Assembly (NCBI GenBank): GCA_019347675.1
Contig: JAHWKW010000006.1
Location: 1 to 64,000 of the forward strand
Length of the DNA: 64,000 nt
From: Actinomycetota bacterium
Lineage (GTDB): Bacteria; Actinomycetota; Nitriliruptoria; Nitriliruptorales; JAHWKO01
Reading direction: 5' to 3'
This document shows positions 1 through 64,000 of the stretch, piece after piece (the first letter of the stretch is position 1; each line of letters begins with the position of its first letter). The notes below the pieces were generated by a model. That model made no database searches. It saw nothing but the letters and a program-made list of their open reading frames with translations, and was not told the origin of the DNA. A program made the translations under genes and the position numbers.

Positions 1-80
1 TTCCGATCTCGATCGTCCAGTGCGGGGCGGATCAGCGCGTAGCGGAACAGGCCGATCTCGCGGCGGTGCTCGTCCTCCAC
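1..80 (-). CDS. DDE transposase, N-terminal fragment (cut by window edge)
   Basis: The minus strand read from a GTG at 80 towards 1 encodes 26 residues beginning VEDEHRREIGLFRYALIR and remains open at the window edge. This matches, from memory, the N-terminus of the integrase-core transposases that follow DUF6431-type zinc-ribbon proteins in actinobacterial insertion sequences. It lies 37 bp downstream of the DUF6431-like gene on the same strand, which supports the pairing. The catalytic core would lie outside the window, so whether the copy is intact is unknown. The start is chosen as the only GTG before the conserved stretch. Confidence 0.6.
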   Translation of the reverse strand, partial: MEDEHRREIGLFRYALIRPALDDRDR

Positions 81-117
81 CTTCGTCCTTCGTCGGTCGC
101 TGGTGGAGGCGGAGTGT

Positions 118-696
118 TCACCTGGCCCACGGCGCCGGGAAGGGCGAGCTCGTGTTGGACAGCAACTGGCCGTCGGTCGCCGCCGACGCGAACATCCACG
201 GCGAGCCCGACCCTGCAGCGCGCGCCGCTACGGCGATCGCGGTCACCGCGTCGGACAACGGCGAGCCCGACGGCTCGATCCGTGACAGGCCAGCATCCAG
301 CCACAGCGCCCAGCGCGTGAAATGCGCCCGGATCGTGTCGGCAACCTCAGCGAGGCGCGACAGCCAGCCCCGCACCGTGGACCGCGGCAAGCCCAGCTCC
401 CGCACGATCCGGCGACGACTCCACCCGCGTGCACACAGCTCCAGGCCGCGGCCGATCACCTCGGCCCCATCCGCCCGTCGCAGCAGCATCAGCGCAGGCA
501 GCAGCACATGTGTCGCCGCGCAGCTCCGGCACCGCGACCGCCGTGGACGCACCCGCCGTGCGGCCCACGCCCGGCCCACCACCCGTTCCCGCGCCCACCC
601 CCACGGGCCCAAAACCCCCGAACAAGACGGGCACGCCAGCCCGCCGCCCGCCAACTGCGACTCGACCACGGACACGTCAAGGCTTACCGTCACCAT
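118..696 (-). CDS. DUF6431-like zinc-ribbon/HTH accessory protein of an insertion sequence
   Basis: A 192-residue protein starting at ATG 696 (an in-frame start at 765 adds a poorly conserved-looking 23 residues). It carries two Cys pairs, CPSC and CRSC, consistent with a zinc ribbon in the first 65 residues, and then a helix-turn-helix-like stretch (GWSRRRIVRELGLPRSTVRG). The combination is that of the DUF6431 family, which sits directly upstream of integrase-core transposases and probably recognises element DNA; the function is inferred. The transposase start follows 37 bp downstream on the same strand. It is head-to-head with another fragment of the same transposase family on the plus strand. 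Confidence 0.65.
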   Translation of the reverse strand: MVTVSLDVSVVESQLAGGGLACPSCSGVLGPWGWARERVVGRAWAARRVRPRRSRCRSCAATHVLLPALMLLRRADGAEVIGRGLELCARGWSRRRIVRELGLPRSTVRGWLSRLAEVADTIRAHFTRWALWLDAGLSRIEPSGSPLSDAVTAIAVAARAAGSGSPWMFASAATDGQLLSNTSSPFPAPWAR

Positions 697-881
697 CGCT
701 GCACCTCGCAGCACAGGGGCCCTCCCGTGGTCTGGCCAGACACGAGCGGGAGGGCCCTCGCTCATCTACCGACCGGCGGACCCTGCCCGTGCAACGACGA
801 ACGGGGCAACCCGAAGGCCGCCCCGCCAATCTCACCGACCCTGTCGCTCTATCCGCCCCGCAGCCTCAACCTGAATGTCGT

Positions 882-1598
882 TTCACAGCCGAAGGGCTGG
901 TGATCCCCGCGCGGCCGGTGCGTGAGCCGGTGGGGCCGAAGAAGCCGTGGCCGGACTGGGTGGAGTACCGGCCGGGTCAGGTTTGGGGACACGATTTCTC
1001 GGCGTTCGCCCGCGCCGGCCGTGACGCGTTGGCGGTGATGGACCTGGTCTCACGCAAGTGGCTGCGAACCCTGCTGGTGGCCCACCAGCGCGGCGAGTCC
1101 GACCACGTGAAGGTCATCTACACCCTGGCGCTTGAAGACGAAGGGCTGCTTGCCGAGGCCGAACGTCGGATGGTGCAGGTCGTCGAGCCGAACTCCGACG
1201 AGCAGCTGCCGATCCTGCTCGCCGTCTCCGACGGCGGACCCCAGATGGTGTCGGGCACCACCCGCGAGTGGATGGCGCTGCACTCTTTGGCGATGCACGT
1301 CGGGCGTCCCGGCACCCCAACTGACCAGGCGCACATCGAGTCGCTATGGGGTCACATCAAAAACGAGTGGCCCCACCTCGAAGCGATCGACGATCCAGGC
1401 CTGCTCGAAGCCGAGCTCGAACGTCGTCGCCTCGAATACAACGGGGTCCGGCTGCACGCCGGCATCGGCTACGTCACTCCCGACGACGAACACGAGGGAC
1501 GAGGAGCACAGATCCGCAAGAAGCGACGCGAGGGCATGATCGCCGCACGCGCGGCGCGCATCACCTATCGTCGCCACAACCACGAAACGAGAACCTGA
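882..1598 (+). pseudogene. C-terminal two-thirds of an IS481-like DDE transposase
   Basis: The plus frame from about 882 to the stop at 1596-1598 encodes the integrase-core part of a transposase. The acidic triad is present: Asp in VWGHDFSAF, Asp in LLAVSDGGPQM and Glu in HIESLWGHIKNEW, and the C-terminus contains GYVTPDDEHEGRG, typical of the family paired with DUF6431 proteins. The N-terminal HTH part expected before residue EGLVIPARP is missing; upstream in this frame is low-complexity Pro/Arg sequence antisense to the DUF6431 gene. The fragment is therefore a truncated copy in inverted orientation to the one at 1-696. It is unlikely to be active alone. Confidence 0.8.
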
Positions 1599-1637
1599 CC
1601 GTGGCCGGGTATTTCTCCGCCGGTATGTCTCATTAAC

Positions 1638-1904
1638 TCAGAAGCACCTCAGTCCCCGTCGAGAGTCGTAGGGGCCCCGACAGCCAGCCGTCCACCCATC
1701 GGGGTTGGCTTCCCTCCACTCGGATGAGCGCGCCGGCCACGTGCCACGGGATGTCATCGAGTCAACGGCTCGTTCGATAATCAGGAGTTCGACGTCGAGG
1801 TCGGTTGGAGCGCCCTCGTCGAACCACCCGAAGTGTGGCGGGATTCGCGCTGTCCATCGCTCGCACCTCCCTGCGGACTTGATGACCGCGAGAAGGACGA
1901 TCAC
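1638..1904 (-). CDS. Hypothetical small protein (weak)
   Basis: An 88-codon minus-strand frame in the otherwise empty 1599-2000 interval. The segment RIPPHFGWFDEGAPTDLDVE has a protein-like composition and is followed by TWPARSSEWREANPDGW, which suggests real or recently real coding sequence, but I do not recognise a family and see no clear ribosome binding site. It could be a remnant of a gene broken by the neighbouring insertion sequence. The rest of 1599-2000 shows nothing I can identify. Confidence 0.3.
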   Translation of the reverse strand: MIVLLAVIKSAGRCERWTARIPPHFGWFDEGAPTDLDVELLIIERAVDSMTSRGTWPARSSEWREANPDGWTAGCRGPYDSRRGLRCF

Positions 1905-2000
1905 TACGGGCCGGTGCGACGCATCGGGTCGGATCGGTGTCAGGCCTGTGTCTCAGGGGTCGCCTACTTTGGCCAAGCCATCTCTCGGAGTGGGGTAGTG

Positions 2001-3005
2001 ATGTCCAAGGCTCTCTGGTTCAACCGGACCGTGTCAGACGATCTGATGGCGATCTTGACCGGGGGCGGTGCTCGTGAGCTTGTGGAGTTGGCCGTCGCGG
2101 AACAAGAGAGCGAGCCGCTCTTCGACCTCCAGCTTCGTCGGGACACGAGGGGGAGCAACCCCGTCAGCTGGGCGTCGCTCTACTACGGGCTCACCTCGGT
2201 GCTCGATCTGGAGGAGCGGCAGGGCAGCGTTCGCCTTTCTGCCCATAAGACACACCGGTCACGTGGAGGTTTCCAGGAGGAGTGGAGCGACTGGCAGGAA
2301 CCAGCCAAGCTCGACGATGCATGGCCGCAGGTGTTCGCCTACCTCGGACGGGTCGTGCCGACCGTCGACGAGCGGTGGACCGGTAAGGAGGGCGCTGTTC
2401 ACGCGGCGATCAGCTCTGGCACGTCTGATGCCTACAGGATCATCAACCGGGAGGTTTCGCCGGGTTTTACTGACCAAGCGACCAAGGACGCCATGATGGC
2501 GAGTTGGTGGCAGCCTCTCGACGAAAGCTTGCGGCGAGGGCCCAGCCCAGAACCCTGGTGGCCGACGGACGTCACGGTCGGCGCAAGTCCGGACTTCCTC
2601 GCCGTCGACATCGGTGGCCGGCTCGCGGTCATCGAGGCGAAGCACCACTCCGCCACCGGGATGATCGCGAAGGTGCCGCTTCAGGTGGGTTTCTACGCCA
2701 AGATGTTCCGTACTCTCCTCGAAGAGGACGATGATGCCCTCGAGGCCATGGAGGCGATGCTGCGGCAGCGGGTGGCACTGGGGCTTTCGCGTCCCGGTGT
2801 GCTCTACCTGACGCGACGGCGTGAGGTCGTGCCGGTTGTGGCCATTGGCCCCAAGCGTCCGTCCAAGGCGGGGCGTGAGCGACTGTGGAAGGTTGCGCTG
2901 TCTACGTCGCGTGCCTTAGGTGATGGCGTCGACCCGATCGAGCTGTGGTACCTCGACCGACAGGGCCGCATCGAGGAGATCGAGCGTCCCGGTGACGTGG
3001 TCTGA
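2001..3005 (+). CDS. Predicted PD-(D/E)XK nuclease-like protein
   Basis: 334 residues from ATG 2001; longer in-frame starts exist upstream but this ATG follows a GGAG at about 1987. The only motif I can name is PDFLAVDIGGRLAVIEAKHH near residues 200-220, where Asp, then Glu-x-Lys two strands later fits the catalytic core of PD-(D/E)XK nucleases. The rest (alpha/beta, many Trp) is unfamiliar. It is followed after 17 bp by a truncated RNase J-like MBL reading frame on the same strand, so the two were probably one operon. Role in restriction, repair or defence is inference; the nuclease fold assignment is moderately sure. Confidence 0.6.
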   Translation: MSKALWFNRTVSDDLMAILTGGGARELVELAVAEQESEPLFDLQLRRDTRGSNPVSWASLYYGLTSVLDLEERQGSVRLSAHKTHRSRGGFQEEWSDWQEPAKLDDAWPQVFAYLGRVVPTVDERWTGKEGAVHAAISSGTSDAYRIINREVSPGFTDQATKDAMMASWWQPLDESLRRGPSPEPWWPTDVTVGASPDFLAVDIGGRLAVIEAKHHSATGMIAKVPLQVGFYAKMFRTLLEEDDDALEAMEAMLRQRVALGLSRPGVLYLTRRREVVPVVAIGPKRPSKAGRERLWKVALSTSRALGDGVDPIELWYLDRQGRIEEIERPGDVV

Positions 3006-3022
3006 ACGGCGGTGAGACGGCG

Positions 3023-3190
3023 ATGAGGATCCGCATCCATCGGGGCGCTCACGAGATCGGGGGAAACTGCGTCGAGGTCGACCACGACGGCGAGCGGATG
3101 GTCCTGGATGTGGGGCGACCTCTAACCGCTGACCGAAGCGAGGTCGTTCCACCCATGTGTGATGACGGTGTCATGAGGCGCGGACGGTGA
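3023..3190 (+). pseudogene. Truncated N-terminus of an RNase J-like MBL protein
   Basis: From ATG 3023, 55 codons run to TGA 3188-3190. The first 36 residues (MRIRIHRGAHEIGGNCVEVD and on to VLDVGRPL) match closely the start of the full MBL protein encoded at 4196, then similarity stops abruptly and the frame ends in unrelated sequence. The catalytic HxHxDH motif is absent, so the product cannot be a working hydrolase. The stop overlaps the GTG start of the ADP-ribosylglycohydrolase (GTGA), so translation of this stump could couple to the next gene. The two MBL N-termini differ at many codons, so this is an old paralogue and not a fresh duplication. Confidence 0.75.
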
Positions 3191-4182
3191 CGGCCTCGCG
3201 GCTCACCCGCATCCAGCTCGACCGCGCTGCGGGCGCGCTGCTCGGCCTCGTGGCGGGCGACGCGCTCGGCGCGCCGTACGAGTTCACCTCGTCGCCAGAA
3301 CCCGTCGCGGACCTCGTCGGTGGCGGCACGTTCGGTTGGGCGCCGGGGGAGTGGACCGACGACACGCAGATGGCGATCTGCGTCGCCGAGGTCACCGCCA
3401 CCGGCGTGGTGGACGTCGACGCCATCGGTCAGCGGTTCCTCGCCTGGTTACACAGCGGTCCGACGGACGTCGGCATCTCGACGCGCGCGGTGCTGGCCAG
3501 CGTGTCCTCACCGGCCGAACTTCCGGACGCTGCACGCCGCTACTACGAACGGCATCCACGGGGTGCTGCCGGCAACGGCAGCCTCATGCGGACCGCGCCG
3601 GTCGCCCTGGCCCACCTGGGCGACGACGACGCCATCGCGGCGGCGGCGACCGAGGTCTCGATGCTGACCCACGGCGACCCGTTGGCCGGCGAGGGCTGCG
3701 TGCTGTGGTGCGTCGCGATCGACCGCGGGGTCCGCGAGGAGCGGTTGGACGGTGTGCGTGACGCTCTCGACCTGCTGCCGGCGTCATCGCGTGACCGTTG
3801 GGCGCCACGTCTGTCGGAGGCCGAGTCGCAGCCAGCCGCGTCCTTCTCGCGGAACGGCTTCGTCGTCACCGCGCTCCAGGCTGCCTACGCGTCGATCCGC
3901 GAGACGCCGGTCCCCGACGACGCCCCGCCACGGCACCTCGAGGACGCCCTCATGACCGCCGTCCGGGTCGGCGGGGACACCGACACCGTCGCCGCGATCG
4001 CCGGTCAGCTCCTCGGCGCCAGGTGGGGGGCCAGCGCCGTGCCGTCGCGCTGGCGTGACATGCTGCACGGCTGGCCCGGCTACCGCGCGGATGATCTCGT
4101 CCGGCTCGCCGACCTCACCGTCCGAGGCGGACGGCCCGACGGCGCGAGCTCACCCGGATCCGCCGACCTCGACGAGCTGTGA
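3187..4182 (+). CDS. ADP-ribosylglycohydrolase family protein
   Basis: 331 residues from GTG 3187. Three metal-binding signatures of the DraG/ARH family are visible: WTDDTQM at residues 56-62, GNGSLMR near 135 and GGDTDTVAAIAG near 263, with the N-terminal GALLGLVAGDALGAPYE also typical. Such enzymes remove ADP-ribose from arginine or other acceptors using two Mg ions; some act on nucleic acids or small molecules. It overlaps the truncated MBL frame by 4 bp and precedes the complete MBL gene by 13 bp, so it is probably co-transcribed. The substrate here is unknown. Family assignment is confident, biological role is not. Confidence 0.9.
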   Translation: MTASRLTRIQLDRAAGALLGLVAGDALGAPYEFTSSPEPVADLVGGGTFGWAPGEWTDDTQMAICVAEVTATGVVDVDAIGQRFLAWLHSGPTDVGISTRAVLASVSSPAELPDAARRYYERHPRGAAGNGSLMRTAPVALAHLGDDDAIAAAATEVSMLTHGDPLAGEGCVLWCVAIDRGVREERLDGVRDALDLLPASSRDRWAPRLSEAESQPAASFSRNGFVVTALQAAYASIRETPVPDDAPPRHLEDALMTAVRVGGDTDTVAAIAGQLLGARWGASAVPSRWRDMLHGWPGYRADDLVRLADLTVRGGRPDGASSPGSADLDEL

Positions 4183-4195
4183 TGGTCTCGCGCGC

Positions 4196-5449
4196 GTGAA
4201 GGTCCGGATCCACCGCGGCAGCCATGAGATCGGCGGGAACTGCGTCGAGGTGACGGCGTCCGACGGTCGACGGATCGTCCTGGACCTCGGCCGACCGCTA
4301 TCGGTGGGTCCGGATGAGGACATCGAACTGCCGGACGTGCCGGGTCTGAGGAGCCGCGACCCGTCGCTGCTCGGCGTCGTCATCTCGCACCCGCACCTCG
4401 ATCACTACGGCCTCGCCGTCGACCTGCCGGTCGACGTGCCCATGTTCATCGGCGAGGAAGCGGCGCGGCTGCTCGAGGCCGCAGCGTTCTTCTCGCCGAT
4501 CTCGCGACGGTTGGATGCGGGCGGACACCTCCGTGACCGCGAGCCCTTCGAGCTGGGACCGTTCACGATCACCCCCTACCTGGCCGACCACTCGGCGTTC
4601 GACGCGTACTCGCTGCTCATCGAGGCGGACGACCGCCGTCTGTTCTACACCGGCGACCTGCGCGCACACGGTCGCAAGGCCGCGCTGTTCGAACGGCTCC
4701 TGCGCGACCCGCCACGCGACGTCGATGTGCTGCTCATGGAGGGCACGCACGTCCGCGCCGATCCCTCACACGACGACGCGACGTTCGAGACGGAAGCACA
4801 GCTCGAGGAACGCTTCGTCGACTTGTGCCACCGGACCGAGGGCGCGGTCGTCGCGTTCGGGTCCGCGCAGAACCTCGACCGGCTCGTCACCGTGTTCCGT
4901 GCGGCGAAGCGCTCGGGGCGCACGCTCGTCATCGACCTGTACGGAGCGACCGTCGCCGCAGCCACCCGACAGACGATCCCCCAACCCGGCTTCGCGGGTT
5001 TGCGGGTGTACGTGCCGCAGCGGCAGCGCGTGCGCGTCAAGGAGAGCGAGCAGTTCTGGCGTGTCGGCGACATCCGGCCACACCGGGTGTTCCCCGAAGA
5101 GCTCGCCAGCGATACCGGACGGTGGCTCTTCCACGTGCCGTCATCCACGGGGTACGAACTCCTGCGCGCCCGTGTACTCGACGCGCGAGGGACCGCGGTG
5201 TGGTCGCTGTGGGACGGCTACCTCGCCGAGCCGAGCGGCGTGCGGTTGCGGGAAGCCCTCGACGAGCACGGCGTGACGCTGGTGCACCTCCACACGTCCG
5301 GGCACGCGTCCGTGTCCGACCTGCGACGGCTCGTCGACACGCTCGAACCCGCGGTCGTCGTTCCCATCCACTCGGAGGCAGGCGACCGGTTCGAGGAGCT
5401 CTTCGAGCGTGTGGATCGGCGCTCAGACGGCGAGTGGTGGGATGTCTGA
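4196..5449 (+). CDS. RNase J-like MBL-fold (beta-CASP type) metallohydrolase
   Basis: 417 residues from GTG 4196, the only start matching the paralogous N-terminus at 3023. The MBL motif HPHLDHYG lies near residue 65; FYTGDLRAHG carries the second metal Asp, GTH follows, then a beta-CASP-like insert (VVAFGSAQNLDRLVT) and the C-terminal VVPIHSEAGDRFEELF. This order is that of RNase J and CPSF-like RNA-processing enzymes and their uncharacterised relatives. The protein is shorter than housekeeping RNase J (about 550 residues), suggesting a specialised relative. It follows the ADP-ribosylglycohydrolase and converges with a PD-(D/E)XK gene only 8 bp downstream. Confidence 0.85.
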   Translation: MKVRIHRGSHEIGGNCVEVTASDGRRIVLDLGRPLSVGPDEDIELPDVPGLRSRDPSLLGVVISHPHLDHYGLAVDLPVDVPMFIGEEAARLLEAAAFFSPISRRLDAGGHLRDREPFELGPFTITPYLADHSAFDAYSLLIEADDRRLFYTGDLRAHGRKAALFERLLRDPPRDVDVLLMEGTHVRADPSHDDATFETEAQLEERFVDLCHRTEGAVVAFGSAQNLDRLVTVFRAAKRSGRTLVIDLYGATVAAATRQTIPQPGFAGLRVYVPQRQRVRVKESEQFWRVGDIRPHRVFPEELASDTGRWLFHVPSSTGYELLRARVLDARGTAVWSLWDGYLAEPSGVRLREALDEHGVTLVHLHTSGHASVSDLRRLVDTLEPAVVVPIHSEAGDRFEELFERVDRRSDGEWWDV

Positions 5450-5457
5450 CGCCGGTG

Positions 5458-6234
5458 CTAACCGTCTGGCGGTACCGATCGAGGACCGCTATCCGGCTCG
5501 AGCCATCTGCAGGCGCCCGGAGCGATGCACTGGCAATCCTCGAACGTCAGCCAGCCCAGGCGCTCAGAGACCGGCTCCAACGTCGCCTCGTCGCGGTGCG
5601 GTAGGTCCTCAGCCAACGAGGCGGGATCCCGCCTGTACGGATCTATCAGCCACCCGTAGAGGCGGCTGTGTCGTTTGCGCTTGAAGATCTCCGGGGTGAG
5701 GAGGACGAAGCACGACAGCTCGGGCTTGCGATGACGCAGCGGCGGCTGCAGCCTCGGGTTCTCGTTGAGCATGACATCGATGTTGCACGCGATCTGGTTG
5801 CGCATGACGTCGTACGACGTCTTGTTGCCAGCGTCGGAGAGCACCTTCGCCTCGAACAGCACCGCGAAGCCGGTGCCTTCGCTGATCAGTACAGCGTCGA
5901 CGCGGGTCTGGCCTTCGAACTTCCCGCTCGCCGCGGCGGCCTCTATGAGATGTGGGATGAGAGTGCGTTCTGAGCTGTGGTCACCGAGCCAGTCGCGGTA
6001 CTCGGGCGGCGAGGGCAGGTTCGCCTCGAAGTACAGCTGGAGTCCGCCGGCCAGGCACTCCTGCCACGTGGTGAAGCCGCCGACGGGCGGTCGCTCGCCG
6101 AGCGCTACAGCGAGCAGTTGCGCTAGTCGATCAACGCGGCCGTCCTCCGGGTGGAAGATCCCCATGAGCGCCGCTACGACCCAGAACCGTTCGTCCTTCT
6201 CGAACTGGCGAGCCGCGGCGACCGTCCGACGCAA
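5458..6234 (-). CDS. Predicted PD-(D/E)XK nuclease-like protein, 5' end uncertain
   Basis: 258 residues if the TTG at 6234 is used. The core TRVDAVLISEGTGFAVLFEA followed by Lys is a good PD-(D/E)XK motif around residues 108-129, with an Arg/Lys-rich region after it. Coding-like sequence continues upstream of the TTG (frame reads YTLDPWELSRAGRRRDDRQR to about 6328) up to a stop at 6352-6354, but no ATG, GTG or TTG is available there, so the gene may have lost its start or contain an indel. It is convergent with the MBL gene. I cannot name the family; it resembles hypothetical single-domain nucleases. Confidence 0.6.
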   Translation of the reverse strand: MRRTVAAARQFEKDERFWVVAALMGIFHPEDGRVDRLAQLLAVALGERPPVGGFTTWQECLAGGLQLYFEANLPSPPEYRDWLGDHSSERTLIPHLIEAAAASGKFEGQTRVDAVLISEGTGFAVLFEAKVLSDAGNKTSYDVMRNQIACNIDVMLNENPRLQPPLRHRKPELSCFVLLTPEIFKRKRHSRLYGWLIDPYRRDPASLAEDLPHRDEATLEPVSERLGWLTFEDCQCIAPGACRWLEPDSGPRSVPPDG

Positions 6235-6406
6235 CGCGCCCTCGTGCCGATGGTCGAACTCGTGCCGCTGACGGTCATCTCGTCGTCGTCCCGCGCGGCT
6301 GAGTTCCCAAGGATCGAGCGTGTAGGGACACGCCCTCCCGCCGCGACGTCCCTAGCGGTGGATCTGCACACCGGACCCGCGGGGCGCGACTGAGCGGCGG
6401 CACGTG

Positions 6407-6785
6407 TCAGCCGCCGGCCAGCCGGCGGGCGAGATCGAGCACACGCTCCCGGTCGTCGCGGGAGAAGCGCTCCACCAGCCTGATGAGTTCCTCGATGTCG
6501 TCGGTTGGCGGCGGCGCCGGTGCTTCCGCGGGATCAGCGCCAGCGGGGCATCCCGAGTTGCTGGTCGACGGGTCTCCGTGGCGGTGGGTCGACGCCCGAG
6601 CCGGCGGATCTGGTCACGTCGGACCGTGAAGTCCCCCCGTCTGGGCGTCGATGACCGTGACGAACGTCCCGATGGGGGGCCATGACGACGTTCGCGATCT
6701 CCTCGCTCGTGTCGACCGGTCCGGCGGCGGTGACAGCGACGGCCTGGAGGCCGGTCGGGGTGGTGTCACACCCCTCCCGCACCAT
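6407..6785 (-). pseudogene. Frameshifted unidentified gene
   Basis: Read on the minus strand from ATG 6785, coding character moves between frames: MVREGCDTTPTGLQAVAVTA, then after a C-run IGTFVTVIDAQTGG, then after a G-run FTVRRDQIRRLGRRPTATET, and finally DDIEELIRLVERFSRDDRER ending AGG-stop at 6407-6409. Two of the shifts sit at homopolymers (six C, six G), which fits indels. The family is not recognised. Either a decayed gene or a functional one with sequencing errors at homopolymers. It lies between a PD-(D/E)XK gene and the divergent Mre11-like operon. Confidence 0.5.
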
Positions 6786-6819
6786 GTCGGTAGCTCGATC
6801 GACCGACGGGTGAGCTGAG

Positions 6820-7920
6820 TTGCGACTGCTGCTGTTCTCCGACCTCCACCTCGACGCCGCGTTCGCGTGGGCGCCGCGCGCCGTTGCGCGCCGCCGACGC
6901 CAGGCGCTGCGCGACACGCTCGTGCGCATCGTCGGGCTCGCTGACGAGGTCGACGCCGACGCGATCGTGTGCGGCGGCGACCTCTACGAGCACGAGCGGT
7001 TCACGCCCGACACCGCCGCGTTCCTCCAGGCGACCTTCGGGGCCACCGACCGGCGGGTCGTCATCGCGCCCGGCAACCACGACTGGTTCGGGCCCGGCAG
7101 CCTCTACGTCCACGTCGACTGGCCGGCCAACGTCACGGTCTTCTCCGAGGACCGGCTCGCGCCGCTCGACCTCGCGGACGGGCTCACGCTGTGGGGCGCC
7201 GCCCACCGCAAGCCCGCCGGCACCGACGGCTTCCTCGACGGCGGGTTCGAGGTCGGGCGCGGCGGGGTGCAGCTCGCGCTGTTCCACGGCTCCGAACGGT
7301 CGGGCCTGCCGTTCGAGGAGGACGGCAAGCAGCCCCACGCCCCCTTCGACGCCGCCCAGCTCGAGGCGGCCGGCATCGACCACGCGTTCCTCGGCCACTT
7401 CCACCGGCCCAAGGCCGCCGAGCGCCACACCTACCCCGGCAACCCCGACCCGCTGACCTTCGGGGAGGACGGCGTCCGCGGCGCGGTCGTCGTCGACGTC
7501 CACGACGACGGCACCGTCGACCGCGACTGGCAGGTCGTGGCCCGGTCGCACGTCGCGGACATCGAGGTCGACGTGACCGGCTGCGCGAGCGCCCACGACG
7601 CCATCGAACGGGCCCGCGCCGAGCTCGCCGGACGGCAGGGAGCGGTCCGGCTGACCGTCAGCGGCGAGCTCGCCCCCGACGCCGAGTTCGACCTCGACGA
7701 CCTCGCGCACGTGGCGCCCCACCTCGACGCGGTCGTCGTGCGCCGCGGCCGGCTCCACGTCGCATACGACCTCGACGCGATCGCCGCCGAGCCGACCGTC
7801 CGCGGCCAGTTCGTGGCCGACGTGCTCGCCGACGACGGCCTCACCGACGACGAACGCGAACGCACGATCGTCGTCGGGCTGCGCGCGCTCGACGGCCGCG
7901 ACGACCTCGAGGTCGCCTGA
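6820..7920 (+). CDS. SbcD/Mre11-like metallophosphoesterase
   Basis: 366 residues from TTG 6820, the start that places the first motif at residue 7. Phosphoesterase motifs appear in order: FSDLHLD (residues 6-12), GGDLYEHERF, GNHDW, and GHFHRP, the usual two-metal ligands of Mre11/SbcD-type nucleases. The C-terminal third is not conserved with E. coli SbcD. The TGA overlaps the ATG of the ATPase gene (ATGA), as expected for an SbcD-SbcC pair acting on DNA ends. First gene of an operon 6820-14437. Family confident; whether it serves repair or phage defence is open. Confidence 0.85.
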   Translation: MRLLLFSDLHLDAAFAWAPRAVARRRRQALRDTLVRIVGLADEVDADAIVCGGDLYEHERFTPDTAAFLQATFGATDRRVVIAPGNHDWFGPGSLYVHVDWPANVTVFSEDRLAPLDLADGLTLWGAAHRKPAGTDGFLDGGFEVGRGGVQLALFHGSERSGLPFEEDGKQPHAPFDAAQLEAAGIDHAFLGHFHRPKAAERHTYPGNPDPLTFGEDGVRGAVVVDVHDDGTVDRDWQVVARSHVADIEVDVTGCASAHDAIERARAELAGRQGAVRLTVSGELAPDAEFDLDDLAHVAPHLDAVVVRRGRLHVAYDLDAIAAEPTVRGQFVADVLADDGLTDDERERTIVVGLRALDGRDDLEVA

Positions 7921-9947
7921 TGCGGATCGCGCGCGTCCACGCTGGGGCGTTCGGGCCCCTCCAGGGAGCTGCGCTCGAGCTCGCGCCGGGGCTCACGGTC
8001 ATCCACGGCCCCAACGAGTCCGGCAAGTCGAGCTGGCACGCCGCCCTCTACGCCGGGCTGTGCGGGCTGCCACGCGGCAGAGGTAGCGGCAACAAGAAGG
8101 AGGTGAAGCAGTTCACCGCCCGCCACCGCCCCTGGGACGGCGGCGACTGGTGCGTCACCGTGGAGGTCGCGCTCGACGACGGTCGGTGCCTCGAGATCCA
8201 CCAGGACCTCGACGGCAAGGTCGACTCGCGCGTCACCGACCGCACGACCGGCCGCGACCTCGCCTCCGACCTCATCTTCGAGGGCGCGCCCGACGGGTCG
8301 AGGCTGCTCGACCTCGACCGCCGCACGTTCCTCAGCACCGTGTGCGTGCGCCAGGCCGACATCGTGGGCGTCCTGTCCGGCGCCGAGGGCCTCCAGGAGC
8401 AGCTCCAGCGCGCCGCCGCCACCGGCGGGCGCGACGCGAACGCCGAGGAGGCGATCCGCCGCATCGCCGAGTACCGGAGCGATCACGTCGGCCTCGACCG
8501 GGCGAACTCGACGAAGCCCCTGCGCGCCGCGATGAAGGCGAAGGCTGCGGCCGAGGACACGCTGCTGGCCGCGGTCGCCGTCCACGACGACTACCTCGGA
8601 CTCGTCCGGCGACGCGACCGTGCCGAGCACGACGCCCGCCAGGCCGAGCAGCAGCTCGACGCGGTCGAGGCGGCCGTCGCCCACCACCGGCTCGACGACC
8701 ACCTGGCCGAGGCGCCGACCGTCCGTCACGTCGCCGACGGCGACGGCCCCACGGTAACGGAGCTCCGCCAGGCCGCCGACGACCTGGAGGCCACCGCATC
8801 GCCCGTCGACGCCGCGCTCGACGAGGAGGTCGCGGGCCGCGGGTCCGCGGCCACCGGCGTCTGGCGACGTCCTGCGGTCGTGGCGGCCGGGACCGTGGCG
8901 CTCGCTGCGGTGCTCGCCGCGGCGGGGCAGGTCACCGCCGCCCTCGTCGCGCTCGTCGCGGCGGCAGCCTTGGGCGGCGTCGCGTTCGTCCGACGCCCCG
9001 ACGCTGCGGCGGAGGTGCGGCGCGTCGCGCAGCTCGAGGCTCGCCTCGCACTCCAGCGTGAGGTGGTGGCGCACGCGACCGCCCGCCGCGAGGCGGCGGA
9101 ACGGCGGTGCGCGGAGTGGGGGCTGGATGGTGACCCGTCGGTACTGCGGCGCGTGGCGTACGACTTCGACGCGGCGGCAGCGTCCCAAGCCGTGGCGGCA
9201 GCCTGGCAGCGTCGGACGGTCGAACTGGAGGCCGCGGTGGCTGCGGCGAACGCTCGCCTCGGCGCGGAACACCGACGCGACGTGCGCCTCGAGGAGGATC
9301 TCGATGCGCAGGTCGAGCGCCTCGATGCGGAGGCGCGCGGCCTGCGCCACCAGGCCGACCTGCTCGCCGGTCAGGTCGCCGACCGCGAGCGGCAGCTGCC
9401 CAGCGTCGCCGAGGCCGAGGAGGCGCTCGCCGACACCGAACGCGAACTCGCGCGCGTCCGCCGGCTCAACGCCGACCTCACCCGCGCGCAGCGGTTCCTC
9501 GAAGCCGCCCGAGACCGCGTCCACCGCGACATCGCGCCGGTGCTCGCCGACGCCGTGACCCGTCGCCTGCCCGGCATCACCGCAGGGCGCTACGTCGACG
9601 CGATCGTCGACCCGGCCACCCTCGAGGTGCACGTGCACAACACCTCCGGCAAGCTCCGCCAGGCGACCCTGCTGTCGCACGGCACGACCGAGCAGATCTA
9701 CCTACTGCTGCGGCTCGCGATGGCCGAGCACCTCGTGACGACCGGCGAGAGCGCCCCGTTCATCCTCGACGACGCGCTCGTCCAGACCGACAGCGCCCGT
9801 GCCGCCGCGGTGCTCGACCTCCTGCACGAACTCAGCGCCGACCGCCAGGTCATCGTCTTCAGCCAGGAGGACGACGTCCTCGCCTGGGCGCGTACGAACC
9901 TGCGTCCCGGCCGGGACACCCTCGTAGAACTGTCGACGGGCAAGTGA
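7920..9947 (+). CDS. SbcC/YhaN-like AAA ATPase with coiled coils and a hydrophobic hairpin
   Basis: 675 residues. Walker A is GPNESGKSS near residues 30-38; the C-terminal half of the ATPase has LSHGTTEQIYLLLRLAM (signature) and APFILDDAL (Walker B). Between them are Arg/Glu-rich heptad stretches of coiled coil, interrupted at about residues 318-357 by two hydrophobic segments separated by a short polar turn, as in YhaN-type proteins, which suggests membrane anchoring. It is much shorter than canonical SbcC/Rad50 (about 1000 residues). Overlaps the phosphoesterase gene and precedes the helicase-nuclease by one base, so all three are likely coordinately translated. Confidence 0.85.
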   Translation: MRIARVHAGAFGPLQGAALELAPGLTVIHGPNESGKSSWHAALYAGLCGLPRGRGSGNKKEVKQFTARHRPWDGGDWCVTVEVALDDGRCLEIHQDLDGKVDSRVTDRTTGRDLASDLIFEGAPDGSRLLDLDRRTFLSTVCVRQADIVGVLSGAEGLQEQLQRAAATGGRDANAEEAIRRIAEYRSDHVGLDRANSTKPLRAAMKAKAAAEDTLLAAVAVHDDYLGLVRRRDRAEHDARQAEQQLDAVEAAVAHHRLDDHLAEAPTVRHVADGDGPTVTELRQAADDLEATASPVDAALDEEVAGRGSAATGVWRRPAVVAAGTVALAAVLAAAGQVTAALVALVAAAALGGVAFVRRPDAAAEVRRVAQLEARLALQREVVAHATARREAAERRCAEWGLDGDPSVLRRVAYDFDAAAASQAVAAAWQRRTVELEAAVAAANARLGAEHRRDVRLEEDLDAQVERLDAEARGLRHQADLLAGQVADRERQLPSVAEAEEALADTERELARVRRLNADLTRAQRFLEAARDRVHRDIAPVLADAVTRRLPGITAGRYVDAIVDPATLEVHVHNTSGKLRQATLLSHGTTEQIYLLLRLAMAEHLVTTGESAPFILDDALVQTDSARAAAVLDLLHELSADRQVIVFSQEDDVLAWARTNLRPGRDTLVELSTGK

Positions 9948-9948
9948 C

Positions 9949-12900
9949 GTGCTGAACGACGGCGGGACCCTCATCCTCAGCCCCACGGACCTCGTCGGGT
10001 TCCTGGCGTGCGAGCACCTGACGGTCCTGGAGCGTTCGGCCGCCCGCGGCGAACGCGACCGCCCGCAGCGGGACGATCCCGAACTCGACGTGCTGTCGCG
10101 CCGGGGCACCGAGCACGAGCTGCGCTACCTCGCCGACCTGAAGGGACGGGGGCTCGACGTCGTCGAGATCGAGCGCGGCGACGAGAAGGTCAGCGCTGCG
10201 CTGCTCACCGAGCTCGAGCGGCGCACCGTCGACGCGATGCACGCCGGTGTCGACGTCATCTTCCAGGCCACGTTCTTCGATGGCCGGTGGATGGGGTTCG
10301 CGGACTTCCTCGTGAAGGTCGACCGACCGAGCGACCTCGGGGCGTGGAGCTACGAGGTCGAGGACACGAAGCTCGCCCGGCAGGTCAAGCCCGCGGCGCT
10401 GCTCCAGCTCGCCGCGTACGCCGAGCACGTCGCCCGGATCCAGGGACACCCACCGGACCACATCCACGTGCGGCTCGGCACCATGGAGCGACGGTCCTTC
10501 CCGCTGCGGGAGCTCGCCGCCTACCACCGCACGGTGAAGGCCCAGTTCGAGGCGGCGCTCGCCGCGGACACCGAGACCTACCCCGACCCGGTCAGCCACT
10601 GCGCGCTGTGCCGCTGGGCGGACGTGTGCGACGGCCGCCGGCGCGACGACGACCACCTGAGCCTCGTCGCGTGGATGCGGCGCGACCAGACCCGCAAGTT
10701 CGCCGACGCCGGCATCACGACGGTCGAGGAGCTCGCCGACGCTCCGCCCGACGTCCGGCCGGGCCGCATGGGAACGACCACGGCCGAGCGGCTCCGCGAG
10801 CAGGCGCGACTCCAGGTCGTCGAGCGTCGCACCGGGCAGCGCATCTACGAACTGCTCGAGGCGGAGCCCGACCGCGGGCTGTGCCTCCTGCCCGAGCCGT
10901 CCCCCGGCGACCTGTTCCTCGACCTCGAGGGCGACCCGTTCGTCGGTGACGAGGGGCTCGAGTACCTCTTCGGCGTCGTCGAGATCGACGAGCGCGGCGC
11001 GCCGGTGTTCCACCCCTTCTGGGGCCACGACGACGCGGAGGAGAAGGCCGCGTTCGAAGCGGTGATCGACCTCATCGTCGCGCGGCTCGAGCGGTGGCCC
11101 GACCTGCACGTCTACCACTACGCCCCGTACGAGGAGACCGCGTTCAAGCGGCTGATGGGGCGCCACGGCACCCGCGAGGACGAGGTCGACCGGTTGCTGC
11201 GCGGTGGGGTACTCGTCGACCTGTACCGGGTCGTGCGCCAGGGCGTGCGGGTGTCGGCCGAGTCGTACTCCATCAAGCAGCTCGAGCCGCTCTACATGCA
11301 GGCGCGCGACGCCGACGTGAAGGACGCCGCATCGAGCATCGTCGCCTACGAGCGGTGGCTCGAGGAGGGCGACCCGGCGCTGCTCCAGGGCATCGAGGAC
11401 TACAACCGCGAGGACTGCATCTCGACGTGGAAGCTGGGCGGGTGGCTGGAGGAGCGCCGGACCCAGGCCGCCGCGGACTTCGGAGGCGGGTTGCCGCGGC
11501 CGGCACCGCGGGAGGCCGAGCCGCCTGCGGAGGTCGGCGCCGCTCAGGAGGTCGTCGCCGAGCTCGAACGCCGGCTCCTCGACCGCGTGCCCGACGACCG
11601 CGTAGCCCGCTCCGCGGACGAGCAGGCCCGCTGGTTGCTGGCCCAGCTGGTGAGCTGGCACCGGCGCGAGGCGAAGTCCACGTGGTGGACCTACTTCTCG
11701 CGCATGGCGATGACCGACGAGGAGCTCGCGGAGGACGCCGACGCGATCGGCGGCGTCGAGTTCGCCGCACACCTCGGAGCGGAGAAGAGGTCGGTCGCGT
11801 ACCGCTACCGCTTCGACCCGACACAGGACTTCACGATCGCGGTCGGCGACACGGTGCACAAGGCCGGCAGCGCGAAGGGGAGCTACGAGGTCCTCGCGCT
11901 CGACGCCGTCGACGGGACCATCGACCTCAAGACCGGCCGCGACCCCGACGATCCGCCGGCCACCTCGCTCGTGCCCTACGACATCGTCCCCGACTCGGCG
12001 TTGCGCGAAGCGGTCCAGCGGGTCGCCCGCTCGGTGATCGCGCACGGCATCGACGGGGCGGGTCCGTACCGCGCGGTGCGTGACCTCCTGCGCGGGCAGC
12101 CACCGCGGATCGGCGGCGTCCCGGCGGGCGAACCGCTCGCCGACCCCGCAGACGACCCAACGGACGCGGCCGTGCGGCTCTCCCACCTCCTCGACGACAC
12201 TTGCCTGCCGATCCAGGGTCCGCCCGGAGCGGGCAAGACCTACACCGCGGCGCAGGTGGCGCTGTCGCTCGTCGCTTCGGGCAAGCGGGTCGGGATCACG
12301 GCGCTCAGCCACAAGGCGATCACGAACCTGCTCGACGAGATCTGCGCGTGCGCCGCCGAGACGGGCGCGTCCCCACGGATCATCCAGAAGGTGTCGAAGG
12401 GCGGTACCGGATGCGGGAACGCCCTCGTCGAGTGCGTGACGAGCAACACGGTCGTCGAGGACCGCCTGGACGCCGGGCAGGTCGACATCGTCGCGGGCAC
12501 GGCGTGGCTCTTCTCGCGCGAGGCGTTCGACCAACGGCTCGACGTGCTCATCGTCGACGAGGCGAGCCAGCTGCCGCTCGCGAACGCCGTTGCCGTCGGC
12601 GCGGCCGCCCGCAGCATCATCCTCGTCGGCGACCCGCAGCAGCTCGCCCAGCCGTCGAAGGGCGCCCACCCGCCGGGCTCCGGCGTGTCGGCCCTCGAAC
12701 ACATCCTCGACGGCCACGCCACCGTGCCGTCCGACGGGGGCTTGTTCCTCGCGACGACCCGCCGGCTGCACCCGGACGTGTGCGCGTTCACGTCCGAGGT
12801 CGCGTACGAGGGGCGGCTGCGGCCGCACGCGGTCTGTGCGCGCCGGCGGCTGGAGGACGGTTCCGGTCGCGCGGTCACCGGCCTGCGGTTCGTGCCGGTC

Positions 12901-13392
12901 GACCACGTGGGGGACCGCACCGAGTCGCTCGAGGAGGCACGCGTCGTCCGGCAGCTCGTCGATGAGCTGATCGGCATGTGCTGGATCGACGAGCGCGGAC
13001 AGGCGTCGCCGGTCACGGTCGACGACGTGGTGGTCGTCGCGCCGTACAACCTCCAGGTGGCGCGCCTGAGAGAGGTGCTGCCGGACGGAGCGCGCGTCGG
13101 AACGGTCGACAAGTTCCAGGGCCAGCAGGCACCGGTCGCCGTCTACTCGATGACCACCGCCACGCCGGAGGACATGCCCCGCGGCATGGAGTTCCTCTAC
13201 AGCCTCAACCGTCTCAACGTCGCGACCTCACGCGCTCTGGCGCTGGCGATCGTCGTCGCGAGCCCCCACCTGCTGACCGTCCGCTGCCGCAAGCCGAGCC
13301 AGCTCCGCCTCGCCAACGCGCTGTGCCGCTTCGTCGAGATGGCCGACTCGGTGCCGCCCGCCTCTGCTACGTCCAGCTCCTGGTACGCCTAG
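9949..13392 (+). CDS. TM0106-type RecB-like nuclease fused to UPF1/DNA2-like helicase
   Basis: 1147 residues from GTG 9949, one base after the previous stop. N-terminal domain: RecB-like nuclease with GFADFLVK and YEVEDTKLAR as the acidic core and Cys residues CALCRWADVC (around 218-227) that may bind an Fe-S cluster. Middle: LFLDLEGDPF, an RNase H/DnaQ-like motif typical of TM0106 proteins. C-terminal: SF1 helicase with GPPGAGKT near residue 757, LIVDEASQLPLANAV, GDPQQLAQPSKG, TVDKFQGQQAPVAVYSM and NRLNVATSRA. Acts presumably on DNA or RNA ends with the preceding SbcCD-like pair. Family assignment is strong. Confidence 0.9.
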   Translation: MLNDGGTLILSPTDLVGFLACEHLTVLERSAARGERDRPQRDDPELDVLSRRGTEHELRYLADLKGRGLDVVEIERGDEKVSAALLTELERRTVDAMHAGVDVIFQATFFDGRWMGFADFLVKVDRPSDLGAWSYEVEDTKLARQVKPAALLQLAAYAEHVARIQGHPPDHIHVRLGTMERRSFPLRELAAYHRTVKAQFEAALAADTETYPDPVSHCALCRWADVCDGRRRDDDHLSLVAWMRRDQTRKFADAGITTVEELADAPPDVRPGRMGTTTAERLREQARLQVVERRTGQRIYELLEAEPDRGLCLLPEPSPGDLFLDLEGDPFVGDEGLEYLFGVVEIDERGAPVFHPFWGHDDAEEKAAFEAVIDLIVARLERWPDLHVYHYAPYEETAFKRLMGRHGTREDEVDRLLRGGVLVDLYRVVRQGVRVSAESYSIKQLEPLYMQARDADVKDAASSIVAYERWLEEGDPALLQGIEDYNREDCISTWKLGGWLEERRTQAAADFGGGLPRPAPREAEPPAEVGAAQEVVAELERRLLDRVPDDRVARSADEQARWLLAQLVSWHRREAKSTWWTYFSRMAMTDEELAEDADAIGGVEFAAHLGAEKRSVAYRYRFDPTQDFTIAVGDTVHKAGSAKGSYEVLALDAVDGTIDLKTGRDPDDPPATSLVPYDIVPDSALREAVQRVARSVIAHGIDGAGPYRAVRDLLRGQPPRIGGVPAGEPLADPADDPTDAAVRLSHLLDDTCLPIQGPPGAGKTYTAAQVALSLVASGKRVGITALSHKAITNLLDEICACAAETGASPRIIQKVSKGGTGCGNALVECVTSNTVVEDRLDAGQVDIVAGTAWLFSREAFDQRLDVLIVDEASQLPLANAVAVGAAARSIILVGDPQQLAQPSKGAHPPGSGVSALEHILDGHATVPSDGGLFLATTRRLHPDVCAFTSEVAYEGRLRPHAVCARRRLEDGSGRAVTGLRFVPVDHVGDRTESLEEARVVRQLVDELIGMCWIDERGQASPVTVDDVVVVAPYNLQVARLREVLPDGARVGTVDKFQGQQAPVAVYSMTTATPEDMPRGMEFLYSLNRLNVATSRALALAIVVASPHLLTVRCRKPSQLRLANALCRFVEMADSVPPASATSSSWYA

Positions 13393-13400
13393 GAGCCGAG

Positions 13401-14315
13401 GTGGAGTTCGACACCTTCGTCGCGGTCGACTGGAGCGCGGCCAGCGCGCCCACGCGGGGACGGGACAGCATCTGGATCGCCTGGATGAGCGTCGACGGTT
13501 GGCAGCCGTCCTTTCCGCCGTCGGAGAACCCGCCGACGCGTGCGCGCGCCACACGTGAGCTGCACGGGTTCCTGGTGGATGCGGTCGCCGCCGGCCGACG
13601 TGTCGTGGTCGCCACCGACTTCCCGCACGGCTACCCGTCCGGGACCGCCGCGGCGCTCGGACTCGGCGATCTGGCGTGGCAGCAGATGTGGCGGCTGGTC
13701 GACGACCTCCTCGACGACGGCCACGACAACCGCAACGACCGTTCGGACGTCGCCGCCCAGCTCAACGCGCGCATCGCGCCGGGCGTCGCCGGTCCGTTCT
13801 GGGGTCACCAGTCGTCCGCGGTCCCGCGACCGGCCGCGTTGCCGCGGACGAAGAAGGGGGTGGTCGACTACCCGGTCGCCGGCATCGGCGAGTGGCGCCT
13901 CGTTGTGCAGCGGCTGTGCGCACGTGGGTGGCGACCGATGTCGGTCTGGCAGCTCGCGTTCCGGCCGGTCGGCGGCCAGGCGCTCACCGGCATCCCACGC
14001 CTGCGTTCCCTGCGCCACGCACCCGGACTCGCGGAGGTCAGCGTCGTGTGGCCGTTCGAGACCGGCTTCGCCGACGACATCCCGGAGGACGGTCCCCTCG
14101 TCGTGCACGCGGAGATGTGGCCGCGTCTCGTCGAGGACTCCTACGAGCCCGACACCGTCCTCGATCGGGCCCAGGTCCGCGCCGTCGTCGGCTGGTTGAG
14201 GCGGCACCACGACGCCGGGCGCCTGCACGATCTGTTCACCGCCCCCGACGACCTCGCACCCGGCGACCTCGACGCGGTCGTCACCGAGGAGGGGTGGATC
14301 CTCGGCGCCACGTGA
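13401..14315 (+). CDS. Conserved hypothetical protein, possible RNase H-like fold
   Basis: 304 residues from GTG 13401, 8 bp after the helicase stop. It begins EFDTFVAVDWSAASAPTRG and contains VVVATDFPHGYPSG near residue 68; an early Asp after a hydrophobic beta strand (VAVDWS) is reminiscent of DUF429-like or other RNase H-fold proteins, but the catalytic set is not fully identifiable. Many Trp and Pro residues. Position at the end of the SbcCD/helicase operon suggests a linked role. I do not assign a function. Confidence 0.6.
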   Translation: MEFDTFVAVDWSAASAPTRGRDSIWIAWMSVDGWQPSFPPSENPPTRARATRELHGFLVDAVAAGRRVVVATDFPHGYPSGTAAALGLGDLAWQQMWRLVDDLLDDGHDNRNDRSDVAAQLNARIAPGVAGPFWGHQSSAVPRPAALPRTKKGVVDYPVAGIGEWRLVVQRLCARGWRPMSVWQLAFRPVGGQALTGIPRLRSLRHAPGLAEVSVVWPFETGFADDIPEDGPLVVHAEMWPRLVEDSYEPDTVLDRAQVRAVVGWLRRHHDAGRLHDLFTAPDDLAPGDLDAVVTEEGWILGAT

Positions 14316-14437
14316 CGGACAACCCGGCGTCGCAGCGGGTCGCGCGTCGCATCCGGGTGACCGAGGTGGGGACGCTCGAGCACGCCGGCCGCCCGCACGG
14401 CCTCTGGTGCAAGCAGCTCAGCGGCAGTTCAGACTGA
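14312..14437 (+). CDS. 41-residue ORF coupled to the preceding gene (weak)
   Basis: GTG 14312 overlaps the previous stop as GTGA; the frame encodes 41 residues (MTDNPASQRVARRIRV to LSGSSD) and ends at 14435-14437, overlapping the convergent oxidoreductase by 9 bp. The overlap geometry is that of a translationally coupled gene, but the short product has no recognisable motif and could be a truncated remnant. Confidence 0.35.
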   Translation: MTDNPASQRVARRIRVTEVGTLEHAGRPHGLWCKQLSGSSD

Positions 14438-15091
14438 TGGTCCGTCGACAGCGGCGGTGATCGCCTCGTCGATCGGTGTGTCCCCAGCGACGAGCTCGAG
14501 GGTGTGCCCGACGGTGCGGTCGTCTCCGAGGGTCGCGGCGAGCACCGCGGCGACGTCGTCGCGTGGGACCTCACCACGCTGGACGTGCTCGGCCAGCCTC
14601 ACGCGGCCCGTGCCGGGATCGTCGGTGAGGCGGCCGGGGCGCATGATCGTCCAGCGCAGGCCGCTCGCGCGCAGCTCCTCGTCGGCGCGCGCCTTCGCGC
14701 GGAGGTAGACCTCGAAGACGCCCTCGCCGTCGGGCGGATCCGCGGCGCCCATGGCGCTGATCATGACGTAGCGGTCGACGCCCGCCCGGCGGCAGGCGTC
14801 GATGAGCTTCGCCGCTGCGCCGTAGTCGACCGTCTCCTTGCGGGCGGCGCCGCTGCCCGGACCGGCGCCGGCGGCGAACACGACCGCGTCGGCGCCGGCG
14901 ATGGTGCCGGCGAGGTCGTCCGCCGACGCCTCCTGGAGGTCGACGACGACCGGCTCGGCCCCATCGGCGCGGAGGTCGTCGGCCTGGTCCTCCTTGCGGA
15001 TGATCCCGCGGACGCGGTCGCCTCGGTCAGCGAGGATCCGTGTCAGACGGCGGGCGCTCTGTCCGTGGCCACCCGCGATCGCGACGTCCAC
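14429..15091 (-). CDS. NAD(P)-binding SDR-type oxidoreductase (atypical, NmrA-like)
   Basis: 220 residues from GTG 15091. The Rossmann motif GGHGQSARRLTRIL lies at residues 7-20, followed by VVDLQEASADDLAG, AGADAVVFAAGAG, and a YVMISAMGA strand; the later LRWTIMRPGRLTDDPG matches atypical SDRs of the NAD(P)H-binding/YwnB family. No classical YxxxK is evident, as usual in the group. Substrate unknown. Adjacent to a PIN-domain pseudogene on the same strand, whose degenerate 3' end runs into it. Confidence 0.85.
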   Translation of the reverse strand: MDVAIAGGHGQSARRLTRILADRGDRVRGIIRKEDQADDLRADGAEPVVVDLQEASADDLAGTIAGADAVVFAAGAGPGSGAARKETVDYGAAAKLIDACRRAGVDRYVMISAMGAADPPDGEGVFEVYLRAKARADEELRASGLRWTIMRPGRLTDDPGTGRVRLAEHVQRGEVPRDDVAAVLAATLGDDRTVGHTLELVAGDTPIDEAITAAVDGPSV

Positions 15092-15198
15092 ACGTGCTCC
15101 TCCGAACGGTCGTCGGCGACCGTAGACGTCGCCGCGGTCCGGATCCGGGCGACCTCACGTCTCGCCAGGCTCCTCGGCGGTCGGTTCGACCGCGATGC

Positions 15199-15558
15199 CG
15201 CGACCGCGGTCGCCATCCGTTGGAGGGGTCGATCGAGCGTGACGAGCGTGGCGCCCAGCGCACCGGCGAGCGCGACGTACGCGGCGTCGGACGCGGAGAA
15301 GTTCTCCCCCCCACCGAAGATGGCGCCCGTGAGGCACCGGTGGGTGTGCCGGGTCACGGGGAGGTCTCGGAGGTCGGTGAGCGCGTCCTCCGCCCTCTCC
15401 ACGTCCAGCTCGTGCGCCAGTCACAACCCGCGGACCGTCGACGCGATCTCGACGTCGAGCATCTCCGGGGCATGGAGGTCCGCTTCCGGGTCCTCGACGG
15501 CGACCGACACCGCCGCTGCGTCGGAGGTGCGGAGCAGGTACGCCGCGACGCAGGAAAC
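15199..15558 (-). pseudogene. VapC-like PIN-domain toxin, inactivated
   Basis: The minus strand reads LLRTSDAAAVSVAVEDPEAD, then HAPEMLDVEIASTVRGL, an in-frame TGA (15421-15423), and continues in the same frame LAHELDVERAEDALTDLRDL, then ASDAAYVALAGALGATLVTL and DRPLQRMA. This is the body of a PIN nuclease with its third and fourth acidic positions (ASDAAYVALA and TLDRPL). The N-terminal strand with the first Asp is missing or shifted and the internal stop splits the gene. No antitoxin is seen next to it. Clear pseudogene of a type II toxin. Confidence 0.75.
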
Positions 15559-15686
15559 CAAAGCCAGCGACCCCCGCTACGTCGACTCGACCACTCCCGG
15601 AGGTCGACGGCCCCTAATCGCCGACCCGCCCGATTATCGCTCCTACGGACATCAGATAACCGATCATCGAGGAGCGGCGGCTCGGG

Positions 15687-16097
15687 TCAACCATCTGGCA
15701 GGAGCAGGGTGACGGCCAGGTCCGGCAGCGTGCGGGCGAGGGTGGCCTGTCTGCGGTCGAGCGTGACAAGCGGCAGATCGTGTTCGGCGCATGTCAGCGC
15801 GATCAGCAGATCGTGAACGCTGCCGCCAAGGTTCAGCGTCCGTCCGTTGCGGAGTGCGTACTCGTACGCATCGGCCGGCGTGACCGCGACCCGATCGGAT
15901 GATGCCCACGGTGCCAGGAGCTGCTCGACCAATTCTGGTCCCAGGTTCCACGGGCCACGACGCAGAGCCGCCCAGGTTTCAGCGGCGACGATGCCGGGCA
16001 CCGTCCCTTGCGCCGCCTGTGCGACGTGTGGCCGGGCGAGGTCGTGGAACTCATGGTTGTCCACCAGCCCGGCGACCATGACCGATGTGTCGATCAC
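15687..16097 (-). CDS. vapC: VapC-type PIN-domain ribonuclease toxin
   Basis: 136 residues. PIN motifs are in order: MIDTSVMVAGLVD (first Asp at residue 3), VAAETWAAL (Glu near 40), GGSVHDLLIALTCAEHDLPL (Asp near 97) and VTLDRRQATL (Asp near 115). VapC toxins cleave tRNA or rRNA when their antitoxin is degraded. ATG 16097 overlaps the stop of the upstream AbrB-type antitoxin by 4 bp (ATGA), so synthesis is coupled. Length is normal for the family and all acidic residues are present, so it is probably functional. Confidence 0.88.
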   Translation of the reverse strand: MIDTSVMVAGLVDNHEFHDLARPHVAQAAQGTVPGIVAAETWAALRRGPWNLGPELVEQLLAPWASSDRVAVTPADAYEYALRNGRTLNLGGSVHDLLIALTCAEHDLPLVTLDRRQATLARTLPDLAVTLLLPDG

Positions 16098-16348
16098 GTT
16101 CGGTCGCGCTGGCGGTGGATGGCGTCAATCGTCTCGTCGTTGGATACCTCTTGGAGGTCCTCGACCGACGCCACCGGCAGGCCGTCATCGGCGACCCTGA
16201 CCTCGGCGCGGCGGCGCCGTTCGAGTAGAAGGCCCTCGGGTGTCGGAACCAGCTCGAGGGTGCCTCCGTCCCGCACGCCGAGCCGTTCGCGCTCACGCTG
16301 CGGGATCACCACCCGCCCCTGTCGGTCCACCTTCAACGTCTCGGGCAT
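16094..16348 (-). CDS. vapB: VapB/AbrB-family antitoxin
   Basis: 84 residues with the SpoVT/AbrB swapped-hairpin DNA-binding fold in the first 45: LKVDRQGRVVIPQRERERLG then DGGTLELVPTPEGLLLERR. The acidic C-terminus (VEDLQEVSNDETIDAI) would bind the toxin. First gene of the pair with the PIN toxin, overlapping it by 4 bp. A near-perfect palindrome 26 bp upstream is the likely autoregulatory operator. Family and pairing are confident; partner targets are unknown. Confidence 0.88.
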   Translation of the reverse strand: MPETLKVDRQGRVVIPQRERERLGVRDGGTLELVPTPEGLLLERRRRAEVRVADDGLPVASVEDLQEVSNDETIDAIHRQRDRT

Positions 16349-16373
16349 CGGGCCATCTCCTTCAATGGAAGTT

Positions 16374-16414
16374 CACCACCATTGTACCACCAGTTCGGTG
16401 GTGTTACGGTGGTG
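16374..16414. promoter_or_regulatory. Palindromic operator of the vapBC pair
   Basis: The 41-bp segment has the dyad layout CACCACC, 6 bp, CCACC, 5 bp, GGTGG, 6 bp, GGTGGTG. Both arms match their reverse complement exactly. It lies directly upstream of the antitoxin start at 16348 and is the expected binding site for an autoregulating AbrB-type antitoxin/toxin complex. The AT-richer spacer ATTGTA (16381-16386) could contain the -10 element. Confidence 0.7.
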
Positions 16415-16501
16415 TGCTCAGATGACACTCATGGCGACCACTCGGTCCGTCGCTGCGGCGTTCCCTGACGGGGAAACCACTGACGACGACGCCGCACGGG
16501 T

Positions 16502-16526
16502 ACGACTCGACCGGATGTCGAGTCGT
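16502..16526. repeat. Perfect 9-bp inverted repeat
   Basis: ACGACTCGA, 7 bp, TCGAGTCGT. It forms a strong hairpin in either strand between the vapBC operator and the small ORF at 16565. It may be a regulatory dyad or terminator-like structure; no T-run follows, so a rho-independent terminator is unlikely. Confidence 0.55.
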
Positions 16527-16564
16527 GCCCGGAACCACGCGAAGTCGCGCGTGGCGCCACACCG

Positions 16565-16744
16565 ATGTCCCCGCGGCTCGCGCACCTGTCGCACCACCAG
16601 AACGTCATCCGTGTGACCGGCCCAACGACCGTGGAGGTCGCCGTGCTCGGACCCCGCGGCGACCCACACGTCGAGTTCGACCTGTCGGCCCTGCTCGATG
16701 ACCCAATCGAAGCCGAGGACGACTTCCACTTCGACGACTTCTAG
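16565..16744 (+). CDS. Small acidic hypothetical protein
   Basis: 59 residues from ATG 16565 to TAG 16742-16744. The sequence contains NVIRVTGPTTVEVAVLGPRG, then HVEFDLSALLDD and a very acidic tail EAEDDFHFDDF. The beta-strand-like start and acidic tail resemble small antitoxins or phage proteins, but I recognise no family. Reading frame, codon use and composition look coding. An inverted repeat precedes it; its location among toxin-antitoxin genes makes an antitoxin role possible but unproven. Confidence 0.45.
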   Translation: MSPRLAHLSHHQNVIRVTGPTTVEVAVLGPRGDPHVEFDLSALLDDPIEAEDDFHFDDF

Positions 16745-16946
16745 CCGGTCAGTCCCCGAGGGCGTCGACGGGCCACTGTGCGTTGCGCCGGTCACCACAT
16801 CGGCTGCCACGTCCGGGTCGCCCTCACGTTGACGGGCCCAGCCCGCCGCGGCAGCCAAGTTTCCGACGAGTTCCTCCGCGAGGATCTGAACTGGCACATT
16901 GGCGGGATTGGGGCTCGCAACGGTCGTGAGACCCTGGCAACGCGAG

Positions 16947-17140
16947 ATGATCGTCCGTGATCCGAATGTCTGCGGCGCTCAAGCAGTCGTGCGCGGCACA
17001 CGGATCATGGTCAGTGTGGTCCTCGATTCGCTCGCAGACGGGATGACCGAGGACGAGATCATCGCCGAGACCCGACCCTCACGGTCGAGGGCATCCGCGC
17101 GGCCGTGGCGTACGGCGCGGAGCTTGCCCGCCGCCCGTAG
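16947..17140 (+). pseudogene. DUF433 antitoxin-like gene with one-base deletion
   Basis: From ATG 16947 the frame reads MIVRDPNVCGAQAVVRGTRI then VLDSLADGMTEDEIIAE, the hallmark of DUF433 (VapB-like) antitoxins. At about 17069-17070 coding passes to another frame that reads PTLTVEGIRAAVAYGAELAR to TAG 17138-17140, the normal family C-terminus. Restoring one base (GAG-TAC-CCG) would repair it. The usual partner, a DUF5615 PIN-like toxin, is not visible downstream. Either a single-indel pseudogene or a sequencing error. Confidence 0.75.
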
Positions 17141-17552
17141 CGGGACGGGACAGGGGTGAGAACCACATCGACGTCGGCATCCCGGGCGCTCACCTGGCAC
17201 GGGCAGCAGCCGTTGTCAGCATCGCAGTGGTTCTGCGCGCTCGTCTCGGTGACCGCCGCCGCCCATAACGATCATGGTAGTTCGGGGGAACTACCGACCG
17301 GACGCTATCTGGCGAATTGCTGGACAGCGCGCGGAACGTTCGCCGCGAGAGGCGGCGTGCCGATGCCAACTCCGGACAACCGGACGCTAGAGACCAAGTT
17401 CTGGGATGCGATCTGTGACACGCGGGAACGGGCCTGCTCCTGACCTGCGAAGGCGGCTGAGGACGGCACCGAACTTCGTGCCGGGGCCGTAGCAAGCCCG
17501 CGACAGCGCTTGGGTGGTCGACTGCATGACATATCGATGGGAGGACACCGAC
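17141..17552. other. Interval without a recognisable gene
   Basis: Between the DUF433 remnant and the DUF3096 gene no reading frame looks coding. It contains one copy of a 28-bp direct repeat (17205-17232) that recurs beside the dead recombinase at 21417. The toxin gene expected after DUF433 may once have been here. Confidence 0.4.
17205..17232 (+). repeat. 28-bp direct repeat, left copy
   Basis: AGCAGCCGTTGTCAGCATCG followed by CAGTGGTT. The copy at 21417-21444 is identical except one C/T at position 9, giving a 19-bp identical core. A further TCTCGGTGA follows both copies after unequal spacers. The copies bracket 4.2 kb that includes the degenerate tyrosine recombinase at one end, so they are candidate attachment sites or element ends. 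Confidence 0.5.
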
Positions 17553-17744
17553 ATGAGCACGCTCGTCGCAATCCAGCAACTCGCGCAGCAGAACGGGGAT
17601 GTGACCCTGAACCTCACGCTGCCCGGGATCATCGCACTGCTCGCCGGCATTGTCATCCTGATCGTGCCGAGGCTCCTCAACTACATCGTGGCCGGTTACC
17701 TCATCATCGTCGGCCTGATCATGATCTTCGACGTGAGCCTGTGA
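17553..17744 (+). CDS. DUF3096-like small membrane protein
   Basis: 63 residues from ATG 17553, preceded by GGGAGG (17536-17541). The product has a short polar N-terminus, then two hydrophobic segments: NLTLPGIIALLAGIVILIVP and LLNYIVAGYLIIVGLIMIF. This is the DUF3096 pattern of tiny inner-membrane proteins of unknown role. An upstream in-frame start at 17514 lacks a comparable Shine-Dalgarno. Stands alone in an otherwise degenerate stretch. Confidence 0.75.
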   Translation: MSTLVAIQQLAQQNGDVTLNLTLPGIIALLAGIVILIVPRLLNYIVAGYLIIVGLIMIFDVSL

Positions 17745-17978
17745 CGTAGCGCGAACGTCAGCTTCCGAGGCGGCTTTGATGGCCTGCGGGGCTATGTCGC
17801 CGGGGCGGCACCATCCCGCCTGGTCCGGTAGACGTAGCGCACGGTGACGGATGCGCCGGTGACGACGTTGTGCCGGATCCTCATCCGTCCTCAGGACCGG
17901 TTCGGGTCCAGCATGGCCGCAGTATGGCGCAGTCCGCCACCGCGGACGTCCCGCCGGTCCGAGCCGCGTCGGCACGTA

Positions 17979-19286
17979 TCAGCGGGACGTCCTCGAGCTG
18001 TGCTCGAAGAGCTGGTCCCAGCGTGCGTCGAGGCGCCGCAGCGCCTCCGTTGCAGCGACCGCCGTGAGTGCGTCGTCGTCGCCCTCGAGCAGGCCAAGTC
18101 GATGCAGCTCCCCGACGCCGTCACGCACCTCGAAGTCGAACCGGATGCCGAGCTCGTCGGCGAACCAGGCTTCGACGGCTTGGTCGAGCTCTTCCCGGGA
18201 CCGTGGTCCGTCGGCCGTACGGAGGAAGTACCAGCCGAGCAACGCCTCCTTCACCTCCTCCTCCTCGGCTGCGTCGAGGAGGTTGAAGAACACACCGGCG
18301 TCATTGTCGAGGTTGCGGAAGTACAGATTGTCGGACAGCGTCTTCATGAACTCCATCTGCCGGGCCTTGTACTTCGTGAACTGGCGGATCAGGTAGCTGC
18401 CGAGCGTCCCGAGTCCGGCTCCCAGCGCGAGCAGCGTGGACTGGTCGAGCTCGACTGGTTCGTCGCGGAAGCCGAGCCAGAACCCGACCATCAGAAGGAT
18501 GAGACCGACCGTGGTCGCGAGGCGCGTGGCGGCGATGACGATCCCACTGACGACCGCCGGCACGCCGATCATGAACTTGTCGACCCGCCGCATCTTCACC
18601 TCCGTGTTGGGCAAGAGCATCTCGATGTCGGCTCGGGGGACGTCCTGGAAGAGCTTGATCACGGTCGAGCCCGGATCGAAGGGCAATGCATCGGCGTCGG
18701 TCTCGCGGTGACCGAAGTGCGCAGCGTCCTTGAAGGTCACGAAGACGAGCACCTTCTCGTAGTTCGTGAACGTGACCGTCCGCTTGCGCAGACCGCCCCA
18801 GGACTCGACCTGCTGCTCACGCACGTTCTCGCCGCGGCGGTAGATCAGCACCTCGTCGAGGTCGTCGAAGTCGACCTCGACCCGGACCGACAGCAGCGAC
18901 TCTTCCTCGAACGCCTGGTGGATCTCGTCGATCTCGATGCGCTCGAAGTTCGCGTCCTCGAGCAGTTCCACGAGCCCGTTGACGAGTTGGCGTCGCGCGT
19001 CGGCGAGCTGGGCCTGGTCGTAGTCGTGGATGATGCGGGTGTCGGGATCGTGACGGAACGGCGCGTACGCGTCCTTCAGCGCCTCCAGCCGCGTCCGGAA
19101 CTCGAAGTGGACGGTGGCGTCGAGGAGGTCCGCGAGGGGGCGGAACGCGTCCTGGTCGCCGGGCGGCAGGCGCCCGTTGTCCGCCAGGAGGTCGACGAGG
19201 TCGCTCTGGCGGACGGGGATGAAGCGCTGGCCGGCGGCCATCCCATCGCCGCCCGCCTGCTTCTCGCCCGTCGCTTCCGTTGCCAC
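17979..19286 (-). CDS. DUF3754 (TMEM143-like) membrane protein
   Basis: 435 residues from ATG 19286. The DUF3754 signature is seen as VIKLFQDVPRADIEMLLP around residue 210, preceded by a charged soluble domain and followed by two transmembrane segments (IGVPAVVSGIVIAATRL region and TVGLILLMVGFWLGF), then NLYFRNLDNDAGVFFNLLDA, also conserved. Function unknown; eukaryotic relatives are mitochondrial. Intact in the middle of a decaying region, so presumably under selection. Confidence 0.85.
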   Translation of the reverse strand: MATEATGEKQAGGDGMAAGQRFIPVRQSDLVDLLADNGRLPPGDQDAFRPLADLLDATVHFEFRTRLEALKDAYAPFRHDPDTRIIHDYDQAQLADARRQLVNGLVELLEDANFERIEIDEIHQAFEEESLLSVRVEVDFDDLDEVLIYRRGENVREQQVESWGGLRKRTVTFTNYEKVLVFVTFKDAAHFGHRETDADALPFDPGSTVIKLFQDVPRADIEMLLPNTEVKMRRVDKFMIGVPAVVSGIVIAATRLATTVGLILLMVGFWLGFRDEPVELDQSTLLALGAGLGTLGSYLIRQFTKYKARQMEFMKTLSDNLYFRNLDNDAGVFFNLLDAAEEEEVKEALLGWYFLRTADGPRSREELDQAVEAWFADELGIRFDFEVRDGVGELHRLGLLEGDDDALTAVAATEALRRLDARWDQLFEHSSRTSR

Positions 19287-19353
19287 CGAACGTCGCCTCC
19301 GCTCTCAGAAGGACCGTACCGACGCCGTCATGGTGGCATCGACCGATGCGCGC

Positions 19354-19482
19354 CTACCCGCGCCCGAGGACGGGTCGGGGACGGTAGGTCTCGGCCAGGT
19401 AGTCGAGGTCGTCAGGCTCCATCTCGATGTCGGTCACCGCGATCACGTCGTCGAGATTGTCGAGCTTGGTCGTCCGAGCATG
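19354..19482 (-). pseudogene. C-terminal remnant of an aldo/keto reductase
   Basis: The last 42 residues of this minus frame read ARTTKLDNLDDVIAVTDIEM then EPDDLDYLAETYRPRPVLG, which matches the C-terminal helix and tail of aldo/keto reductases (in family members: TTKLHHLDDA..., ...LEAPYRPHPVAGH). Nothing upstream in this frame continues the barrel. A truncated leftover. Confidence 0.6.
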
Positions 19483-19762
19483 CGGCCCACGCGTTCTACC
19501 ATTGAAATCCGTTTCACCGAGCTCTACCCCGAAGAGCGAGATTCCGACGGAACCGCGCCACCACGGGCTGTTCATGAGGCTGTCTGTCCACTGGAGACGG
19601 TCCGTGCTGAAACTCGGTAGCTCCCGCGCGCCTCTTCCTGGCGCGCGAACCGGGTGGTTACGGCGAAGTACCGCCATCCGCAGCCGTGGTTCTCGCGCGC
19701 GTCCCGTTCGTCCTTGGGACGCGCGTAGCCGCGCCCGGAACGGCTCAGGCTTCTGCCATCGG

Positions 19763-20165
19763 CTACGGCCCGAGTCCGCCGATGAAGTCTGCCGGGGTGA
19801 CGATGCGGACCCCTTCCAGGACATGGAGGTCCAGGAGGTCGGCGTCGCCCGTGACGATCACGTCAGCGCTGCCGGTGATGGCGGCTTCCAGGAGCGGTTG
19901 TCGTCAGGGTCTCGAACCAGGTCGAGGGTCACGGTGGGGCGGACCACGTGCGAGGCGACGGTGATGAGCTCGACGACCTCGTCGATATCGCCGAACATCT
20001 TCGCGAGCTTGGGGTAGGCCAGCACTCGTCGGAGTTCTTCCAGCAGTGCGGGGCTGGTCATGATATCGAACCTTCCGGTCAGCGCTGCCTCGACGACCTC
20101 GCCGGGCGGGCCGCCCACCCAAGCCCGGACACCCACGTGTTGGTGTCGAGTACCGCCCGGGTCAC
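19763..20165 (-). pseudogene. PIN-domain toxin (PIN_3 type) with two frameshifts
   Basis: GTG 20165 starts VTRAVLDTNTWVSGLGW (first Asp); coding then shifts one frame to GGPPGEVVEAALTGRFDIM, PALLEELRRVLAYPKLAK and LVRDPDDNR, then shifts again to LEAAITGSADVIVTGDADLL and VRIVTPADFIGGLGP-stop (19763-19765). Together they form a complete PIN_3 nuclease in normal order. The start overlaps the stop of the Phd-like antitoxin gene. Two single-base indels make it inactive as read; repairable if they are assembly errors. Confidence 0.75.
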
Positions 20166-20446
20166 GACACCTTCCGGGCTGCCTCGCTCGCCTCATCGAC
20201 CGCGGTGGGATCCAGACCTGCAGAGGCAACCCGTTGGCGGACCTGCTTGAGCCGCCGTCGTAGTTCGTCGCGGGCTTCGGCTCGGACCAGTTTGTGGAGC
20301 GCCTCCCACTCGTCGCGGCTGACTAGGACGGCCAGCGGCTGGCCGCGCTTGGTCAGCCCGATCGGGTCGGCCCCCTCGGCGACCTCTTCGACGAGTCGAC
20401 CCAGCTGGCCACGTGCCTGTTCCACGCCGACGAACCGTTCCGCCAT
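20162..20446 (-). CDS. Phd/YefM-family antitoxin
   Basis: 94 residues from ATG 20446: MAERFVGVEQARGQLGRLVE, then GADPIGLTKRGQPLAVLVSR DEWEAL, the Phd/YefM DNA-binding fold, followed by an Arg-rich helical tail. It overlaps the PIN-toxin frame by GTGA. With the toxin frameshifted, the antitoxin may be an orphan. The palindrome TTAAGCTTAA 20 bp upstream is a candidate operator. Confidence 0.8.
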   Translation of the reverse strand: MAERFVGVEQARGQLGRLVEEVAEGADPIGLTKRGQPLAVLVSRDEWEALHKLVRAEARDELRRRLKQVRQRVASAGLDPTAVDEASEAARKVS

Positions 20447-20466
20447 CGCGGCTCCGAACCTTACGG

Positions 20467-20476
20467 TTAAGCTTAA
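20467..20476. promoter_or_regulatory. TTAAGCTTAA palindrome upstream of the Phd antitoxin
   Basis: A perfect 10-bp palindrome, AT-rich against the GC-rich background, 21 bp before the antitoxin ATG. It fits either an autoregulatory operator or a promoter -10 region. Confidence 0.4.
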
Positions 20477-20569
20477 GGATACCAGGATGGCGCTTGAGTG
20501 GACTGGCTTCCACGCCAGGCGGACGCTGACTCGGCGGCGTGACCGGTAGCGCCGTCGAGGAGGTCGATC

Positions 20570-21330
20570 ATGTCCACGTTCACTCTGGAACTGCCTACCA
20601 CCCAACAGCGCGACACGGCCAGCTGGGCCGCGGTCGCGTTCATCGCCAGCTACTCGTCCGAGGCGACCCGACGCACCTACACCACCCAGCCGCGGCTGTG
20701 GTTGGGTTGGTGCGCCGCTCATCACCTTGACCCGCTCGGCGACATCCGTCGTCCGCATGTCGAGCTGTACGCCCGTGAGCTCGAAAGGCCGGGGGCTGGC
20801 CACCGCGACGGTCGCGTTGAAGCTGGTCGTGCTCACCGGCTTCTACCGCCACTGCGTCGAAGACCAGCTACTCGAGCCTCGCCCGCTGTGCACGTCCGCC
20901 GTCCAAAGGTCTCCCAGGAGTCGACCCGGATCGGCCTGGACCGCAATGAGCTCGGCGCGTTCTTGGTCCAGGCCGGTCTGTCGGGCGGCAACGACCACGT
21001 GCTGGCGTGTCTGCTCGGGCTCAACGCCCTGCGGGTCTCGGAAGCCTGCGGTGCCGACCTCGACGACCTGGCGGTCGCCAACGGACACCGCACGCTGCGG
21101 ATCGTGGGCAAGGGCAGCCAGCCCGCGCTGATCCCGCTCGCACACGTACCGCTCGGGCCATCGACACCGCAGTCGGCGAGCGCACCGACGGGCCGCTGAT
21201 GGCCAGGCCCGACGGCAGCCGCCTGGACCGGCACGCTGCGGGACGGATCGTGCGTCGACTCGCGAAACGAGCAGGGATCACCCAGCCGATCTCGCCGCAC
21301 TCGCTGTGCCTGCGAGATGCCGCCCACCGG
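20570..21330 (+). pseudogene. Tyrosine recombinase/integrase, frameshifted and without catalytic tyrosine
   Basis: ATG 20570 opens with a core-binding domain (FIASYSSEATRRTYTTQPRL WLGWC, HVELYARELE). Coding then changes frame (RGLATATVALKLVVLTGFYR), returns (VLACLLGLNALRVSEACGAD, LRIVGKGSQPALIPLA) and shifts again (DGPLMARPDGSRLDRHAAGR, RLAKRAGITQPISPHSL). The first catalytic Arg (LNALRVSEACG), Lys (IVGKGS) and His (ISPHSL) are recognisable, but HxxR is degenerate and the C-terminal Tyr helix is absent. A dead integrase, next to a 28-bp repeat that may mark the element end. Confidence 0.8.
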
Positions 21331-21416
21331 ACGACGGATCGGTTCCCAGACGCGCGGTCAGTGGTGACGCGAGTCAGACCGGCGGCGGACATCTCGGGGC
21401 TGACCCTGGCAGGACG

Positions 21417-21444
21417 AGCAGCCGCTGTCAGCATCGCAGTGGTT
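21417..21444 (+). repeat. 28-bp direct repeat, right copy
   Basis: Matches 17205-17232 in 27 of 28 positions, same orientation, just beyond the degenerate recombinase C-terminus. Candidate attR-like site or element end. Confidence 0.5.
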
Positions 21445-21750
21445 TCGCGAGCAGGGTGTGTTGTCTCGGTGATGCCGTGTCCGTCCGCCTAGGCCGTTCT
21501 GTGAACGACTGGGGCGATGTCGGGGCGTGGGAACGTCGGCCGGGGTCGGGCGGCGGAGCGCCCTCGCCCACCCTGCAACGGCACCTTCGGGGAGCCCGGC
21601 CATGACTTCGTCGAGGAGCCCGGGCGCGGCGCGGTCGCAGGCAGCGTTCCAATGCCGGAGCCCGTCCCGAGGGTCGGAGGTTGGTAGCGCTCAGGCCAGT
21701 CGCCATGGTCTCGCGGCACCCTTGTGGCAACCGTCGCCCGAGGAAAAGCC
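21445..21750. other. Interval without a recognisable gene
   Basis: No frame in this 306-bp stretch has convincing coding character or a recognisable motif. It separates the recombinase remnant from the DUF421 gene. Confidence 0.4.
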
Positions 21751-22272
21751 GTGCCGTCATCCTGGTTGATCAGCTGGTCGTTCGCCGCGTGGACGGTCGC
21801 ATCTGCGCTCGCGATCTACGTGCTGCTGATCGCATTCAGCAGGGTGATCGGACCGCGGGCGTTCTCGCAGATGACGGCGTTCGACTTCGCGGTCACCGTG
21901 GCGCTGGGTGCCATCGTGGGCTCGACGGCGGCCGGGGCGGTGGGGCTGCCTGCGGGACTGCTGGCGTTGGCTTCGCTGTTCACGTTCCGCGGCACGGTCG
22001 CCGTCGCGCGACGTCACGGCCTCACCCGGCTGGTGGACAACAGCCCCCTCCTGCTGTTCGTGGAGGGACGGTTCCAGCCCGGCAACCTCCGGAAGGCGAA
22101 GATCACCCGGAACGATGTCTACGAAGCGCTGCGACTCAACGGTACGACGACGCTCGACGAGGTCGCGGCCGTCATCATCGAACGGAACGGCGAGCTGAGC
22201 GTCCTCCCACGGAACGGGACGATCGACCCCGAGCTGATGGAGAACGTCGTCGGGGACGATGGCGCGCCCTGA
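21751..22272 (+). CDS. DUF421 (YetF-like) membrane protein
   Basis: 173 residues from GTG 21751, which follows AGGAAA at 21741-21746; a GTG at 21724 without Shine-Dalgarno would add 9 residues. Three hydrophobic N-terminal segments (IYVLLIAFSRVIGPRAF, DFAVTVALGAIVGSTAAG, LLALASLFTF) are followed by the cytosolic YetF domain: VDNSPLLLFVEGRFQPGNLR, KITRNDVYEALRLNG, VAAVIIERNGELSVLPR. Members are of unknown function, linked to stress or spore envelope. Ends 22 bp before the convergent channel gene. Confidence 0.88.
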   Translation: MPSSWLISWSFAAWTVASALAIYVLLIAFSRVIGPRAFSQMTAFDFAVTVALGAIVGSTAAGAVGLPAGLLALASLFTFRGTVAVARRHGLTRLVDNSPLLLFVEGRFQPGNLRKAKITRNDVYEALRLNGTTTLDEVAAVIIERNGELSVLPRNGTIDPELMENVVGDDGAP

Positions 22273-22294
22273 GCGGGCGGGTGAGACCGCCGAT

Positions 22295-23110
22295 TCACCC
22301 GGACGGGTCGGGCGCTTCTTCGCCGATGGTCTGGCCGTAGTTGAGCAACCCGACGAAGATGGCGCCGCCCACCGCGTTACCTATCGCCGCCCAGATGATC
22401 ACGTACAGGTACTGGGACCAGGAGGTCCCCGCCCCAGCGAACAGCGCGGTGAGCAGCTCGGTCGAAGCGAACACGACGTGGTGGAACGGCCCCACTCCGA
22501 TCGTGCCGGTGACCAGGACGATGGCGAGGAGCTGCCCCGCTGTGTCACGCGCGGCCTTGGACAGCCACGTCGCGAGTCCCATCAGCCAACCCGCGAGCAC
22601 CGCGGAGCCGAACACCACCGGCCACGGGGACCCCGTGAGGGAGCCGGCCAGCGAGGCGATGGCACCGCGCGACACGATATCGAGACGTGGTCCGAGCACC
22701 GCCACCAGTGCCGCGAACCCGGCCGTGCCCAGCAGGTTCGCCAAGAGCATCACCGTCCACCGTCCGGCCACCCGCCGCACCGTCGTATCGCCTTCGAACA
22801 GCGGGAGCACGCTCATGGTCGTGTGGGCGGTGAACAGCTCCGTCTGCCCGGTCATCACGATGATGAACCCGATGCTCGACAGACCGGCGAGCGTGAGCTG
22901 CCTCGTGAGGTCGGATCCGAAGTCGTGCATGCTCAGCGCCATCAGCATCAGCAAGGCGCCGAACGACAGGTTCAGCCCAGCCGTGAACGCCGACAACGCC
23001 ACGGCGCGCACGTCGCGTTCCAGCTCGTCGAGCGCCGCCTCGGACTGACGGAGCAGGATCTGACGGTGATCGAGCCCGCCGGAGCGTTCGCGCCCGCTGC
23101 CGTTACCCAT
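22295..23110 (-). CDS. Formate/nitrite transporter family channel
   Basis: 271 residues from ATG 23110 (the frame is open further upstream but without protein-like composition). Six hydrophobic segments typical of FNT channels are present; recognisable features are SFGALLMLMALSMHDFG, TGQTELFTAHTTMSVLPLFE, the segment ATWLSKAARDTAGQLLAIVL and GVGPFHHVVFASTELLTALF. An N-terminal charged stretch (RERSGGLDHRQILLRQSEAA) is also usual in this actinobacterial subgroup. Predicted to conduct small monovalent anions across the cytoplasmic membrane; substrate not determinable. Confidence 0.9.
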   Translation of the reverse strand: MGNGSGRERSGGLDHRQILLRQSEAALDELERDVRAVALSAFTAGLNLSFGALLMLMALSMHDFGSDLTRQLTLAGLSSIGFIIVMTGQTELFTAHTTMSVLPLFEGDTTVRRVAGRWTVMLLANLLGTAGFAALVAVLGPRLDIVSRGAIASLAGSLTGSPWPVVFGSAVLAGWLMGLATWLSKAARDTAGQLLAIVLVTGTIGVGPFHHVVFASTELLTALFAGAGTSWSQYLYVIIWAAIGNAVGGAIFVGLLNYGQTIGEEAPDPSG

Positions 23111-24373
23111 GGGTCCACTCCCAACGACCGACTGCATCCCAGACTTGACCGTGATCCGCACGGTCACATCCCTGAGCGCCGCCGGGAGCACGAGGTTACG
23201 AGCGAGACCAGTCGCTAGCTCGGAAGTCTGCACGAACTTCCCCCTAGCTCGAGCGTTCAGCAACGGTCTGGTCATGTACCCGCCCTTCGCGCGGGGCTTG
23301 CGCCCCGACGCCACGGCCACCTCGAGGACAGCGTCGTCCCGATTCCGATTGGAACCTCTCGGCCGTGGCTGGATGCCGCAGACGCGCAACACCGTCCCGT
23401 GAGACGTCTCCGGAAAGCTCAGCGCGCAGTTGCGATACGGCCGAGCCGCCGACAGCACCGCGCAACGGGGGTGCCGGGCGGGTATGGAGAACCGGCGACG
23501 CGTCGTCGCCAGGAAGCAACTATGCGCGGGGATCGGCTCCCGGAGAAGCACCCCGACCCGCGCAGAGCGGGGAATCTTGACCAGATCCGACGCGCGGCAT
23601 CCGTGGCTATGCGCGACGTCGAGTCGGCGCCCTGCGGATCCGTCGCCATGCATAGCAACCTGCCCGTAGCAGCCGATGGCCAACGGGGATCGCCGCTACT
23701 GCCGTGGGCGCCCGGTTCCGAACGGACAGTCGGCGTAGACCGCTAGTCGAAATCAGCGACAACCACGACCCGCTCGATCCGGATCCACAAGCTGCTGCTC
23801 GTCGGGGCCCGACCACGAGCGCATACGCTATGGCCTCGACCGCGGCGACCCCTATCTCTTGTTCGGGCATTCCCACCCTGACATACTCGACCGTCGTTAC
23901 GGGGTGAGGCCGGCAGACTGGAGTGGGCGTCACCCGAGCGGGAACGAGTCCCCAGCCGTCACTTACCGCTTCCTGGGCTCTGCCAGCTTCGCGCGGATTG
24001 TCGCATCCGCGTCAGCGCTCGTAACGGGGAAGACTGGCGCCATCACCTACCGCTCGCGAGGGAGGGGGAGCGCCACACGGAAGTCAACCTTCGAAGGTTC
24101 GGTGACCTCGCTACGCAAGCGATCGGGAGGGCCCACGAGGAGCTCAACGCCGGGAAGCTTCGCATCAATCCGAAGGTGCCCGGCGGTGGCGACCCTCGTG
24201 CGGATTTCCCGCGGCGTCGGTTCTTCTGGGTTTCCCTGCCATAGCGAGTTGCCCTCCGAAATTGGCGAGGACGATGCGCTCGACGGCGCGCATCGCCGTG
24301 GTTCTGCTCGGGCGGATCGTGGGTCCCCGCGTCCATAACGAGTGCCGTACGGACGACTCGGCACGGAGCTCGA
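23111..24373. other. Long interval without an identifiable gene
   Basis: About 1.26 kb upstream of the channel gene. Several open frames exist on both strands but none has a recognisable motif or consistent codon bias. The best protein-like pieces are on the minus strand: VEYVRVGMPEQEIGVAAVEA near 23850 and LRIDAKLPGVELLVGPPDRL near 24150, the latter preceded by a GGAGG and ATG near 24240 in another frame. They may be remnants of frameshifted genes; GC content looks slightly lower than average. Confidence 0.4.
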
Positions 24374-24695
24374 TCAGGGGTCGCGCGTTGCTGGCCCCAC
24401 CTGAGCAGCGACATCCATGGTGTGGGGACTGAAGGCCTCCACGAGCTCTTGAACTTTCGCGACCCGCTCTTGGAATCCAGGACGTTGGCGCCACTCGGTC
24501 ACAGCCTCCTCACTTTGCCATGGCCCGAAACTGATGAAGCGCTCGGGAGCGTCACGATCCTGAAAGGAGCTTGGCCCACGTGGCCCCCGGGACGTTGGCA
24601 GCGGTCCACTCCGCGAACTCGCGCCAAGCGGCCATGAACTCGTCTTGTCTTCTGTCCTTCGCCGTCCACTCTCCGAGCGTGTAGAGCTGTGCCAC
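24374..24695 (-). pseudogene. Antibiotic-biosynthesis-monooxygenase-like protein with one frameshift
   Basis: GTG 24695, preceded by AGGAG, starts VAQLYTLGEWTAKDRRQDEF then REFAEWTAANVPGATWAKLL. After one extra T at about 24563-24566 the coding continues in another frame: QDRDAPERFISFGPWQSEEA, VTEWRQRPGFQERVAKVQEL, ending TRDP-stop at 24374. Joined, this is a roughly 106-residue ABM ferredoxin-like protein. A single indel separates it from a functional gene, so assembly error is a real alternative. Confidence 0.75.
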
Positions 24696-24830
24696 GACTG
24701 AACTCCTAATCGGTTCGACGTTCATCCTGCCCGTCCCGATACTGCAACGTCCACGGGCAGGGATGCGGCCCGGCGGTGCCTGATCAGTCCGCGGTCGGGT
24801 AGCCGGGGTCGCTGCGCCCCGGCCCCCTCA

Positions 24831-24864
24831 GAACCCGGCGTGCGGCTTGCACCGCACCGGGCTC
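24831..24864 (-). ncRNA. Group II intron domain V
   Basis: 34 nt on the minus strand: GAGCCCGG, TGCGGT, loop GCAA, GCCGCA, bulge CG, CCGGGTTC. All pairs of the lower and upper stems form (with G-U wobbles), the GNRA-type tetraloop and two-nucleotide bulge are at canonical positions and the catalytic AGC triad is at the 5' side. This is the most diagnostic part of the ribozyme and appears intact. Confidence 0.9.
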
Positions 24865-24905
24865 AAGCAAGCCTGTCAGGGTCAGCCGGCTCGTCGTCAT
24901 CCGTC

Positions 24906-25016
24906 TCACCTTGCGACGGCCCTCGGTCCGTTCACCGCCGGAGCGGTGTCCAACTTGTCCTCGGGTTCTGACGCTTCGTCGGCCTCGTCGTCGGGCTCAC
25001 CTGACCCTGTCAGCAC
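24906..25016 (-). pseudogene. Stump of the group II intron-encoded protein
   Basis: GTG 25016 begins VLTGSGEPDDEADEASEPED then KLDTAPAVNGP, resembling the acidic N-terminal extension of actinobacterial group II intron reverse transcriptases, which usually continues into a WDSIDW-like segment and the RT domain. Here it joins RAVAR and stops at 24906-24908. No RT or maturase motif remains. The deletion lies inside domain IV, where loss of the ORF does not destroy the ribozyme. Confidence 0.65.
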
Positions 25017-25516
25017 CCTTTCGGGTCGGGCACCAGGCCCGTATCCGGCCAGTTGTCCGAGCACCCGCCGGTGGAGGCCGACGCCTGGCTGTGCCCGGTT
25101 TCCTGCCGCCTTTCGGCTGCCGGCGTTCGCTTCTGGGTCATCCTCGGCCCGCTGAGGGATTGGGCTTTCCTTACGGTCGGCTTACCGGCACCACCGACGG
25201 CGGGCCGGATCTCAACGGGGTTGCCACGTTCACACACACGAGATGCGACCGGCGAGGGCGCCCCCTTTACCCCGACAACGGCGGTGTTCCTACGACCGAG
25301 ATCCCGTCTCCCGGTCGCCGCCTGCCGCCTTGCAACGGCACGGTTGTTACCACCCCGCTGGACCATCCCATCCGCGAGGCTCCACGTAACGAGGCATCAC
25401 CAGGGGTTCACTTGCGTTCGCCCGTCCGGTCTTCCCCTCGCCTGTGGCCCCCGGATGGAACGGGGACCCTTGGGCTTACACCTGAGCTTCGCACCCCGCC
25501 GTTACCGGCGGCGCAC

Positions 25517-25760
25517 GTCAGGGCAGGGACGGGTCCACGGAACACTGGCCCAGAGCTACACATCCGACATTGGCGTCGACCTCCAATCTGTGCACTCACT
25601 CGACATGTGCGACCTCGTGTCGCACCAGAAAGCCGTGGTTGTCGCGCGCGTTGAGGAAGTTCATCATGGGCCATAGCGCGCCGGTAGAAGATTATGCAAG
25701 TTCATCGGCGCCGAGCGTCGCACGGGCGTCCACGAGATCGCGATTCGATGAGATGGTGCC
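25517..25760. other. Flank of the group II intron
   Basis: The minus-strand 5' exon side. A GTGCGACACGAGGTCGCAC inverted repeat near 25606-25624 is a possible intron-homing target or terminator. Weak frames only; I identify no gene here. Confidence 0.3.
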
Positions 25761-26150
25761 ATGGAGCTGGACGTTCATCCGACCGTGCTGGCGATCTGTC
25801 GACTGGACCCTTCCCGGGCTATCCCGGCTTGGGCCACGGGAGCGGCAGGTCCATTGGTGTCCGTGACCCGAACGAGTGACGAGCTGTCGGTCGTGATCCC
25901 CGAACACGCCGTGCCGCGCTCGGTGCGCTATGAGGGGTCCTGGCTGGGGATGTCGGTCCGTGGTCCGTTGGAGTTCTCGCTCACGGGTGTTGTGGCCGGA
26001 TTGTCGGCGCCACTGGCGGACGCGGGGATCCCGATCTTCGTCGTGTCGACCTTCGACACCGATTGGCTGTTGGTGCGCGCAGACGACATTGACCACGCTG
26101 TTGAGGCGCTAGGTGGTGCCGGGCATCAGGTCCATTTCCTGGAAGCCTGA
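25761..26150 (+). CDS. ACT-domain protein (CASTOR-like)
   Basis: 129 residues from ATG 25761. The first half contains SDELSVVIPEHAVP and RYEGSWLGMSVRGPLEFSLT; the second has the ACT-type GLSAPLADAGIPIFVVSTFD followed by TDWLLVRADDIDHAVEALGG. This double layout is that of the small ACT/CASTOR-fold proteins, which bind amino acids or other small ligands. Intact gene between a group II intron and an insertion sequence. Ligand unknown. Confidence 0.85.
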   Translation: MELDVHPTVLAICRLDPSRAIPAWATGAAGPLVSVTRTSDELSVVIPEHAVPRSVRYEGSWLGMSVRGPLEFSLTGVVAGLSAPLADAGIPIFVVSTFDTDWLLVRADDIDHAVEALGGAGHQVHFLEA

Positions 26151-26200
26151 TGACTGCCATGCTCATCTTTCGTTGTTCCCGCCGCGCGCAGTCGCAGTGG

Positions 26201-27096
26201 TTAGGCGGCCATCGGTGACGGTAGCCGTTCGTTGTGCTGTGCCTTGCGGTTCTCCCACTCGACGGGCGGGATGAACCCGATGGTGGAGTGCAGTCGCCGG
26301 TGGTTGTAGCGGGCGATTCATCGGAAGATCGCGGAACGTGCTTGGGCTCGGGTGCGGTAACGGCGGCGGTTGACGAGTTCGGCCTTCAGGGACGCGAAGA
26401 AGCTCTCCGCGACGGCGTTGCGTTCCGGGTGTCCGGGCGACAGCACGATCGCGCCCATCCCCAGCACGCCCTTGAACGCCAGGAACTCCTGGGTGAAGTA
26501 CACCTGCCCGCCACGCCGTGTGGAGATCGCCGGTTCGCCGTCGTACGCCCTTGCGGGGCACCCCGCCCAGCTCCTGCAGGCACCAGCGGTGCCCGCCGAG
26601 CACGTCGTGGGTCTGCTTGGAAGCGATCATGCGGGCCACGATCCACCGCGAGAACCCCGACACCCCCGCGATCACCGGCAGCCGCGCCACCTGCCCGTAG
26701 CCCACCGGGATGTCCACCGGGGGCTCCCACAGGTCCCACTGCGCCAGCTCACCCGGCTCGTAGGTCATGCGCCCGTACCCCTGCGGGATCAGGTAGTCCG
26801 GGCGGATCTCACACACCCGCTCACGCAGGATCGTCATCCCGCGCGTCCACCCGATCCGCTCGGCGATCACCGTCGCCGGCATGTCCGGCGTCTTGTGCAG
26901 CAGACGATGGATCTCCTCCCACCGCGTCCACCGCCGAGCCCGCTGGCACCCGCTCGTAGCGTGGCGGCGCGCTCGAGCGCACCGCCGTCCGCACCGTGTT
27001 GCGCGCCACACCCAACCGCCGGGCGATGGCCTTGATGCCCATGCCCTCGGCGAAGTGCAGTCGCCTGATCTCTGCCCACTCGTCCAACGTGATCAA
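26201..27096 (-). pseudogene. Chimeric IS21-type/IS3-type transposase, frameshifted with internal stop
   Basis: Read on the minus strand from TTG 27096 (strong AGGAGGAGG upstream). First comes an IstA-like HTH (EWAEIRRLHFAEGMGIKAIA, RRLGVARNTVR), then after a frameshift near 26930 the IstA middle (MTYEPGELAQWDLWEP, VIAGVSGFSRWIVARMIASK). After another shift it continues as FLAFKGVLGMGAIVLSPGHP, then IS3-family OrfB (ERNAVAESFFASLKAELVNR, RRYRTRAQARSAIFR), a TGA in place of the family Trp, and ARYNHRRLHSTIGFIPPVEW to TAA 26201-26203. The IS21 N-terminus and IS3 C-terminus in one locus show recombination between elements; inactive. Confidence 0.75.
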
Positions 27097-27497
27097 CTCC
27101 TCCTCCTGACCTCGAGCCCTACAGCTCGGGTCAGGCTCGGGGTCCAGCCGCTCGAAGCAGCGGAACCTCCGCAGGGTCAGGATTCGACCGTTGTCAGAGG
27201 GTCAGTATTCAGCCGTTGCCGACACCGCTTCCTCGCCGCGAACTCGTCGAGTGCCTCGCGGGGGATGCAACGGCAGCTCCGAGCTTTTTTGAACCGCCCC
27301 CAGGTCCTGCGCAGGCTCCCATCCGTGAGAAGATGGAGTCATGGGACGGACGATCATCAGGCAGGTACCGAAGCCGGTTCGTGAGCGAGGCGTGCAGTCT
27401 CGACCACGAGGGCCGCTACGACTCGCAGTGGGCCGCGCGACGGTCGCCGAGTACCGGTTGCCGATCCTCTCCACCTTAATCGCCATGCTGTGAAAGG
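27097..27497. other. IS end region and remnant sequence
   Basis: Contains the tandem 25-mers of the transposase-binding end and a plus-strand frame MGRTIIRQVPKPVRERGVQS to VAEYRLPILSTL that ends at 27487 and looks like a fragment of an unknown gene. No complete gene is seen. Confidence 0.35.
27173..27222 (+). repeat. Tandem 25-bp repeats at the IS terminus
   Basis: Two adjacent 25-mers starting AGGGTCAG-ATTC and containing CCGTTG, 19 of 25 positions the same. Multiple direct repeats of this kind (GGTCAG...CCGTTG) at element ends are transposase-binding sites in IS21-like elements. They lie 76 bp upstream of the IstA-type start, so probably mark its end. Confidence 0.55.
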
Positions 27498-27527
27498 AGG
27501 GCTTCGGCCCTAGCGGCTTGTAGCCGC
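27498..27527. terminator. Two stacked hairpins
   Basis: AGGGC-TTCG-GCCCT (27498-27511) and immediately GCGGCT-TGT-AGCCGC (27513-27527). Perfect stems with a stable TTCG loop. Located downstream of the minus-strand MFS/MBL operon (ends 27705); could terminate it, although no T-run follows. Confidence 0.4.
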
Positions 27528-27704
27528 CTTCTGCCCGTCGTTTCGGCCCCGACCTCCTGCGGGTTTATGTGCCGCCTCCACGGCGTCCCCCGACCGCGCG
27601 ACCTTGGATATGGGCGCTTTGCCGACGCGTCGCCGGGTCCTGCTGACGACGTGGCGGTATCACCCAGCAGCGTGTGACCGTCTGGATGCCGCACCGCTGC
27701 CGAC

Positions 27705-28988
27705 TCAGAGTTGTCGCCAGGCGATGAGCGGGGGCCGGCGGAGCGTCTCGCGCATCCGTAGGGCGACGTCGACGCCGCTGAACGCTGTGACGAGGGCGAC
27801 AACGACGATCGCGGCGGCGATCGAGTACAGGTCGGCCAGCGCGCCGGCCAGGACGGCGCCGACGGTGAACCCGATGTCGCGCCACAGCCGGTAGACCCCG
27901 ACGGCCGCGCCGCGCCAGCTGGGGTGGGCGACGTCACCGACGGCTGCGATCAGGGTCGGGTAGGCCATCGCGGTACCGGCACCGAACAGGACGCTACCGG
28001 CGGCCCAGGCGGCGAACGTGTCGCCAGCGGCGATGGACAGCAGGCCGGCGGCTTCGGTGAGCTGGCCGGCGGCGATGAGCCACTTGCGACCGATCCGGTC
28101 GGACAGCGCGCCGGTGGCCAGCTGTCCGATGCCCCAGACGGCCGGCGCGATGGCGGTCAGCAGCCCCACCCTGGACAGGTCGAGGTCGCCCGCGGCGAAG
28201 AAGACGGGGAACAGCCCCCAGGCCATGCCTTCGTTGAGGTTGTTGACCAGGCCGGCCTGGCTGGCCGCCGACAGCGACCGGTCGCGCCAGGTCGCCAACG
28301 CGAACACCTGCCGGGCGGTCAGCTCACCGTCGTGGCCGTCGGGGCCGGCGCCGTGGTTGGCGACCTCGTGGGCGACGTGGCCGGTGGTCTCGCGCACGAA
28401 CACTGCCGACAGGCCCAGGCCGACCGCGGCGAACGCCAGGCCCAGCAGGAACGGGCCGGGGCGCAGGCCGGCGGTCTCAGCGATCGCGCCGGTCGCCCAC
28501 GCGGCCACCGCGACCGCGCCGTAGCCGGCGGCCTCGTTGAACCCCATCGCGGTGCCGCGCCGCATCGGTCCGACGAGGTCGATCTTCATGATCACCGTGA
28601 CCGACCACGCCAGGCCCTGGTTGACGCCGAGCAAAACGTTGGCCGCGATCACCCATCCCCATGACGGCGCCCAGATGAGCAACAGTGGCACGGGGAGCGC
28701 AGCCAGCCAGCCGGCCACCAGCACGGGCTTGCGGCCGAACCGGTCGGCCAGCCTCCCGGCGAAGTAGTTGACGGCGGCCTTGGTCAACCCGAACGCGGCG
28801 ATGAAGGACAGCATCGCGCTGTACGCGGCGATGGCGAACTCCCGCTGGGCGAGCAGCGGCACGACGGTGCGTTCCTGGCCCACCATGCCGCCGACGAGCG
28901 CGTTGACGGCGACCAGCAGCATGAACTGCGGCAGGTTGGCGCCCAGCCCCAGACGGACGGCCGGGCGGTATGTGGCGGTTTGGGTCAC
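27705..28988 (-). CDS. MFS transporter
   Basis: 427 residues, twelve hydrophobic segments. The MFS loop motif appears as GRLADRFGRKPVLVAG after TM2 and again as GALSDRIGRKWLIAAG in the second half; GQERTVVPLLAQREFAI follows TM1. It is the last gene of a minus-strand unit with the MBL-rhodanese gene (overlap ATGA at 28985-28988), a pairing common in actinobacterial sulfur/thiol-stress clusters. The likely job is export or uptake of a sulfur-related compound, but the substrate is not readable from sequence. Confidence 0.9.
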   Translation of the reverse strand: MTQTATYRPAVRLGLGANLPQFMLLVAVNALVGGMVGQERTVVPLLAQREFAIAAYSAMLSFIAAFGLTKAAVNYFAGRLADRFGRKPVLVAGWLAALPVPLLLIWAPSWGWVIAANVLLGVNQGLAWSVTVIMKIDLVGPMRRGTAMGFNEAAGYGAVAVAAWATGAIAETAGLRPGPFLLGLAFAAVGLGLSAVFVRETTGHVAHEVANHGAGPDGHDGELTARQVFALATWRDRSLSAASQAGLVNNLNEGMAWGLFPVFFAAGDLDLSRVGLLTAIAPAVWGIGQLATGALSDRIGRKWLIAAGQLTEAAGLLSIAAGDTFAAWAAGSVLFGAGTAMAYPTLIAAVGDVAHPSWRGAAVGVYRLWRDIGFTVGAVLAGALADLYSIAAAIVVVALVTAFSGVDVALRMRETLRRPPLIAWRQL

Positions 28989-30334
28989 GCGTCACCGCTG
29001 CCGATGAGCGGCCCCAGCTGCTCGGGGCTGCCGGCGAGCACGGCGACATCGCGGTGGCCGGACTGTTCGAGCACGCTGGCTGCGGACATCGCCCGCTCGC
29101 CGTGGGCGCAATGGACGAGAAGCGGGCCGGCCGGGATGGGTCCGGTGTCGTCGCCGAGCGTGCCGAGCTCCACGTGGACCGCGCCCGGCAGGTGCCCGGC
29201 GGCGAACTCCGAGGACTGACGGATGTCGAGGACCGTGCGGCCGTCCGCGGCGGCGGCGTCGACCAGCGGCGTGCGGGACACGTCTCGGCCGGCGGCCCGC
29301 CAGGCGTCCATCCCCCCGGCGAGTTCCCCGGCGAGACGCTCGAACCCGATCGTCAGGGCTGCCCAGACCAGCTCGGTGCGCTCGACGGCGTCGCCGGTGA
29401 CGAACACGACCGGACGGTCGCGAGGGAGTAGCCAGCCGAGCCAGGTCGCGAACTGGGCCCGCCACGCGATCGACAGCGCGCCGTGAATGTGGCCGGCAGC
29501 GAACGCGTCGATCGGGCGGACGTCGACCAGTTCCGCCCCGCCGGCCACGGCGGCGTCGACCTCGCCGACCGACAGCTGCGCCAGTCGCGGCGGCGTCGGG
29601 CCGTGGACGGTTGGGCCGGCACGGTTCACATCGCGCAGCTGGTGGAAGTACGGCGGGTAGGACCCGTAGCCGTCCAGCAGGCGGGCGACGAACGTGTCCT
29701 GGTCGGGGTCGTCGGCCAGCAGCGGGTTTGAGGCCCGCTCCCGCCCGATCGTGGTGGTGCGCTCCCCGCCGGGCGTCGTGGCGCAGAACGACCCGCCGCC
29801 GTGGGTGGGGTACACCGGCAGGTCGTCGGGCAGGGCAAGCAGCCGCTGGTGGATCGACCGGTACGCGTCGCGGGCGAGCGGCTCGGTCTGATCGGGTGCG
29901 AGCAGGTCGGTACGGGCAACCCCACCCGCGATCAGCGTGCCACCGGAGAACAAGCCCAGCGGCCGGGACGCGTCGAGCAGCAGGTAGGCCACATGCTCAG
30001 GAGTGTGGCCGGGCGTGGCGATCGCCTGCAAGGTCAGCCCGCCGAGGTCGACCTCGTCGCGGTCGCTCAGCCGACGGTGGGGGAAGGCCAGCTCGCTGCC
30101 GACGGGGACCATCAGTTGCGCGCCGAGCGCCGACAGCTCGCGGCCGCCGGAGACGAAGTCCGCATGCAGATGTGTCTCGACGACGAACCGCGCCACTAGG
30201 CCCCGGCGCTCGAGGGTGGCCAGGTACGGGCGCGGATCTCGTTGGGGGTCGACGACCAGGGCGCCGCCGTCGCCGAGATCCACCACGTAGGCGCTGTTGC
30301 CCAGACCCTCGTCCACGAGCGCGGTCACGTCCAC
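28985..30334 (-). CDS. MBL-fold hydrolase fused to two rhodanese domains (persulfide dioxygenase-like)
   Basis: 449 residues. The MBL domain has THLHADFVSGG (residues 54-64), TPGHTPEHVAYLLLD and PTHGGGSFC, the mononuclear-iron/glyoxalase-II-like pattern of persulfide dioxygenases. Two rhodanese domains follow: VDVRPIDAFAAGHIHGAL to a degenerate active site (FVTGDAVER, no Cys), and LDIRQSSEFAAGHLPGAVHV with the active loop VHCAHGERAM containing Cys. The fusion suggests handling of glutathione or other low-molecular-weight persulfides and sulfite. Likely controlled by the divergent ArsR-rhodanese regulator. Confidence 0.88.
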   Translation of the reverse strand: MDVTALVDEGLGNSAYVVDLGDGGALVVDPQRDPRPYLATLERRGLVARFVVETHLHADFVSGGRELSALGAQLMVPVGSELAFPHRRLSDRDEVDLGGLTLQAIATPGHTPEHVAYLLLDASRPLGLFSGGTLIAGGVARTDLLAPDQTEPLARDAYRSIHQRLLALPDDLPVYPTHGGGSFCATTPGGERTTTIGRERASNPLLADDPDQDTFVARLLDGYGSYPPYFHQLRDVNRAGPTVHGPTPPRLAQLSVGEVDAAVAGGAELVDVRPIDAFAAGHIHGALSIAWRAQFATWLGWLLPRDRPVVFVTGDAVERTELVWAALTIGFERLAGELAGGMDAWRAAGRDVSRTPLVDAAAADGRTVLDIRQSSEFAAGHLPGAVHVELGTLGDDTGPIPAGPLLVHCAHGERAMSAASVLEQSGHRDVAVLAGSPEQLGPLIGSGDA

Positions 30335-30384
30335 GCCAGTCCTCCGAACGGTCGTGCGGCGACGCCACCTCGGGCGAGTGCGCG

Positions 30385-31212
30385 TCAGCGTCCGGGATCG
30401 CCAGCGCCGTCCCCGGATTCCGCCGGGCGGGTCCCCACGACCGCGATGTAGCCCAGGTAGGGCACCGCCCGCGCCATCCGCGGCATCAGCCAGGCGAGGC
30501 GCCGCAGGTAGACCTTCCGGCTCATGCTGCGGGCAGCGAAGGCGAGCATCCCGCGAACCCCCTCGTCATCGAGGAAACCTGGAACGGTCAGCATCTCGAA
30601 CGGTCCGACTGTGGTGCGCACGTCGCTCAGCCCGGCATCCTCGTACACTTCCACCCAGTCCTGGACGCTGTCGAACCGCAGGCCGGGACAGACCTCGCCC
30701 AGGAAGATCCGTCGGGCCTCGTCCGTCGGGGGTCGGCGCCAGAAGAACTCCGTCGCTAGGACCCGGCCGCCGGGGCGGCACACCCGGACGAGCTCCCGGG
30801 CGGCGACGCGACGGCGGACGAACATCGTGACCGCCTCGGCGATCACGCGGTCGAACGCGCCATCCGGGTAGGGCAGCGCGGTGATGTCGGCCCACTCCAC
30901 GCCGACGAGACCACTCACACCGGCGCGGTCCACGGCACGTCGGGCGAGGCCCAGCATCAGCTGCGAGATGTCCGCGGCGGTCACCTGGGCGCCGTGGCTC
31001 CGTGCGATGCGCACCGCGGTCGTCCCCGAACCGCAACCGATGTCCAGGACCTGCTGCCCCGCCCCGATGTCCGCCCACGCCAACAGTTGCTCGGTGGCCC
31101 GACGGCCACCGGGGTGCACGTACCGCTTGCCCAGCAGCGCCATCAACTCGTAGGGATCCAGCTCCTGCACGGCCCGCGGCGCGACCCGTATGACATCGTC
31201 CGTCAGTATCAT
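30385..31212 (-). CDS. Class I SAM-dependent methyltransferase
   Basis: 275 residues. Motif I is VLDIGCGSGTTAVRIARSHG near residue 60, motif II TAADISQLML, post-I WADITALPYPDGAFD and the VLATEFFWRRPP strand. A small-molecule methyltransferase of the UbiE/Methyltransf_11 type. First gene of the minus-strand unit, 50 bp before the MBL-rhodanese gene, and divergent from the ArsR fusion, so co-regulation is likely. Substrate unknown; a thiol or metalloid is a reasonable guess from context. Confidence 0.88.
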   Translation of the reverse strand: MILTDDVIRVAPRAVQELDPYELMALLGKRYVHPGGRRATEQLLAWADIGAGQQVLDIGCGSGTTAVRIARSHGAQVTAADISQLMLGLARRAVDRAGVSGLVGVEWADITALPYPDGAFDRVIAEAVTMFVRRRVAARELVRVCRPGGRVLATEFFWRRPPTDEARRIFLGEVCPGLRFDSVQDWVEVYEDAGLSDVRTTVGPFEMLTVPGFLDDEGVRGMLAFAARSMSRKVYLRRLAWLMPRMARAVPYLGYIAVVGTRPAESGDGAGDPGR

Positions 31213-31228
31213 CGGCTGGCCCTTTGTT

Positions 31229-31296
31229 CAAATGAGTGTTTGTGTACTGGCATCATGCTGTACGCCACGCGTATAGTCAAGTAGATATTTGAAATC
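31229..31296. promoter_or_regulatory. Divergent promoter with two dyads, candidate ArsR-family operators
   Basis: The AT-rich region between the methyltransferase and the ArsR-rhodanese gene holds CAAATGAGTGTTTG (31229-31242, CAAA n6 TTTG) and GATATTTGAAATC (31284-31296). The shared TTTGAA/TTCAAA motif is inverted across the region. Both lie where a repressor would cover the divergent promoters. Confidence 0.5.
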
Positions 31297-31328
31297 GATT
31301 GCCCGGCGTGACCGGCGAGGAGCTGCCG

Positions 31329-32000
31329 ATGGCGCACCAGCAACGGCGGGCCGCCAAGGACGCGCTGTTCGACGGGCTCGCCCGCATCGCCCGGGCCCTG
31401 GCCTCCGGACGGCGGGCCGAGATCATCGAGCTGCTGGCGCAGGGCGAGCGCACGGTCGAAGAGATCGCCGACGAGGTCGGTCAGAGCGTGGCCAACACCT
31501 CGCACCACCTGCGCACCCTGGCTCGTGCCGGCCTGGTGGCCACCCGCCGCAGCGGCACCTACGTGCACTACCGGCTCGTCTCAGATCAGGTCGCCGAAGC
31601 CTGGTGGGCGCTCCGGCGTCTAGCCGCCAGCCAACTCGACGACGTCGACCAGCTCGCCCGCGCCTACCTCGGCGACCGCGACGAGATCGAGACCATCACC
31701 CGCGGGCAGCTACGGGAACGAATCGACCGCGGCGAGGTCGTGGTCGTCGACGTCCGCCCCGCACCGGAATACTCCGCCGGCCACATCCCAGAGGCGATCT
31801 CGATCCCCCCAGACCGCCTCGACGACCTGCTCGATGACCTACCGGCCGACCGGGACGTCGTCGCCTACTGCCGCGGGCCGTACTGCGTCTACGCCGACGA
31901 CGCCGTCCGACGGCTCCGCGAACGAGGACAGCGAGCGATACGTCTCCAAGATGGCCTGCCCGAATGGCGCCACGCCGGCCACCCGATCGAATCCACCTGA
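31329..32000 (+). CDS. ArsR-family HTH regulator fused to a rhodanese domain
   Basis: 223 residues from ATG 31329 preceded by GAGGAG; an ATG-less extension to 31299 is possible. N-terminal winged helix: GRRAEIIELLAQGERTVEEI, SVANTSHHLRTLARAGLV. C-terminal rhodanese from residue 120: VVVVDVRPAPEYSAGHIPEA, active loop VAYCRGPYCVYADDAVR with the catalytic Cys. Such fusions likely sense persulfides through the rhodanese Cys and derepress thiol-detoxification genes. Divergent from the methyltransferase, MBL-rhodanese, MFS unit, which it presumably controls. Confidence 0.9.
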   Translation: MAHQQRRAAKDALFDGLARIARALASGRRAEIIELLAQGERTVEEIADEVGQSVANTSHHLRTLARAGLVATRRSGTYVHYRLVSDQVAEAWWALRRLAASQLDDVDQLARAYLGDRDEIETITRGQLRERIDRGEVVVVDVRPAPEYSAGHIPEAISIPPDRLDDLLDDLPADRDVVAYCRGPYCVYADDAVRRLRERGQRAIRLQDGLPEWRHAGHPIEST

Positions 32001-32080
32001 CCGAGCGATCCCCCACGGTTCGGCGTCCCCGGGTACCGGAGCGCCTCATCCACATCATCCCGTGGATATCACATCATCCC

Positions 32081-32251
32081 GACATGCCCGATGCCGTGGT
32101 CCGTCGCGCGCCAGGTGCCGGGGAGGTGTACCGCCCAGTCACCGACCCGGCGCACGACCGGTTCCGGGGCGGCTACTCCGGCTACTTGCAGGACCCCGAC
32201 GGCCACCTCCGGGAGATCGCATGGAACCCTGCGTGGGAGACGGAGACCTGA
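32081..32251 (+). pseudogene. C-terminal remnant of a VOC-family protein
   Basis: The frame ends GAGEVYRPVTDPAHDRFRGG then YSGYLQDPDGHLREIAWNPAW, the C-terminal beta-alpha module of glyoxalase/bleomycin-resistance (VOC) proteins with the metal-site region (GYSGYxxDPDGHxxExAWNP). No N-terminal half is present upstream. A truncated leftover after the regulator gene. Confidence 0.7.
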
Positions 32252-32852
32252 AACGCACTCCCGTCCATGGATCTCATGCGAGTCCGACACGGTGAGGCAC
32301 GGTGATGACCGTGCCGGCCTCTCGCGGGCCCTGTGTCTCGGGGTAGTGGGTGACGGACAGGATGCGGTCTTCGTCGCTAGAGACGTATGGACCGCCGGAT
32401 AGCATCGCCTCGGACGTGCTGCCGGGTTCGCAGGGTCAGCTGGCGGTCGATGCGTTCACGGCATGCCCGGCGGGGGCTTTGGAATTCGTGTCTGCCGCCG
32501 CACCAGACCAGCAGCGCTTCGCTGCCGGGGATTTTGAGCACCATTCGTCACTGCAGCCTGTAGAGGCACGACGGTCGTCGTCGGGAATGGCACCGATCGG
32601 TGTGGCTCCCTGCAACGACGGTCGGCGGGTTCGCTGTTGCCTCGTACCTCTCAGCGGGAGCTCGACAGATTCCCGGACGCCGTTCCTGGCCCAACTGTGT
32701 GCGTCGATAGGGCCGACCGCCCGTCTCGCTGCCACTTCCTTCGTGCCGCAACAAGACCTGTTGACCCGCCTGCTCGGGGACCCTCTGCCGGAGCGGGTTT
32801 GCGCTCCGAGCACAAATCGTCGCCTGACTGCACCGGGCGTACGCCCGCCGCA
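32252..32852. other. Interval without a recognisable gene
   Basis: Six hundred bases between a VOC remnant and the HIT gene. Frames on both strands are interrupted or Arg/Ser-rich; none shows a family motif. Confidence 0.4.
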
Positions 32853-33305
32853 TCAGCCACCGCGACGGTCGGCTTCGGACAGTGCCCCAGCAAGACGGTC
32901 TGCGATGCGTTGGCGCTGCTCGAGCCCGGTGGAGTCCACCGGACCAGAGCGTGTCCCGCGAGGTGGCACGGTGGCGGCGACGTGGACGTGCACGTGCGGG
33001 ACGGATTGGTAGGTGGAAACCCCATTGTTCTGCCAGACCGCGATGCCTTCCACGTCGTAGCAGAGTGCGACCGCCCGGGCGACCCGCGTCACGGTCGCGA
33101 ACAGCACAGCCGCCTCACGCTCGTACAGCTCTAGGATCGTGGGCACGTGACGAGTGGGCACCACCAGCACGTGGGGATCGCCGCGCTTCTCCGCAGTCAC
33201 CAACACGGCCGTGTCGGCCGTCCTGGCCGCAGCCGGATAGACCAGCCTGCCCACGAACGCCTCGCAGTACGGGCACGGATCCAGCCGAGGCAACTCTATG
33301 GGCAC
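32853..33305 (-). CDS. HIT-family nucleotide hydrolase/transferase
   Basis: 150 residues from GTG 33305 (a start at 33359 would add 18 residues unlike the family). The N-terminus has the zinc-site CPYC at residues 11-14; the catalytic histidine triad is VPHVHVHVA near residue 105, preceded by VWQNNGVSTYQSVPH. HIT proteins hydrolyse or transfer AMP from dinucleotides and aminoacyl-adenylates. Stands alone on the minus strand. Confidence 0.88.
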   Translation of the reverse strand: MPIELPRLDPCPYCEAFVGRLVYPAAARTADTAVLVTAEKRGDPHVLVVPTRHVPTILELYEREAAVLFATVTRVARAVALCYDVEGIAVWQNNGVSTYQSVPHVHVHVAATVPPRGTRSGPVDSTGLEQRQRIADRLAGALSEADRRGG

Positions 33306-33393
33306 CCCACAGGTATACCGCCGACCAGGATCACAACCGGGTCCGCCCCACAATGTCAAGCAATGGCACGATCGTTGTCAGCCGGCTGCGTCC

Positions 33394-33477
33394 GTGAAGA
33401 CAAAGATCGAAGACCTCGCCGGGGCCGACCTCGACATCGAGGTGCGGATCCCCACCACTCACCCCAGGTCCCGGTGA
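33394..33477 (+). CDS. 27-residue leader-like peptide (very weak)
   Basis: GTG 33394 encodes VKTKIEDLAGADLDIEVRIP TTHPRSR. The ADLDIEVRI stretch is loosely like FxLD-type lanthipeptide leaders, but no Cys-rich core follows in frame (a Cys-rich stretch does occur just after in other frames) and no lanthipeptide enzyme is recognisable nearby. Could be chance or a remnant. Confidence 0.2.
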   Translation: MKTKIEDLAGADLDIEVRIPTTHPRSR

Positions 33478-34025
33478 ACCGACGCTGTGGATTGCTGCGC
33501 CTGTGCCCCGATTCCTCGCCTCCATCGTCGAACGGAGACTGCGACGACCTCTTCAACCTACGAACGTCACCATGTCGCCCACCCCCTCCACGCGTCGATG
33601 GTGACCAACGTGCTGGGGATGTTCAGGCGTTCGCGTACTCCCTGTTCGTGGCGCAGTCCCTCCACTGGTCCTGGGATGTCGCCGCCACAGGCGGGTTCAG
33701 CCGCTCGGCATCGCGATCCTGGGCTCCATCGGCACCGCGGTCGACCGGTCTCGAGTGGGCTGCCGCCGGACGACGCGAGCGGGCCGCGGAGGCGGCACGG
33801 ACACGCTGGCGCTGCGGGCCGCCGCACCAGGCGCGACCGGTGCGCAGGCACCGCGGACGGAAATGGCACCGGCTGGCGGCGAGCTGCTCGGGACGCCCGT
33901 CGTGCAGCTCCGGTCGACACGTGAGCGTGACCTGCGAGGTCCCGGGCGGGATGTCGCACCGGCGGCGTATGATCCACCGAACCGGGTACCGAGACGGCGG
34001 ATCGCGGCTGACCAAGGTGTACGGC
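33478..34025. other. Interval without a recognisable gene
   Basis: Upstream of the sigma-factor gene; several open frames but no motif I can name. Could contain the sigma factor promoter. Confidence 0.35.
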
Positions 34026-35039
34026 GTGAGCGACGTGGCGGAAGTCGAAGCGGACGACACCGGTGTGGGCACGGTCGATCTGGGCCAGTCCGCTGTGGAT
34101 CTGGAGGTCTACCGGGGGGAGCTGACCGGCTACTGCTACCGCATGCTGGGCTCGCCGTTCGAAGCCGAGGACGCCGTGCAGGAGACGCTGCTTCGGGCGT
34201 GGCGGGCAGCTGACCGGTTCCAGGGACGCTCGTCGCTTCGGACCTGGCTGTACCGGATCGCGACCAACGTCTGCATCGACGCCTTGCGGAGTCGCCCGCG
34301 GCGGGCGCGCCCGATGGACCTTGGACCGGCGTCGCCGGCGTCCGCGGCGCTGCCGGCCCCGCTGCCGGAAACGGTCTGGCTCGAGCCGGTCCCCGACGCC
34401 CGGATCATCACATCCAGCGGCGACCCCGCGGACGTGGCGGCCCAACGCGACAGCGTCCGACTCGCGTTCGTTGCGGCGTTGCAGCACCTGCCTGCCCGCC
34501 AACGTGCGGTGCTCATCCTGCGGGAGGTCCTGCGCTGGCCGGCGGCCGAGGTCGCCGGGCTGCTGGAGTCCACCGTCGCGTCGGTCAACAGCGCGCTGCA
34601 ACGTGCCCGCGCGACCCTGGCCGGTCTGGACCTCGCCGACACCGACACGTTCCGGCCGCTCGACGAGGAACAGCAGGCGCTGCTGGCCCGCTACGTCGAC
34701 GCGTTCGAACGCTACGACCTCGACGCGCTCACCGCGTTGCTACACGAGGAGGTCGTCCAGTCGATGCCGCCGTACGGGCTGTGGCTGCGCGGTCACGCCG
34801 ACATCCGCGGCTGGTACCTGGGAGCCGGCATCGGCTGCCGCGGGTCGCGACTGGTGCCGACCGTGGCCAACGGGGCGCCCGCGTTCGGTCAGTACCGACC
34901 GGCACCGGCCGGTGGCCACGAGCCGTGGTCGCTGCAGATCGTCGAGATCTCAGACGGGATGATCGTCGGGCTCAACGCTTTCCTCGACACGGCCCGGCTG
35001 TTCCCGCTGTTCGGGCTGCCCCCACGGTTGGACGCCTGA
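34026..35039 (+). CDS. ECF sigma factor with C-terminal SnoaL-like domain (TIGR02960-type)
   Basis: 337 residues from GTG 34026. Region 2: YRGELTGYCYRMLGSPFEAE, DAVQETLLRAWRAADRFQG, LRTWLYRIATNVCIDALRSR; region 4: LPARQRAVLILREVLRWPAA, EVAGLLESTVASVNSALQRA. After residue 220 a SnoaL/NTF2-like domain follows (ALLARYVDAFERYDLDALTA, DIRGWYLGAGIG). In this class the C-terminal domain modulates sigma activity in place of a separate anti-sigma factor. The linked VOC protein is a frequent neighbour of such sigma factors. Ends convergent with a STAS gene, overlapping it by 90 bp. Confidence 0.9.
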   Translation: MSDVAEVEADDTGVGTVDLGQSAVDLEVYRGELTGYCYRMLGSPFEAEDAVQETLLRAWRAADRFQGRSSLRTWLYRIATNVCIDALRSRPRRARPMDLGPASPASAALPAPLPETVWLEPVPDARIITSSGDPADVAAQRDSVRLAFVAALQHLPARQRAVLILREVLRWPAAEVAGLLESTVASVNSALQRARATLAGLDLADTDTFRPLDEEQQALLARYVDAFERYDLDALTALLHEEVVQSMPPYGLWLRGHADIRGWYLGAGIGCRGSRLVPTVANGAPAFGQYRPAPAGGHEPWSLQIVEISDGMIVGLNAFLDTARLFPLFGLPPRLDA

Positions 35040-35408
35040 CCAGCAGGACGCGAAACGCAGTTCGAGGCCGGCGAACCGGATCAGTTCCCGAAGCCGCTCG
35101 GAGGGATTCTCGATCCGTACGGCGCATCCCGAACGGCGTGCGGTCGCCACGAGGCGTGCGAGCACATCGACCGTTGTGAGGTCGGGATGTGCCAGGCCTT
35201 CACCGCGGCAGACCACCGCCCTCGCAGCCGAGCCCGACAGTGCGGCGTGAAGTGCGGCGCACACCGGCGCCGCCTGTGACGGCGCCAACCGACCGTCGAT
35301 GACCACGATCGCGGTGTCCGCCGCCGTCAGGGTCCAACGGACCGGACCCGCCGACCGCCACCGCCACCGCCGTGGGAACCGCATCGGTCTCCATCGCCGC
35401 CCGATCAC
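34950..35408 (-). CDS. STAS-domain protein (anti-sigma factor antagonist-like)
   Basis: Up to 152 residues; the core [40 protein letters not shown] and [20 protein letters not shown] is a STAS fold. The position normally holding Asp-Ser in SpoIIAA-like proteins reads [11 protein letters not shown], so phospho-regulation by a kinase is doubtful. The C-terminal 35 residues run antisense into the sigma-factor gene, suggesting loss of the original stop. The start is uncertain (ATG 35408 or 35384). Confidence 0.65.
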
Positions 35409-35558
35409 GTCTTCTTCGACGGTCGGCGGGTCCGCCGCTCATCGGTCGGCCTCACGCTGACCGGGAACGGGCCGGGGGATGGCTGCGGACGGACCGATGA
35501 GTCCTTCGTCGCGCGGTCGTCCACAGGCGTGCCCGGACCACGACCGAAGGATGCGACC

Positions 35559-36329
35559 GTGCGACGACCCGCTCTCGACAGCATGCTGCTGGCCAGCACC
35601 GACCCCGAACGGCTCGCGGCCTGGTACGCGACCGCGTTCCAACCGGCCACCGACACCGACATGGACGGGTACCGGATCATGCGGTTCGGGAAGTTCCACC
35701 TGCTCATCGACCAACGCGAGGACATCGGCGACACCAACCCGGAACCGGGCCGGATGATCCTCAACTTCGATGTCGCGGACGCGAACACGGTGGTGGCACG
35801 CCTCGACGACATGGGAGTGCGCTGGCTCGCGGAGCTCGAGGATCGCGACGGCAGCCTGTTCGCCACCGCGATCGACCCCGACGGCAACTACGTCCAGGTC
35901 ATCCAGCTCGACCCGCGCGACCGTGCCCAGATGCCCGCGGGTGACGCAGGCGGTGTGCTGGCCGGCTCGGTGGCGTTCAGTGGGTTCTCGGTCGACGACC
36001 TCGACGCCGCCGAGGAGTTCTACGGTCACACGCTCGGGCTGGACGTCACCCAGGACGGCGGTCTGCTGACCCTGCGCCTGCCCGGCGGCCGCGACGTCCT
36101 GGCCTACCCGAAGGACGACCACGTCCCAGCGTCGTTCACCATCCTCAACTTCCCCGTGGTCGCCATCGACCGGACGGTCGACGAACTGACTGCCCGTGGC
36201 GTTCGGTTCGAACGCTACGACGGGTTCGACCAGGACGAACGCGGCATCGCACGCGGAGATCGAGGTCCGCTGATCGCCTGGTTCACCGACCCTGCCGGCA
36301 ACATCCTGTCCGTGCTCCAGCAACCGTGA
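35559..36329 (+). CDS. VOC-family protein with two glyoxalase modules
   Basis: 256 residues from GTG 35559 (GAAGGA upstream). Module one: [46 protein letters not shown]. Module two: [54 protein letters not shown]. Typical of actinobacterial tandem VOC proteins of unknown substrate. Overlaps nothing; followed by a broken dihydrofolate-reductase-like gene after 14 bp. Confidence 0.88.
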
Positions 36330-36343
36330 CCGGGCCGGGCGCC

Positions 36344-36947
36344 ATGAGCAGGCTGATCTGGCACGTCACCATGTCGCTGGACGGCTTCATCGCCGGCCCC
36401 GACGACGACCTGGACTGGGCCGCCGCGAGCTGGGAGACCACGGCGGCCTTCGACGGTCGCCGCCCAGCGCTCTCGCCGAGGAGGTCGTCACCTCCACTGG
36501 TGCGATCCTGGCTGGTCGTCGCTGGTACGACATCGCACCGAACGGTTGAACGGGGTCGACGGCATCGACGGTGGCGACTGGACCGGTCCGGTTGTCCTGC
36601 CAACCCGCCGCGCGGCCACGGGCGAACACCATCCGGCAGTCACGTCCGTCTCGGGCGGTTCGCCCAAGCCGTCGACGTCGCATGCGACGCCGCCCATGGG
36701 CGCACGTCCTGGTCTTGGGTGCCAGCATCCCCAAGCAGTGCCTGGAGAGAGCATGCTCGACGACGTGGTCATCCACCTCGCACCCGTGCTCCACGCAGCG
36801 GGTGTGAGACCCCACGAGTCAGACAGCGCACCGGTCACGCTCGAACGTACGAGCATGACCGAGGCCGGCCGATATCTCGAGCGACGGAGGCGCGAGACGG
36901 AACACACGCTGGCGAAACTCAAGGACGCCCGGGAGGCTGGCCGATGA
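36344..36947 (+). pseudogene. Dihydrofolate-reductase-family (RibD C-terminal) protein, frameshifted
   Basis: ATG 36344 opens MSRLIWHVTMSLDGFIAGPD DDLDW, the family N-terminus. Coding then wanders across frames: LAEEVVTSTGAILAGRRWYDI, LNGVDGIDGGDWTGPVV, VDVACDAAHG, LGASIPKQCLE, and MLDDVVIHLAPVLHAAGV, APVTLERTSMTEAG. At least three indels. Order and content are those of one roughly 190-residue gene. The final stretch RRRRETEHTLAKLKDAREAG looks like unrelated coiled-coil sequence. Ends 6 bp from the convergent glucosidase gene. Confidence 0.8.
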
Positions 36948-36953
36948 CGCCCT

Positions 36954-39126
36954 TCACGAGAAGATGCGTTCGGCCAGGTTGACGGGGGTGGCGATCGGCC
37001 CCCGGGGTTTCGTCTGAGGCGGCCTTTGGCGTCGCACCCGCAGCGTGCCGTCGACGTTGCGGACGTGGGCGTCGGTCGTGGCGTCATCGCGTCGTGTGAA
37101 CACGAGGTCCGCTGTCGCCTGCCCGACGTGGAGACCATTGAGTTCGAGGTAGGGCAGCCACTCGGGGAGGTGGGGGTCCACCAGCAGGAGGTTGGCCGGG
37201 GCGATCGGCCGCATGCCGAGCAGTGCCTGGACGGCGAGGATGATGGCGCTGGCCGACCACGCCTGCGGTTCGTTCGACGACGGGTAGATGCCGGGGTGTG
37301 GATGGTGGTCGTTGCGGGGCAGGCCGCCGAGCGATTCGGGGAGTCGGTTGTCGACGAACAGGTCGCTGGCGGCGAACAGCCCTTCGGCGATGCGGTGGGC
37401 CGCGTCCCAACGTCCGTAGCGGACGCAACCGAGGATGAAGGTGGCGTTCTCGACCGGCCAGACGCTTCCCAGGTGGTAGCTGAACGGGTTGTAGGAAGGA
37501 TGCAGGGTCGACAGGGTCCGGACTCCCCATCCACTGAACAGGTCGTCGGCCAGCAGACGGTCGATGACGTCGGATGCGCGGTCGACCGGGACGATGCCGG
37601 TGGCCAGCAGGTGTCCCGGGTTCGAGGTGATGGACCGCAGCAGCCGGTCGTCGGGGCCAAGAGCCAGCGAGTAGAAGCGCTGATCCTTGATCCAGAACCG
37701 TTCGTTGAACCGCTCCCGCAGCGCCTTCGCTCGCGCCAGCAGCCGCAGGGCGAGGATCCTCTCGCCCGCGAACATGAAGGCGAACGTCGCCTGCCTCAGC
37801 CCGATGTACCAGTAGCCCTGGAGCTCGCACGTGGCGATGGGCGGATCCATCACCTCACCGTGCTCGTCGACGATGGCGTCCGGTGAGTCCTTCCAGCCCT
37901 GCTGGAGGACTCCGTGTTCCGAGCGCATCACGTAGTCGATGAACCCGTCCCCGTCGACGTCGGCGTAGCGGTCCAACCAGCGCAACACCTCCTCGGCTGC
38001 CGGGGCCAGGGCTCGGGTGGTCGCGACGTCGCCCGTCCATGCGAGGTGTTGGCCGAGCAGGATCAGGAAGTCGCACGGAGCCGCGTAGTCCCCGAAGTAG
38101 GCCGTGAACGGGTTGATCCCGACCGCGGACGTCGGCCCGTCCCGCGCCTGGTGGATGAGCTTGCCGGGCTCCTCGTCGCGCCAGTCATCGATGGTGCTGC
38201 CCCGCCACGCGGCGCTGACCGACAGTGCATCGGCGGCCATGTCCGGCAAGGCCATCGCCGCCTGCCAACCGGTCGTCAACACGTGCCTGGCGAACAGGAA
38301 CTGGTAGACGGGCAGGCCCGCCCCCGGAGCGGCCGGCCCGGACGGCATGCCCAGGGGCAGCGACGCCAGGTCGGACACGGCGGTCCGCCAGGCACGCGTG
38401 ACGGCTGGGTTCGTCGTGACCAGCTGCGGGGCCCGGCTCAGCAGCTGTTCCTGGACCGATGCGACGTTCCGCACCGAGGCGCCCGGCCCGTCGCTGGGCG
38501 GCGCCGTTGCGCCGTCGAACACGGCACGGGTCTCGAGACGCAGCCGCGCCGTCGTCTTGCCGTCGAGGCGGACCGGCAACCGCAACATCCCTCCGTCGAA
38601 GACGACGGGCCACGGGGCGTCGACGATGCGGACCACGGCCCGTCGGTCCAGATGGATGGCCGTACACGAACTCGAGGGTCTGCTCCGCCTCGTCGTAGGA
38701 GACGCTGACGTCGCCGTGCTGCTCACGTTTGCCCTTCTCGGCTTCCTCGCTGTCGGCGAAGTCGCTGTCGACCGCGAACGCCAGCTCGAGGGACACCGGA
38801 GACCGGTGGTAGCTGCTGACCGCAGCCACCGTTGAAAGTCGGTCGGTCAGCCGATGCCGAAGCTGCACGAACACCGATCCTTCCGGGACCGTGTCGCTGG
38901 CCGGGACCTGATAGTGGCCGACCAGCTCGTTGGCTGCCGTCGGTGACATCGCGAACGTCGCCAGCCTCTGTCCGTCTGCGCGCAGCTGCAACCGTGACAA
39001 CATCCGGGTGTTGTTGACGAACAGCCCCTCGGTCGCCTTCCCGTCGACCTGGCCGTGCAGGTCGACGACCAGGACCAGACGACCACACCGCAACATCCGG
39101 TGCCCCGGACGCGCCTGCAACTGCAT
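36954..39126 (-). pseudogene. Glycogen-debranching-type amylo-alpha-1,6-glucosidase, one frameshift
   Basis: ATG 39126 (AGGAGGA just upstream) starts MQLQARPGHRMLRCGRLVLV, VNNTRMLSRLQLRADGQRLA to EAEQTLEFVY; between about 38651 and 38663 the frame changes to HLDRRAVVRIVDAPWPVVFD and stays open to the stop at 36954. The C-terminal part has (alpha/alpha)6-barrel features of GDE/GH63-like enzymes: YFGDYAAPCDFLILLGQHLA, WLDRYADVDGDGFIDYVM, QGYWYIGLRQATFAFMFAGE, HPGIYPSSNEPQAWSASAII. About 720 residues in total. One indel from intact, so an error or recent inactivation. Confidence 0.8.
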
Positions 39127-39511
39127 GCTTCCTCCTCGACCCAACCGCCGACCGACGTGTCCCGTCCATGGTCACGCCCATGGGAATCTCTTGCTGAGGG
39201 ACCGGCCCGTCGGATATCACCGTGTCCCCGCCCGTCCGATCGCGCCCACCGACGACGGGGACGTCCGGACAGTCGTGGCAACGACCGACCCCACGAGCTC
39301 GGCGGGCCGGCGGAACACGAGTCGCCGCTCGACCGTGCCCGCCGGTCGCAACCGCATCGATTCGCAGCAGCGGCACCAGCACCCACTCGTGCCCCCGTTG
39401 CTGTCCCTTCGGACGGCCACCTTCCGACCTGCGGACCCGGTGGTGGCCCAGGTTGGGAGGTGACAGAGGCACGCTGCGCCGGCACCGGCGCCCAGGACAG
39501 GAGGTTCCGTG

Positions 39512-40516
39512 ATGGCAAAGACCGTGGTGATCACCGGAGCCAGCGGCGGCGTGGGACGTGCCGTGGCGCGCCTGTACGCCGATCGCGGGGCCAACGTGGC
39601 CCTCCTCGCCCGAGGCGAGGCCGGTCTCGAGGTCGCCAGCAACGAGGTGACCGAGCGGGGCGGGCGGGCTCTCGCCATCCCCACCGACGTCTCGGACGCG
39701 GACCAGGTCGAGGGCGCAGCCGCACGGACCGAGGAGGAGTTCGGCTGGATCGACGTGTGGATCAACGTCGCCATGGTCACCGTGCTCGCGAAGACGTGGG
39801 ACGTGACACCGGAGGAGTTCCGGCGCGTGACGGAGGTGAACTACCTCGGCGCCGTGCACGGCACCCTCGCCGCCCTGAAGCGGATGCGGCCCCGCGACCG
39901 CGGCACCATCCTCAACGTCGGTTCCGCACTCGCCTTCCGTGGCATCCCCCTGCAAGCCCCGTACTGCGCGTCCAAAGCGGCACTCGAGAACTTCGGCGAA
40001 TCGCTGTACACCGAACTGCTGAACGAAGGCAGCAACGTCCGCTTCTGCGAGGTGCACCTACCGGGGCTCAACACGACCCAGTTCATCTGGGGTCGCAACA
40101 AGACCGACAAGGCCCCCCAGCCCGTACCTCCCATGTACCAGCCCGAGGTCGCCGCGAGAGGGATCGTCTGGGCTGCCGACAACGGTCGCCGCACGACCTG
40201 GGTGGGCGCTTCGACGCCCGCGACCATCTGGGGCAACCGCTTCTTCCGCGGACTCGTCGCCCGCAACCTCGCCAAGTCCGGCATCAAAAAGCAGAAGACG
40301 GACCAGCCCGCCTCTGCCCGACCACAGGACAACCTGTTCCAGCCGCAGGACCAGGACATCGACCGTGGATCTCACGGGCCGTTCGACGACAAGGCCCACG
40401 AACACAGCGCGTTCGACATCGTCTCGCGCAACCGCGGGAAGATCGCCGCCGGAGCCGTGGCTGTCCTCGGTGCCGCAGCAGTCGTCGTCGCCGGCCGCGC
40501 CGACCACGACACATGA
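39512..40516 (+). CDS. Short-chain dehydrogenase/reductase with C-terminal membrane segment
   Basis: 334 residues from ATG 39512 (AGGAGG 7 bp upstream). TGASGGVGRAVARLYADRG binds the cofactor, NVGSALAFRGIPLQ gives the catalytic Ser and YCASKAALENFGES the Tyr-x3-Lys. Beyond the usual 250 residues there is a polar linker and a terminal hydrophobic segment (IAAGAVAVLGAAAVVVAG), so the enzyme is likely membrane-attached. Substrate unknown. Monocistronic. Confidence 0.9.
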   Translation: MAKTVVITGASGGVGRAVARLYADRGANVALLARGEAGLEVASNEVTERGGRALAIPTDVSDADQVEGAAARTEEEFGWIDVWINVAMVTVLAKTWDVTPEEFRRVTEVNYLGAVHGTLAALKRMRPRDRGTILNVGSALAFRGIPLQAPYCASKAALENFGESLYTELLNEGSNVRFCEVHLPGLNTTQFIWGRNKTDKAPQPVPPMYQPEVAARGIVWAADNGRRTTWVGASTPATIWGNRFFRGLVARNLAKSGIKKQKTDQPASARPQDNLFQPQDQDIDRGSHGPFDDKAHEHSAFDIVSRNRGKIAAGAVAVLGAAAVVVAGRADHDT

Positions 40517-40877
40517 GCTGGTTGCACGGGCTCGCAGGTGTCGATTCCGTTGAGGGCTCTGCGAGACCGCGGATACTTTCATGCCGCAGGCCGTTGCGGT
40601 AGCAACCGGACGTGATGGCCAGACCCCCGCTTGAAGACGGATCTGATGTGCGCGACCATGGTTGTGTTCAGGCGGGCATCGGAACTCCTCGCTGACGTCC
40701 GGCAGGAATCGACATCGAGTCTGCCGGAGAGCAATGGACGTCCTGGAGGCCTACGACCTCGTGGGCACCCAACCTCGGCGCCCGGGCTGGCCCGGTGCGA
40801 CCACCACGCCGTCAAGGACGACGTCGAACGTTGCCCGCGACCCCGTCGAGCTGGTTTCCGCTGCTCGGGCTCGGGCA
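40517..40877. other. Interval without a recognisable gene
   Basis: Between the SDR gene and an ISL3 remnant; no convincing coding sequence. Probably remains of the insertion sequence. Confidence 0.35.
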
Positions 40878-41012
40878 CGATCCCATGTCGCGACGCAATA
40901 GCTCGGTCACCGCGGTCTTGGGGCACTGCAGCGCCAACCACTCCGCCGTGTCGTCGAGTTCGCGGGTGTGCCCGGCGCCGTGACGCGCCCACGGCATCGC
41001 CCGCAGTGCCGC
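40878..41012 (-). pseudogene. ISL3-family transposase remnant
   Basis: The minus strand encodes AMPWARHGAGHTRELDDTAE WLALQCPKTAVTELLR, which corresponds to the segment after the zinc-ribbon of ISL3 transposases (PWARHGAxxTRxFDDxVAWLA). Nothing of the DDE core remains. A fragment only about 45 codons long. Confidence 0.6.
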
Positions 41013-41093
41013 CGCCCCCGCCTTCGTGTCCTTCGCGGTCCAGGGATCTGGGTCGATCCCCCCGCGACGGTCGTCCTCGTTCTTCGCCTGGCC

Positions 41094-41735
41094 TCAGACG
41101 CTTGTTCGTCGCCCGGTTCCGACCTTGGCGACCAGCGACAGCTCCCCTCCCACGTACCCGTCGAGGAACGCCACCACGCCGCCGAGCGCTGCAAACACGA
41201 CCCCGCGGCGCTGGTTGCCCCTGCGCCGCGCGACATACGAGGCGCCGTAGAGGATCGTCGCCAGCGAGCTTGTGGCGGCGTGGACGACGCCCACCCGGCG
41301 CGCCGCCCCGTCGGTGCCCTGCCACTCGACGAACCCGGACAGCAGCGTTGGCGCCGCGGCGAGCAGGCCCAAGCCCACGAGCCGGCGCGCTGCAGGCGAC
41401 GATCCAGGCGGTCCCAACAGGTCGAGGAACGACGCGGCCATCCACGGACCGTTCGTGAAGTCCGTGAGGAGCGGGTGCAGCGCGTGGCCGAGCCACCCTC
41501 CGCGCAGACCCGCACTGATCGGTCGCGAGCGGGTGAGGGGCGCGACCGCGGCCGTGGTGGCTTCGGCGAGGGGGTCCAGACCTGGCGCGTCGGCCGCCTG
41601 GCGGAGCATCCGCTGGCCGATCAGCACCGGGGCTGGCAGCGGGTTCTCAGTCGACCGCAAGTGCGCCCCCTGTTCGGGCTTCTCCAGCCTTACAGTTTGT
41701 CTGCCCGATCCGGCGCCTGGCGGCCGCCCGAGCAC
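41094..41735 (-). CDS. DUF2231-like membrane protein
   Basis: Up to 213 residues; the likely true start is downstream of 41735 (ATG 41609 precedes LRQAADAPGLDPLAEATTAA). The core GWLGHALHPLLTDFTNGPWM, FLDLLG and several hydrophobic segments (LVGLGLLAAAPTLLSGFVEW, FAALGGVVAFLDGYVGGELS) match the DUF2231 family, in which His residues may bind haem. Family members are often fused to or followed by a Rieske domain, absent here because an ISL3 remnant follows. Confidence 0.75.
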   Translation of the reverse strand: MLGRPPGAGSGRQTVRLEKPEQGAHLRSTENPLPAPVLIGQRMLRQAADAPGLDPLAEATTAAVAPLTRSRPISAGLRGGWLGHALHPLLTDFTNGPWMAASFLDLLGPPGSSPAARRLVGLGLLAAAPTLLSGFVEWQGTDGAARRVGVVHAATSSLATILYGASYVARRRGNQRRGVVFAALGGVVAFLDGYVGGELSLVAKVGTGRRTSV

Positions 41736-41868
41736 TTGCCGCGGTGAAGAACCCCCATCATCTGCTGGTGTTGGTCCGACCCCAACCGGGCTCCCTACGT
41801 CGCAGGGCAGGTCCGTTCCGCGACCGGACCGCGGGCGAACGCACCCGTCGCGGGCCCCGATGACGACG

Positions 41869-42189
41869 TCAGGCGCCTGGAGGCCTGTAGGTCGGAGACT
41901 TCTTGGCGGCCTCGTCGACCTCTTCCGGGGTCAGCAGGACGATGGTCGCGCCCCGCACGGCGCCGGACGCCGCCGACAGAAGGGCTCCCGCCGCAGCAGA
42001 GATGTTGTCGGGGGCCTCGAAGACGACGTAGAGGTCGTCCTCACCGAAGGCGTAGTAGAAGGCCTCGAGCTTCCCGTTCAACGCCTCCACGAGCTGTTCG
42101 ACCGCAGCTTTGCGCGCGGTTCCACCTTCCTCGAGGAGTCCCTTCAGACCTTCGGTCGTGTACGAACCCCGCCACAGGTACCGAGGCAT
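41869..42189 (-). CDS. GYD-domain protein
   Basis: 106 residues from ATG 42189. MPRYLWRGSYTTEGLKGLLE, ARKAAVEQLVEALNGKLEAF, YYAFGEDDLYVVFEAPDN follow the GYD-domain pattern (ferredoxin-like dimer, unknown function). Monocistronic in the minus direction. Confidence 0.88.
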   Translation of the reverse strand: MPRYLWRGSYTTEGLKGLLEEGGTARKAAVEQLVEALNGKLEAFYYAFGEDDLYVVFEAPDNISAAAGALLSAASGAVRGATIVLLTPEEVDEAAKKSPTYRPPGA

Positions 42190-42658
42190 CGCGATTCCTT
42201 CGGCCGGGCACCTCGCGCAAGTGCCGGCTCGCCGGACGATACGCCGCGGTCGGACATGCTGTCCAGCCCCGCGTCGGCGATGAACACCTGGCACGCGCGA
42301 CCAGGCGCCGTCGAACAGCCATGGTCGCCGAGCGACGCTTAGGGACATCGCATCGTTCTTCCAGCGAATGTCGCGTCGACGGCAGCAAAATATTTTCTGA
42401 AGGCCCCATCCGCGGTCGACGAGAAGGTCCGTGCGGGATCTCCCAGCGGCCCACCCGGTAAAACGTGTCGAACTCCCTGGACGGCGGACGAGGCCGCCGA
42501 CGGCAAGACGATCTCCGACAGGATCGGAGCAAGCCGTTCGTGTGGACACTTCCGGCAACCGTCTGGGTTCTCGCTGACCGAGGCCCTTGGCATCCGATGG
42601 GACCGTGCCCACCGAACCCGTCGACGACCGAAGGGGCACGTGCGCTGGCTCCAGCGCG
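42190..42658. other. Interval without a recognisable gene
   Basis: 470 bp between the GYD and ribokinase genes; includes an AT-rich patch AAAATATTTTCTGA (42388-42401), possibly part of a promoter. No coding sequence identified. Confidence 0.4.
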
Positions 42659-43561
42659 TCAGCCGCTCAGGCGCTGCCGTAGCTGGTCGCCGGTGAGCAT
42701 GCCGTCCCGCGCGCCCTCGACCTCCACGGACAAGGCGGCCGCCCCGACGCCGAGCCGGACAGCCTCGAGCAGTGGCCGCTGCTCAGCCAGGGCGGCGGCG
42801 AACACCCCGTTGAAGGTGTCACCCGCCCCGGTCGTGTCGCGCGCCACCACATCGGGTGGGCTGATCGTCGTGACCTCGTCCTCGGCCACGACCAGCGCCC
42901 CGTCCGCGCCCAACGTCACGACGACCGGGGCGCCCGTCACCTCCTGCGCCAGTCGCCGCGCCGCGGCCTGCGGTTCGCCTTCACCGGCGATCACTCCGAG
43001 CTCACCGCGGTTCGGGGTCACGATGGCCCCGGACCCGCGGAAGGCGTCCGCCAGTTGTCGGCCGGGAGCGGGGTTGACCATGACCTGCCAGCCCGCGGAT
43101 CGGCCCGCTTGCAGCGTCCGCACGACGGCGGCATCGGGGACCTCGAACACCGTGAGGATCACGCCGGGCGCGGGCAGCGCTTCCAGCAGGTCGTCGAGGT
43201 CGCTGGCCTCGACCCGCAGGTTCGCGCCGGATGCGACCGCGATCTGGTTGTCGCCCTCGCGGTCCACCATCACCAGCGCGACGCCGGTGGTGGCGTCCGG
43301 GAGCCGGGCCACCCGCTGCGTCGAGACCCCGTCGGCGGCGAGTGCCGCGACGGCACCCTCACCGAGGTCGTCGTCACCGACGGCTCCCAACAGGTGCACG
43401 TCCGCCCCGTAGCGCGCCGCGGCCACGGCCTGGTTGGCGCCCTTGCCACCCCAGTGGCGCGCGAAGCGGCCGCCCGCGACGGTCTCACCGGGCCGCGGAA
43501 GGTGTTGGGTGACCACGACGAAGTCGACGTTGATCGAGCCGACGACGACGACGCTACCCAT
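42659..43561 (-). CDS. rbsK: Ribokinase
   Basis: 300 residues from ATG 43561. PfkB motifs: VVGSINVDFVVVTQHLPRPG, GGKGANQAVAAARYGADV, TPNRGELGVIAG and DTTGAGDTFNGVFAAALAEQ with the catalytic Asp. Phosphorylates ribose to ribose-5-phosphate with ATP. Its ATG lies within the last codons of the nucleoside hydrolase gene (8-bp overlap), so ribose released by that enzyme is probably channelled here; the gene symbol is by homology. Confidence 0.9.
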   Translation of the reverse strand: MGSVVVVGSINVDFVVVTQHLPRPGETVAGGRFARHWGGKGANQAVAAARYGADVHLLGAVGDDDLGEGAVAALAADGVSTQRVARLPDATTGVALVMVDREGDNQIAVASGANLRVEASDLDDLLEALPAPGVILTVFEVPDAAVVRTLQAGRSAGWQVMVNPAPGRQLADAFRGSGAIVTPNRGELGVIAGEGEPQAAARRLAQEVTGAPVVVTLGADGALVVAEDEVTTISPPDVVARDTTGAGDTFNGVFAAALAEQRPLLEAVRLGVGAAALSVEVEGARDGMLTGDQLRQRLSG

Positions 43562-44579
43562 AGCTGCGCACCGTCTCGACGAACAGGTCGAAGAACCGGG
43601 CGACGTCGAGTCGGAGGCCGACCTCCGCGTTCGGCGGCGGATACCTCCCCGGCCCGACCCCCGCATCGGGGAGCCTGCTGGTCGCCTCGGCGGTGTCGGC
43701 GGCCTGAACCGGCTGACGACGCGTTCCCTCGGCCCCATCCGCAACCGGTCGCGTGTCGCACACGGTCATGCCGCGCGTCAGCTCACCGCGCAGCTCCACG
43801 TCGACGTGCATCCGCCGGGCTTCGAGCAAGCCTGGGTCGATCACCCAGGCGACCGCGCACGGGTCGTGGAGGGGTGCTCCTGCCAGTCCCGTCCGGGCGC
43901 TGGATCTGGCGCTGTAGAAGCTCAGCAGGTCGACGCAGACCTCGCCCACCCGCGTCCCCGTGGCGCGCAGGCGGTCGAGTTGTTCGGGCCCCACGATGGC
44001 CTGGTGGGTGAGGTCGAGCCCAGCCATCCGGATGGGGACGCCGCTGTGAAGAACCAGCCGCGCCGCCTCCGGGTCGGCCCAGATGTTGAACTCGGCGGCC
44101 GGGGTCACGTTGCCGCCCGTGACCGCCCCGCCCATCAGGGTGATCTGCTCCAGGCGCCCCGCGAGGGCCGGCTCGAGCTGCAGGGCGGCGGCGACGTTGG
44201 TCAGCGGCCCGGTCGCCACGAGCGTGAGCGGCTCATGCTCGACGGCGGCCTCGCGGAGGAAGTCGACGGCGTGTCGCGGCTGAGGTTCGATGACCGGCTC
44301 AGGTAACTGGGCCCCGTCCAGGCCCGTCTCCCCATGGACCTCGGGTGCATGACGGGCTTCGCCGACGAAGGGACGGGCCGCGCCCGGGTGCACCGGGATG
44401 TGCTCCAGGCCCGCCAGCGTGAGGATCTTCAGCGCGTTGCGGGTCACCTTCTCCAACGACTGGTTGCCGTGCACCGTCGTGATGCCGACCACATCGAGGT
44501 GGCGGGCGGCCAGCAGGATCGCCATGGCGTCGTCCTGGCCAGGGTCGCAGTCGAGGACGATGGCTGGCCGTCGACTCAT
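43554..44579 (-). CDS. Nucleoside hydrolase (inosine/uridine-preferring family)
   Basis: 341 residues. DCDPGQDDAMAILLAA at residues 10-25 is the calcium-binding Asp cluster (DxDxxxDD), TTVHGNQSLEKVTRNALKIL the second strand, and LVATGPLTNVAAAL and AEFNIWADPEAARLVL follow as in IunH/RihA-type enzymes. Splits nucleosides into base and ribose. Translationally coupled to ribokinase. Substrate specificity among pyrimidine and purine nucleosides is not inferable. Residues 290-320 are an unusual low-similarity insertion. Confidence 0.9.
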   Translation of the reverse strand: MSRRPAIVLDCDPGQDDAMAILLAARHLDVVGITTVHGNQSLEKVTRNALKILTLAGLEHIPVHPGAARPFVGEARHAPEVHGETGLDGAQLPEPVIEPQPRHAVDFLREAAVEHEPLTLVATGPLTNVAAALQLEPALAGRLEQITLMGGAVTGGNVTPAAEFNIWADPEAARLVLHSGVPIRMAGLDLTHQAIVGPEQLDRLRATGTRVGEVCVDLLSFYSARSSARTGLAGAPLHDPCAVAWVIDPGLLEARRMHVDVELRGELTRGMTVCDTRPVADGAEGTRRQPVQAADTAEATSRLPDAGVGPGRYPPPNAEVGLRLDVARFFDLFVETVRSYG

Positions 44580-44599
44580 CGCCTGGCTCCCGACCGATC

Positions 44600-44615
44600 G
44601 CCACCTCCGGGTGGC
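44600..44615. terminator. Short hairpin between menB and the nucleoside hydrolase gene
   Basis: GCCACC-TCCG-GGTGGC. Perfect stem with a 4-nt loop in the 87-bp gap; may attenuate transcription from menB, but no T-run is present. Confidence 0.3.
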
Positions 44616-44666
44616 AAGCTTACGGGGGTCGCCGGCGGCGCGACCGCGGACCGCGACCTGGCCGTG

Positions 44667-45566
44667 TCAGTAGTGGTAGGGGAACGGGCTCCAGTCGGGC
44701 GGGCGCTTCTCGAGGAACGCGTCGCGCCCCTCCTGCGCCTCCTCGGTCATGTACAGCAGCCGCGTCGCTTCCCCGGCGAACAGCTGCTGGCCGACGAAGC
44801 CGTCGTCGACGAGGTTGAGCGCGAACTTCAGCATCCGCGTGGCGGTCGGCGACTTCGCACAGACCTTACGGGCCCAGGTGAGGCCGACGCGCTCGAGGTC
44901 GCCGCGCGGTACGACGGTGTTGACCATCCCCATGCGGTGGGCGTCGTGCGCGGAGTACTCGTCACCGAGGAAGAAGATCTCGCGGGCGAACTTCTGCCCG
45001 ACCTGGCGGGCCAGGTAGGCGGACCCGAAGCCGCCGTCGACGCTCGCGACGTCGAGGTCGGTCTGTTTGAAGCGGGCGTCGTGGCTCGCGATCGTGAGGT
45101 CACACACGACGTGGAGGCTGTGGCCTCCGCCGGCCGCCCAGCCGGCAACGAGGCAGATCACGACCTTGGGCATGAACCGGATCAGGCGCTGCACCTCCAG
45201 GATGTGCAGGCGGCCGGTCCGAGCGGTGTCGACCGTGTCGGCGGTCTCACCTGCTGCATAGCGGTAGCCGTCCCGTCCGCGGATGCGCTGGTCACCACCG
45301 GAGCAGAACGCCCACCCGCCGTCGCGCGGCGATGGTCCGTTCCCGGTCAACAGCACGCAGCCCACCTCCGACCACTGCCGGGCGTGGTCAAGCGCCGTGT
45401 ACAGCTCATCGACCGTGTGCGGGCGGAAGGCGTTGCGGACCTCCGGCCGGTCGACAGCGATGCGGACCGCGCCGACGTCGCGCGCTCGGTGGTAGGTGAT
45501 GTCGGTGAACGCGAAGCCGTCGATCTCGTCCCAAGCGTGGGCGTCGAAGATCTCGGAGACCACCAC
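44667..45566 (-). CDS. menB: 1,4-dihydroxy-2-naphthoyl-CoA synthase
   Basis: 299 residues from GTG 45566 (GGAGGAGC upstream; GTG 45563 is adjacent). MenB features: IAVDRPEVRNAFRPHTVDEL, WAFCSGGDQRIRGRDGYRYA, VVICLVAGWAAGGGHSLHVV CDLTIAS, and the C-terminal DAFLEKRPPDWSPFPYHY. Closes the naphthoate ring in menaquinone biosynthesis from succinylbenzoyl-CoA. No other men gene is in the window. Confidence 0.95.
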   Translation of the reverse strand: MVVSEIFDAHAWDEIDGFAFTDITYHRARDVGAVRIAVDRPEVRNAFRPHTVDELYTALDHARQWSEVGCVLLTGNGPSPRDGGWAFCSGGDQRIRGRDGYRYAAGETADTVDTARTGRLHILEVQRLIRFMPKVVICLVAGWAAGGGHSLHVVCDLTIASHDARFKQTDLDVASVDGGFGSAYLARQVGQKFAREIFFLGDEYSAHDAHRMGMVNTVVPRGDLERVGLTWARKVCAKSPTATRMLKFALNLVDDGFVGQQLFAGEATRLLYMTEEAQEGRDAFLEKRPPDWSPFPYHY

Positions 45567-45712
45567 CTGCTCCTCCCGCCGGTGACGCCCGAGCGTAGGG
45601 AGCCGCGCGGGGTGCGCGCTCCGCCAGCCACCACCGGCCATGCTGGACCGGACACCGCACGCCGTGACGCGTTCGACGGCGGCGTTCGGTTCGATGGCGC
45701 CACCGGACGAGG

Positions 45713-46249
45713 ATGCAGTTGAACGCACCGGATGACCACCTGCTGCGCCGCCTGGAGCGCACCTTCGACACCGCCGAGACGCCGGAACAGCAACCGTTTG
45801 GCGCATACGCGGGGCGCTGGCTGGCAACGACGCTGCCGCCGACCGCGGACGCGGTGGTGTCCGCCGCAATCCGCGGCACCGGCATGTGGCGCGGCAAGCG
45901 CTTCCTCGACGGCCGCGGGGCGAACATCGTCGCGTCCCGTGCGGGTCCGCTGCTGTGGGCGATCACCGACCATGTCCGCACCCGCGGTGCGCAGACCGAG
46001 GCGGCACCGTTCGAGATCCGCCGCGGACCAACGACCCGGGGGGCCGGTGACGCCTGGCTGCTGGACTACGACGTGGCGTTCAACCGCTGGCCGCTGCGCC
46101 GGCTGCGCGACGAGCTCCGCGCGACCCGCGACGGGCGACTGATCGGCCGCGCGACGCTTGAACTGGTCGGGCGCCGGCCCGTGCTCGGCTACTTCCTGCT
46201 GCGGTCGGCTGATCGGTCGCGTGTCGCGCGTGCGGCACACCGCGGGTGA
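45713..46249 (+). CDS. Hypothetical protein
   Basis: 178 residues from ATG 45713, divergent from menB. Conserved-looking segments: GKRFLDGRGANIVASRAGPL, FEIRRGPTTRGAGDAWLLDY, RRLRDELRATRDGRLIGRAT, ending FLLRSADRS. The GKxF and ExGxRxG-less layout recalls lipocalin-like or polyketide-cyclase-like small proteins, but I cannot place it. It ends 7 bp before the convergent Rieske gene. Confidence 0.6.
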   Translation: MQLNAPDDHLLRRLERTFDTAETPEQQPFGAYAGRWLATTLPPTADAVVSAAIRGTGMWRGKRFLDGRGANIVASRAGPLLWAITDHVRTRGAQTEAAPFEIRRGPTTRGAGDAWLLDYDVAFNRWPLRRLRDELRATRDGRLIGRATLELVGRRPVLGYFLLRSADRSRVARAAHRG

Positions 46250-46256
46250 GGTGGGC

Positions 46257-48014
46257 TCAGACCCCCTCGTGGACGGCCTCCCCGCGGTGCAGCCGCAGCG
46301 CGATGTCGTAGGTCTGCCTGGTCGAGCGCACCGTCGGCCACTGCGCCGCGAGGAACCGGGCCACGCCGATCAGGACGTGTCCGGCCTCGGGGCGGCCCGC
46401 GAACCGGTGGTGCTGGCGCACGCCGGCCTCGAACATCTGGTAGTCGTGGAAGCCGGCGTCTTCGCGGAGCAGCGCGCGCCCCAGCACACGGATCAGCTCC
46501 TGGGAACGGCCGGCCGCCACCACGTCCGCGACCACCTGCCCGGCCTCGTTGACCGCACCGTGTGTGTCGAACAGCTCGAGCAGGTCGCCCGCGTCGCGGT
46601 GGACGCCCGACGGCTGGGGGATCGGCCGCTTGGGGACGTTGAGGAACCGTTCGAGGTGCACCGCCATCGCTGCGTCGAAGATCCCCCGGGCCAGGAGCGG
46701 GGACGGTGCCCGGGCCATGGCCGCGTCGACGGCGTTGGCGTAGGTGAACGTGTGGTGGACGGTGTCCCAGTCCCCGTGTTCGTTGGAGGTCGGGAAGTGC
46801 ACCGGCCTGCGTGCAGCCGAGTAGGCCACGGCGGCGGCCAGCTCCTGGAGCGGAACGTCAGCGCGCAGCAGGTCCCGCATGGCGTCGAGGATCTCGGCGG
46901 GTGCATCATCGAGGATGACCTCCGCCAGCTCACGGTGACCGTCCCAGTGCTCACGCTGCTGCGGTGGCGCCTCGACGAGCCCGTCGAGCTCCTCGTACAC
47001 ACCCTCCAGAAGTGCGGGGACGTCAACCGGGTGACGCCACGCGGCGGTCTCCTCCATGCGGGTCGCCCCGACCAGGGCCGGGACCAGCGCAGGCAGGATC
47101 TCGTGGGCGTGCTCCCACCCGATGTGGTCCAGCAGCTCGAAAGCCTTGTTGGCGAAGTCGAGGGTGTGGCCGACATCGAGGAAGCGGTGATCGGTGCAGG
47201 CAGCGAAGATCATGTGCGCGACCGTGGCCGCAGGCAGTCCGGCACGGATCGCGGTCTTCAGCGTCCGCTCCGCGGCGCTGGCCGAGCGCAGCTCGATGAA
47301 CCGGCGGAACCAGTCGGTGAGGCGTTGCGGGCTCACGTCGCTGGTCGCGAGCGCCTCCAGGTCGAAGCTGGGTGGCTCTGCAGCGGTGCTGCGGGCGACC
47401 CGCAGCACACCGTGGTAGGCGGCGCAGGCCCGATCCGCGGGGTCCAGAGCCGGCACCACGTTGGCCATGCAGGTCAGGATCGACAGGCCCGCACTCCACC
47501 CCCGGTCGCGGTTGCGGACGCCGAACAGGGCCGCGTCGCGGACGGCCTCGTCGGTCGCACCCTCTTCGGCGAGACCGATCACGCTTTTGGCGAGCACCAG
47601 GCGGATGTTGTGCTGGAGTCCCTCGCGCAGCTTGCGCAGCCGGTACGCGCGCCAGTCGCGATCCAGTGGTTCGGTGCCCACCAGGACGCGCCCGTCGCGG
47701 ACCTCAACCGGGAAGGACAGCGCATCGTCGGCCCACGGGTCGAACGTGCAGCCGCTGGCCAGGTCGAAGCGTGCATGGTGCCAGTGGCAGGTCAAGGTCC
47801 CGTCGGCGACGGTGCCTCGATCGAGTGGGAATCCCATGTGCGGGCAGCGGTTGTCGAGCGCGACGACCCGTCCCGCGTCGGCCACGACCAGGACCCGGTA
47901 GCGGCCGGCGGTCGCCACGAGGTGGCCGTTGGCGTGCAGCTCCTCGACGCCGCCGACGTCGACCGTGGTGGCGGGTCGGGCAGCGTCCATGGTGGCGGGC
48001 CTGGCAGCGTCCAT
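46257..48014 (-). CDS. Rieske 2Fe-2S protein with long helical C-terminal domain
   Basis: 585 residues from ATG 48014 (also possible 47990 or upstream ATGs). The Rieske motifs NRCPHMGFPL (residues 56-65) and LTCHWHHARFDLASGCTF give all four cluster ligands. About 480 residues follow with repeated helical character (HEILPALVPALVGATRMEET, SAARRPVHFPTSNEHGDWDT, FHDYQMFEAGVRQHHRFA) and many His, which may form another metal or substrate site; I do not know this domain. The N-terminus starts with a duplicated MDAARPAT. Possibly an oxidoreductase component; partners are not visible. Confidence 0.75.
   Translation of the reverse strand: MDAARPATMDAARPATTVDVGGVEELHANGHLVATAGRYRVLVVADAGRVVALDNRCPHMGFPLDRGTVADGTLTCHWHHARFDLASGCTFDPWADDALSFPVEVRDGRVLVGTEPLDRDWRAYRLRKLREGLQHNIRLVLAKSVIGLAEEGATDEAVRDAALFGVRNRDRGWSAGLSILTCMANVVPALDPADRACAAYHGVLRVARSTAAEPPSFDLEALATSDVSPQRLTDWFRRFIELRSASAAERTLKTAIRAGLPAATVAHMIFAACTDHRFLDVGHTLDFANKAFELLDHIGWEHAHEILPALVPALVGATRMEETAAWRHPVDVPALLEGVYEELDGLVEAPPQQREHWDGHRELAEVILDDAPAEILDAMRDLLRADVPLQELAAAVAYSAARRPVHFPTSNEHGDWDTVHHTFTYANAVDAAMARAPSPLLARGIFDAAMAVHLERFLNVPKRPIPQPSGVHRDAGDLLELFDTHGAVNEAGQVVADVVAAGRSQELIRVLGRALLREDAGFHDYQMFEAGVRQHHRFAGRPEAGHVLIGVARFLAAQWPTVRSTRQTYDIALRLHRGEAVHEGV
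47967..48014 (-). repeat. 24-bp tandem duplication at the start of the Rieske gene
   Basis: On the minus strand ATGGACGCTGCCNNGCCCGC-type 24-mers occur twice in a row (48014-47991 and 47990-47967), differing at about two bases, each beginning with ATG. The encoded peptide MDAARPAT is doubled and either ATG could serve as the start. Confidence 0.6.
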
Positions 48015-48166
48015 CGAGGCTCCCGTCCGGCGCTGCATCATCCCACCACGCGTGGTGATGTGACGCATCCTCCGAGCGGAGACCGCGCGACGGGGCCGAC
48101 GCCTCGCCGCCGGCCGGCCGGGTCGCACGGGATGCCATCCCCGTCGTTGTCTGAAACCATGGTCCC

Positions 48167-48934
48167 ATGAGTTCCGACAACGACCTTGCTGCCGTGGTCT
48201 TCGACGTGGACGGCACGCTCGTCGAGAGCGAGCGTCACGGCCACCGCGTGGCGTTCAACAGTGCGTTCGACGAGCTCGACATGCCCGACCGGTGGGACGA
48301 GGAGACCTACGGGCGGTTGCTGGAGGTGTCGGGTGGCGAACGGCGGCTACGCCACTACCTGGAGGAACAGGGCCACGCGGACGACCACGCCGCCGAGCTC
48401 GCCAGCCAGCTGCACGAGATCAAGACGCGCCGGTTCCGCGAGCTGGCCGACGGCGGTGAGATCCCCGAGCGCCCGGGCGCGACCCGCCTGTTGGACGAGC
48501 TCGCCGATGCGGGGATCCCGGTCGCCGTGGCCACCACCGGGACACGAGCGTGGGTGGAGCCGTTGCTGGACAAGCTGTTCGGTCTGGAACGCTTCGCGGT
48601 GATCCGGACCGGTACGGAGGTCGAGGACCGCAAGCCGGACCCGAAGGTCTTCGTCGAGACGGTCTCGGCGCTGGATGTGCCGCCGGAGCGCAGCGTGGCG
48701 GTGGAGGACTCCGAGAACGGGGTCGTCGCGGCCCGCGCTGCTGGCTTGCCCTGCGTGGTGATCGTCAACGACTACACCCGGGAGCAGGACTTCGAGGGCG
48801 CCGCACTCGTCGTCGACCGCTTCGGCGCACCGGGGCGGTGCGAGGTCCTGGCGGGACCGCAGGACCTCCTGGAAGACGGAGCCGTGACGCTGCGCACGCT
48901 GCGGGCGGTGGCCGCGAGCCACGGCAACCGGTGA
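48167..48934 (+). CDS. HAD-superfamily phosphatase (CbbY/beta-phosphoglucomutase-like)
   Basis: 255 residues from ATG 48167. Motif I VVFDVDGTLVESERHGHRVA (nucleophile Asp), motif II VATTGTRAWVE, motif III Lys in EDRKPDPKVFVE, motif IV VAVEDSENGVVAARAAGLPC. The cap insertion after motif I and the conserved CVVIVNDYT place it with CbbY/Gph-like enzymes. Substrate likely a sugar phosphate. Followed after 50 bp by an epimerase gene on the same strand. Confidence 0.9.
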   Translation: MSSDNDLAAVVFDVDGTLVESERHGHRVAFNSAFDELDMPDRWDEETYGRLLEVSGGERRLRHYLEEQGHADDHAAELASQLHEIKTRRFRELADGGEIPERPGATRLLDELADAGIPVAVATTGTRAWVEPLLDKLFGLERFAVIRTGTEVEDRKPDPKVFVETVSALDVPPERSVAVEDSENGVVAARAAGLPCVVIVNDYTREQDFEGAALVVDRFGAPGRCEVLAGPQDLLEDGAVTLRTLRAVAASHGNR

Positions 48935-48984
48935 GACGGCCGACGCGGGGCCTGATGGCAGCCACGCACGAGGAAGGACACGAC

Positions 48985-50022
48985 GTGACGACGACCCCCC
49001 GAGACGACCGGAGGGCGCTGGTGACGGGTGGTACCGGCTTCCTCGGTAGCCACCTGGTCGCCGAGCTGCTGGCGCGCGGATGGCGCGTGCGGACCTGCGG
49101 TCGGCGAACCAGGCCCCCGGGCGTGCCGAGCGCGGCTGAGTACGTCTGCGCGGAACTCGGCAGTGACGCCCCGCTGGACCGGGTGGTCCGCGACGTCACG
49201 CACGTGTTCCACCTGGCCGGGCTGTCCAGCTCGATTGCGACCGAGGAGGAGATGCGCCGCACCAACGTGGACGGCACGCGCCAGCTGCTGGACGCCGCTG
49301 CGGGGGAGGACGTCGAGCGGGTGGTGCACGTGAGTACCTCGTCGGTGTACGGAAGCAGTGTTCAGCTGCCTCTGCCTGTCCCCGAGGATGCCGACAAGCA
49401 CCCCAGCCCCGGGTACGGCCAGAGCAAGTGGGAGGCCGAGAAGATCGCGTTCGCGATCGCCGAGGATCGGGGGCTGCCGGTCGCGGTGTTGCGCCCCACC
49501 ACCGTGTACGGGCCCGGTGCGGTGAAGCTCCTGGCCAGCACCATCCTCGACGCGGCTGTTGAACGTTTCGCCGGGCTGGACACGTTCGCGGTCGACAGCG
49601 ACGAGATCGAGCTGCGCATGGTCCACGTCGACGACCTGGTCGGCGCCTGCCTGCACCTCGCCGAGCACCCGACGGCAGCAACCGGGGCCTACAACCTGTC
49701 CGGCAGCTACCCGACCAACCACCAGGTCGGTGAGGTGATCGCCGAGGAGCTGGGGATGAAGCTGGACGGGACCGACGATCCCGAACGGGGGCTGGCCTAC
49801 GAGAAGCGCGCCGCGGTGCGCGAGCGCATGCTGGAGCGCGGCATGGTCGACGGGATCATGCTCAAGGAGAAGCGGGTCCGTTTCCTGAAGAAGTCGAACC
49901 CCAACAACCGGTTGAGCCTGGAAGCGCTGGCGGCCACCGGGTTCGAGCCGCACGTGACCGACGTCCCCGGGTCGGTCGCCTCCACCGTCCGCTGGTACCG
50001 CGACGTGCGCTGGATCATCTGA
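48985..50022 (+). CDS. NAD-dependent epimerase/dehydratase
   Basis: 345 residues from GTG 48985 (AGGAAGGA six bases upstream; ATG 48955 is an alternative without Shine-Dalgarno). VTGGTGFLGSHLVAELLARG at the N-terminus, HVFHLAGLSS, VHVSTSSVYGSS with catalytic Ser/Thr and YGQSKWEAEKIAFA with Tyr-x3-Lys, then AVLRPTTVYGPGAV and HVDDLVGACLHLAEHP. Extended-SDR family, of the sterol-dehydrogenase/dihydroflavonol type. Substrate unknown. Confidence 0.9.
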   Translation: MTTTPRDDRRALVTGGTGFLGSHLVAELLARGWRVRTCGRRTRPPGVPSAAEYVCAELGSDAPLDRVVRDVTHVFHLAGLSSSIATEEEMRRTNVDGTRQLLDAAAGEDVERVVHVSTSSVYGSSVQLPLPVPEDADKHPSPGYGQSKWEAEKIAFAIAEDRGLPVAVLRPTTVYGPGAVKLLASTILDAAVERFAGLDTFAVDSDEIELRMVHVDDLVGACLHLAEHPTAATGAYNLSGSYPTNHQVGEVIAEELGMKLDGTDDPERGLAYEKRAAVRERMLERGMVDGIMLKEKRVRFLKKSNPNNRLSLEALAATGFEPHVTDVPGSVASTVRWYRDVRWII

Positions 50023-50158
50023 GAGGGCGCGACGCTCACCGTCGACCGCGGCCGGGTGGGCCGCTGCGTCCTGCGGCCAGCCGCGAGACTAGGACTAGGC
50101 TGCGGCGCCCGGCAGGCCGGAGCCAGCCGGTGAGCTCCCAGCCAGCCGGGGGTCGGCC

Positions 50159-52288
50159 GTGCCTGGTCTCACGCCGCTCGGGGGCCATGAGCTCCTGGTG
50201 CTGTGGGTTCAGTTCGTCGTCCTGCTGACCGTCGCACGGGGACTCGGCTACCTCATGCGGCTCCTGGACCAGCCGGCCGTGGTCGGCGAGCTCGGGGCGG
50301 GTCTGGTGTTGGGCCCGTCCATCCTCGGGCGCCTCGCCCCGGATGTCGCCGCGTGGCTGTTCCCGGCCAGTGAACTCCAGAGCGGGCTGATCCTGGCGCT
50401 GGCCTGGTTCGGAGCGATCCTGCTGCTGGTCACCACCGGCTTCGAGACCGACCTGGGACTGGTCCGCCGGCTGGCCCGCACGGCCGCGTTGGTCCCGATC
50501 GGCAGCCTCGTCCTGCCGCTGGCTGTCGGGGTCGCGGCCGGCGCGGTCATGCCCGTGGCGTTCTTCGGGGAGCGTGCCGACCGGACCGTGTTCGCAGCGT
50601 TCATGGGACTGGCGCTGTCGATGTCGGCGCTCCCGGTCGTCGCCCGGATCCTGAAGGACATGGGACTGCTCCGTCGCGACGTGGGGCAGGTGACCATCTT
50701 CGCGGCCATGGCCGACGACATCGTCGGATGGCTCGCACTCGGTGTGCTGACCGGGGCCGTGGTCGGACGCGGCTTCGCTCCCGGCGCGCTGGCCACGACG
50801 GTCGTGGTCCTGCTGGTCTTCGTGGCGTTCCTGTTCACGCTCGGGCAGCGGCTCACCGACGCGGCGCTCCGCTTGTCGCTGCGACTCACCGACGGCATCG
50901 CCGGAGCCCTGACCGTGACCGTGCTGGTGGTGCTGGCCGCGGCGGCGATCACGCAGGCGGCCGGCGTCGAAGCGGTGGTCGGCGCGTTCCTCGCCGGCAT
51001 CGTCCTGGGCCGCTCACGCTACCGCAAGGCGGAGGTGCTCCAGGCGGTGGAGCTGATGAGCACCGCCGTGTTCGCCCCGCTGTTCTTCGCCACCGCCGGG
51101 CTGTACGTCGACCTCGGCACGTTGGGGGAACCGGTCACCGCGGTGTGGACCGCCGTGGTCTTCGTCATCGCGACCGGGTCGAAGCTGGTCGGCACCTACC
51201 TCGGCGCCCGTGCCGGGGGCGCCGCCCCCATGGCTGGCGCGGCGATGGGGATCGCGCTCAACGCCCGGGGGGCGCTGGGGATCATCCTGGCGACGGTGGC
51301 GCTCAGCATCGGGGTGTTCAACCAGCGCAGCTACACCGTCACGGTGCTGATGGCGCTGGTCACGTCGATGATGGTCCCGCCCCTGCTGCGGCGGATGCTC
51401 AACCGGATCTCGACCGGACCTGAGGAAGCGCAACGCCTGCAGCGCGAGGCGTTGCTGAGCGAGAGCGTCGTGGCGGGCGTCGACAGCGCACTGCTTCCCA
51501 CCCGCGGCGGCCGCAACTCCGAGCTCGCCGCCCGGGTCCTGGACCTGGTCTTGAAGCCGGATGCGTCGGTCACAGTCATGACCGTGGACACCGGCGTGGT
51601 CACGGCGGGGCCGGCCTCGGACGCGGCCGCTCGGATCGCCCGGCAACTGGCGGGGCGGCCGATCGAACGCCGCCGCCGGCCCGCGGTCGACGCGGGCGCT
51701 GCGATCCTGAAGGAGGCCGGGTTCGCCTACGGCCTGGTCGCGGTCGGTGCCACCGAAGACCTGCGGACCACCCACCGTCTGTCGCCGGTGATCCACGCGA
51801 TCCTCGCCGGAAGTCCGGTCCCGGTCTTGCTGGTCCGGGCCGGTCGCGGAGGCGCCCGGTTGGGGCGCCTGTTGGTGCCCGCCACCGGGACCCGGATCGG
51901 TCGTGGGGCCGAGGAGGTCGCCTACACCCTGGCCGCCCGCACCGGTGCCGAGGTGGACGTCGTGCACGTGATCAGCCGAGCCGACCGGATGGCACTGGCG
52001 GCGTGGCAAGGGCAGCCAGCCTTCCAGCTCGAACGGGACGGGTTGCTGGCCCGATCGCTGGAGCTGGCGGCCACGTTCGGGCGGTCGGCGACCGGCTTCA
52101 CACGGTTGGGTGCAGCCACCGCCGAGACGCTCCTGACCACGGCGGCCGAGCGGGGCGTCGACACGATCGTCCTGGGGGCCAGCGCCCGGGCGCTGGAGGA
52201 CCAGGCTTTCCTCGGACACGGCACCGAGTACCTGCTCGAGCACGCCGATCAGACCCTGATCGTGGTGGTGTTCCCCGAGACGTGGTAG
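50159..52288 (+). CDS. CPA2-type cation:proton antiporter with USP-like tail
   Basis: 709 residues from GTG 50159. About twelve transmembrane segments occupy residues 1-410: QPAVVGELGAGLVLGPSILG, the gating ADDIVGWLALGVLTGAVVG (Asp pair), GVEAVVGAFLAGIVLGRSRY, FAPLFFATAGLYVDLGTLGE. After the transporter comes a cytosolic region with two repeats resembling universal stress protein folds (residues about 450-580 and 580-709; GVDTIVLGASARALEDQAFL, HADQTLIVVVFPE). Exchanges Na+ or K+ for protons; the tail may bind a nucleotide such as ATP or cAMP. It directly precedes the two-component locus. Confidence 0.88.
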   Translation: MPGLTPLGGHELLVLWVQFVVLLTVARGLGYLMRLLDQPAVVGELGAGLVLGPSILGRLAPDVAAWLFPASELQSGLILALAWFGAILLLVTTGFETDLGLVRRLARTAALVPIGSLVLPLAVGVAAGAVMPVAFFGERADRTVFAAFMGLALSMSALPVVARILKDMGLLRRDVGQVTIFAAMADDIVGWLALGVLTGAVVGRGFAPGALATTVVVLLVFVAFLFTLGQRLTDAALRLSLRLTDGIAGALTVTVLVVLAAAAITQAAGVEAVVGAFLAGIVLGRSRYRKAEVLQAVELMSTAVFAPLFFATAGLYVDLGTLGEPVTAVWTAVVFVIATGSKLVGTYLGARAGGAAPMAGAAMGIALNARGALGIILATVALSIGVFNQRSYTVTVLMALVTSMMVPPLLRRMLNRISTGPEEAQRLQREALLSESVVAGVDSALLPTRGGRNSELAARVLDLVLKPDASVTVMTVDTGVVTAGPASDAAARIARQLAGRPIERRRRPAVDAGAAILKEAGFAYGLVAVGATEDLRTTHRLSPVIHAILAGSPVPVLLVRAGRGGARLGRLLVPATGTRIGRGAEEVAYTLAARTGAEVDVVHVISRADRMALAAWQGQPAFQLERDGLLARSLELAATFGRSATGFTRLGAATAETLLTTAAERGVDTIVLGASARALEDQAFLGHGTEYLLEHADQTLIVVVFPETW

Positions 52289-52388
52289 CGGCTTGCTCGC
52301 GCCGGCGACAGCGGGGCGACACCGCCGGCCGCGTCACCGTGACGGTGTGGCGGGCCACGGCGCAGGTCCTCGCCGTATCCTTGCGGTC

Positions 52389-53057
52389 ATGACGATCAGT
52401 GTCGTCCTCGCCGAGGACAGCTACTTGGTCCGTGAGGGCGTCCGCCTGCTCATGGAGCAGCAACCCGACCTCGAGCTCGTGGAGGCCTGCGAGGACCTCG
52501 ACTCGCTCATGACCGCCGTCGCCGAACACCAGCCCGACGTCGTCCTGACCGACATCCGCATGCCGCCGACGGGGACCGACGAGGGCATCCGCGCCGCCGA
52601 GGAGCTGCGCACCTCGCACCCCGACGTGGGGGTCGTGGTGTTGAGCCAGTACGCCGAGCCCAGCTACGCCCTGGCACTGTTCGAGCGCGGTTCGGCGGGG
52701 CGCGCCTACCTGCTCAAGGAGCGCGTCTCGGACGTCGAGCAGCTCCTCCACGCCGTCCGTGAGGTGGCGTCCGGCGGGTCGGTGATCGACCCCAAGGTCG
52801 TCGAGGAGCTCGTGGCGGCTCGCACCCGCAGCGGCGGCAGGCTCCTGGAGCGGCTCACCCCCCGTGAGAAGGAGGTCCTGGCCGAGATCGCGCAGGGCAA
52901 GAACAACGCCGCGATCGCCGCGTCGCTGTTCCTGACCGAGCGTGCGGTCGAGAAGCACATCAACTCGATCTTCTCCAAGCTGGGCCTGACCGAGGAGCCC
53001 AACACCCACCGGCGCGTCCGGGCGGTGCTCCTGTTCCTCGCCGAGCATCAGCGCTGA
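52389..53057 (+). CDS. NarL/FixJ-family response regulator
   Basis: 222 residues from ATG 52389. REC domain: VVLAEDSYLVREGVRLLMEQ, phosphoacceptor Asp55 in VVLTDIRMPP, TSHPDVGVVVLSQYAEPSYA, with Lys in AYLLKERVSDVEQLL. GerE HTH: LTPREKEVLAEIAQGKNNAA, IAASLFLTERAVEKHINSIF. The REC part closely resembles that of the cyclase protein at 57057, suggesting paralogues. Likely partner is one of the two kinases on the opposite strand; the gene is downstream of the antiporter. Confidence 0.92.
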   Translation: MTISVVLAEDSYLVREGVRLLMEQQPDLELVEACEDLDSLMTAVAEHQPDVVLTDIRMPPTGTDEGIRAAEELRTSHPDVGVVVLSQYAEPSYALALFERGSAGRAYLLKERVSDVEQLLHAVREVASGGSVIDPKVVEELVAARTRSGGRLLERLTPREKEVLAEIAQGKNNAAIAASLFLTERAVEKHINSIFSKLGLTEEPNTHRRVRAVLLFLAEHQR

Positions 53058-53064
53058 CCTTTTC

Positions 53065-53079
53065 GGGGGGGGGGGGGGG
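53065..53079 (+). repeat. G15 homopolymer between two response-regulator genes
   Basis: A run of 15 G follows TTTTC, 7 bp after the stop of the NarL-type regulator and 73 bp before the next regulator start. Long G tracts are prone to slippage during replication and to assembly error. Confidence 0.7.
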
Positions 53080-53151
53080 TGCTGGCCACACCACACGTTC
53101 ACGTACCAGCCGGCTGTCGCCCCACCGCCCGTACAGGCAAGATGGGGTGTG

Positions 53152-53532
53152 ATGGGAGAGCCGACCGTGCGCGTACTGATCGTCGATGACCAGGAGCCGT
53201 TCCGCCAGGCGGCACGGATGGTCGTCGAGCTGACCGACGGGTTCGAGGTCGTGGGCGAGGCCGAGACCGGCGAGGATTCGGTCGCCCTGGCCGGTGAGCT
53301 CGCCCCGGACCTCGTCCTCATGGACGTCAACCTCCCCGGGATCGACGGGTTGGAAGCCACCCGACGCATCCTCGCCCTGCAGGGCGGAACACGGGTCCTG
53401 ATGCTGTCGACGTACGAGCCCCAGGAGTACGCGCCACGGGCCGTGGAGGCCGGGGCGATCGCCTACATCCCCAAATCCACGTTCGGTCCGGACACGCTCA
53501 CCGAGGCATGGGAGGCTGCGACCGCGGCGTGA
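53152..53532 (+). CDS. Single-domain response regulator (REC only)
   Basis: 126 residues from ATG 53152 (GTG 53149 adjacent). IVDDQEPFRQAARMVVELTD, Asp58 in LVLMDVNLPGIDGLEATRR, VLMLSTYEPQEYAPRAVEAG, AYIPKSTFGPDTL. No output domain; such proteins relay phosphate or act by protein binding. Its 3' end overlaps the convergent kinase gene by 35 bp, so the two can only be fully transcribed in opposition. Functional link with the kinases is likely. Confidence 0.9.
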   Translation: MGEPTVRVLIVDDQEPFRQAARMVVELTDGFEVVGEAETGEDSVALAGELAPDLVLMDVNLPGIDGLEATRRILALQGGTRVLMLSTYEPQEYAPRAVEAGAIAYIPKSTFGPDTLTEAWEAATAA

Positions 53533-54826
53533 CCGGGCCGCCTGCGACCGGCAGCTGCCCGGTGACGTGACATCCCCGGCCGGGTTCCGTCCAGATCGTG
53601 AGGATGCCGCCGAGGGCCTCGACGCGGTCGACCATGTTCTGGAGCCCCGTGCCCGGCGGGCACGTCGACGGGTCGAAGCCGGGCCCATCGTCGGTCACCG
53701 AGAACGTCAACCAACCCGCCTCTGCCCCCAGGCGGACCGTTACCGCCACGCCGGCTGCATGCTTGCTGGCATTCTGGATCGCTTCAAGGCAGCAGAAGTA
53801 GGCGGCGACCTCCACCTCGGCGGGGAAGCGGCCGGTGATCACCTCCGGAGCGGCCACGATCGTGGCACGCAGCTCGTGCTTGCGGATGTGCGCGTCGAGC
53901 GCAGCCAGCACCCCCTCCTGGGTCAGCAACGGCGGGAAGATCCCCCGCGCCAGATCACGCAGGTCGTTCAAGGCCGTGTCGGCGTCGGTGCCGAGCTGAT
54001 CCAACGCCTCGGCGGCTGCCGCCGGGTCGCGCTCCAGCAGCTGGCCGACGACGCCGAGCTTGAGCGCGATGCTGACCAGTTGCTGCTGCGCCCCGTCGTG
54101 GATCTCACGCTCCATGCGCCTGCGCTCGGCGTCCTGGGCGGCCACCAGCCGCTGCCGCGAGGCCTGCAGCTCCGCGGCCTGGCCCGTCACGGCCTCGACC
54201 TTCGTCCGCAGCTCCGCGGTCAGCCGGACGTTGCGCAGCGCGAGCCCCGCCTGGGCCGCGAGGTCGTCGAGCAGCCGGGCCTGGTCGCCTCGCAAGCGGT
54301 CACCGGCCGACAGGGCGATCGCGATCTCGCCGACGACCTCACCGTGGTGGGTCACCGTGACGCTGCGGTCCCAAGCGTCGGTGGCCGTGGCCGAAGGGGG
54401 CCACACCGCGGTGTGGTGGCCGCCGTCGGGGAGGGTGAGCGTGACCTGGACGCGCTGGGCAGCCACGCCCTGCGCGGTGGCCTCGGCCATGCGTGGCAGG
54501 ACCTCCTCGAGCGAGAACGCGTCGGACACCCGCGCGGTGAAGTCGCGCAGCACCTCGTAGGGTGTCGCGCGGTCGCCGTACACGATCCGGTCGGCTGCGC
54601 CGCGGGCACGCTCACGGGCGGGGCGGAACCCCACCGCGACGACCGCGGTGGCGACCATCGACAGGGCGGCGTTCGGTTGCAGCGGTTGGCCACCCGCGAG
54701 GACCCCGACGCCCGTCACGATGCCCAGGTACACGGCGGTGACGAAGGCCGCCAGCAGGGCGAACACCAACCCGCGGTGCACGACCCGTTCGACGGTGCGT
54801 CCCTGGCTGCTCGACCGGCGTCTCAC
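53498..54826 (-). CDS. Sensor histidine kinase (HisKA_3, GAF)
   Basis: 442 residues from GTG 54826, overlapping the larger kinase stop as GTGA. Two hydrophobic N-terminal segments (FALLAAFVTAVYLGIVTGVG, ALSMVATAVVAVGF), a GAF-like domain (LRDFTARVSDAFSLEEVLPR to about residue 190), then the HisKA_3 dimerisation helix RMEREIHDGAQQQLVSIALK with His243 and the ATPase lid EAIQNASKHAAG, TDDGPGFDPSTC. It looks like the C-terminal half of the neighbouring 745-residue kinase, probably a duplication that kept one transmembrane pair. Confidence 0.9.
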   Translation of the reverse strand: MRRRSSSQGRTVERVVHRGLVFALLAAFVTAVYLGIVTGVGVLAGGQPLQPNAALSMVATAVVAVGFRPARERARGAADRIVYGDRATPYEVLRDFTARVSDAFSLEEVLPRMAEATAQGVAAQRVQVTLTLPDGGHHTAVWPPSATATDAWDRSVTVTHHGEVVGEIAIALSAGDRLRGDQARLLDDLAAQAGLALRNVRLTAELRTKVEAVTGQAAELQASRQRLVAAQDAERRRMEREIHDGAQQQLVSIALKLGVVGQLLERDPAAAAEALDQLGTDADTALNDLRDLARGIFPPLLTQEGVLAALDAHIRKHELRATIVAAPEVITGRFPAEVEVAAYFCCLEAIQNASKHAAGVAVTVRLGAEAGWLTFSVTDDGPGFDPSTCPPGTGLQNMVDRVEALGGILTIWTEPGRGCHVTGQLPVAGGPVTPRSQPPMPR

Positions 54827-57060
54827 GTGACCGGCTCCGGGACCGATGCGCGCGTCACCGGGACGTGCCCGGTCAACGTCGTCCCGGTGCCGGGACGGCT
54901 GCGTAGCTCCACCGTCCCGCCGAGCGACGCGAGGCGGTCGGCCAGGTTCTGCAGCCCGTGGCCAGGGGTGACCCGCTGCCCGTCGAAACCGGTCCCGTCG
55001 TCGGCGACCGTGAACGACAGGACACCGCGGTCCTCGCCGAGGTGGATCGTGACCGCCGAGGCGTGGGCGTGCTTGACGGCGTTCTGGAGGGCCTCCAGGC
55101 AGCAGAAGTACACCGCCGTTTCCACCGCCTGTGCGTAGCGGCGGACGTGATCGGCTTCGATGTGGGTGGGGACCGGGGCGCGCACCGCCTGGCTGCGGAG
55201 CGCCTCGACCAGACCCTGCTCCGCCAGGACGGCCGGGTAGATGCCGCGGGCGAGGTTGCGCAGCAGTTCCAGTGCCTCGGCGGCTTCGCGCCGCAGCTCC
55301 TCCACCAGCGGACCGACGCGCTGGGGGCTGCGGTCGATCAGCGACCGTGCCAGGCGCAACTTCACCGCCAGAGCCACCAGGTGCTGCTGGGAGCCGTCGT
55401 GGATGTCGCGCTCCATGCGTCGACGTTCGGCGTCCTGCGCGGCGACGATCCGCTGGCGCGAGGCGCGCAGATCCGCCGTCTGCCGCGACAGCACCTCGAC
55501 CTGGTCGCGGAGCTCTTCCGTCAGTTGCACGTTGCCGAGCACGAGGCCGGCCTGGGCGGCGAGGTCACCCAGCAGCTGCTCCTCGGTCGGGGTCAGCGGC
55601 TCGCCCTCACGCTCTGCGACGGTCAAAGCGCCGAGGAGCTCGCCGTGGCGGGTCACCGCCACCGTCCGGTCGACGTCCGGGAGCGGCGGCAGGCCGCCCC
55701 GCCGGGGCGAACGGTCACGACCGTCGAGTGGCACGCGCACGTCGACCCGTTCTGTCGTCTGTGGCCACGACGCCGCGCGGACCAGCTCGCCACGGACCGC
55801 CAGCCAGACGTCGGCGCGGCGGGCGGCGGTTCCCTCGGCCAGGAGCCGTGCCATGCGTGGCAGCACGTCGTCGACCGCGTACGTCTCGCCGACACGGTCC
55901 GAGAAGCCCGACAGCACCTGGTAGGGAGTCTCACGCCGGCCGTAGACCAGCCGGTTGGCGAGGGAGGTCAGCCGGGTCCGGAGCGGGTCGAAGGCGACCG
56001 CGATGATCGCCGTTGCCACGACCGCCAGGGCCAGGGCGCGGTCGCCGCCCCGCCCTGCCAGGAGGTGGCTTCCGCTGACGACGACGCCGACGTACACGAC
56101 GCCGATGAAGCTGGCCAGCGCCCCGAACACGAACGTCCGGTTCAGCAGCCGGTCGAAATCCCAGAGCCGGAAGCGGATCAGGATGAAGCACAGGCTCACC
56201 GGGATCGCGGCGAACAGAGCCGGGAACACGCGGAACACCAACTGCCCGAGCTCGGCCGTGTCGCCCTGACCCGACAGCAGCCCGGCGAGGATCCCGAACG
56301 TGGTCGCCCCGCCGACCGCGCTGGTCAGCGTGGTGATCAGCAGCCGCGACTGCCGGCGCTCCTCTGCGGTCTCCGCGCGCCGGTAGCGGCCGACCTGTGC
56401 CGACAAGCCGACCGCCGGGATCATGATCCCGAACAGCAGGATCATCGCGGCGGGATCACCGCCGTGGATCTGGTCGGCGACGAACACGCCCGCGATGGGC
56501 AGCGCCCCCAGGTACGCCACGCGCAGTGGCCAGCGCCACCGCGGAAGTTCCCGCCACGGCGGCTTGAGTCGCCCGTCGGGGAACAACGCGATCGCGTAGA
56601 GGTAGGTCAGGCCACCGAGGTAGTGGAAGCTGTCGTGGGTGAAGGTCCCGAAGTCGGGAAGGACGACCCGGGCGGAGTGCGCCTGCGCGTTGAAGACGGC
56701 ACCGGTCCCCACCATGCCCAACGCGAGCAACCGTGCGGTGAGCAGCCGCGGACGGAGCCGCACCAGGAGGATCGCCAAGCCGATGTTCAGCGCACTGAAC
56801 GTGAACTCGAGCGCGACCAGCACGTTGGGTGGCACGACGCCGCGACGCGACCAGCCGATGGCCTCGACGGCCCGGCCGGCTGTGCGTGCCAAGGGCCCGT
56901 CGCCCGCCGCCCAGCCAGACAGCGCTGCGGCGACCGACGGCGACACGCGGGCGGCGAACGGCGTGGCGCCAGCCACGAGGAACACCACGGCGCTGCCCGC
57001 GAACGCCGCGAAAGCGATGTAGAAAGCACGGTCCAGCCGCCGCCGCACGGTCGGCGTCAC
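54823..57060 (-). CDS. Membrane sensor histidine kinase (multi-TM, GAF, HisKA_3)
   Basis: 745 residues from GTG 57060, overlapping the cyclase-gene stop as GTGA. At least eight hydrophobic segments in the first 370 residues (FAAFAGSAVVFLVAGATPF, VLVALEFTFSALNIGLAILL, SFHYLGGLTYLYAIALFPDG, TLTSAVGGATTFGILAGLLS, LVFRVFPALFAAIPVSLCF) form an unknown sensor. A GAF-like domain follows (LSGFSDRVGETYAVDDVLPR), then HisKA_3 RMERDIHDGSQQHLVALAVK (His554) and HATPase N/G boxes EALQNAVKHAHASA, ADDGTGFDGQ, GHGLQNLADRLASLGG. Signal unknown; the SLCFILIRFRLWDFDRLLNR segment links TM and GAF. Confidence 0.9.
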   Translation of the reverse strand: MTPTVRRRLDRAFYIAFAAFAGSAVVFLVAGATPFAARVSPSVAAALSGWAAGDGPLARTAGRAVEAIGWSRRGVVPPNVLVALEFTFSALNIGLAILLVRLRPRLLTARLLALGMVGTGAVFNAQAHSARVVLPDFGTFTHDSFHYLGGLTYLYAIALFPDGRLKPPWRELPRWRWPLRVAYLGALPIAGVFVADQIHGGDPAAMILLFGIMIPAVGLSAQVGRYRRAETAEERRQSRLLITTLTSAVGGATTFGILAGLLSGQGDTAELGQLVFRVFPALFAAIPVSLCFILIRFRLWDFDRLLNRTFVFGALASFIGVVYVGVVVSGSHLLAGRGGDRALALAVVATAIIAVAFDPLRTRLTSLANRLVYGRRETPYQVLSGFSDRVGETYAVDDVLPRMARLLAEGTAARRADVWLAVRGELVRAASWPQTTERVDVRVPLDGRDRSPRRGGLPPLPDVDRTVAVTRHGELLGALTVAEREGEPLTPTEEQLLGDLAAQAGLVLGNVQLTEELRDQVEVLSRQTADLRASRQRIVAAQDAERRRMERDIHDGSQQHLVALAVKLRLARSLIDRSPQRVGPLVEELRREAAEALELLRNLARGIYPAVLAEQGLVEALRSQAVRAPVPTHIEADHVRRYAQAVETAVYFCCLEALQNAVKHAHASAVTIHLGEDRGVLSFTVADDGTGFDGQRVTPGHGLQNLADRLASLGGTVELRSRPGTGTTLTGHVPVTRASVPEPVT

Positions 57061-58370
57061 GCGACGTTTCCACCGAGCCGGAACGCCACCACGGGGCTGG
57101 TGCGACCCTTGACCAGGGCCGGTGGCAGCGGCTCCGCGTCGACCCCATCCGACAGCGCTCTGTAGGACGCCTCGGTCAGGACCGTCTGACCGGCGCTGGC
57201 CCACTCCTGGATCCGCTGGGTGAGGTTGACGGTGTCACCGACGACCGAGTACTCCATCCGCTCCTCGGAGCCCAGCAGCGCCGCGGCGACCTCGCCGCTC
57301 GACAGCCCGATGCCCAGTCCGAACGGCTCCAGACCTTGGCCGGTCCACCGGTCGTTCACCGTCTGCTGCGCCCGGTGCATCGCGGTGGCCGCGGACAGCG
57401 CCCGGTCGGCGTGGTCACTCTGCGGCACCGGCGCCCCGAACACCGCCATCACCGCGTCGCCGACGAACTGCATGACGGTGCCGCCGTGGCCCAGGATCGC
57501 GTGGTTCATCTCGGCACGGTGCTCGTTGAGCTGGCGGGCCAACACGCTGGGGTCGGCGCGCTCGGCGATCGACGAGTACCCGCGGATGTCGGACATCAGG
57601 ACCGTGACCTCGAGCTTCTCGGTGTGGCCGATCCGGCGACCCTCCTCGCGGAGCTTGTCTGCGATCCCGGTGGGTAGCAGCCGGCTGAGGCTCTCGCCCT
57701 GCTCCTCGCGGTCCACGATCGCCTGTTGCAGCTTCTTCAACCGGTCCAGCGACCCGTTGCTCCCCGCTGACACCCCCTGCGCCAGCTTCACGAACAGCCG
57801 CTCGATCCGATCGGCGACGTCAGAGGGCGTGGTGTGGTACGTCACCGCGATGGCTTTGATCGGCTTGCCCTCCGCGACCAGCCGCAGCAGTTCGTCGTCC
57901 GACGCGGTCAGTTCGTGATCGCTTCGGACGGGGGTCAGCAGCGCCTCGACGATCTTGGGGTCGAGCACCGAGCCACCAGACGCCACCTCGCGGATCGCTC
58001 GGGCCAGCTGATCGCCTTCCGCGATGCGGTCCTTGAGCAGGTACGCGTACCCGGCGGCGCCCTCGGACAGCAGCGATACCGCGTACTCCGGTTCGTCGTA
58101 CTGGGACAGGATCACGATCCCCGTGCCGGGGTGGCGCTTGCGGACCTCCTTGGCGGCGTCGATGCCTTCTCGCTGGAAGGCTGGAGGCATGCGGATGTCG
58201 GTCACGACCACCTGGGGGCCGGCCGCTTCGGCGCCGGCGATCAGCTCGTCGTAGTCGGACGCGACCCCGACGACGTGCAGGTCGTCCTCGACGCCGAGCA
58301 AGGCCCGGACACCCTCACGGACCAGCAGGTTGTCGTCGGCCAGGAAGACGGAGATGCGTGTGTGCTGCAT
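57057..58370 (-). CDS. Response regulator with HTH and nucleotide (adenylate) cyclase domains
   Basis: 437 residues from ATG 58370. REC: VFLADDNLLVREGVRALLGV, Asp58 in VVVTDIRMPP, TGIVILSQYDEPEYAVSLLS, AYLLKDRIAEGDQ. Residues about 155-200 (LTASDDELLRLVAEGKPIKA, TTPSDVADRIERLFVKLAQ) resemble a degenerate GerE HTH. From about 255 a class III cyclase: VTVLMSDIRGYSSIAERADP, metal Asp in VMQFVGDAVMAVFGAP, SSGEVAAALLGSEERMEYSV, VGDTVNLTQRIQEWASAGQT. Phosphorylation probably controls cyclic-nucleotide synthesis. First gene of a three-gene GTGA-coupled unit with two kinases. Confidence 0.9.
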   Translation of the reverse strand: MQHTRISVFLADDNLLVREGVRALLGVEDDLHVVGVASDYDELIAGAEAAGPQVVVTDIRMPPAFQREGIDAAKEVRKRHPGTGIVILSQYDEPEYAVSLLSEGAAGYAYLLKDRIAEGDQLARAIREVASGGSVLDPKIVEALLTPVRSDHELTASDDELLRLVAEGKPIKAIAVTYHTTPSDVADRIERLFVKLAQGVSAGSNGSLDRLKKLQQAIVDREEQGESLSRLLPTGIADKLREEGRRIGHTEKLEVTVLMSDIRGYSSIAERADPSVLARQLNEHRAEMNHAILGHGGTVMQFVGDAVMAVFGAPVPQSDHADRALSAATAMHRAQQTVNDRWTGQGLEPFGLGIGLSSGEVAAALLGSEERMEYSVVGDTVNLTQRIQEWASAGQTVLTEASYRALSDGVDAEPLPPALVKGRTSPVVAFRLGGNVA

Positions 58371-58538
58371 GCCTGCATGGTCCCCGACCTCGGGCCTGCC
58401 CGCGAGGATGCGGTCACCCGACCTCGTGGTGGTGCCACCCCCACCACGGACGCCTGCCCGCACCCTCGACGGCCGGGACGCTCCGCGGCACGCTCGCAAG
58501 TGCCGGGCACGCCGAGCCCGCGGAACCAGGAGACCCTC

Positions 58539-59534
58539 ATGCGCATCGCGGCGTCGGTCACGTCCATCTCGTGGATCCCGTCCGAGGCGATCTCGGGCGC
58601 CTTGAAGCTGCCGTTCGAGATCGGCATGGCCCACTGGGACGCGCCGCTGCCCGACGTGATCTCCGACCTCGAGGCGCTGCGTGCCGCCGACCGCTTCCGC
58701 TTCGCCAACGAACTGCGCGCGTACGTCGACGTCGAAGACGGACGGATCGTCGACTACGGGCACCTCGGTGACGGCTACATCGGTTCGACCACGATCAGGC
58801 TGGGTTCGAAGGGGATGACCTTCGCCGGCGTGCCGTTCGAGACGCTGCGGCCCGACCCCGAAGTCGGCGACGGCTGGGTGCGCTTCGTCCAGACCGCCGG
58901 TGGGCGGACCGGCGCACCGGCGCCCCGCCGGGTCAGGCGCCCTCCGTACGTGCAGATCTCGGCGCCGACCGCGTGGACCACCCTGGCGCTGACCATCCAC
59001 GCCGATGGCCGCAGCGAACACGAGCTGATCGGGGCCAGCCCGTTCCCGCGGCACTGGATCTACGACCGCGACCGGCGGCTGGTGCAGAAGTCGGGCATGA
59101 TCGACTTCAAGAGCTGGTCGCTGGAGCACTTCGGGGACAACAGCCCCTGGGGCGACCAGGAGTCGCCGGCCATGGTCACCGAGGTCGAGACCGCACTCGA
59201 GCGCCAGCTGTCGTCGACCGTCATGCGCGGCGCCAAGCCGAAGATCCGCAAGATCGCGACCGGCGAGACGCTGACCGAGCAGGGCGTGTGGGGCGCCGAG
59301 CTGTACCTGCTCCTCGACGGGGTCTTGAGCGTCGAGGTGAACGGCGACACCGTTGGCGAGGTCGGGCCGGGCGCCATCCTCGGCGAGCGGGCGAGCCTCG
59401 AAGGCGGCAAACGCACGTCCACGCTGCGGGCCGTGACCCCCTGTAAGGTCGCGGTGGCCTCGGCCGATCAGATCGACCACGAAGCGCTGGTCGAGGTCGC
59501 CACAGGTCATCGGCGGGAGCACGATCGCCTCTGA
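58539..59534 (+). CDS. Protein with C-terminal cyclic-nucleotide-binding domain
   Basis: 331 residues from ATG 58539 (AGGAG upstream), divergent from the cyclase gene with a 168-bp gap. The C-terminal 110 residues form a CNB domain: IATGETLTEQGVWGAELYLL, LDGVLSVEVNGDTVGEVGPG and the phosphate-binding cassette ILGERASLEGGKRTSTLRAV. The N-terminal 220 residues (IGMAHWDAPLPDVISDLEAL, DGYIGSTTIRLGSKGMTFAG, VQISAPTAWTTLALTIHADG) are not recognised. No HTH, so the output is not direct transcription. Probable effector of the adjacent cyclase. Confidence 0.85.
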   Translation: MRIAASVTSISWIPSEAISGALKLPFEIGMAHWDAPLPDVISDLEALRAADRFRFANELRAYVDVEDGRIVDYGHLGDGYIGSTTIRLGSKGMTFAGVPFETLRPDPEVGDGWVRFVQTAGGRTGAPAPRRVRRPPYVQISAPTAWTTLALTIHADGRSEHELIGASPFPRHWIYDRDRRLVQKSGMIDFKSWSLEHFGDNSPWGDQESPAMVTEVETALERQLSSTVMRGAKPKIRKIATGETLTEQGVWGAELYLLLDGVLSVEVNGDTVGEVGPGAILGERASLEGGKRTSTLRAVTPCKVAVASADQIDHEALVEVATGHRREHDRL

Positions 59535-59612
59535 GGCGCGTGCCGGGCCGGTCCGCGGCCACACCGGCGGCGACAGACCCGCCCGACCCGTCGCGACGAA
59601 CGGATACCGCGC

Positions 59613-60503
59613 GTGCGGGTGCACATCTGTGGATCCCGGGGGTCGACACCGGCCCCCGGTCGCGCCTTCGTCCGCTACGGAGGGAACACCTCCTGTGTGG
59701 CGCTGGCTCACGACGGTCAGCCGGTCACGCTGCTGCTCGATGCCGGTACGGGCATCCGGCAGGTCTGGCGGCTGCTCAACGGGAGCCCGTTCGACGGCAC
59801 CGTGCTGCTCGGCCACCTGCACTGGGACCACACCCAGGGGCTGCCCTTCTTCCGTCCCGGCGACGACCCCGAGTCACGGGTCGACCTGTACCTGCCCGCC
59901 CAACCCGGTGACCCCGAGGGAGTCCTGGCACGGGGGATGTCGCCCCCGCAGTTCCCGATCCGCCCCTCGGAGCTCCGCGGACGCTGGTCGTTCCGGTTCG
60001 TCGACGAGGGACTGCACGACCTCGAGGGGTTCACCGTCCTCGCCCGGGAGATCCCCCACAAGGGGGGGCGCACGTTCGGCTACCGGGTGTCCGACGGCAG
60101 CGCGACCGTCGCCTACCTGTCGGACCACCACCCGATCACGTGCGGGCCCGGCCCGACCGGCTTCGGGGAGCACCACGAGGCTGCCTGTGCACTGGTCGAC
60201 GGCGTGGACCTGCTGATCCACGATGCCCAGTACACCGCCGAGGAGTTCCCGGCGCGGGCCCACTTCGGCCATTCCACGATCGATTACGCGGTCACGCTGG
60301 GCGAGGCCCGCCGCGTCGGCGAGGTCCTTCTGTTCCACCACGATCCGCCCCGCACCGACGACGAGATCGATCAGCTCGTGACCGCCTTCGGGGGGCGCAC
60401 CGTCGCGGTCAGCGCCGCCGCCGACGGCACCGTGATCGACCTGCCACGCCACCGCGCAACCCCGGCGCGACCTGCGCTGAACAGCCGCACCAGGCGCGGC
60501 TGA
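59613..60503 (+). CDS. MBL-fold hydrolase (phosphodiesterase-like)
   Basis: 296 residues from GTG 59613. N-terminus MRVHICGSRGSTPAPGRAFV RYGGNTSC, then LLLDAGTGIRQVWRLL, metal motif LLGHLHWDHTQGLPFF, VAYLSDHHP, HDAQYTAEEF and FHHDPPRTDDEI. The layout is of the tRNase Z/PhnP/CpdA-like MBL group, which includes cyclic-nucleotide and cyclic-phosphate phosphodiesterases. It lies 78 bp behind the CNB gene, on the same strand, so a cyclic-nucleotide phosphodiesterase role is attractive but inferred from context. Confidence 0.85.
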   Translation: MRVHICGSRGSTPAPGRAFVRYGGNTSCVALAHDGQPVTLLLDAGTGIRQVWRLLNGSPFDGTVLLGHLHWDHTQGLPFFRPGDDPESRVDLYLPAQPGDPEGVLARGMSPPQFPIRPSELRGRWSFRFVDEGLHDLEGFTVLAREIPHKGGRTFGYRVSDGSATVAYLSDHHPITCGPGPTGFGEHHEAACALVDGVDLLIHDAQYTAEEFPARAHFGHSTIDYAVTLGEARRVGEVLLFHHDPPRTDDEIDQLVTAFGGRTVAVSAAADGTVIDLPRHRATPARPALNSRTRRG

Positions 60504-60515
60504 GAGGGCGGCGCC

Positions 60516-61946
60516 GTGCGCGAGCGGTACGACGCGGTCGTCGTCGGCGCGGGACCCAACGGGCTGGCGGCCGCGATCCGGCTGGCGAAGGCCGACCGGT
60601 CGGTCCTCGTGCTGGAAGGGGCCGACGCGGTCGGCGGCGGGGCGCGCACCAAGGAACTCACCCTGCCCGGCTTCCGCCACGACGTGTGCTCGGCCATCCA
60701 CCCGCTGGGGATCGGGTCGCCGTACCTGCGCACACTTCCACTGCACGAGCACGGCCTCGAGTGGGTGCACCCCGACATCCCCGTCGCCCATCCTCTCGAC
60801 GACGGCCCGGCCGTTCTGATCGAGCGTTCGCTGGCCGGCACCGCCGCCGGGTTGGGTCGGGATGCGGCGACGTGGCGCCGCACGTACGCGCCGCTGGTCC
60901 GCCGCTTCGACCAGCTGGCCTTGGACACGATGGCTCCGCTGACGCGGATGCCGCACCATCCGCTGTTGATGGCCCGGTTCGCGCGCCACGCCGTCCGGTC
61001 GGCACAAGGGTGGGCGCGGTCACGGTTCACCGGGGAGCGGGCACGCGCCGCGGTCGCTGGCATGGCCGGTCACAACGTCCTGGCGTTCGACCGGCCGTTC
61101 ACCGCAGCGCTCGGCGTGCTGTTCCCCGCGGCGGCTCACGCCGTGGGGTTCCCCATGGCGCGCGGTGGTTCGCAGGCGATCGCCGATGCCATGGCGTCGC
61201 TGCTGCGCAGCCTCGGGGGCGAGATCCGCACCGGCACGCCGGTGCGCGACCTCGCCGATGTCCCACCCCACGAGGCGCTGCTGTTCGACCTCACACCACG
61301 GCAGATGCTTGCGATCGTCGGGGACCGGGCTCCTGGCCGGCTGCGGCAGCGGGTCGAGCGCTTCCGCCACGGCCCCGGGGTGTTCAAGGTCGATTACGCG
61401 CTCGACGGCCCGGTCCCGTGGAGTGCCCAAGACACCCAACGTGCCGGGACGGTGCACCTCGGCGGGACCCTCGAGGAGGTCGCCGCCGCGGAGCTCGCAA
61501 CCGCCGAGGGACGCCACGCCGAACGGCCCTACATCATCGCCGCGCAGCAGACGCTGTTCGACCCCACCCGCGCTCCCGATGGCCGCCACACGCTGTGGGC
61601 CTACTGCCACGTCCCGTCCGGATCGACGGTGGACATGACCGGCCCGATCGAGGACCAGCTCGAACGGTTCGCGCCGGGTTTCCGCGACCGGATCCTGGCA
61701 CGTTCCACGATGACCACCGCGGACCTCGAGGACTACAACCCCAACTACATCGGCGGGGACATCAGCGCCGGTGCGCACAGCGGCCTGCAGCTGCTGCTCC
61801 GGCCGTGGCCGTCACTCGACCCGTACGCGCTGGGTGAGACGAGGTGGTTCTTGTGTTCGGCCTCCACACCGCCGGGTGCGGGGGTCCACGGGATGTGCGG
61901 CTACTACGCGGCCGGGTCGGTTTTGCGCCACGTCCCGGCGAGGTGA
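60516..61946 (+). CDS. FAD-dependent oxidoreductase (phytoene desaturase/amine oxidase-like)
   Basis: 476 residues from GTG 60516, preceded by GAGAGGG, 12 bp after the MBL stop. The dinucleotide motif VVVGAGPNGLAAAIRLAKAD opens the protein; VGGGARTKELTLPGFRHDVC and the C-terminal ALGETRWFLCSASTPPGAGV HGMCGYYAAG are typical of CrtI/COG1233 proteins. Also AMARGGSQAIADAMASLL-like middle. Catalyses a desaturation or isomerisation on lipophilic substrates; exact reaction unknown. No crtB or crtE neighbour. Confidence 0.9.
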   Translation: MRERYDAVVVGAGPNGLAAAIRLAKADRSVLVLEGADAVGGGARTKELTLPGFRHDVCSAIHPLGIGSPYLRTLPLHEHGLEWVHPDIPVAHPLDDGPAVLIERSLAGTAAGLGRDAATWRRTYAPLVRRFDQLALDTMAPLTRMPHHPLLMARFARHAVRSAQGWARSRFTGERARAAVAGMAGHNVLAFDRPFTAALGVLFPAAAHAVGFPMARGGSQAIADAMASLLRSLGGEIRTGTPVRDLADVPPHEALLFDLTPRQMLAIVGDRAPGRLRQRVERFRHGPGVFKVDYALDGPVPWSAQDTQRAGTVHLGGTLEEVAAAELATAEGRHAERPYIIAAQQTLFDPTRAPDGRHTLWAYCHVPSGSTVDMTGPIEDQLERFAPGFRDRILARSTMTTADLEDYNPNYIGGDISAGAHSGLQLLLRPWPSLDPYALGETRWFLCSASTPPGAGVHGMCGYYAAGSVLRHVPAR

Positions 61947-61963
61947 GCCCCTTGGACGGGTCG

Positions 61964-62797
61964 TCAGCGCAGGAGGCGCGATAGACGCCGGTCGGCCAGA
62001 ACCCGGCCGCCGGTCTGACACGGCGGGCAGTAGGTCACCTCGTACGACTCGTACGACACACGCCGCAGCGTGTCGCCGCAGGCCGGGCACGGCTCGCCGC
62101 CGCGGCCGTGCACGATCCAGTGGTCGCCGAGCTTGGCCGGCAAACCACCCGAGCGGCGACGTTCGTGGTCGAGCCCACGCTCGATCACGTCCCCGACGGC
62201 GCTGAGCAGCCGCTCGCGGGCGTCGACGTCGAGGCTCTTGAGGCTCACGAACGGTGACAGCCGCGCGTGGTGCAGGATGTCGTCGGTGTAGCCGCGGCCG
62301 AGGCCGGCGACGGTGCGCTGGTCACGCAGGGCCGTGTGCACCCGGCGGTTGTCGCCGGTCGTGCGGATCAGCTCCGCGAAGGCCGCGGCGCCCGGCTCGG
62401 GACCGAGCTCGGCCAGCGGGCCGGGGTCGCCGTCGCCCAGCGCCCACCACCGCGCCTTGCGTTCCGTGCCGTATTCGACGATCAGCAGTGCGGGACCAGG
62501 CCGGAACCGCAGCCGCACCACGCCCCGCTTGGGCCGCGACCGCCCCGGTGGATCCTCGACCGTCACCCGACCGGCCTGCGACAGGTGCACGACGATCCGT
62601 GGCCCGTCGAGGCCGATGACCAGGTACTTGCCGTGGCTGGTGACCTCGTCGACGGTCCGACCGATCAGCGCCTCCGGCGCCGGCTCCACCGTCCGCAGCG
62701 CCGCGAACTGCAGCGGGTCCGCGCCGGCGAACACCGTCCCGACGAGCTCGACTTCAACGCGTTCCGCCAGCGCGCGGATCTGGGGCAGTTCGGGCAC
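61964..62797 (-). CDS. Fpg/Nei-family DNA glycosylase
   Basis: 277 residues from GTG 62797. VPELPQIRALAERVEVELVG gives the N-terminal Pro2-Glu3 catalytic pair; VDEVTSHGKYLVIGLDGPRI has the conserved Lys; the H2TH region AGLGRGYTDDILHHARLSPF and the C-terminal zinc finger CPACGDTLRRVSYESYEVTY CPPCQTGGR are all present. Excises oxidised bases with AP-lyase activity. Slight difference from classical Fpg (VPELP rather than MPELPEVE), so a Nei2/Nei3-like enzyme is possible. Confidence 0.9.
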   Translation of the reverse strand: MPELPQIRALAERVEVELVGTVFAGADPLQFAALRTVEPAPEALIGRTVDEVTSHGKYLVIGLDGPRIVVHLSQAGRVTVEDPPGRSRPKRGVVRLRFRPGPALLIVEYGTERKARWWALGDGDPGPLAELGPEPGAAAFAELIRTTGDNRRVHTALRDQRTVAGLGRGYTDDILHHARLSPFVSLKSLDVDARERLLSAVGDVIERGLDHERRRSGGLPAKLGDHWIVHGRGGEPCPACGDTLRRVSYESYEVTYCPPCQTGGRVLADRRLSRLLR

Positions 62798-62933
62798 GGC
62801 GCGACGGTACCGCTGACCGGAGGCGACGGCCGCCGCGTGGTGGCTCCACCGAGCGGGGCGGTGGCCCGGCCCCCCCGTGCGTGGCCTCTCGTTCGGGCTG
62901 GGTCGGTTCCGGGCAGACGCTACGGTTGGCGTG

Positions 62934-64000
62934 ATGAGGCCCATCCGCACGTTCACGGTCGTGCCAGCGCTGCCCGAGTCGCTGGAACGCCTGCGCGAGC
63001 TCGCGTACAACCTGCGCTGGGCATGGGACCACGACACCGTCCACCTGTTCCGTCGCATCGACCCGGCGCTGTGGGAGGCGTGCGGGCGGAACCCCGTCAA
63101 GTTCCTCGCGACCGTGGAGCAGGGCCGCCTGGAGAGCGTCGCGGACGATCCCGACTACCTCGCCCACCTGGAGCGGGCCGTCACCTCGCTGCACGACTAC
63201 CTGGCCGCGGAGCAAACCTGGTTCCGCGTTCGCCACGGCGACGAGTTCGACGACGTGACCCTGACCGCGTACTTCTCTGCGGAGTTCGGTGTCACCGATT
63301 GCCTGTCGATCTTCGCTGGCGGGTTGGGGATCCTCGCAGGCGACCACCTCAAGTCCGCGAGCGACCTCGGCATCCCGATGGTCGGCGTCGGGCTGCTGTA
63401 CCAGCAGGGCTACTTCGAGCAGCGCCTCAACGAAGCCGGATGGCAACACGAGCTGCCCGCCGAGAAGGATTTCCACTCGCTGCCGCTGACCTTGGAGCGG
63501 GACGCCGACGGCGCGCCGATCACGGTCGAGCTCGGTTTCCCGGAGGGGCCGGTCGTCGCGCAGGTCTGGCGGGCACAGGTCGGCCGCGTCCCGCTGTTCC
63601 TCCTCGACGCCAACGTTCCCGCCAACACCCCCGAGCAGCGGCGGATCACCTTCTCGCTGTACGGCGGCGACGAGGAGATGCGCGTCCGTCAGGAGACCCT
63701 CCTGGGCGTGGGTGGCTTCCGGGCCTTGGAGGCGCTGGGGTACCGCCCGACCGTCTACCACATGAACGAGGGCCACTCGGCGTTCTTGGGTCTGGAACTC
63801 ATCCGCCGTCTGATCGACGAACGAACCCTCGCGTTCGAAGAGGCGCGTCAGGCCGTCTCCGCGGGCCTGGTGTTCACCACCCACACCCCGGTGGAAGCCG
63901 GGCACGACTACTTCGCGCCTGCCCTCCTGGAGCGGTACTTCGCCGTCTACGTCAAGGCGTTGGGCATCGACTGGCGCGATTTCTTGGCGCTCGGCCGCGT
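62934..64000 (+). CDS. glgP: Alpha-glucan (maltodextrin/glycogen) phosphorylase, 5' part
   Basis: ATG 62934 opens a 355-codon frame that stays open to the window edge. MRPIRTFTVVPALPESLERL, LAYNLRWAWDHDTVHLFRRI, YFSAEFGVTDCLSIFAGGLG ILAGDHLKSASDLGIPMVGV and YHMNEGHSAFLGLELIRRLI match the N-terminal half of actinobacterial alpha-glucan phosphorylases, with the active-site GGLGILAGDHLKSASDLG. The C-terminal PLP-lysine region lies outside. With the debranching-type glucosidase at 36954, the genome encodes glycogen breakdown, although that gene is frameshifted as read. Confidence 0.92.
   Translation, partial: MRPIRTFTVVPALPESLERLRELAYNLRWAWDHDTVHLFRRIDPALWEACGRNPVKFLATVEQGRLESVADDPDYLAHLERAVTSLHDYLAAEQTWFRVRHGDEFDDVTLTAYFSAEFGVTDCLSIFAGGLGILAGDHLKSASDLGIPMVGVGLLYQQGYFEQRLNEAGWQHELPAEKDFHSLPLTLERDADGAPITVELGFPEGPVVAQVWRAQVGRVPLFLLDANVPANTPEQRRITFSLYGGDEEMRVRQETLLGVGGFRALEALGYRPTVYHMNEGHSAFLGLELIRRLIDERTLAFEEARQAVSAGLVFTTHTPVEAGHDYFAPALLERYFAVYVKALGIDWRDFLALGR

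Follow-up and report, generated by a model that had tools for sequence, protein, structure and literature searches.

An 832-nt group II intron lies on the minus strand of a contig from a Nitriliruptorales bacterium, running from position 25625 to position 24794 of the window (the whole 64,000-nt stretch of DNA analysed here). We consider it probable that this intron is a non-autonomous derivative, which would have been inserted with a maturase supplied in trans and would now be stranded and in early decay. The features on which this reading draws are listed in Table 1.

Both ends of the intron can be placed by comparison. The insertion site also occurs unoccupied elsewhere in the same genome (L005, G000:C42); there the two flanks abut exactly with no gap, and this copy splits precisely between positions 25626 and 24793 of the window. 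The insertion is thus precise and duplicated no target sequence, which is what reverse splicing would give. Alignments with homologous introns on actinobacterial plasmids begin at 25625/25626 (nt 1 of the intron is 25625), and the ends are supported by about twenty homologues at the 5' side and thirteen at the 3' side. The terminal motifs, GTGCG ... CGAC, fit the GUGYG 5' end and AY 3' end of group II introns. A preliminary description of this DNA had given the intron an extent of 24794-25516. Its 3' end (24794) stands, but its 5' end does not: the Rfam match, L005, and the homologues all identify the GTGCG at 25516 as an internal hairpin of domain I, and the true length is 832 nt, not 723. 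The exon junction proposed at the time (25516/24794) was likewise wrong, as L005 and the homologues give 25626/24793.

Table 1. Features of the intron and its exons (window coordinates; nt, position within the intron).
Feature	Position	Strand	Evidence
5' exon part in common with the unoccupied site	25626..25648	-	22/23 identical to L005:1478-1500
IBS2 (CCACG)	25634..25638	-	pairing with EBS2
IBS1 (TTTCTG), end of 5' exon	25626..25631	-	pairing with EBS1
Complete ORF-less group II intron, 832 nt	24794..25625	-	unoccupied site L005 and homologues; 5' GTGCGACACG ... CTACCCGAC 3'
Domain I (nt 1-401)	25225..25625	-	covarying consensus structure of 22 introns
EBS2 (CGTGG), nt 240-244	25382..25386	-	5/5 pairs with IBS2; exon-intron covariation
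EBS1 (CGGGAT), nt 320-325	25301..25306	-	5 contiguous pairs with IBS1, 2 of them G-U; covariation
EBS3 nucleotide A, most likely nt 359	25267..25267	-	mismatch to first exon nucleotide C
Domain II (nt 407-478)	25148..25219	-	covarying consensus structure of 22 introns
Domain III and neighbouring helices (nt 486-624)	25002..25140	-	consensus structure; limit between domains III and IV approximate
36-codon remnant frame VLTGSGEPDDEADEASEPEDKLDTAPAVNGPRAVAR*, GTG..TGA	24906..25016	-	comparison with RT of relatives
Shortened domain IV, ~137 nt versus ~1.9 kb	24865..25001	-	comparison with ORF-bearing relatives
Domain V, 34-nt hairpin with AGC triad, GCAA loop, and two-nt bulge	24831..24864	-	Rfam match, fold
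Domain VI, bulged A at 24800 (7th nt from 3' end)	24794..24830	-	fold, alignment
3' exon part in common with the unoccupied site	24751..24793	-	39/43 identical to L005:1501-1543

The ribozyme core is well preserved. Rfam model group-II-D1D4-7 matches positions 25527-25481 (minus strand) with 39.3 bits. From an alignment of twenty-two introns we derived a consensus structure with 156 pairs in domains I-III, ninety-three of which show compensatory changes; the closing helix of domain III is among the elements that covary in the relatives. The preliminary description had named a failure of these domains to fold in a covariance model as one observation that would speak against its reading. They do fold, and the window intron keeps 147 of the 156 consensus pairs (95%), while a control in which pairing partners were slid by one to three columns gave a pairing of 0.36-0.45. 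When each intron was left out of the consensus in turn, the window intron kept 90% of pairs and the others 89-97%. It breaks seven of 241 near-invariant columns (other introns: 0-19). On these alignment-based measures, the predicted core is indistinguishable from that of the other copies, most of which are ORF-bearing.

Domains V and VI match the Rfam model Intron_gpII (RF00029) at 24866-24794 (minus strand) with 55.5 bits (E = 3.5e-8; gathering score 40), versus 42.5 bits for the ORF-bearing relative L007. Domain V is canonical, and the original call of an ORF-less group II intron with intact domain V was correct, with domains I-III intact as well. Domain VI had been described as recognisable, which holds, and the branch-point A is kept, but 4 nt are gone between 24809 and 24808, leaving a tip helix 4 nt shorter than in thirteen aligned relatives.

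Exon-binding sites were located by covariation between intron segments and the exons across the twenty-two introns; the scan against the 5' exon gave one clear EBS1 and one clear EBS2. Only fourteen of 127,974 window positions match both EBS1 and EBS2 as well as the actual 5' exon does. EBS1 pairs weakly with the present exon. The EBS3 position is complementary to the exon in ten of twelve introns, and the window intron is not one of the ten. Another EBS1 candidate, CAGAAG (nt ~490, chosen by eye), was dropped after covariation placed EBS1 at nt 320.

What sets the intron apart is domain IV. As the preliminary description had noted, the reverse transcriptase (RT) is reduced to thirty-six codons (25016-24906), and domain IV encodes no RT/maturase. 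Only about ten residues of the remnant frame (DKLDT..VNGP) resemble the RT start of the relatives, and no RT motif is left. The conserved start of domain IV is retained (GACAAGTTGGAC ... GTGAACGGACC); after it the window reads CCGAGG, versus CCCGAGG in most relatives, and then a stop. A basal stem for this domain (GGGTCAG/CTGACCC), taken from a single-sequence fold, was rejected: the partner of GGGTCAG across the family is the domain III side, and the fold is unexceptional (z = -1.76).

The relatives of the intron are found on plasmids of Streptomyces, Rhodococcus, Mycobacterium, and Arthrobacter and are 71-76% identical to it in domains I-III. These plasmid introns (e.g. NZ_CP130724.1, NZ_CP109328.1) agree with it in their ends, EBS positions, and domains V and VI. 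Unlike it, most have an ltrA gene that lies after domain III and ahead of domain V and encodes an RT/maturase of about 590 aa with RVT_1 and GIIM domains (TIGR04416); in the window intron this part of domain IV is deleted. The L007 protein has RVT_N, RVT_1, and GIIM domains and passes TIGR04416. Among solved structures its best match is 6me0 (E = 3.7e-100), which we take to be the T. elongatus maturase, with LtrA at E = 4.9e-32. For the CL/IIB1 class (as TeI4/EcI5 of T. elongatus), defined by a CL-class intron-encoded protein and a IIB1 RNA structure, the comparison made was this ranking of solved structures. One Streptomyces plasmid (NZ_CP109405.1, L006:1531-6638) carries two full-length introns in direct tandem with the same RT accession, so that the 3' end of the first is exactly where the second starts.

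A fragment in a second genome bears on when the ORF was lost. It lies on a Nitriliruptoraceae MAG contig (PXDB01000091; G032/L050), from another family of the same order and at a different locus, and is 85% identical to the window intron over 263 nt (nt 516-776), spanning the ORF-deletion junction. The 60 nt 3' of the junction are 83% identical between the two and had no other significant match among the loci compared. The fragment is decayed: its 5' part is absent, and its domain V is broken and has no Rfam match. In a tree of the shared part (151 columns), the window intron, G032, and L003, a sibling intron in the host genome, form one clade (98/98), within which the tree gives no branching order. 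Because the ORF-less junction is common to both introns, the ORF was probably lost once, in their common ancestor, and the ORF-less form may have been passed on by vertical descent. The spread of this form is read from two loci, the sole other ORF-less member (G032/L050) being itself broken. A scan of GTDB contigs for the junction pattern gave thirty matches, of which only L050 is a true relative; the same scan of viral sequences gave fifteen matches and no relatives, and a phage search found no match. Weak intron matches in G049, G108, and G025 are truncated, rearranged, or short, and were set aside as not being intact ORF-less copies. A literature search returned no dedicated report on group II introns in the actinobacterial class Nitriliruptoria.

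The host genome likely has no intact maturase. Searches with the RVT_1 and group II maturase families found no complete RT/maturase in this 76-contig draft, which is 96.7% complete by tool estimate and from which a multi-copy maturase intron could be missing; they found only fragments (C21:34677-35060 and C1:1005-1220). The search for a full-length relative elsewhere in the genome, which the preliminary description had suggested, turned up only these fragments, the C1 one belonging to L003 (L003:282-1220, G000:C1), an ORF-bearing sibling of the window intron that is truncated at both ends and whose RT is frameshifted near L003:981. None of the other introns in this genome is intact. The C21 fragment belongs to a group II intron of another class at L040:240-1564 (G000:C21:33932-35256). 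Its RT has lost the middle part, so that the N-terminus is joined directly to YADD and domain X; an open frame of 211 codons covers the maturase-domain end, and its domain V falls below the Rfam cut-off.

The neighbourhood of the intron is a decaying region, as is typical for bacterial introns. Directly downstream (24430-24735, minus strand) is an ABM-type monooxygenase-like gene that is apparently split by a frameshift, and transposase-like remains, named by eye, are also present. Neither the joined exon reading frame nor the unoccupied site has a Pfam match that would name the interrupted gene. A partial copy of the ACT-domain protein gene at 25761-26150 (plus strand) lies on contig C60 (L002:1501-1865); it is 91% identical and is broken off near a transposase-like gene.

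The observations behind our preferred reading are the precise insertion without target duplication, the EBS/IBS match, the intact core, and the junction in common with another genome. A deletion within domain IV would have removed nearly the whole ORF from an ancestor in an actinobacterial lineage of RT-bearing introns, and the shortened intron would have retained the ribozyme and its exon-binding sites. It would have entered the present site by reverse splicing, presumably using the RT/maturase of a related intron. The likely donor type appears to be left in the genome only as the broken L003, and so the window copy is now probably stranded. Splicing of such a copy would be chemically possible in principle, but it would receive little if any help in vivo, and decay would be beginning at the domain VI tip and EBS3. 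The EBS3 mismatch, the two G-U pairs of EBS1, and the domain VI tip deletion together suggest a dying copy, and it seems rather unlikely that splicing in the host still reaches a useful level.

The small lesions in domain VI and EBS3 would also suit a plain fossil: an ORF-bearing intron that inserted here, was stripped of its ORF at this site by a random deletion, and is now inactive. The broken genes and transposase fragments around it and the broken state of every other intron in the genome agree with this. We nevertheless think it unlikely, because the deletion junction and the 60 nt beyond it recur in another genome at another locus. The deletion is therefore older than either the window insertion or the divergence of the two families, and a one-off deletion in place is unlikely. 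The core is, moreover, as conserved as in ORF-bearing copies. The preliminary description had left the intron as either spliced with help in trans or a fossil, and this choice is now narrower: the junction in G032 speaks against a one-off deletion, and the small lesions, with no complete maturase found, are read as early decay. The complete core, domain V, and branch-point A, together with the lack of a complete maturase among those detected, would suit a live intron that only splices, needing no protein or aided by a host factor, in the manner of Clostridium tetani C.te.I1. However, the match of EBS1 and EBS3 to the present exons is weak, and selection for splicing is not evident because these exons form no recognisable gene, making this reading improbable. 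We give as little credence to a bolder version, in which a compact lineage would have arisen once in Nitriliruptorales and crossed families on borrowed maturases, with the window copy splicing in a genome without an intact maturase. If it were true, the intron would join C.te.I1 as the second bacterial example of its kind.

ORF-less introns are rare in bacteria, and a related maturase almost always goes with them; the exception named is C.te.I1 (PMC4424553, PMC3919590). This usual though not universal pattern of a related trans-acting maturase in the same genome (PMC4424553) was not seen in the draft genome examined here. In Thermosynechococcus elongatus, ORF-less introns are mobilised in trans, and the TeI3 introns resemble the window intron in a single ORF loss by domain IV deletion that left an N-terminal ORF remnant; they pair well through EBS/IBS at many sites (PMC2882425). 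However, T. elongatus has seventeen ORF-less copies along with intact driver maturases (PMC2882425), whereas here we found a single well-preserved copy plus a fossil in a second genome, and no driver that is intact. C.te.I1 is likewise a bacterial group II intron with no ORF, from a genome in which no maturase has been detected, but it has been shown to splice in vivo and in vitro and lies in a surface-layer gene (PMC3919590). The window intron, whose core is intact, whose empty target site is known, and whose EBS/IBS pairings are mapped, in a genome where no intact maturase was found, offers a case for asking how long an intron RNA stays functional after losing its helper. As an element it is ordinary in kind, and its interest comes from a core that is intact, an ORF-less ancestor shared with G032, and a helper that is missing. 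It is a further case of a rare but known type, and it extends the ORF-less pattern to the Nitriliruptoria.
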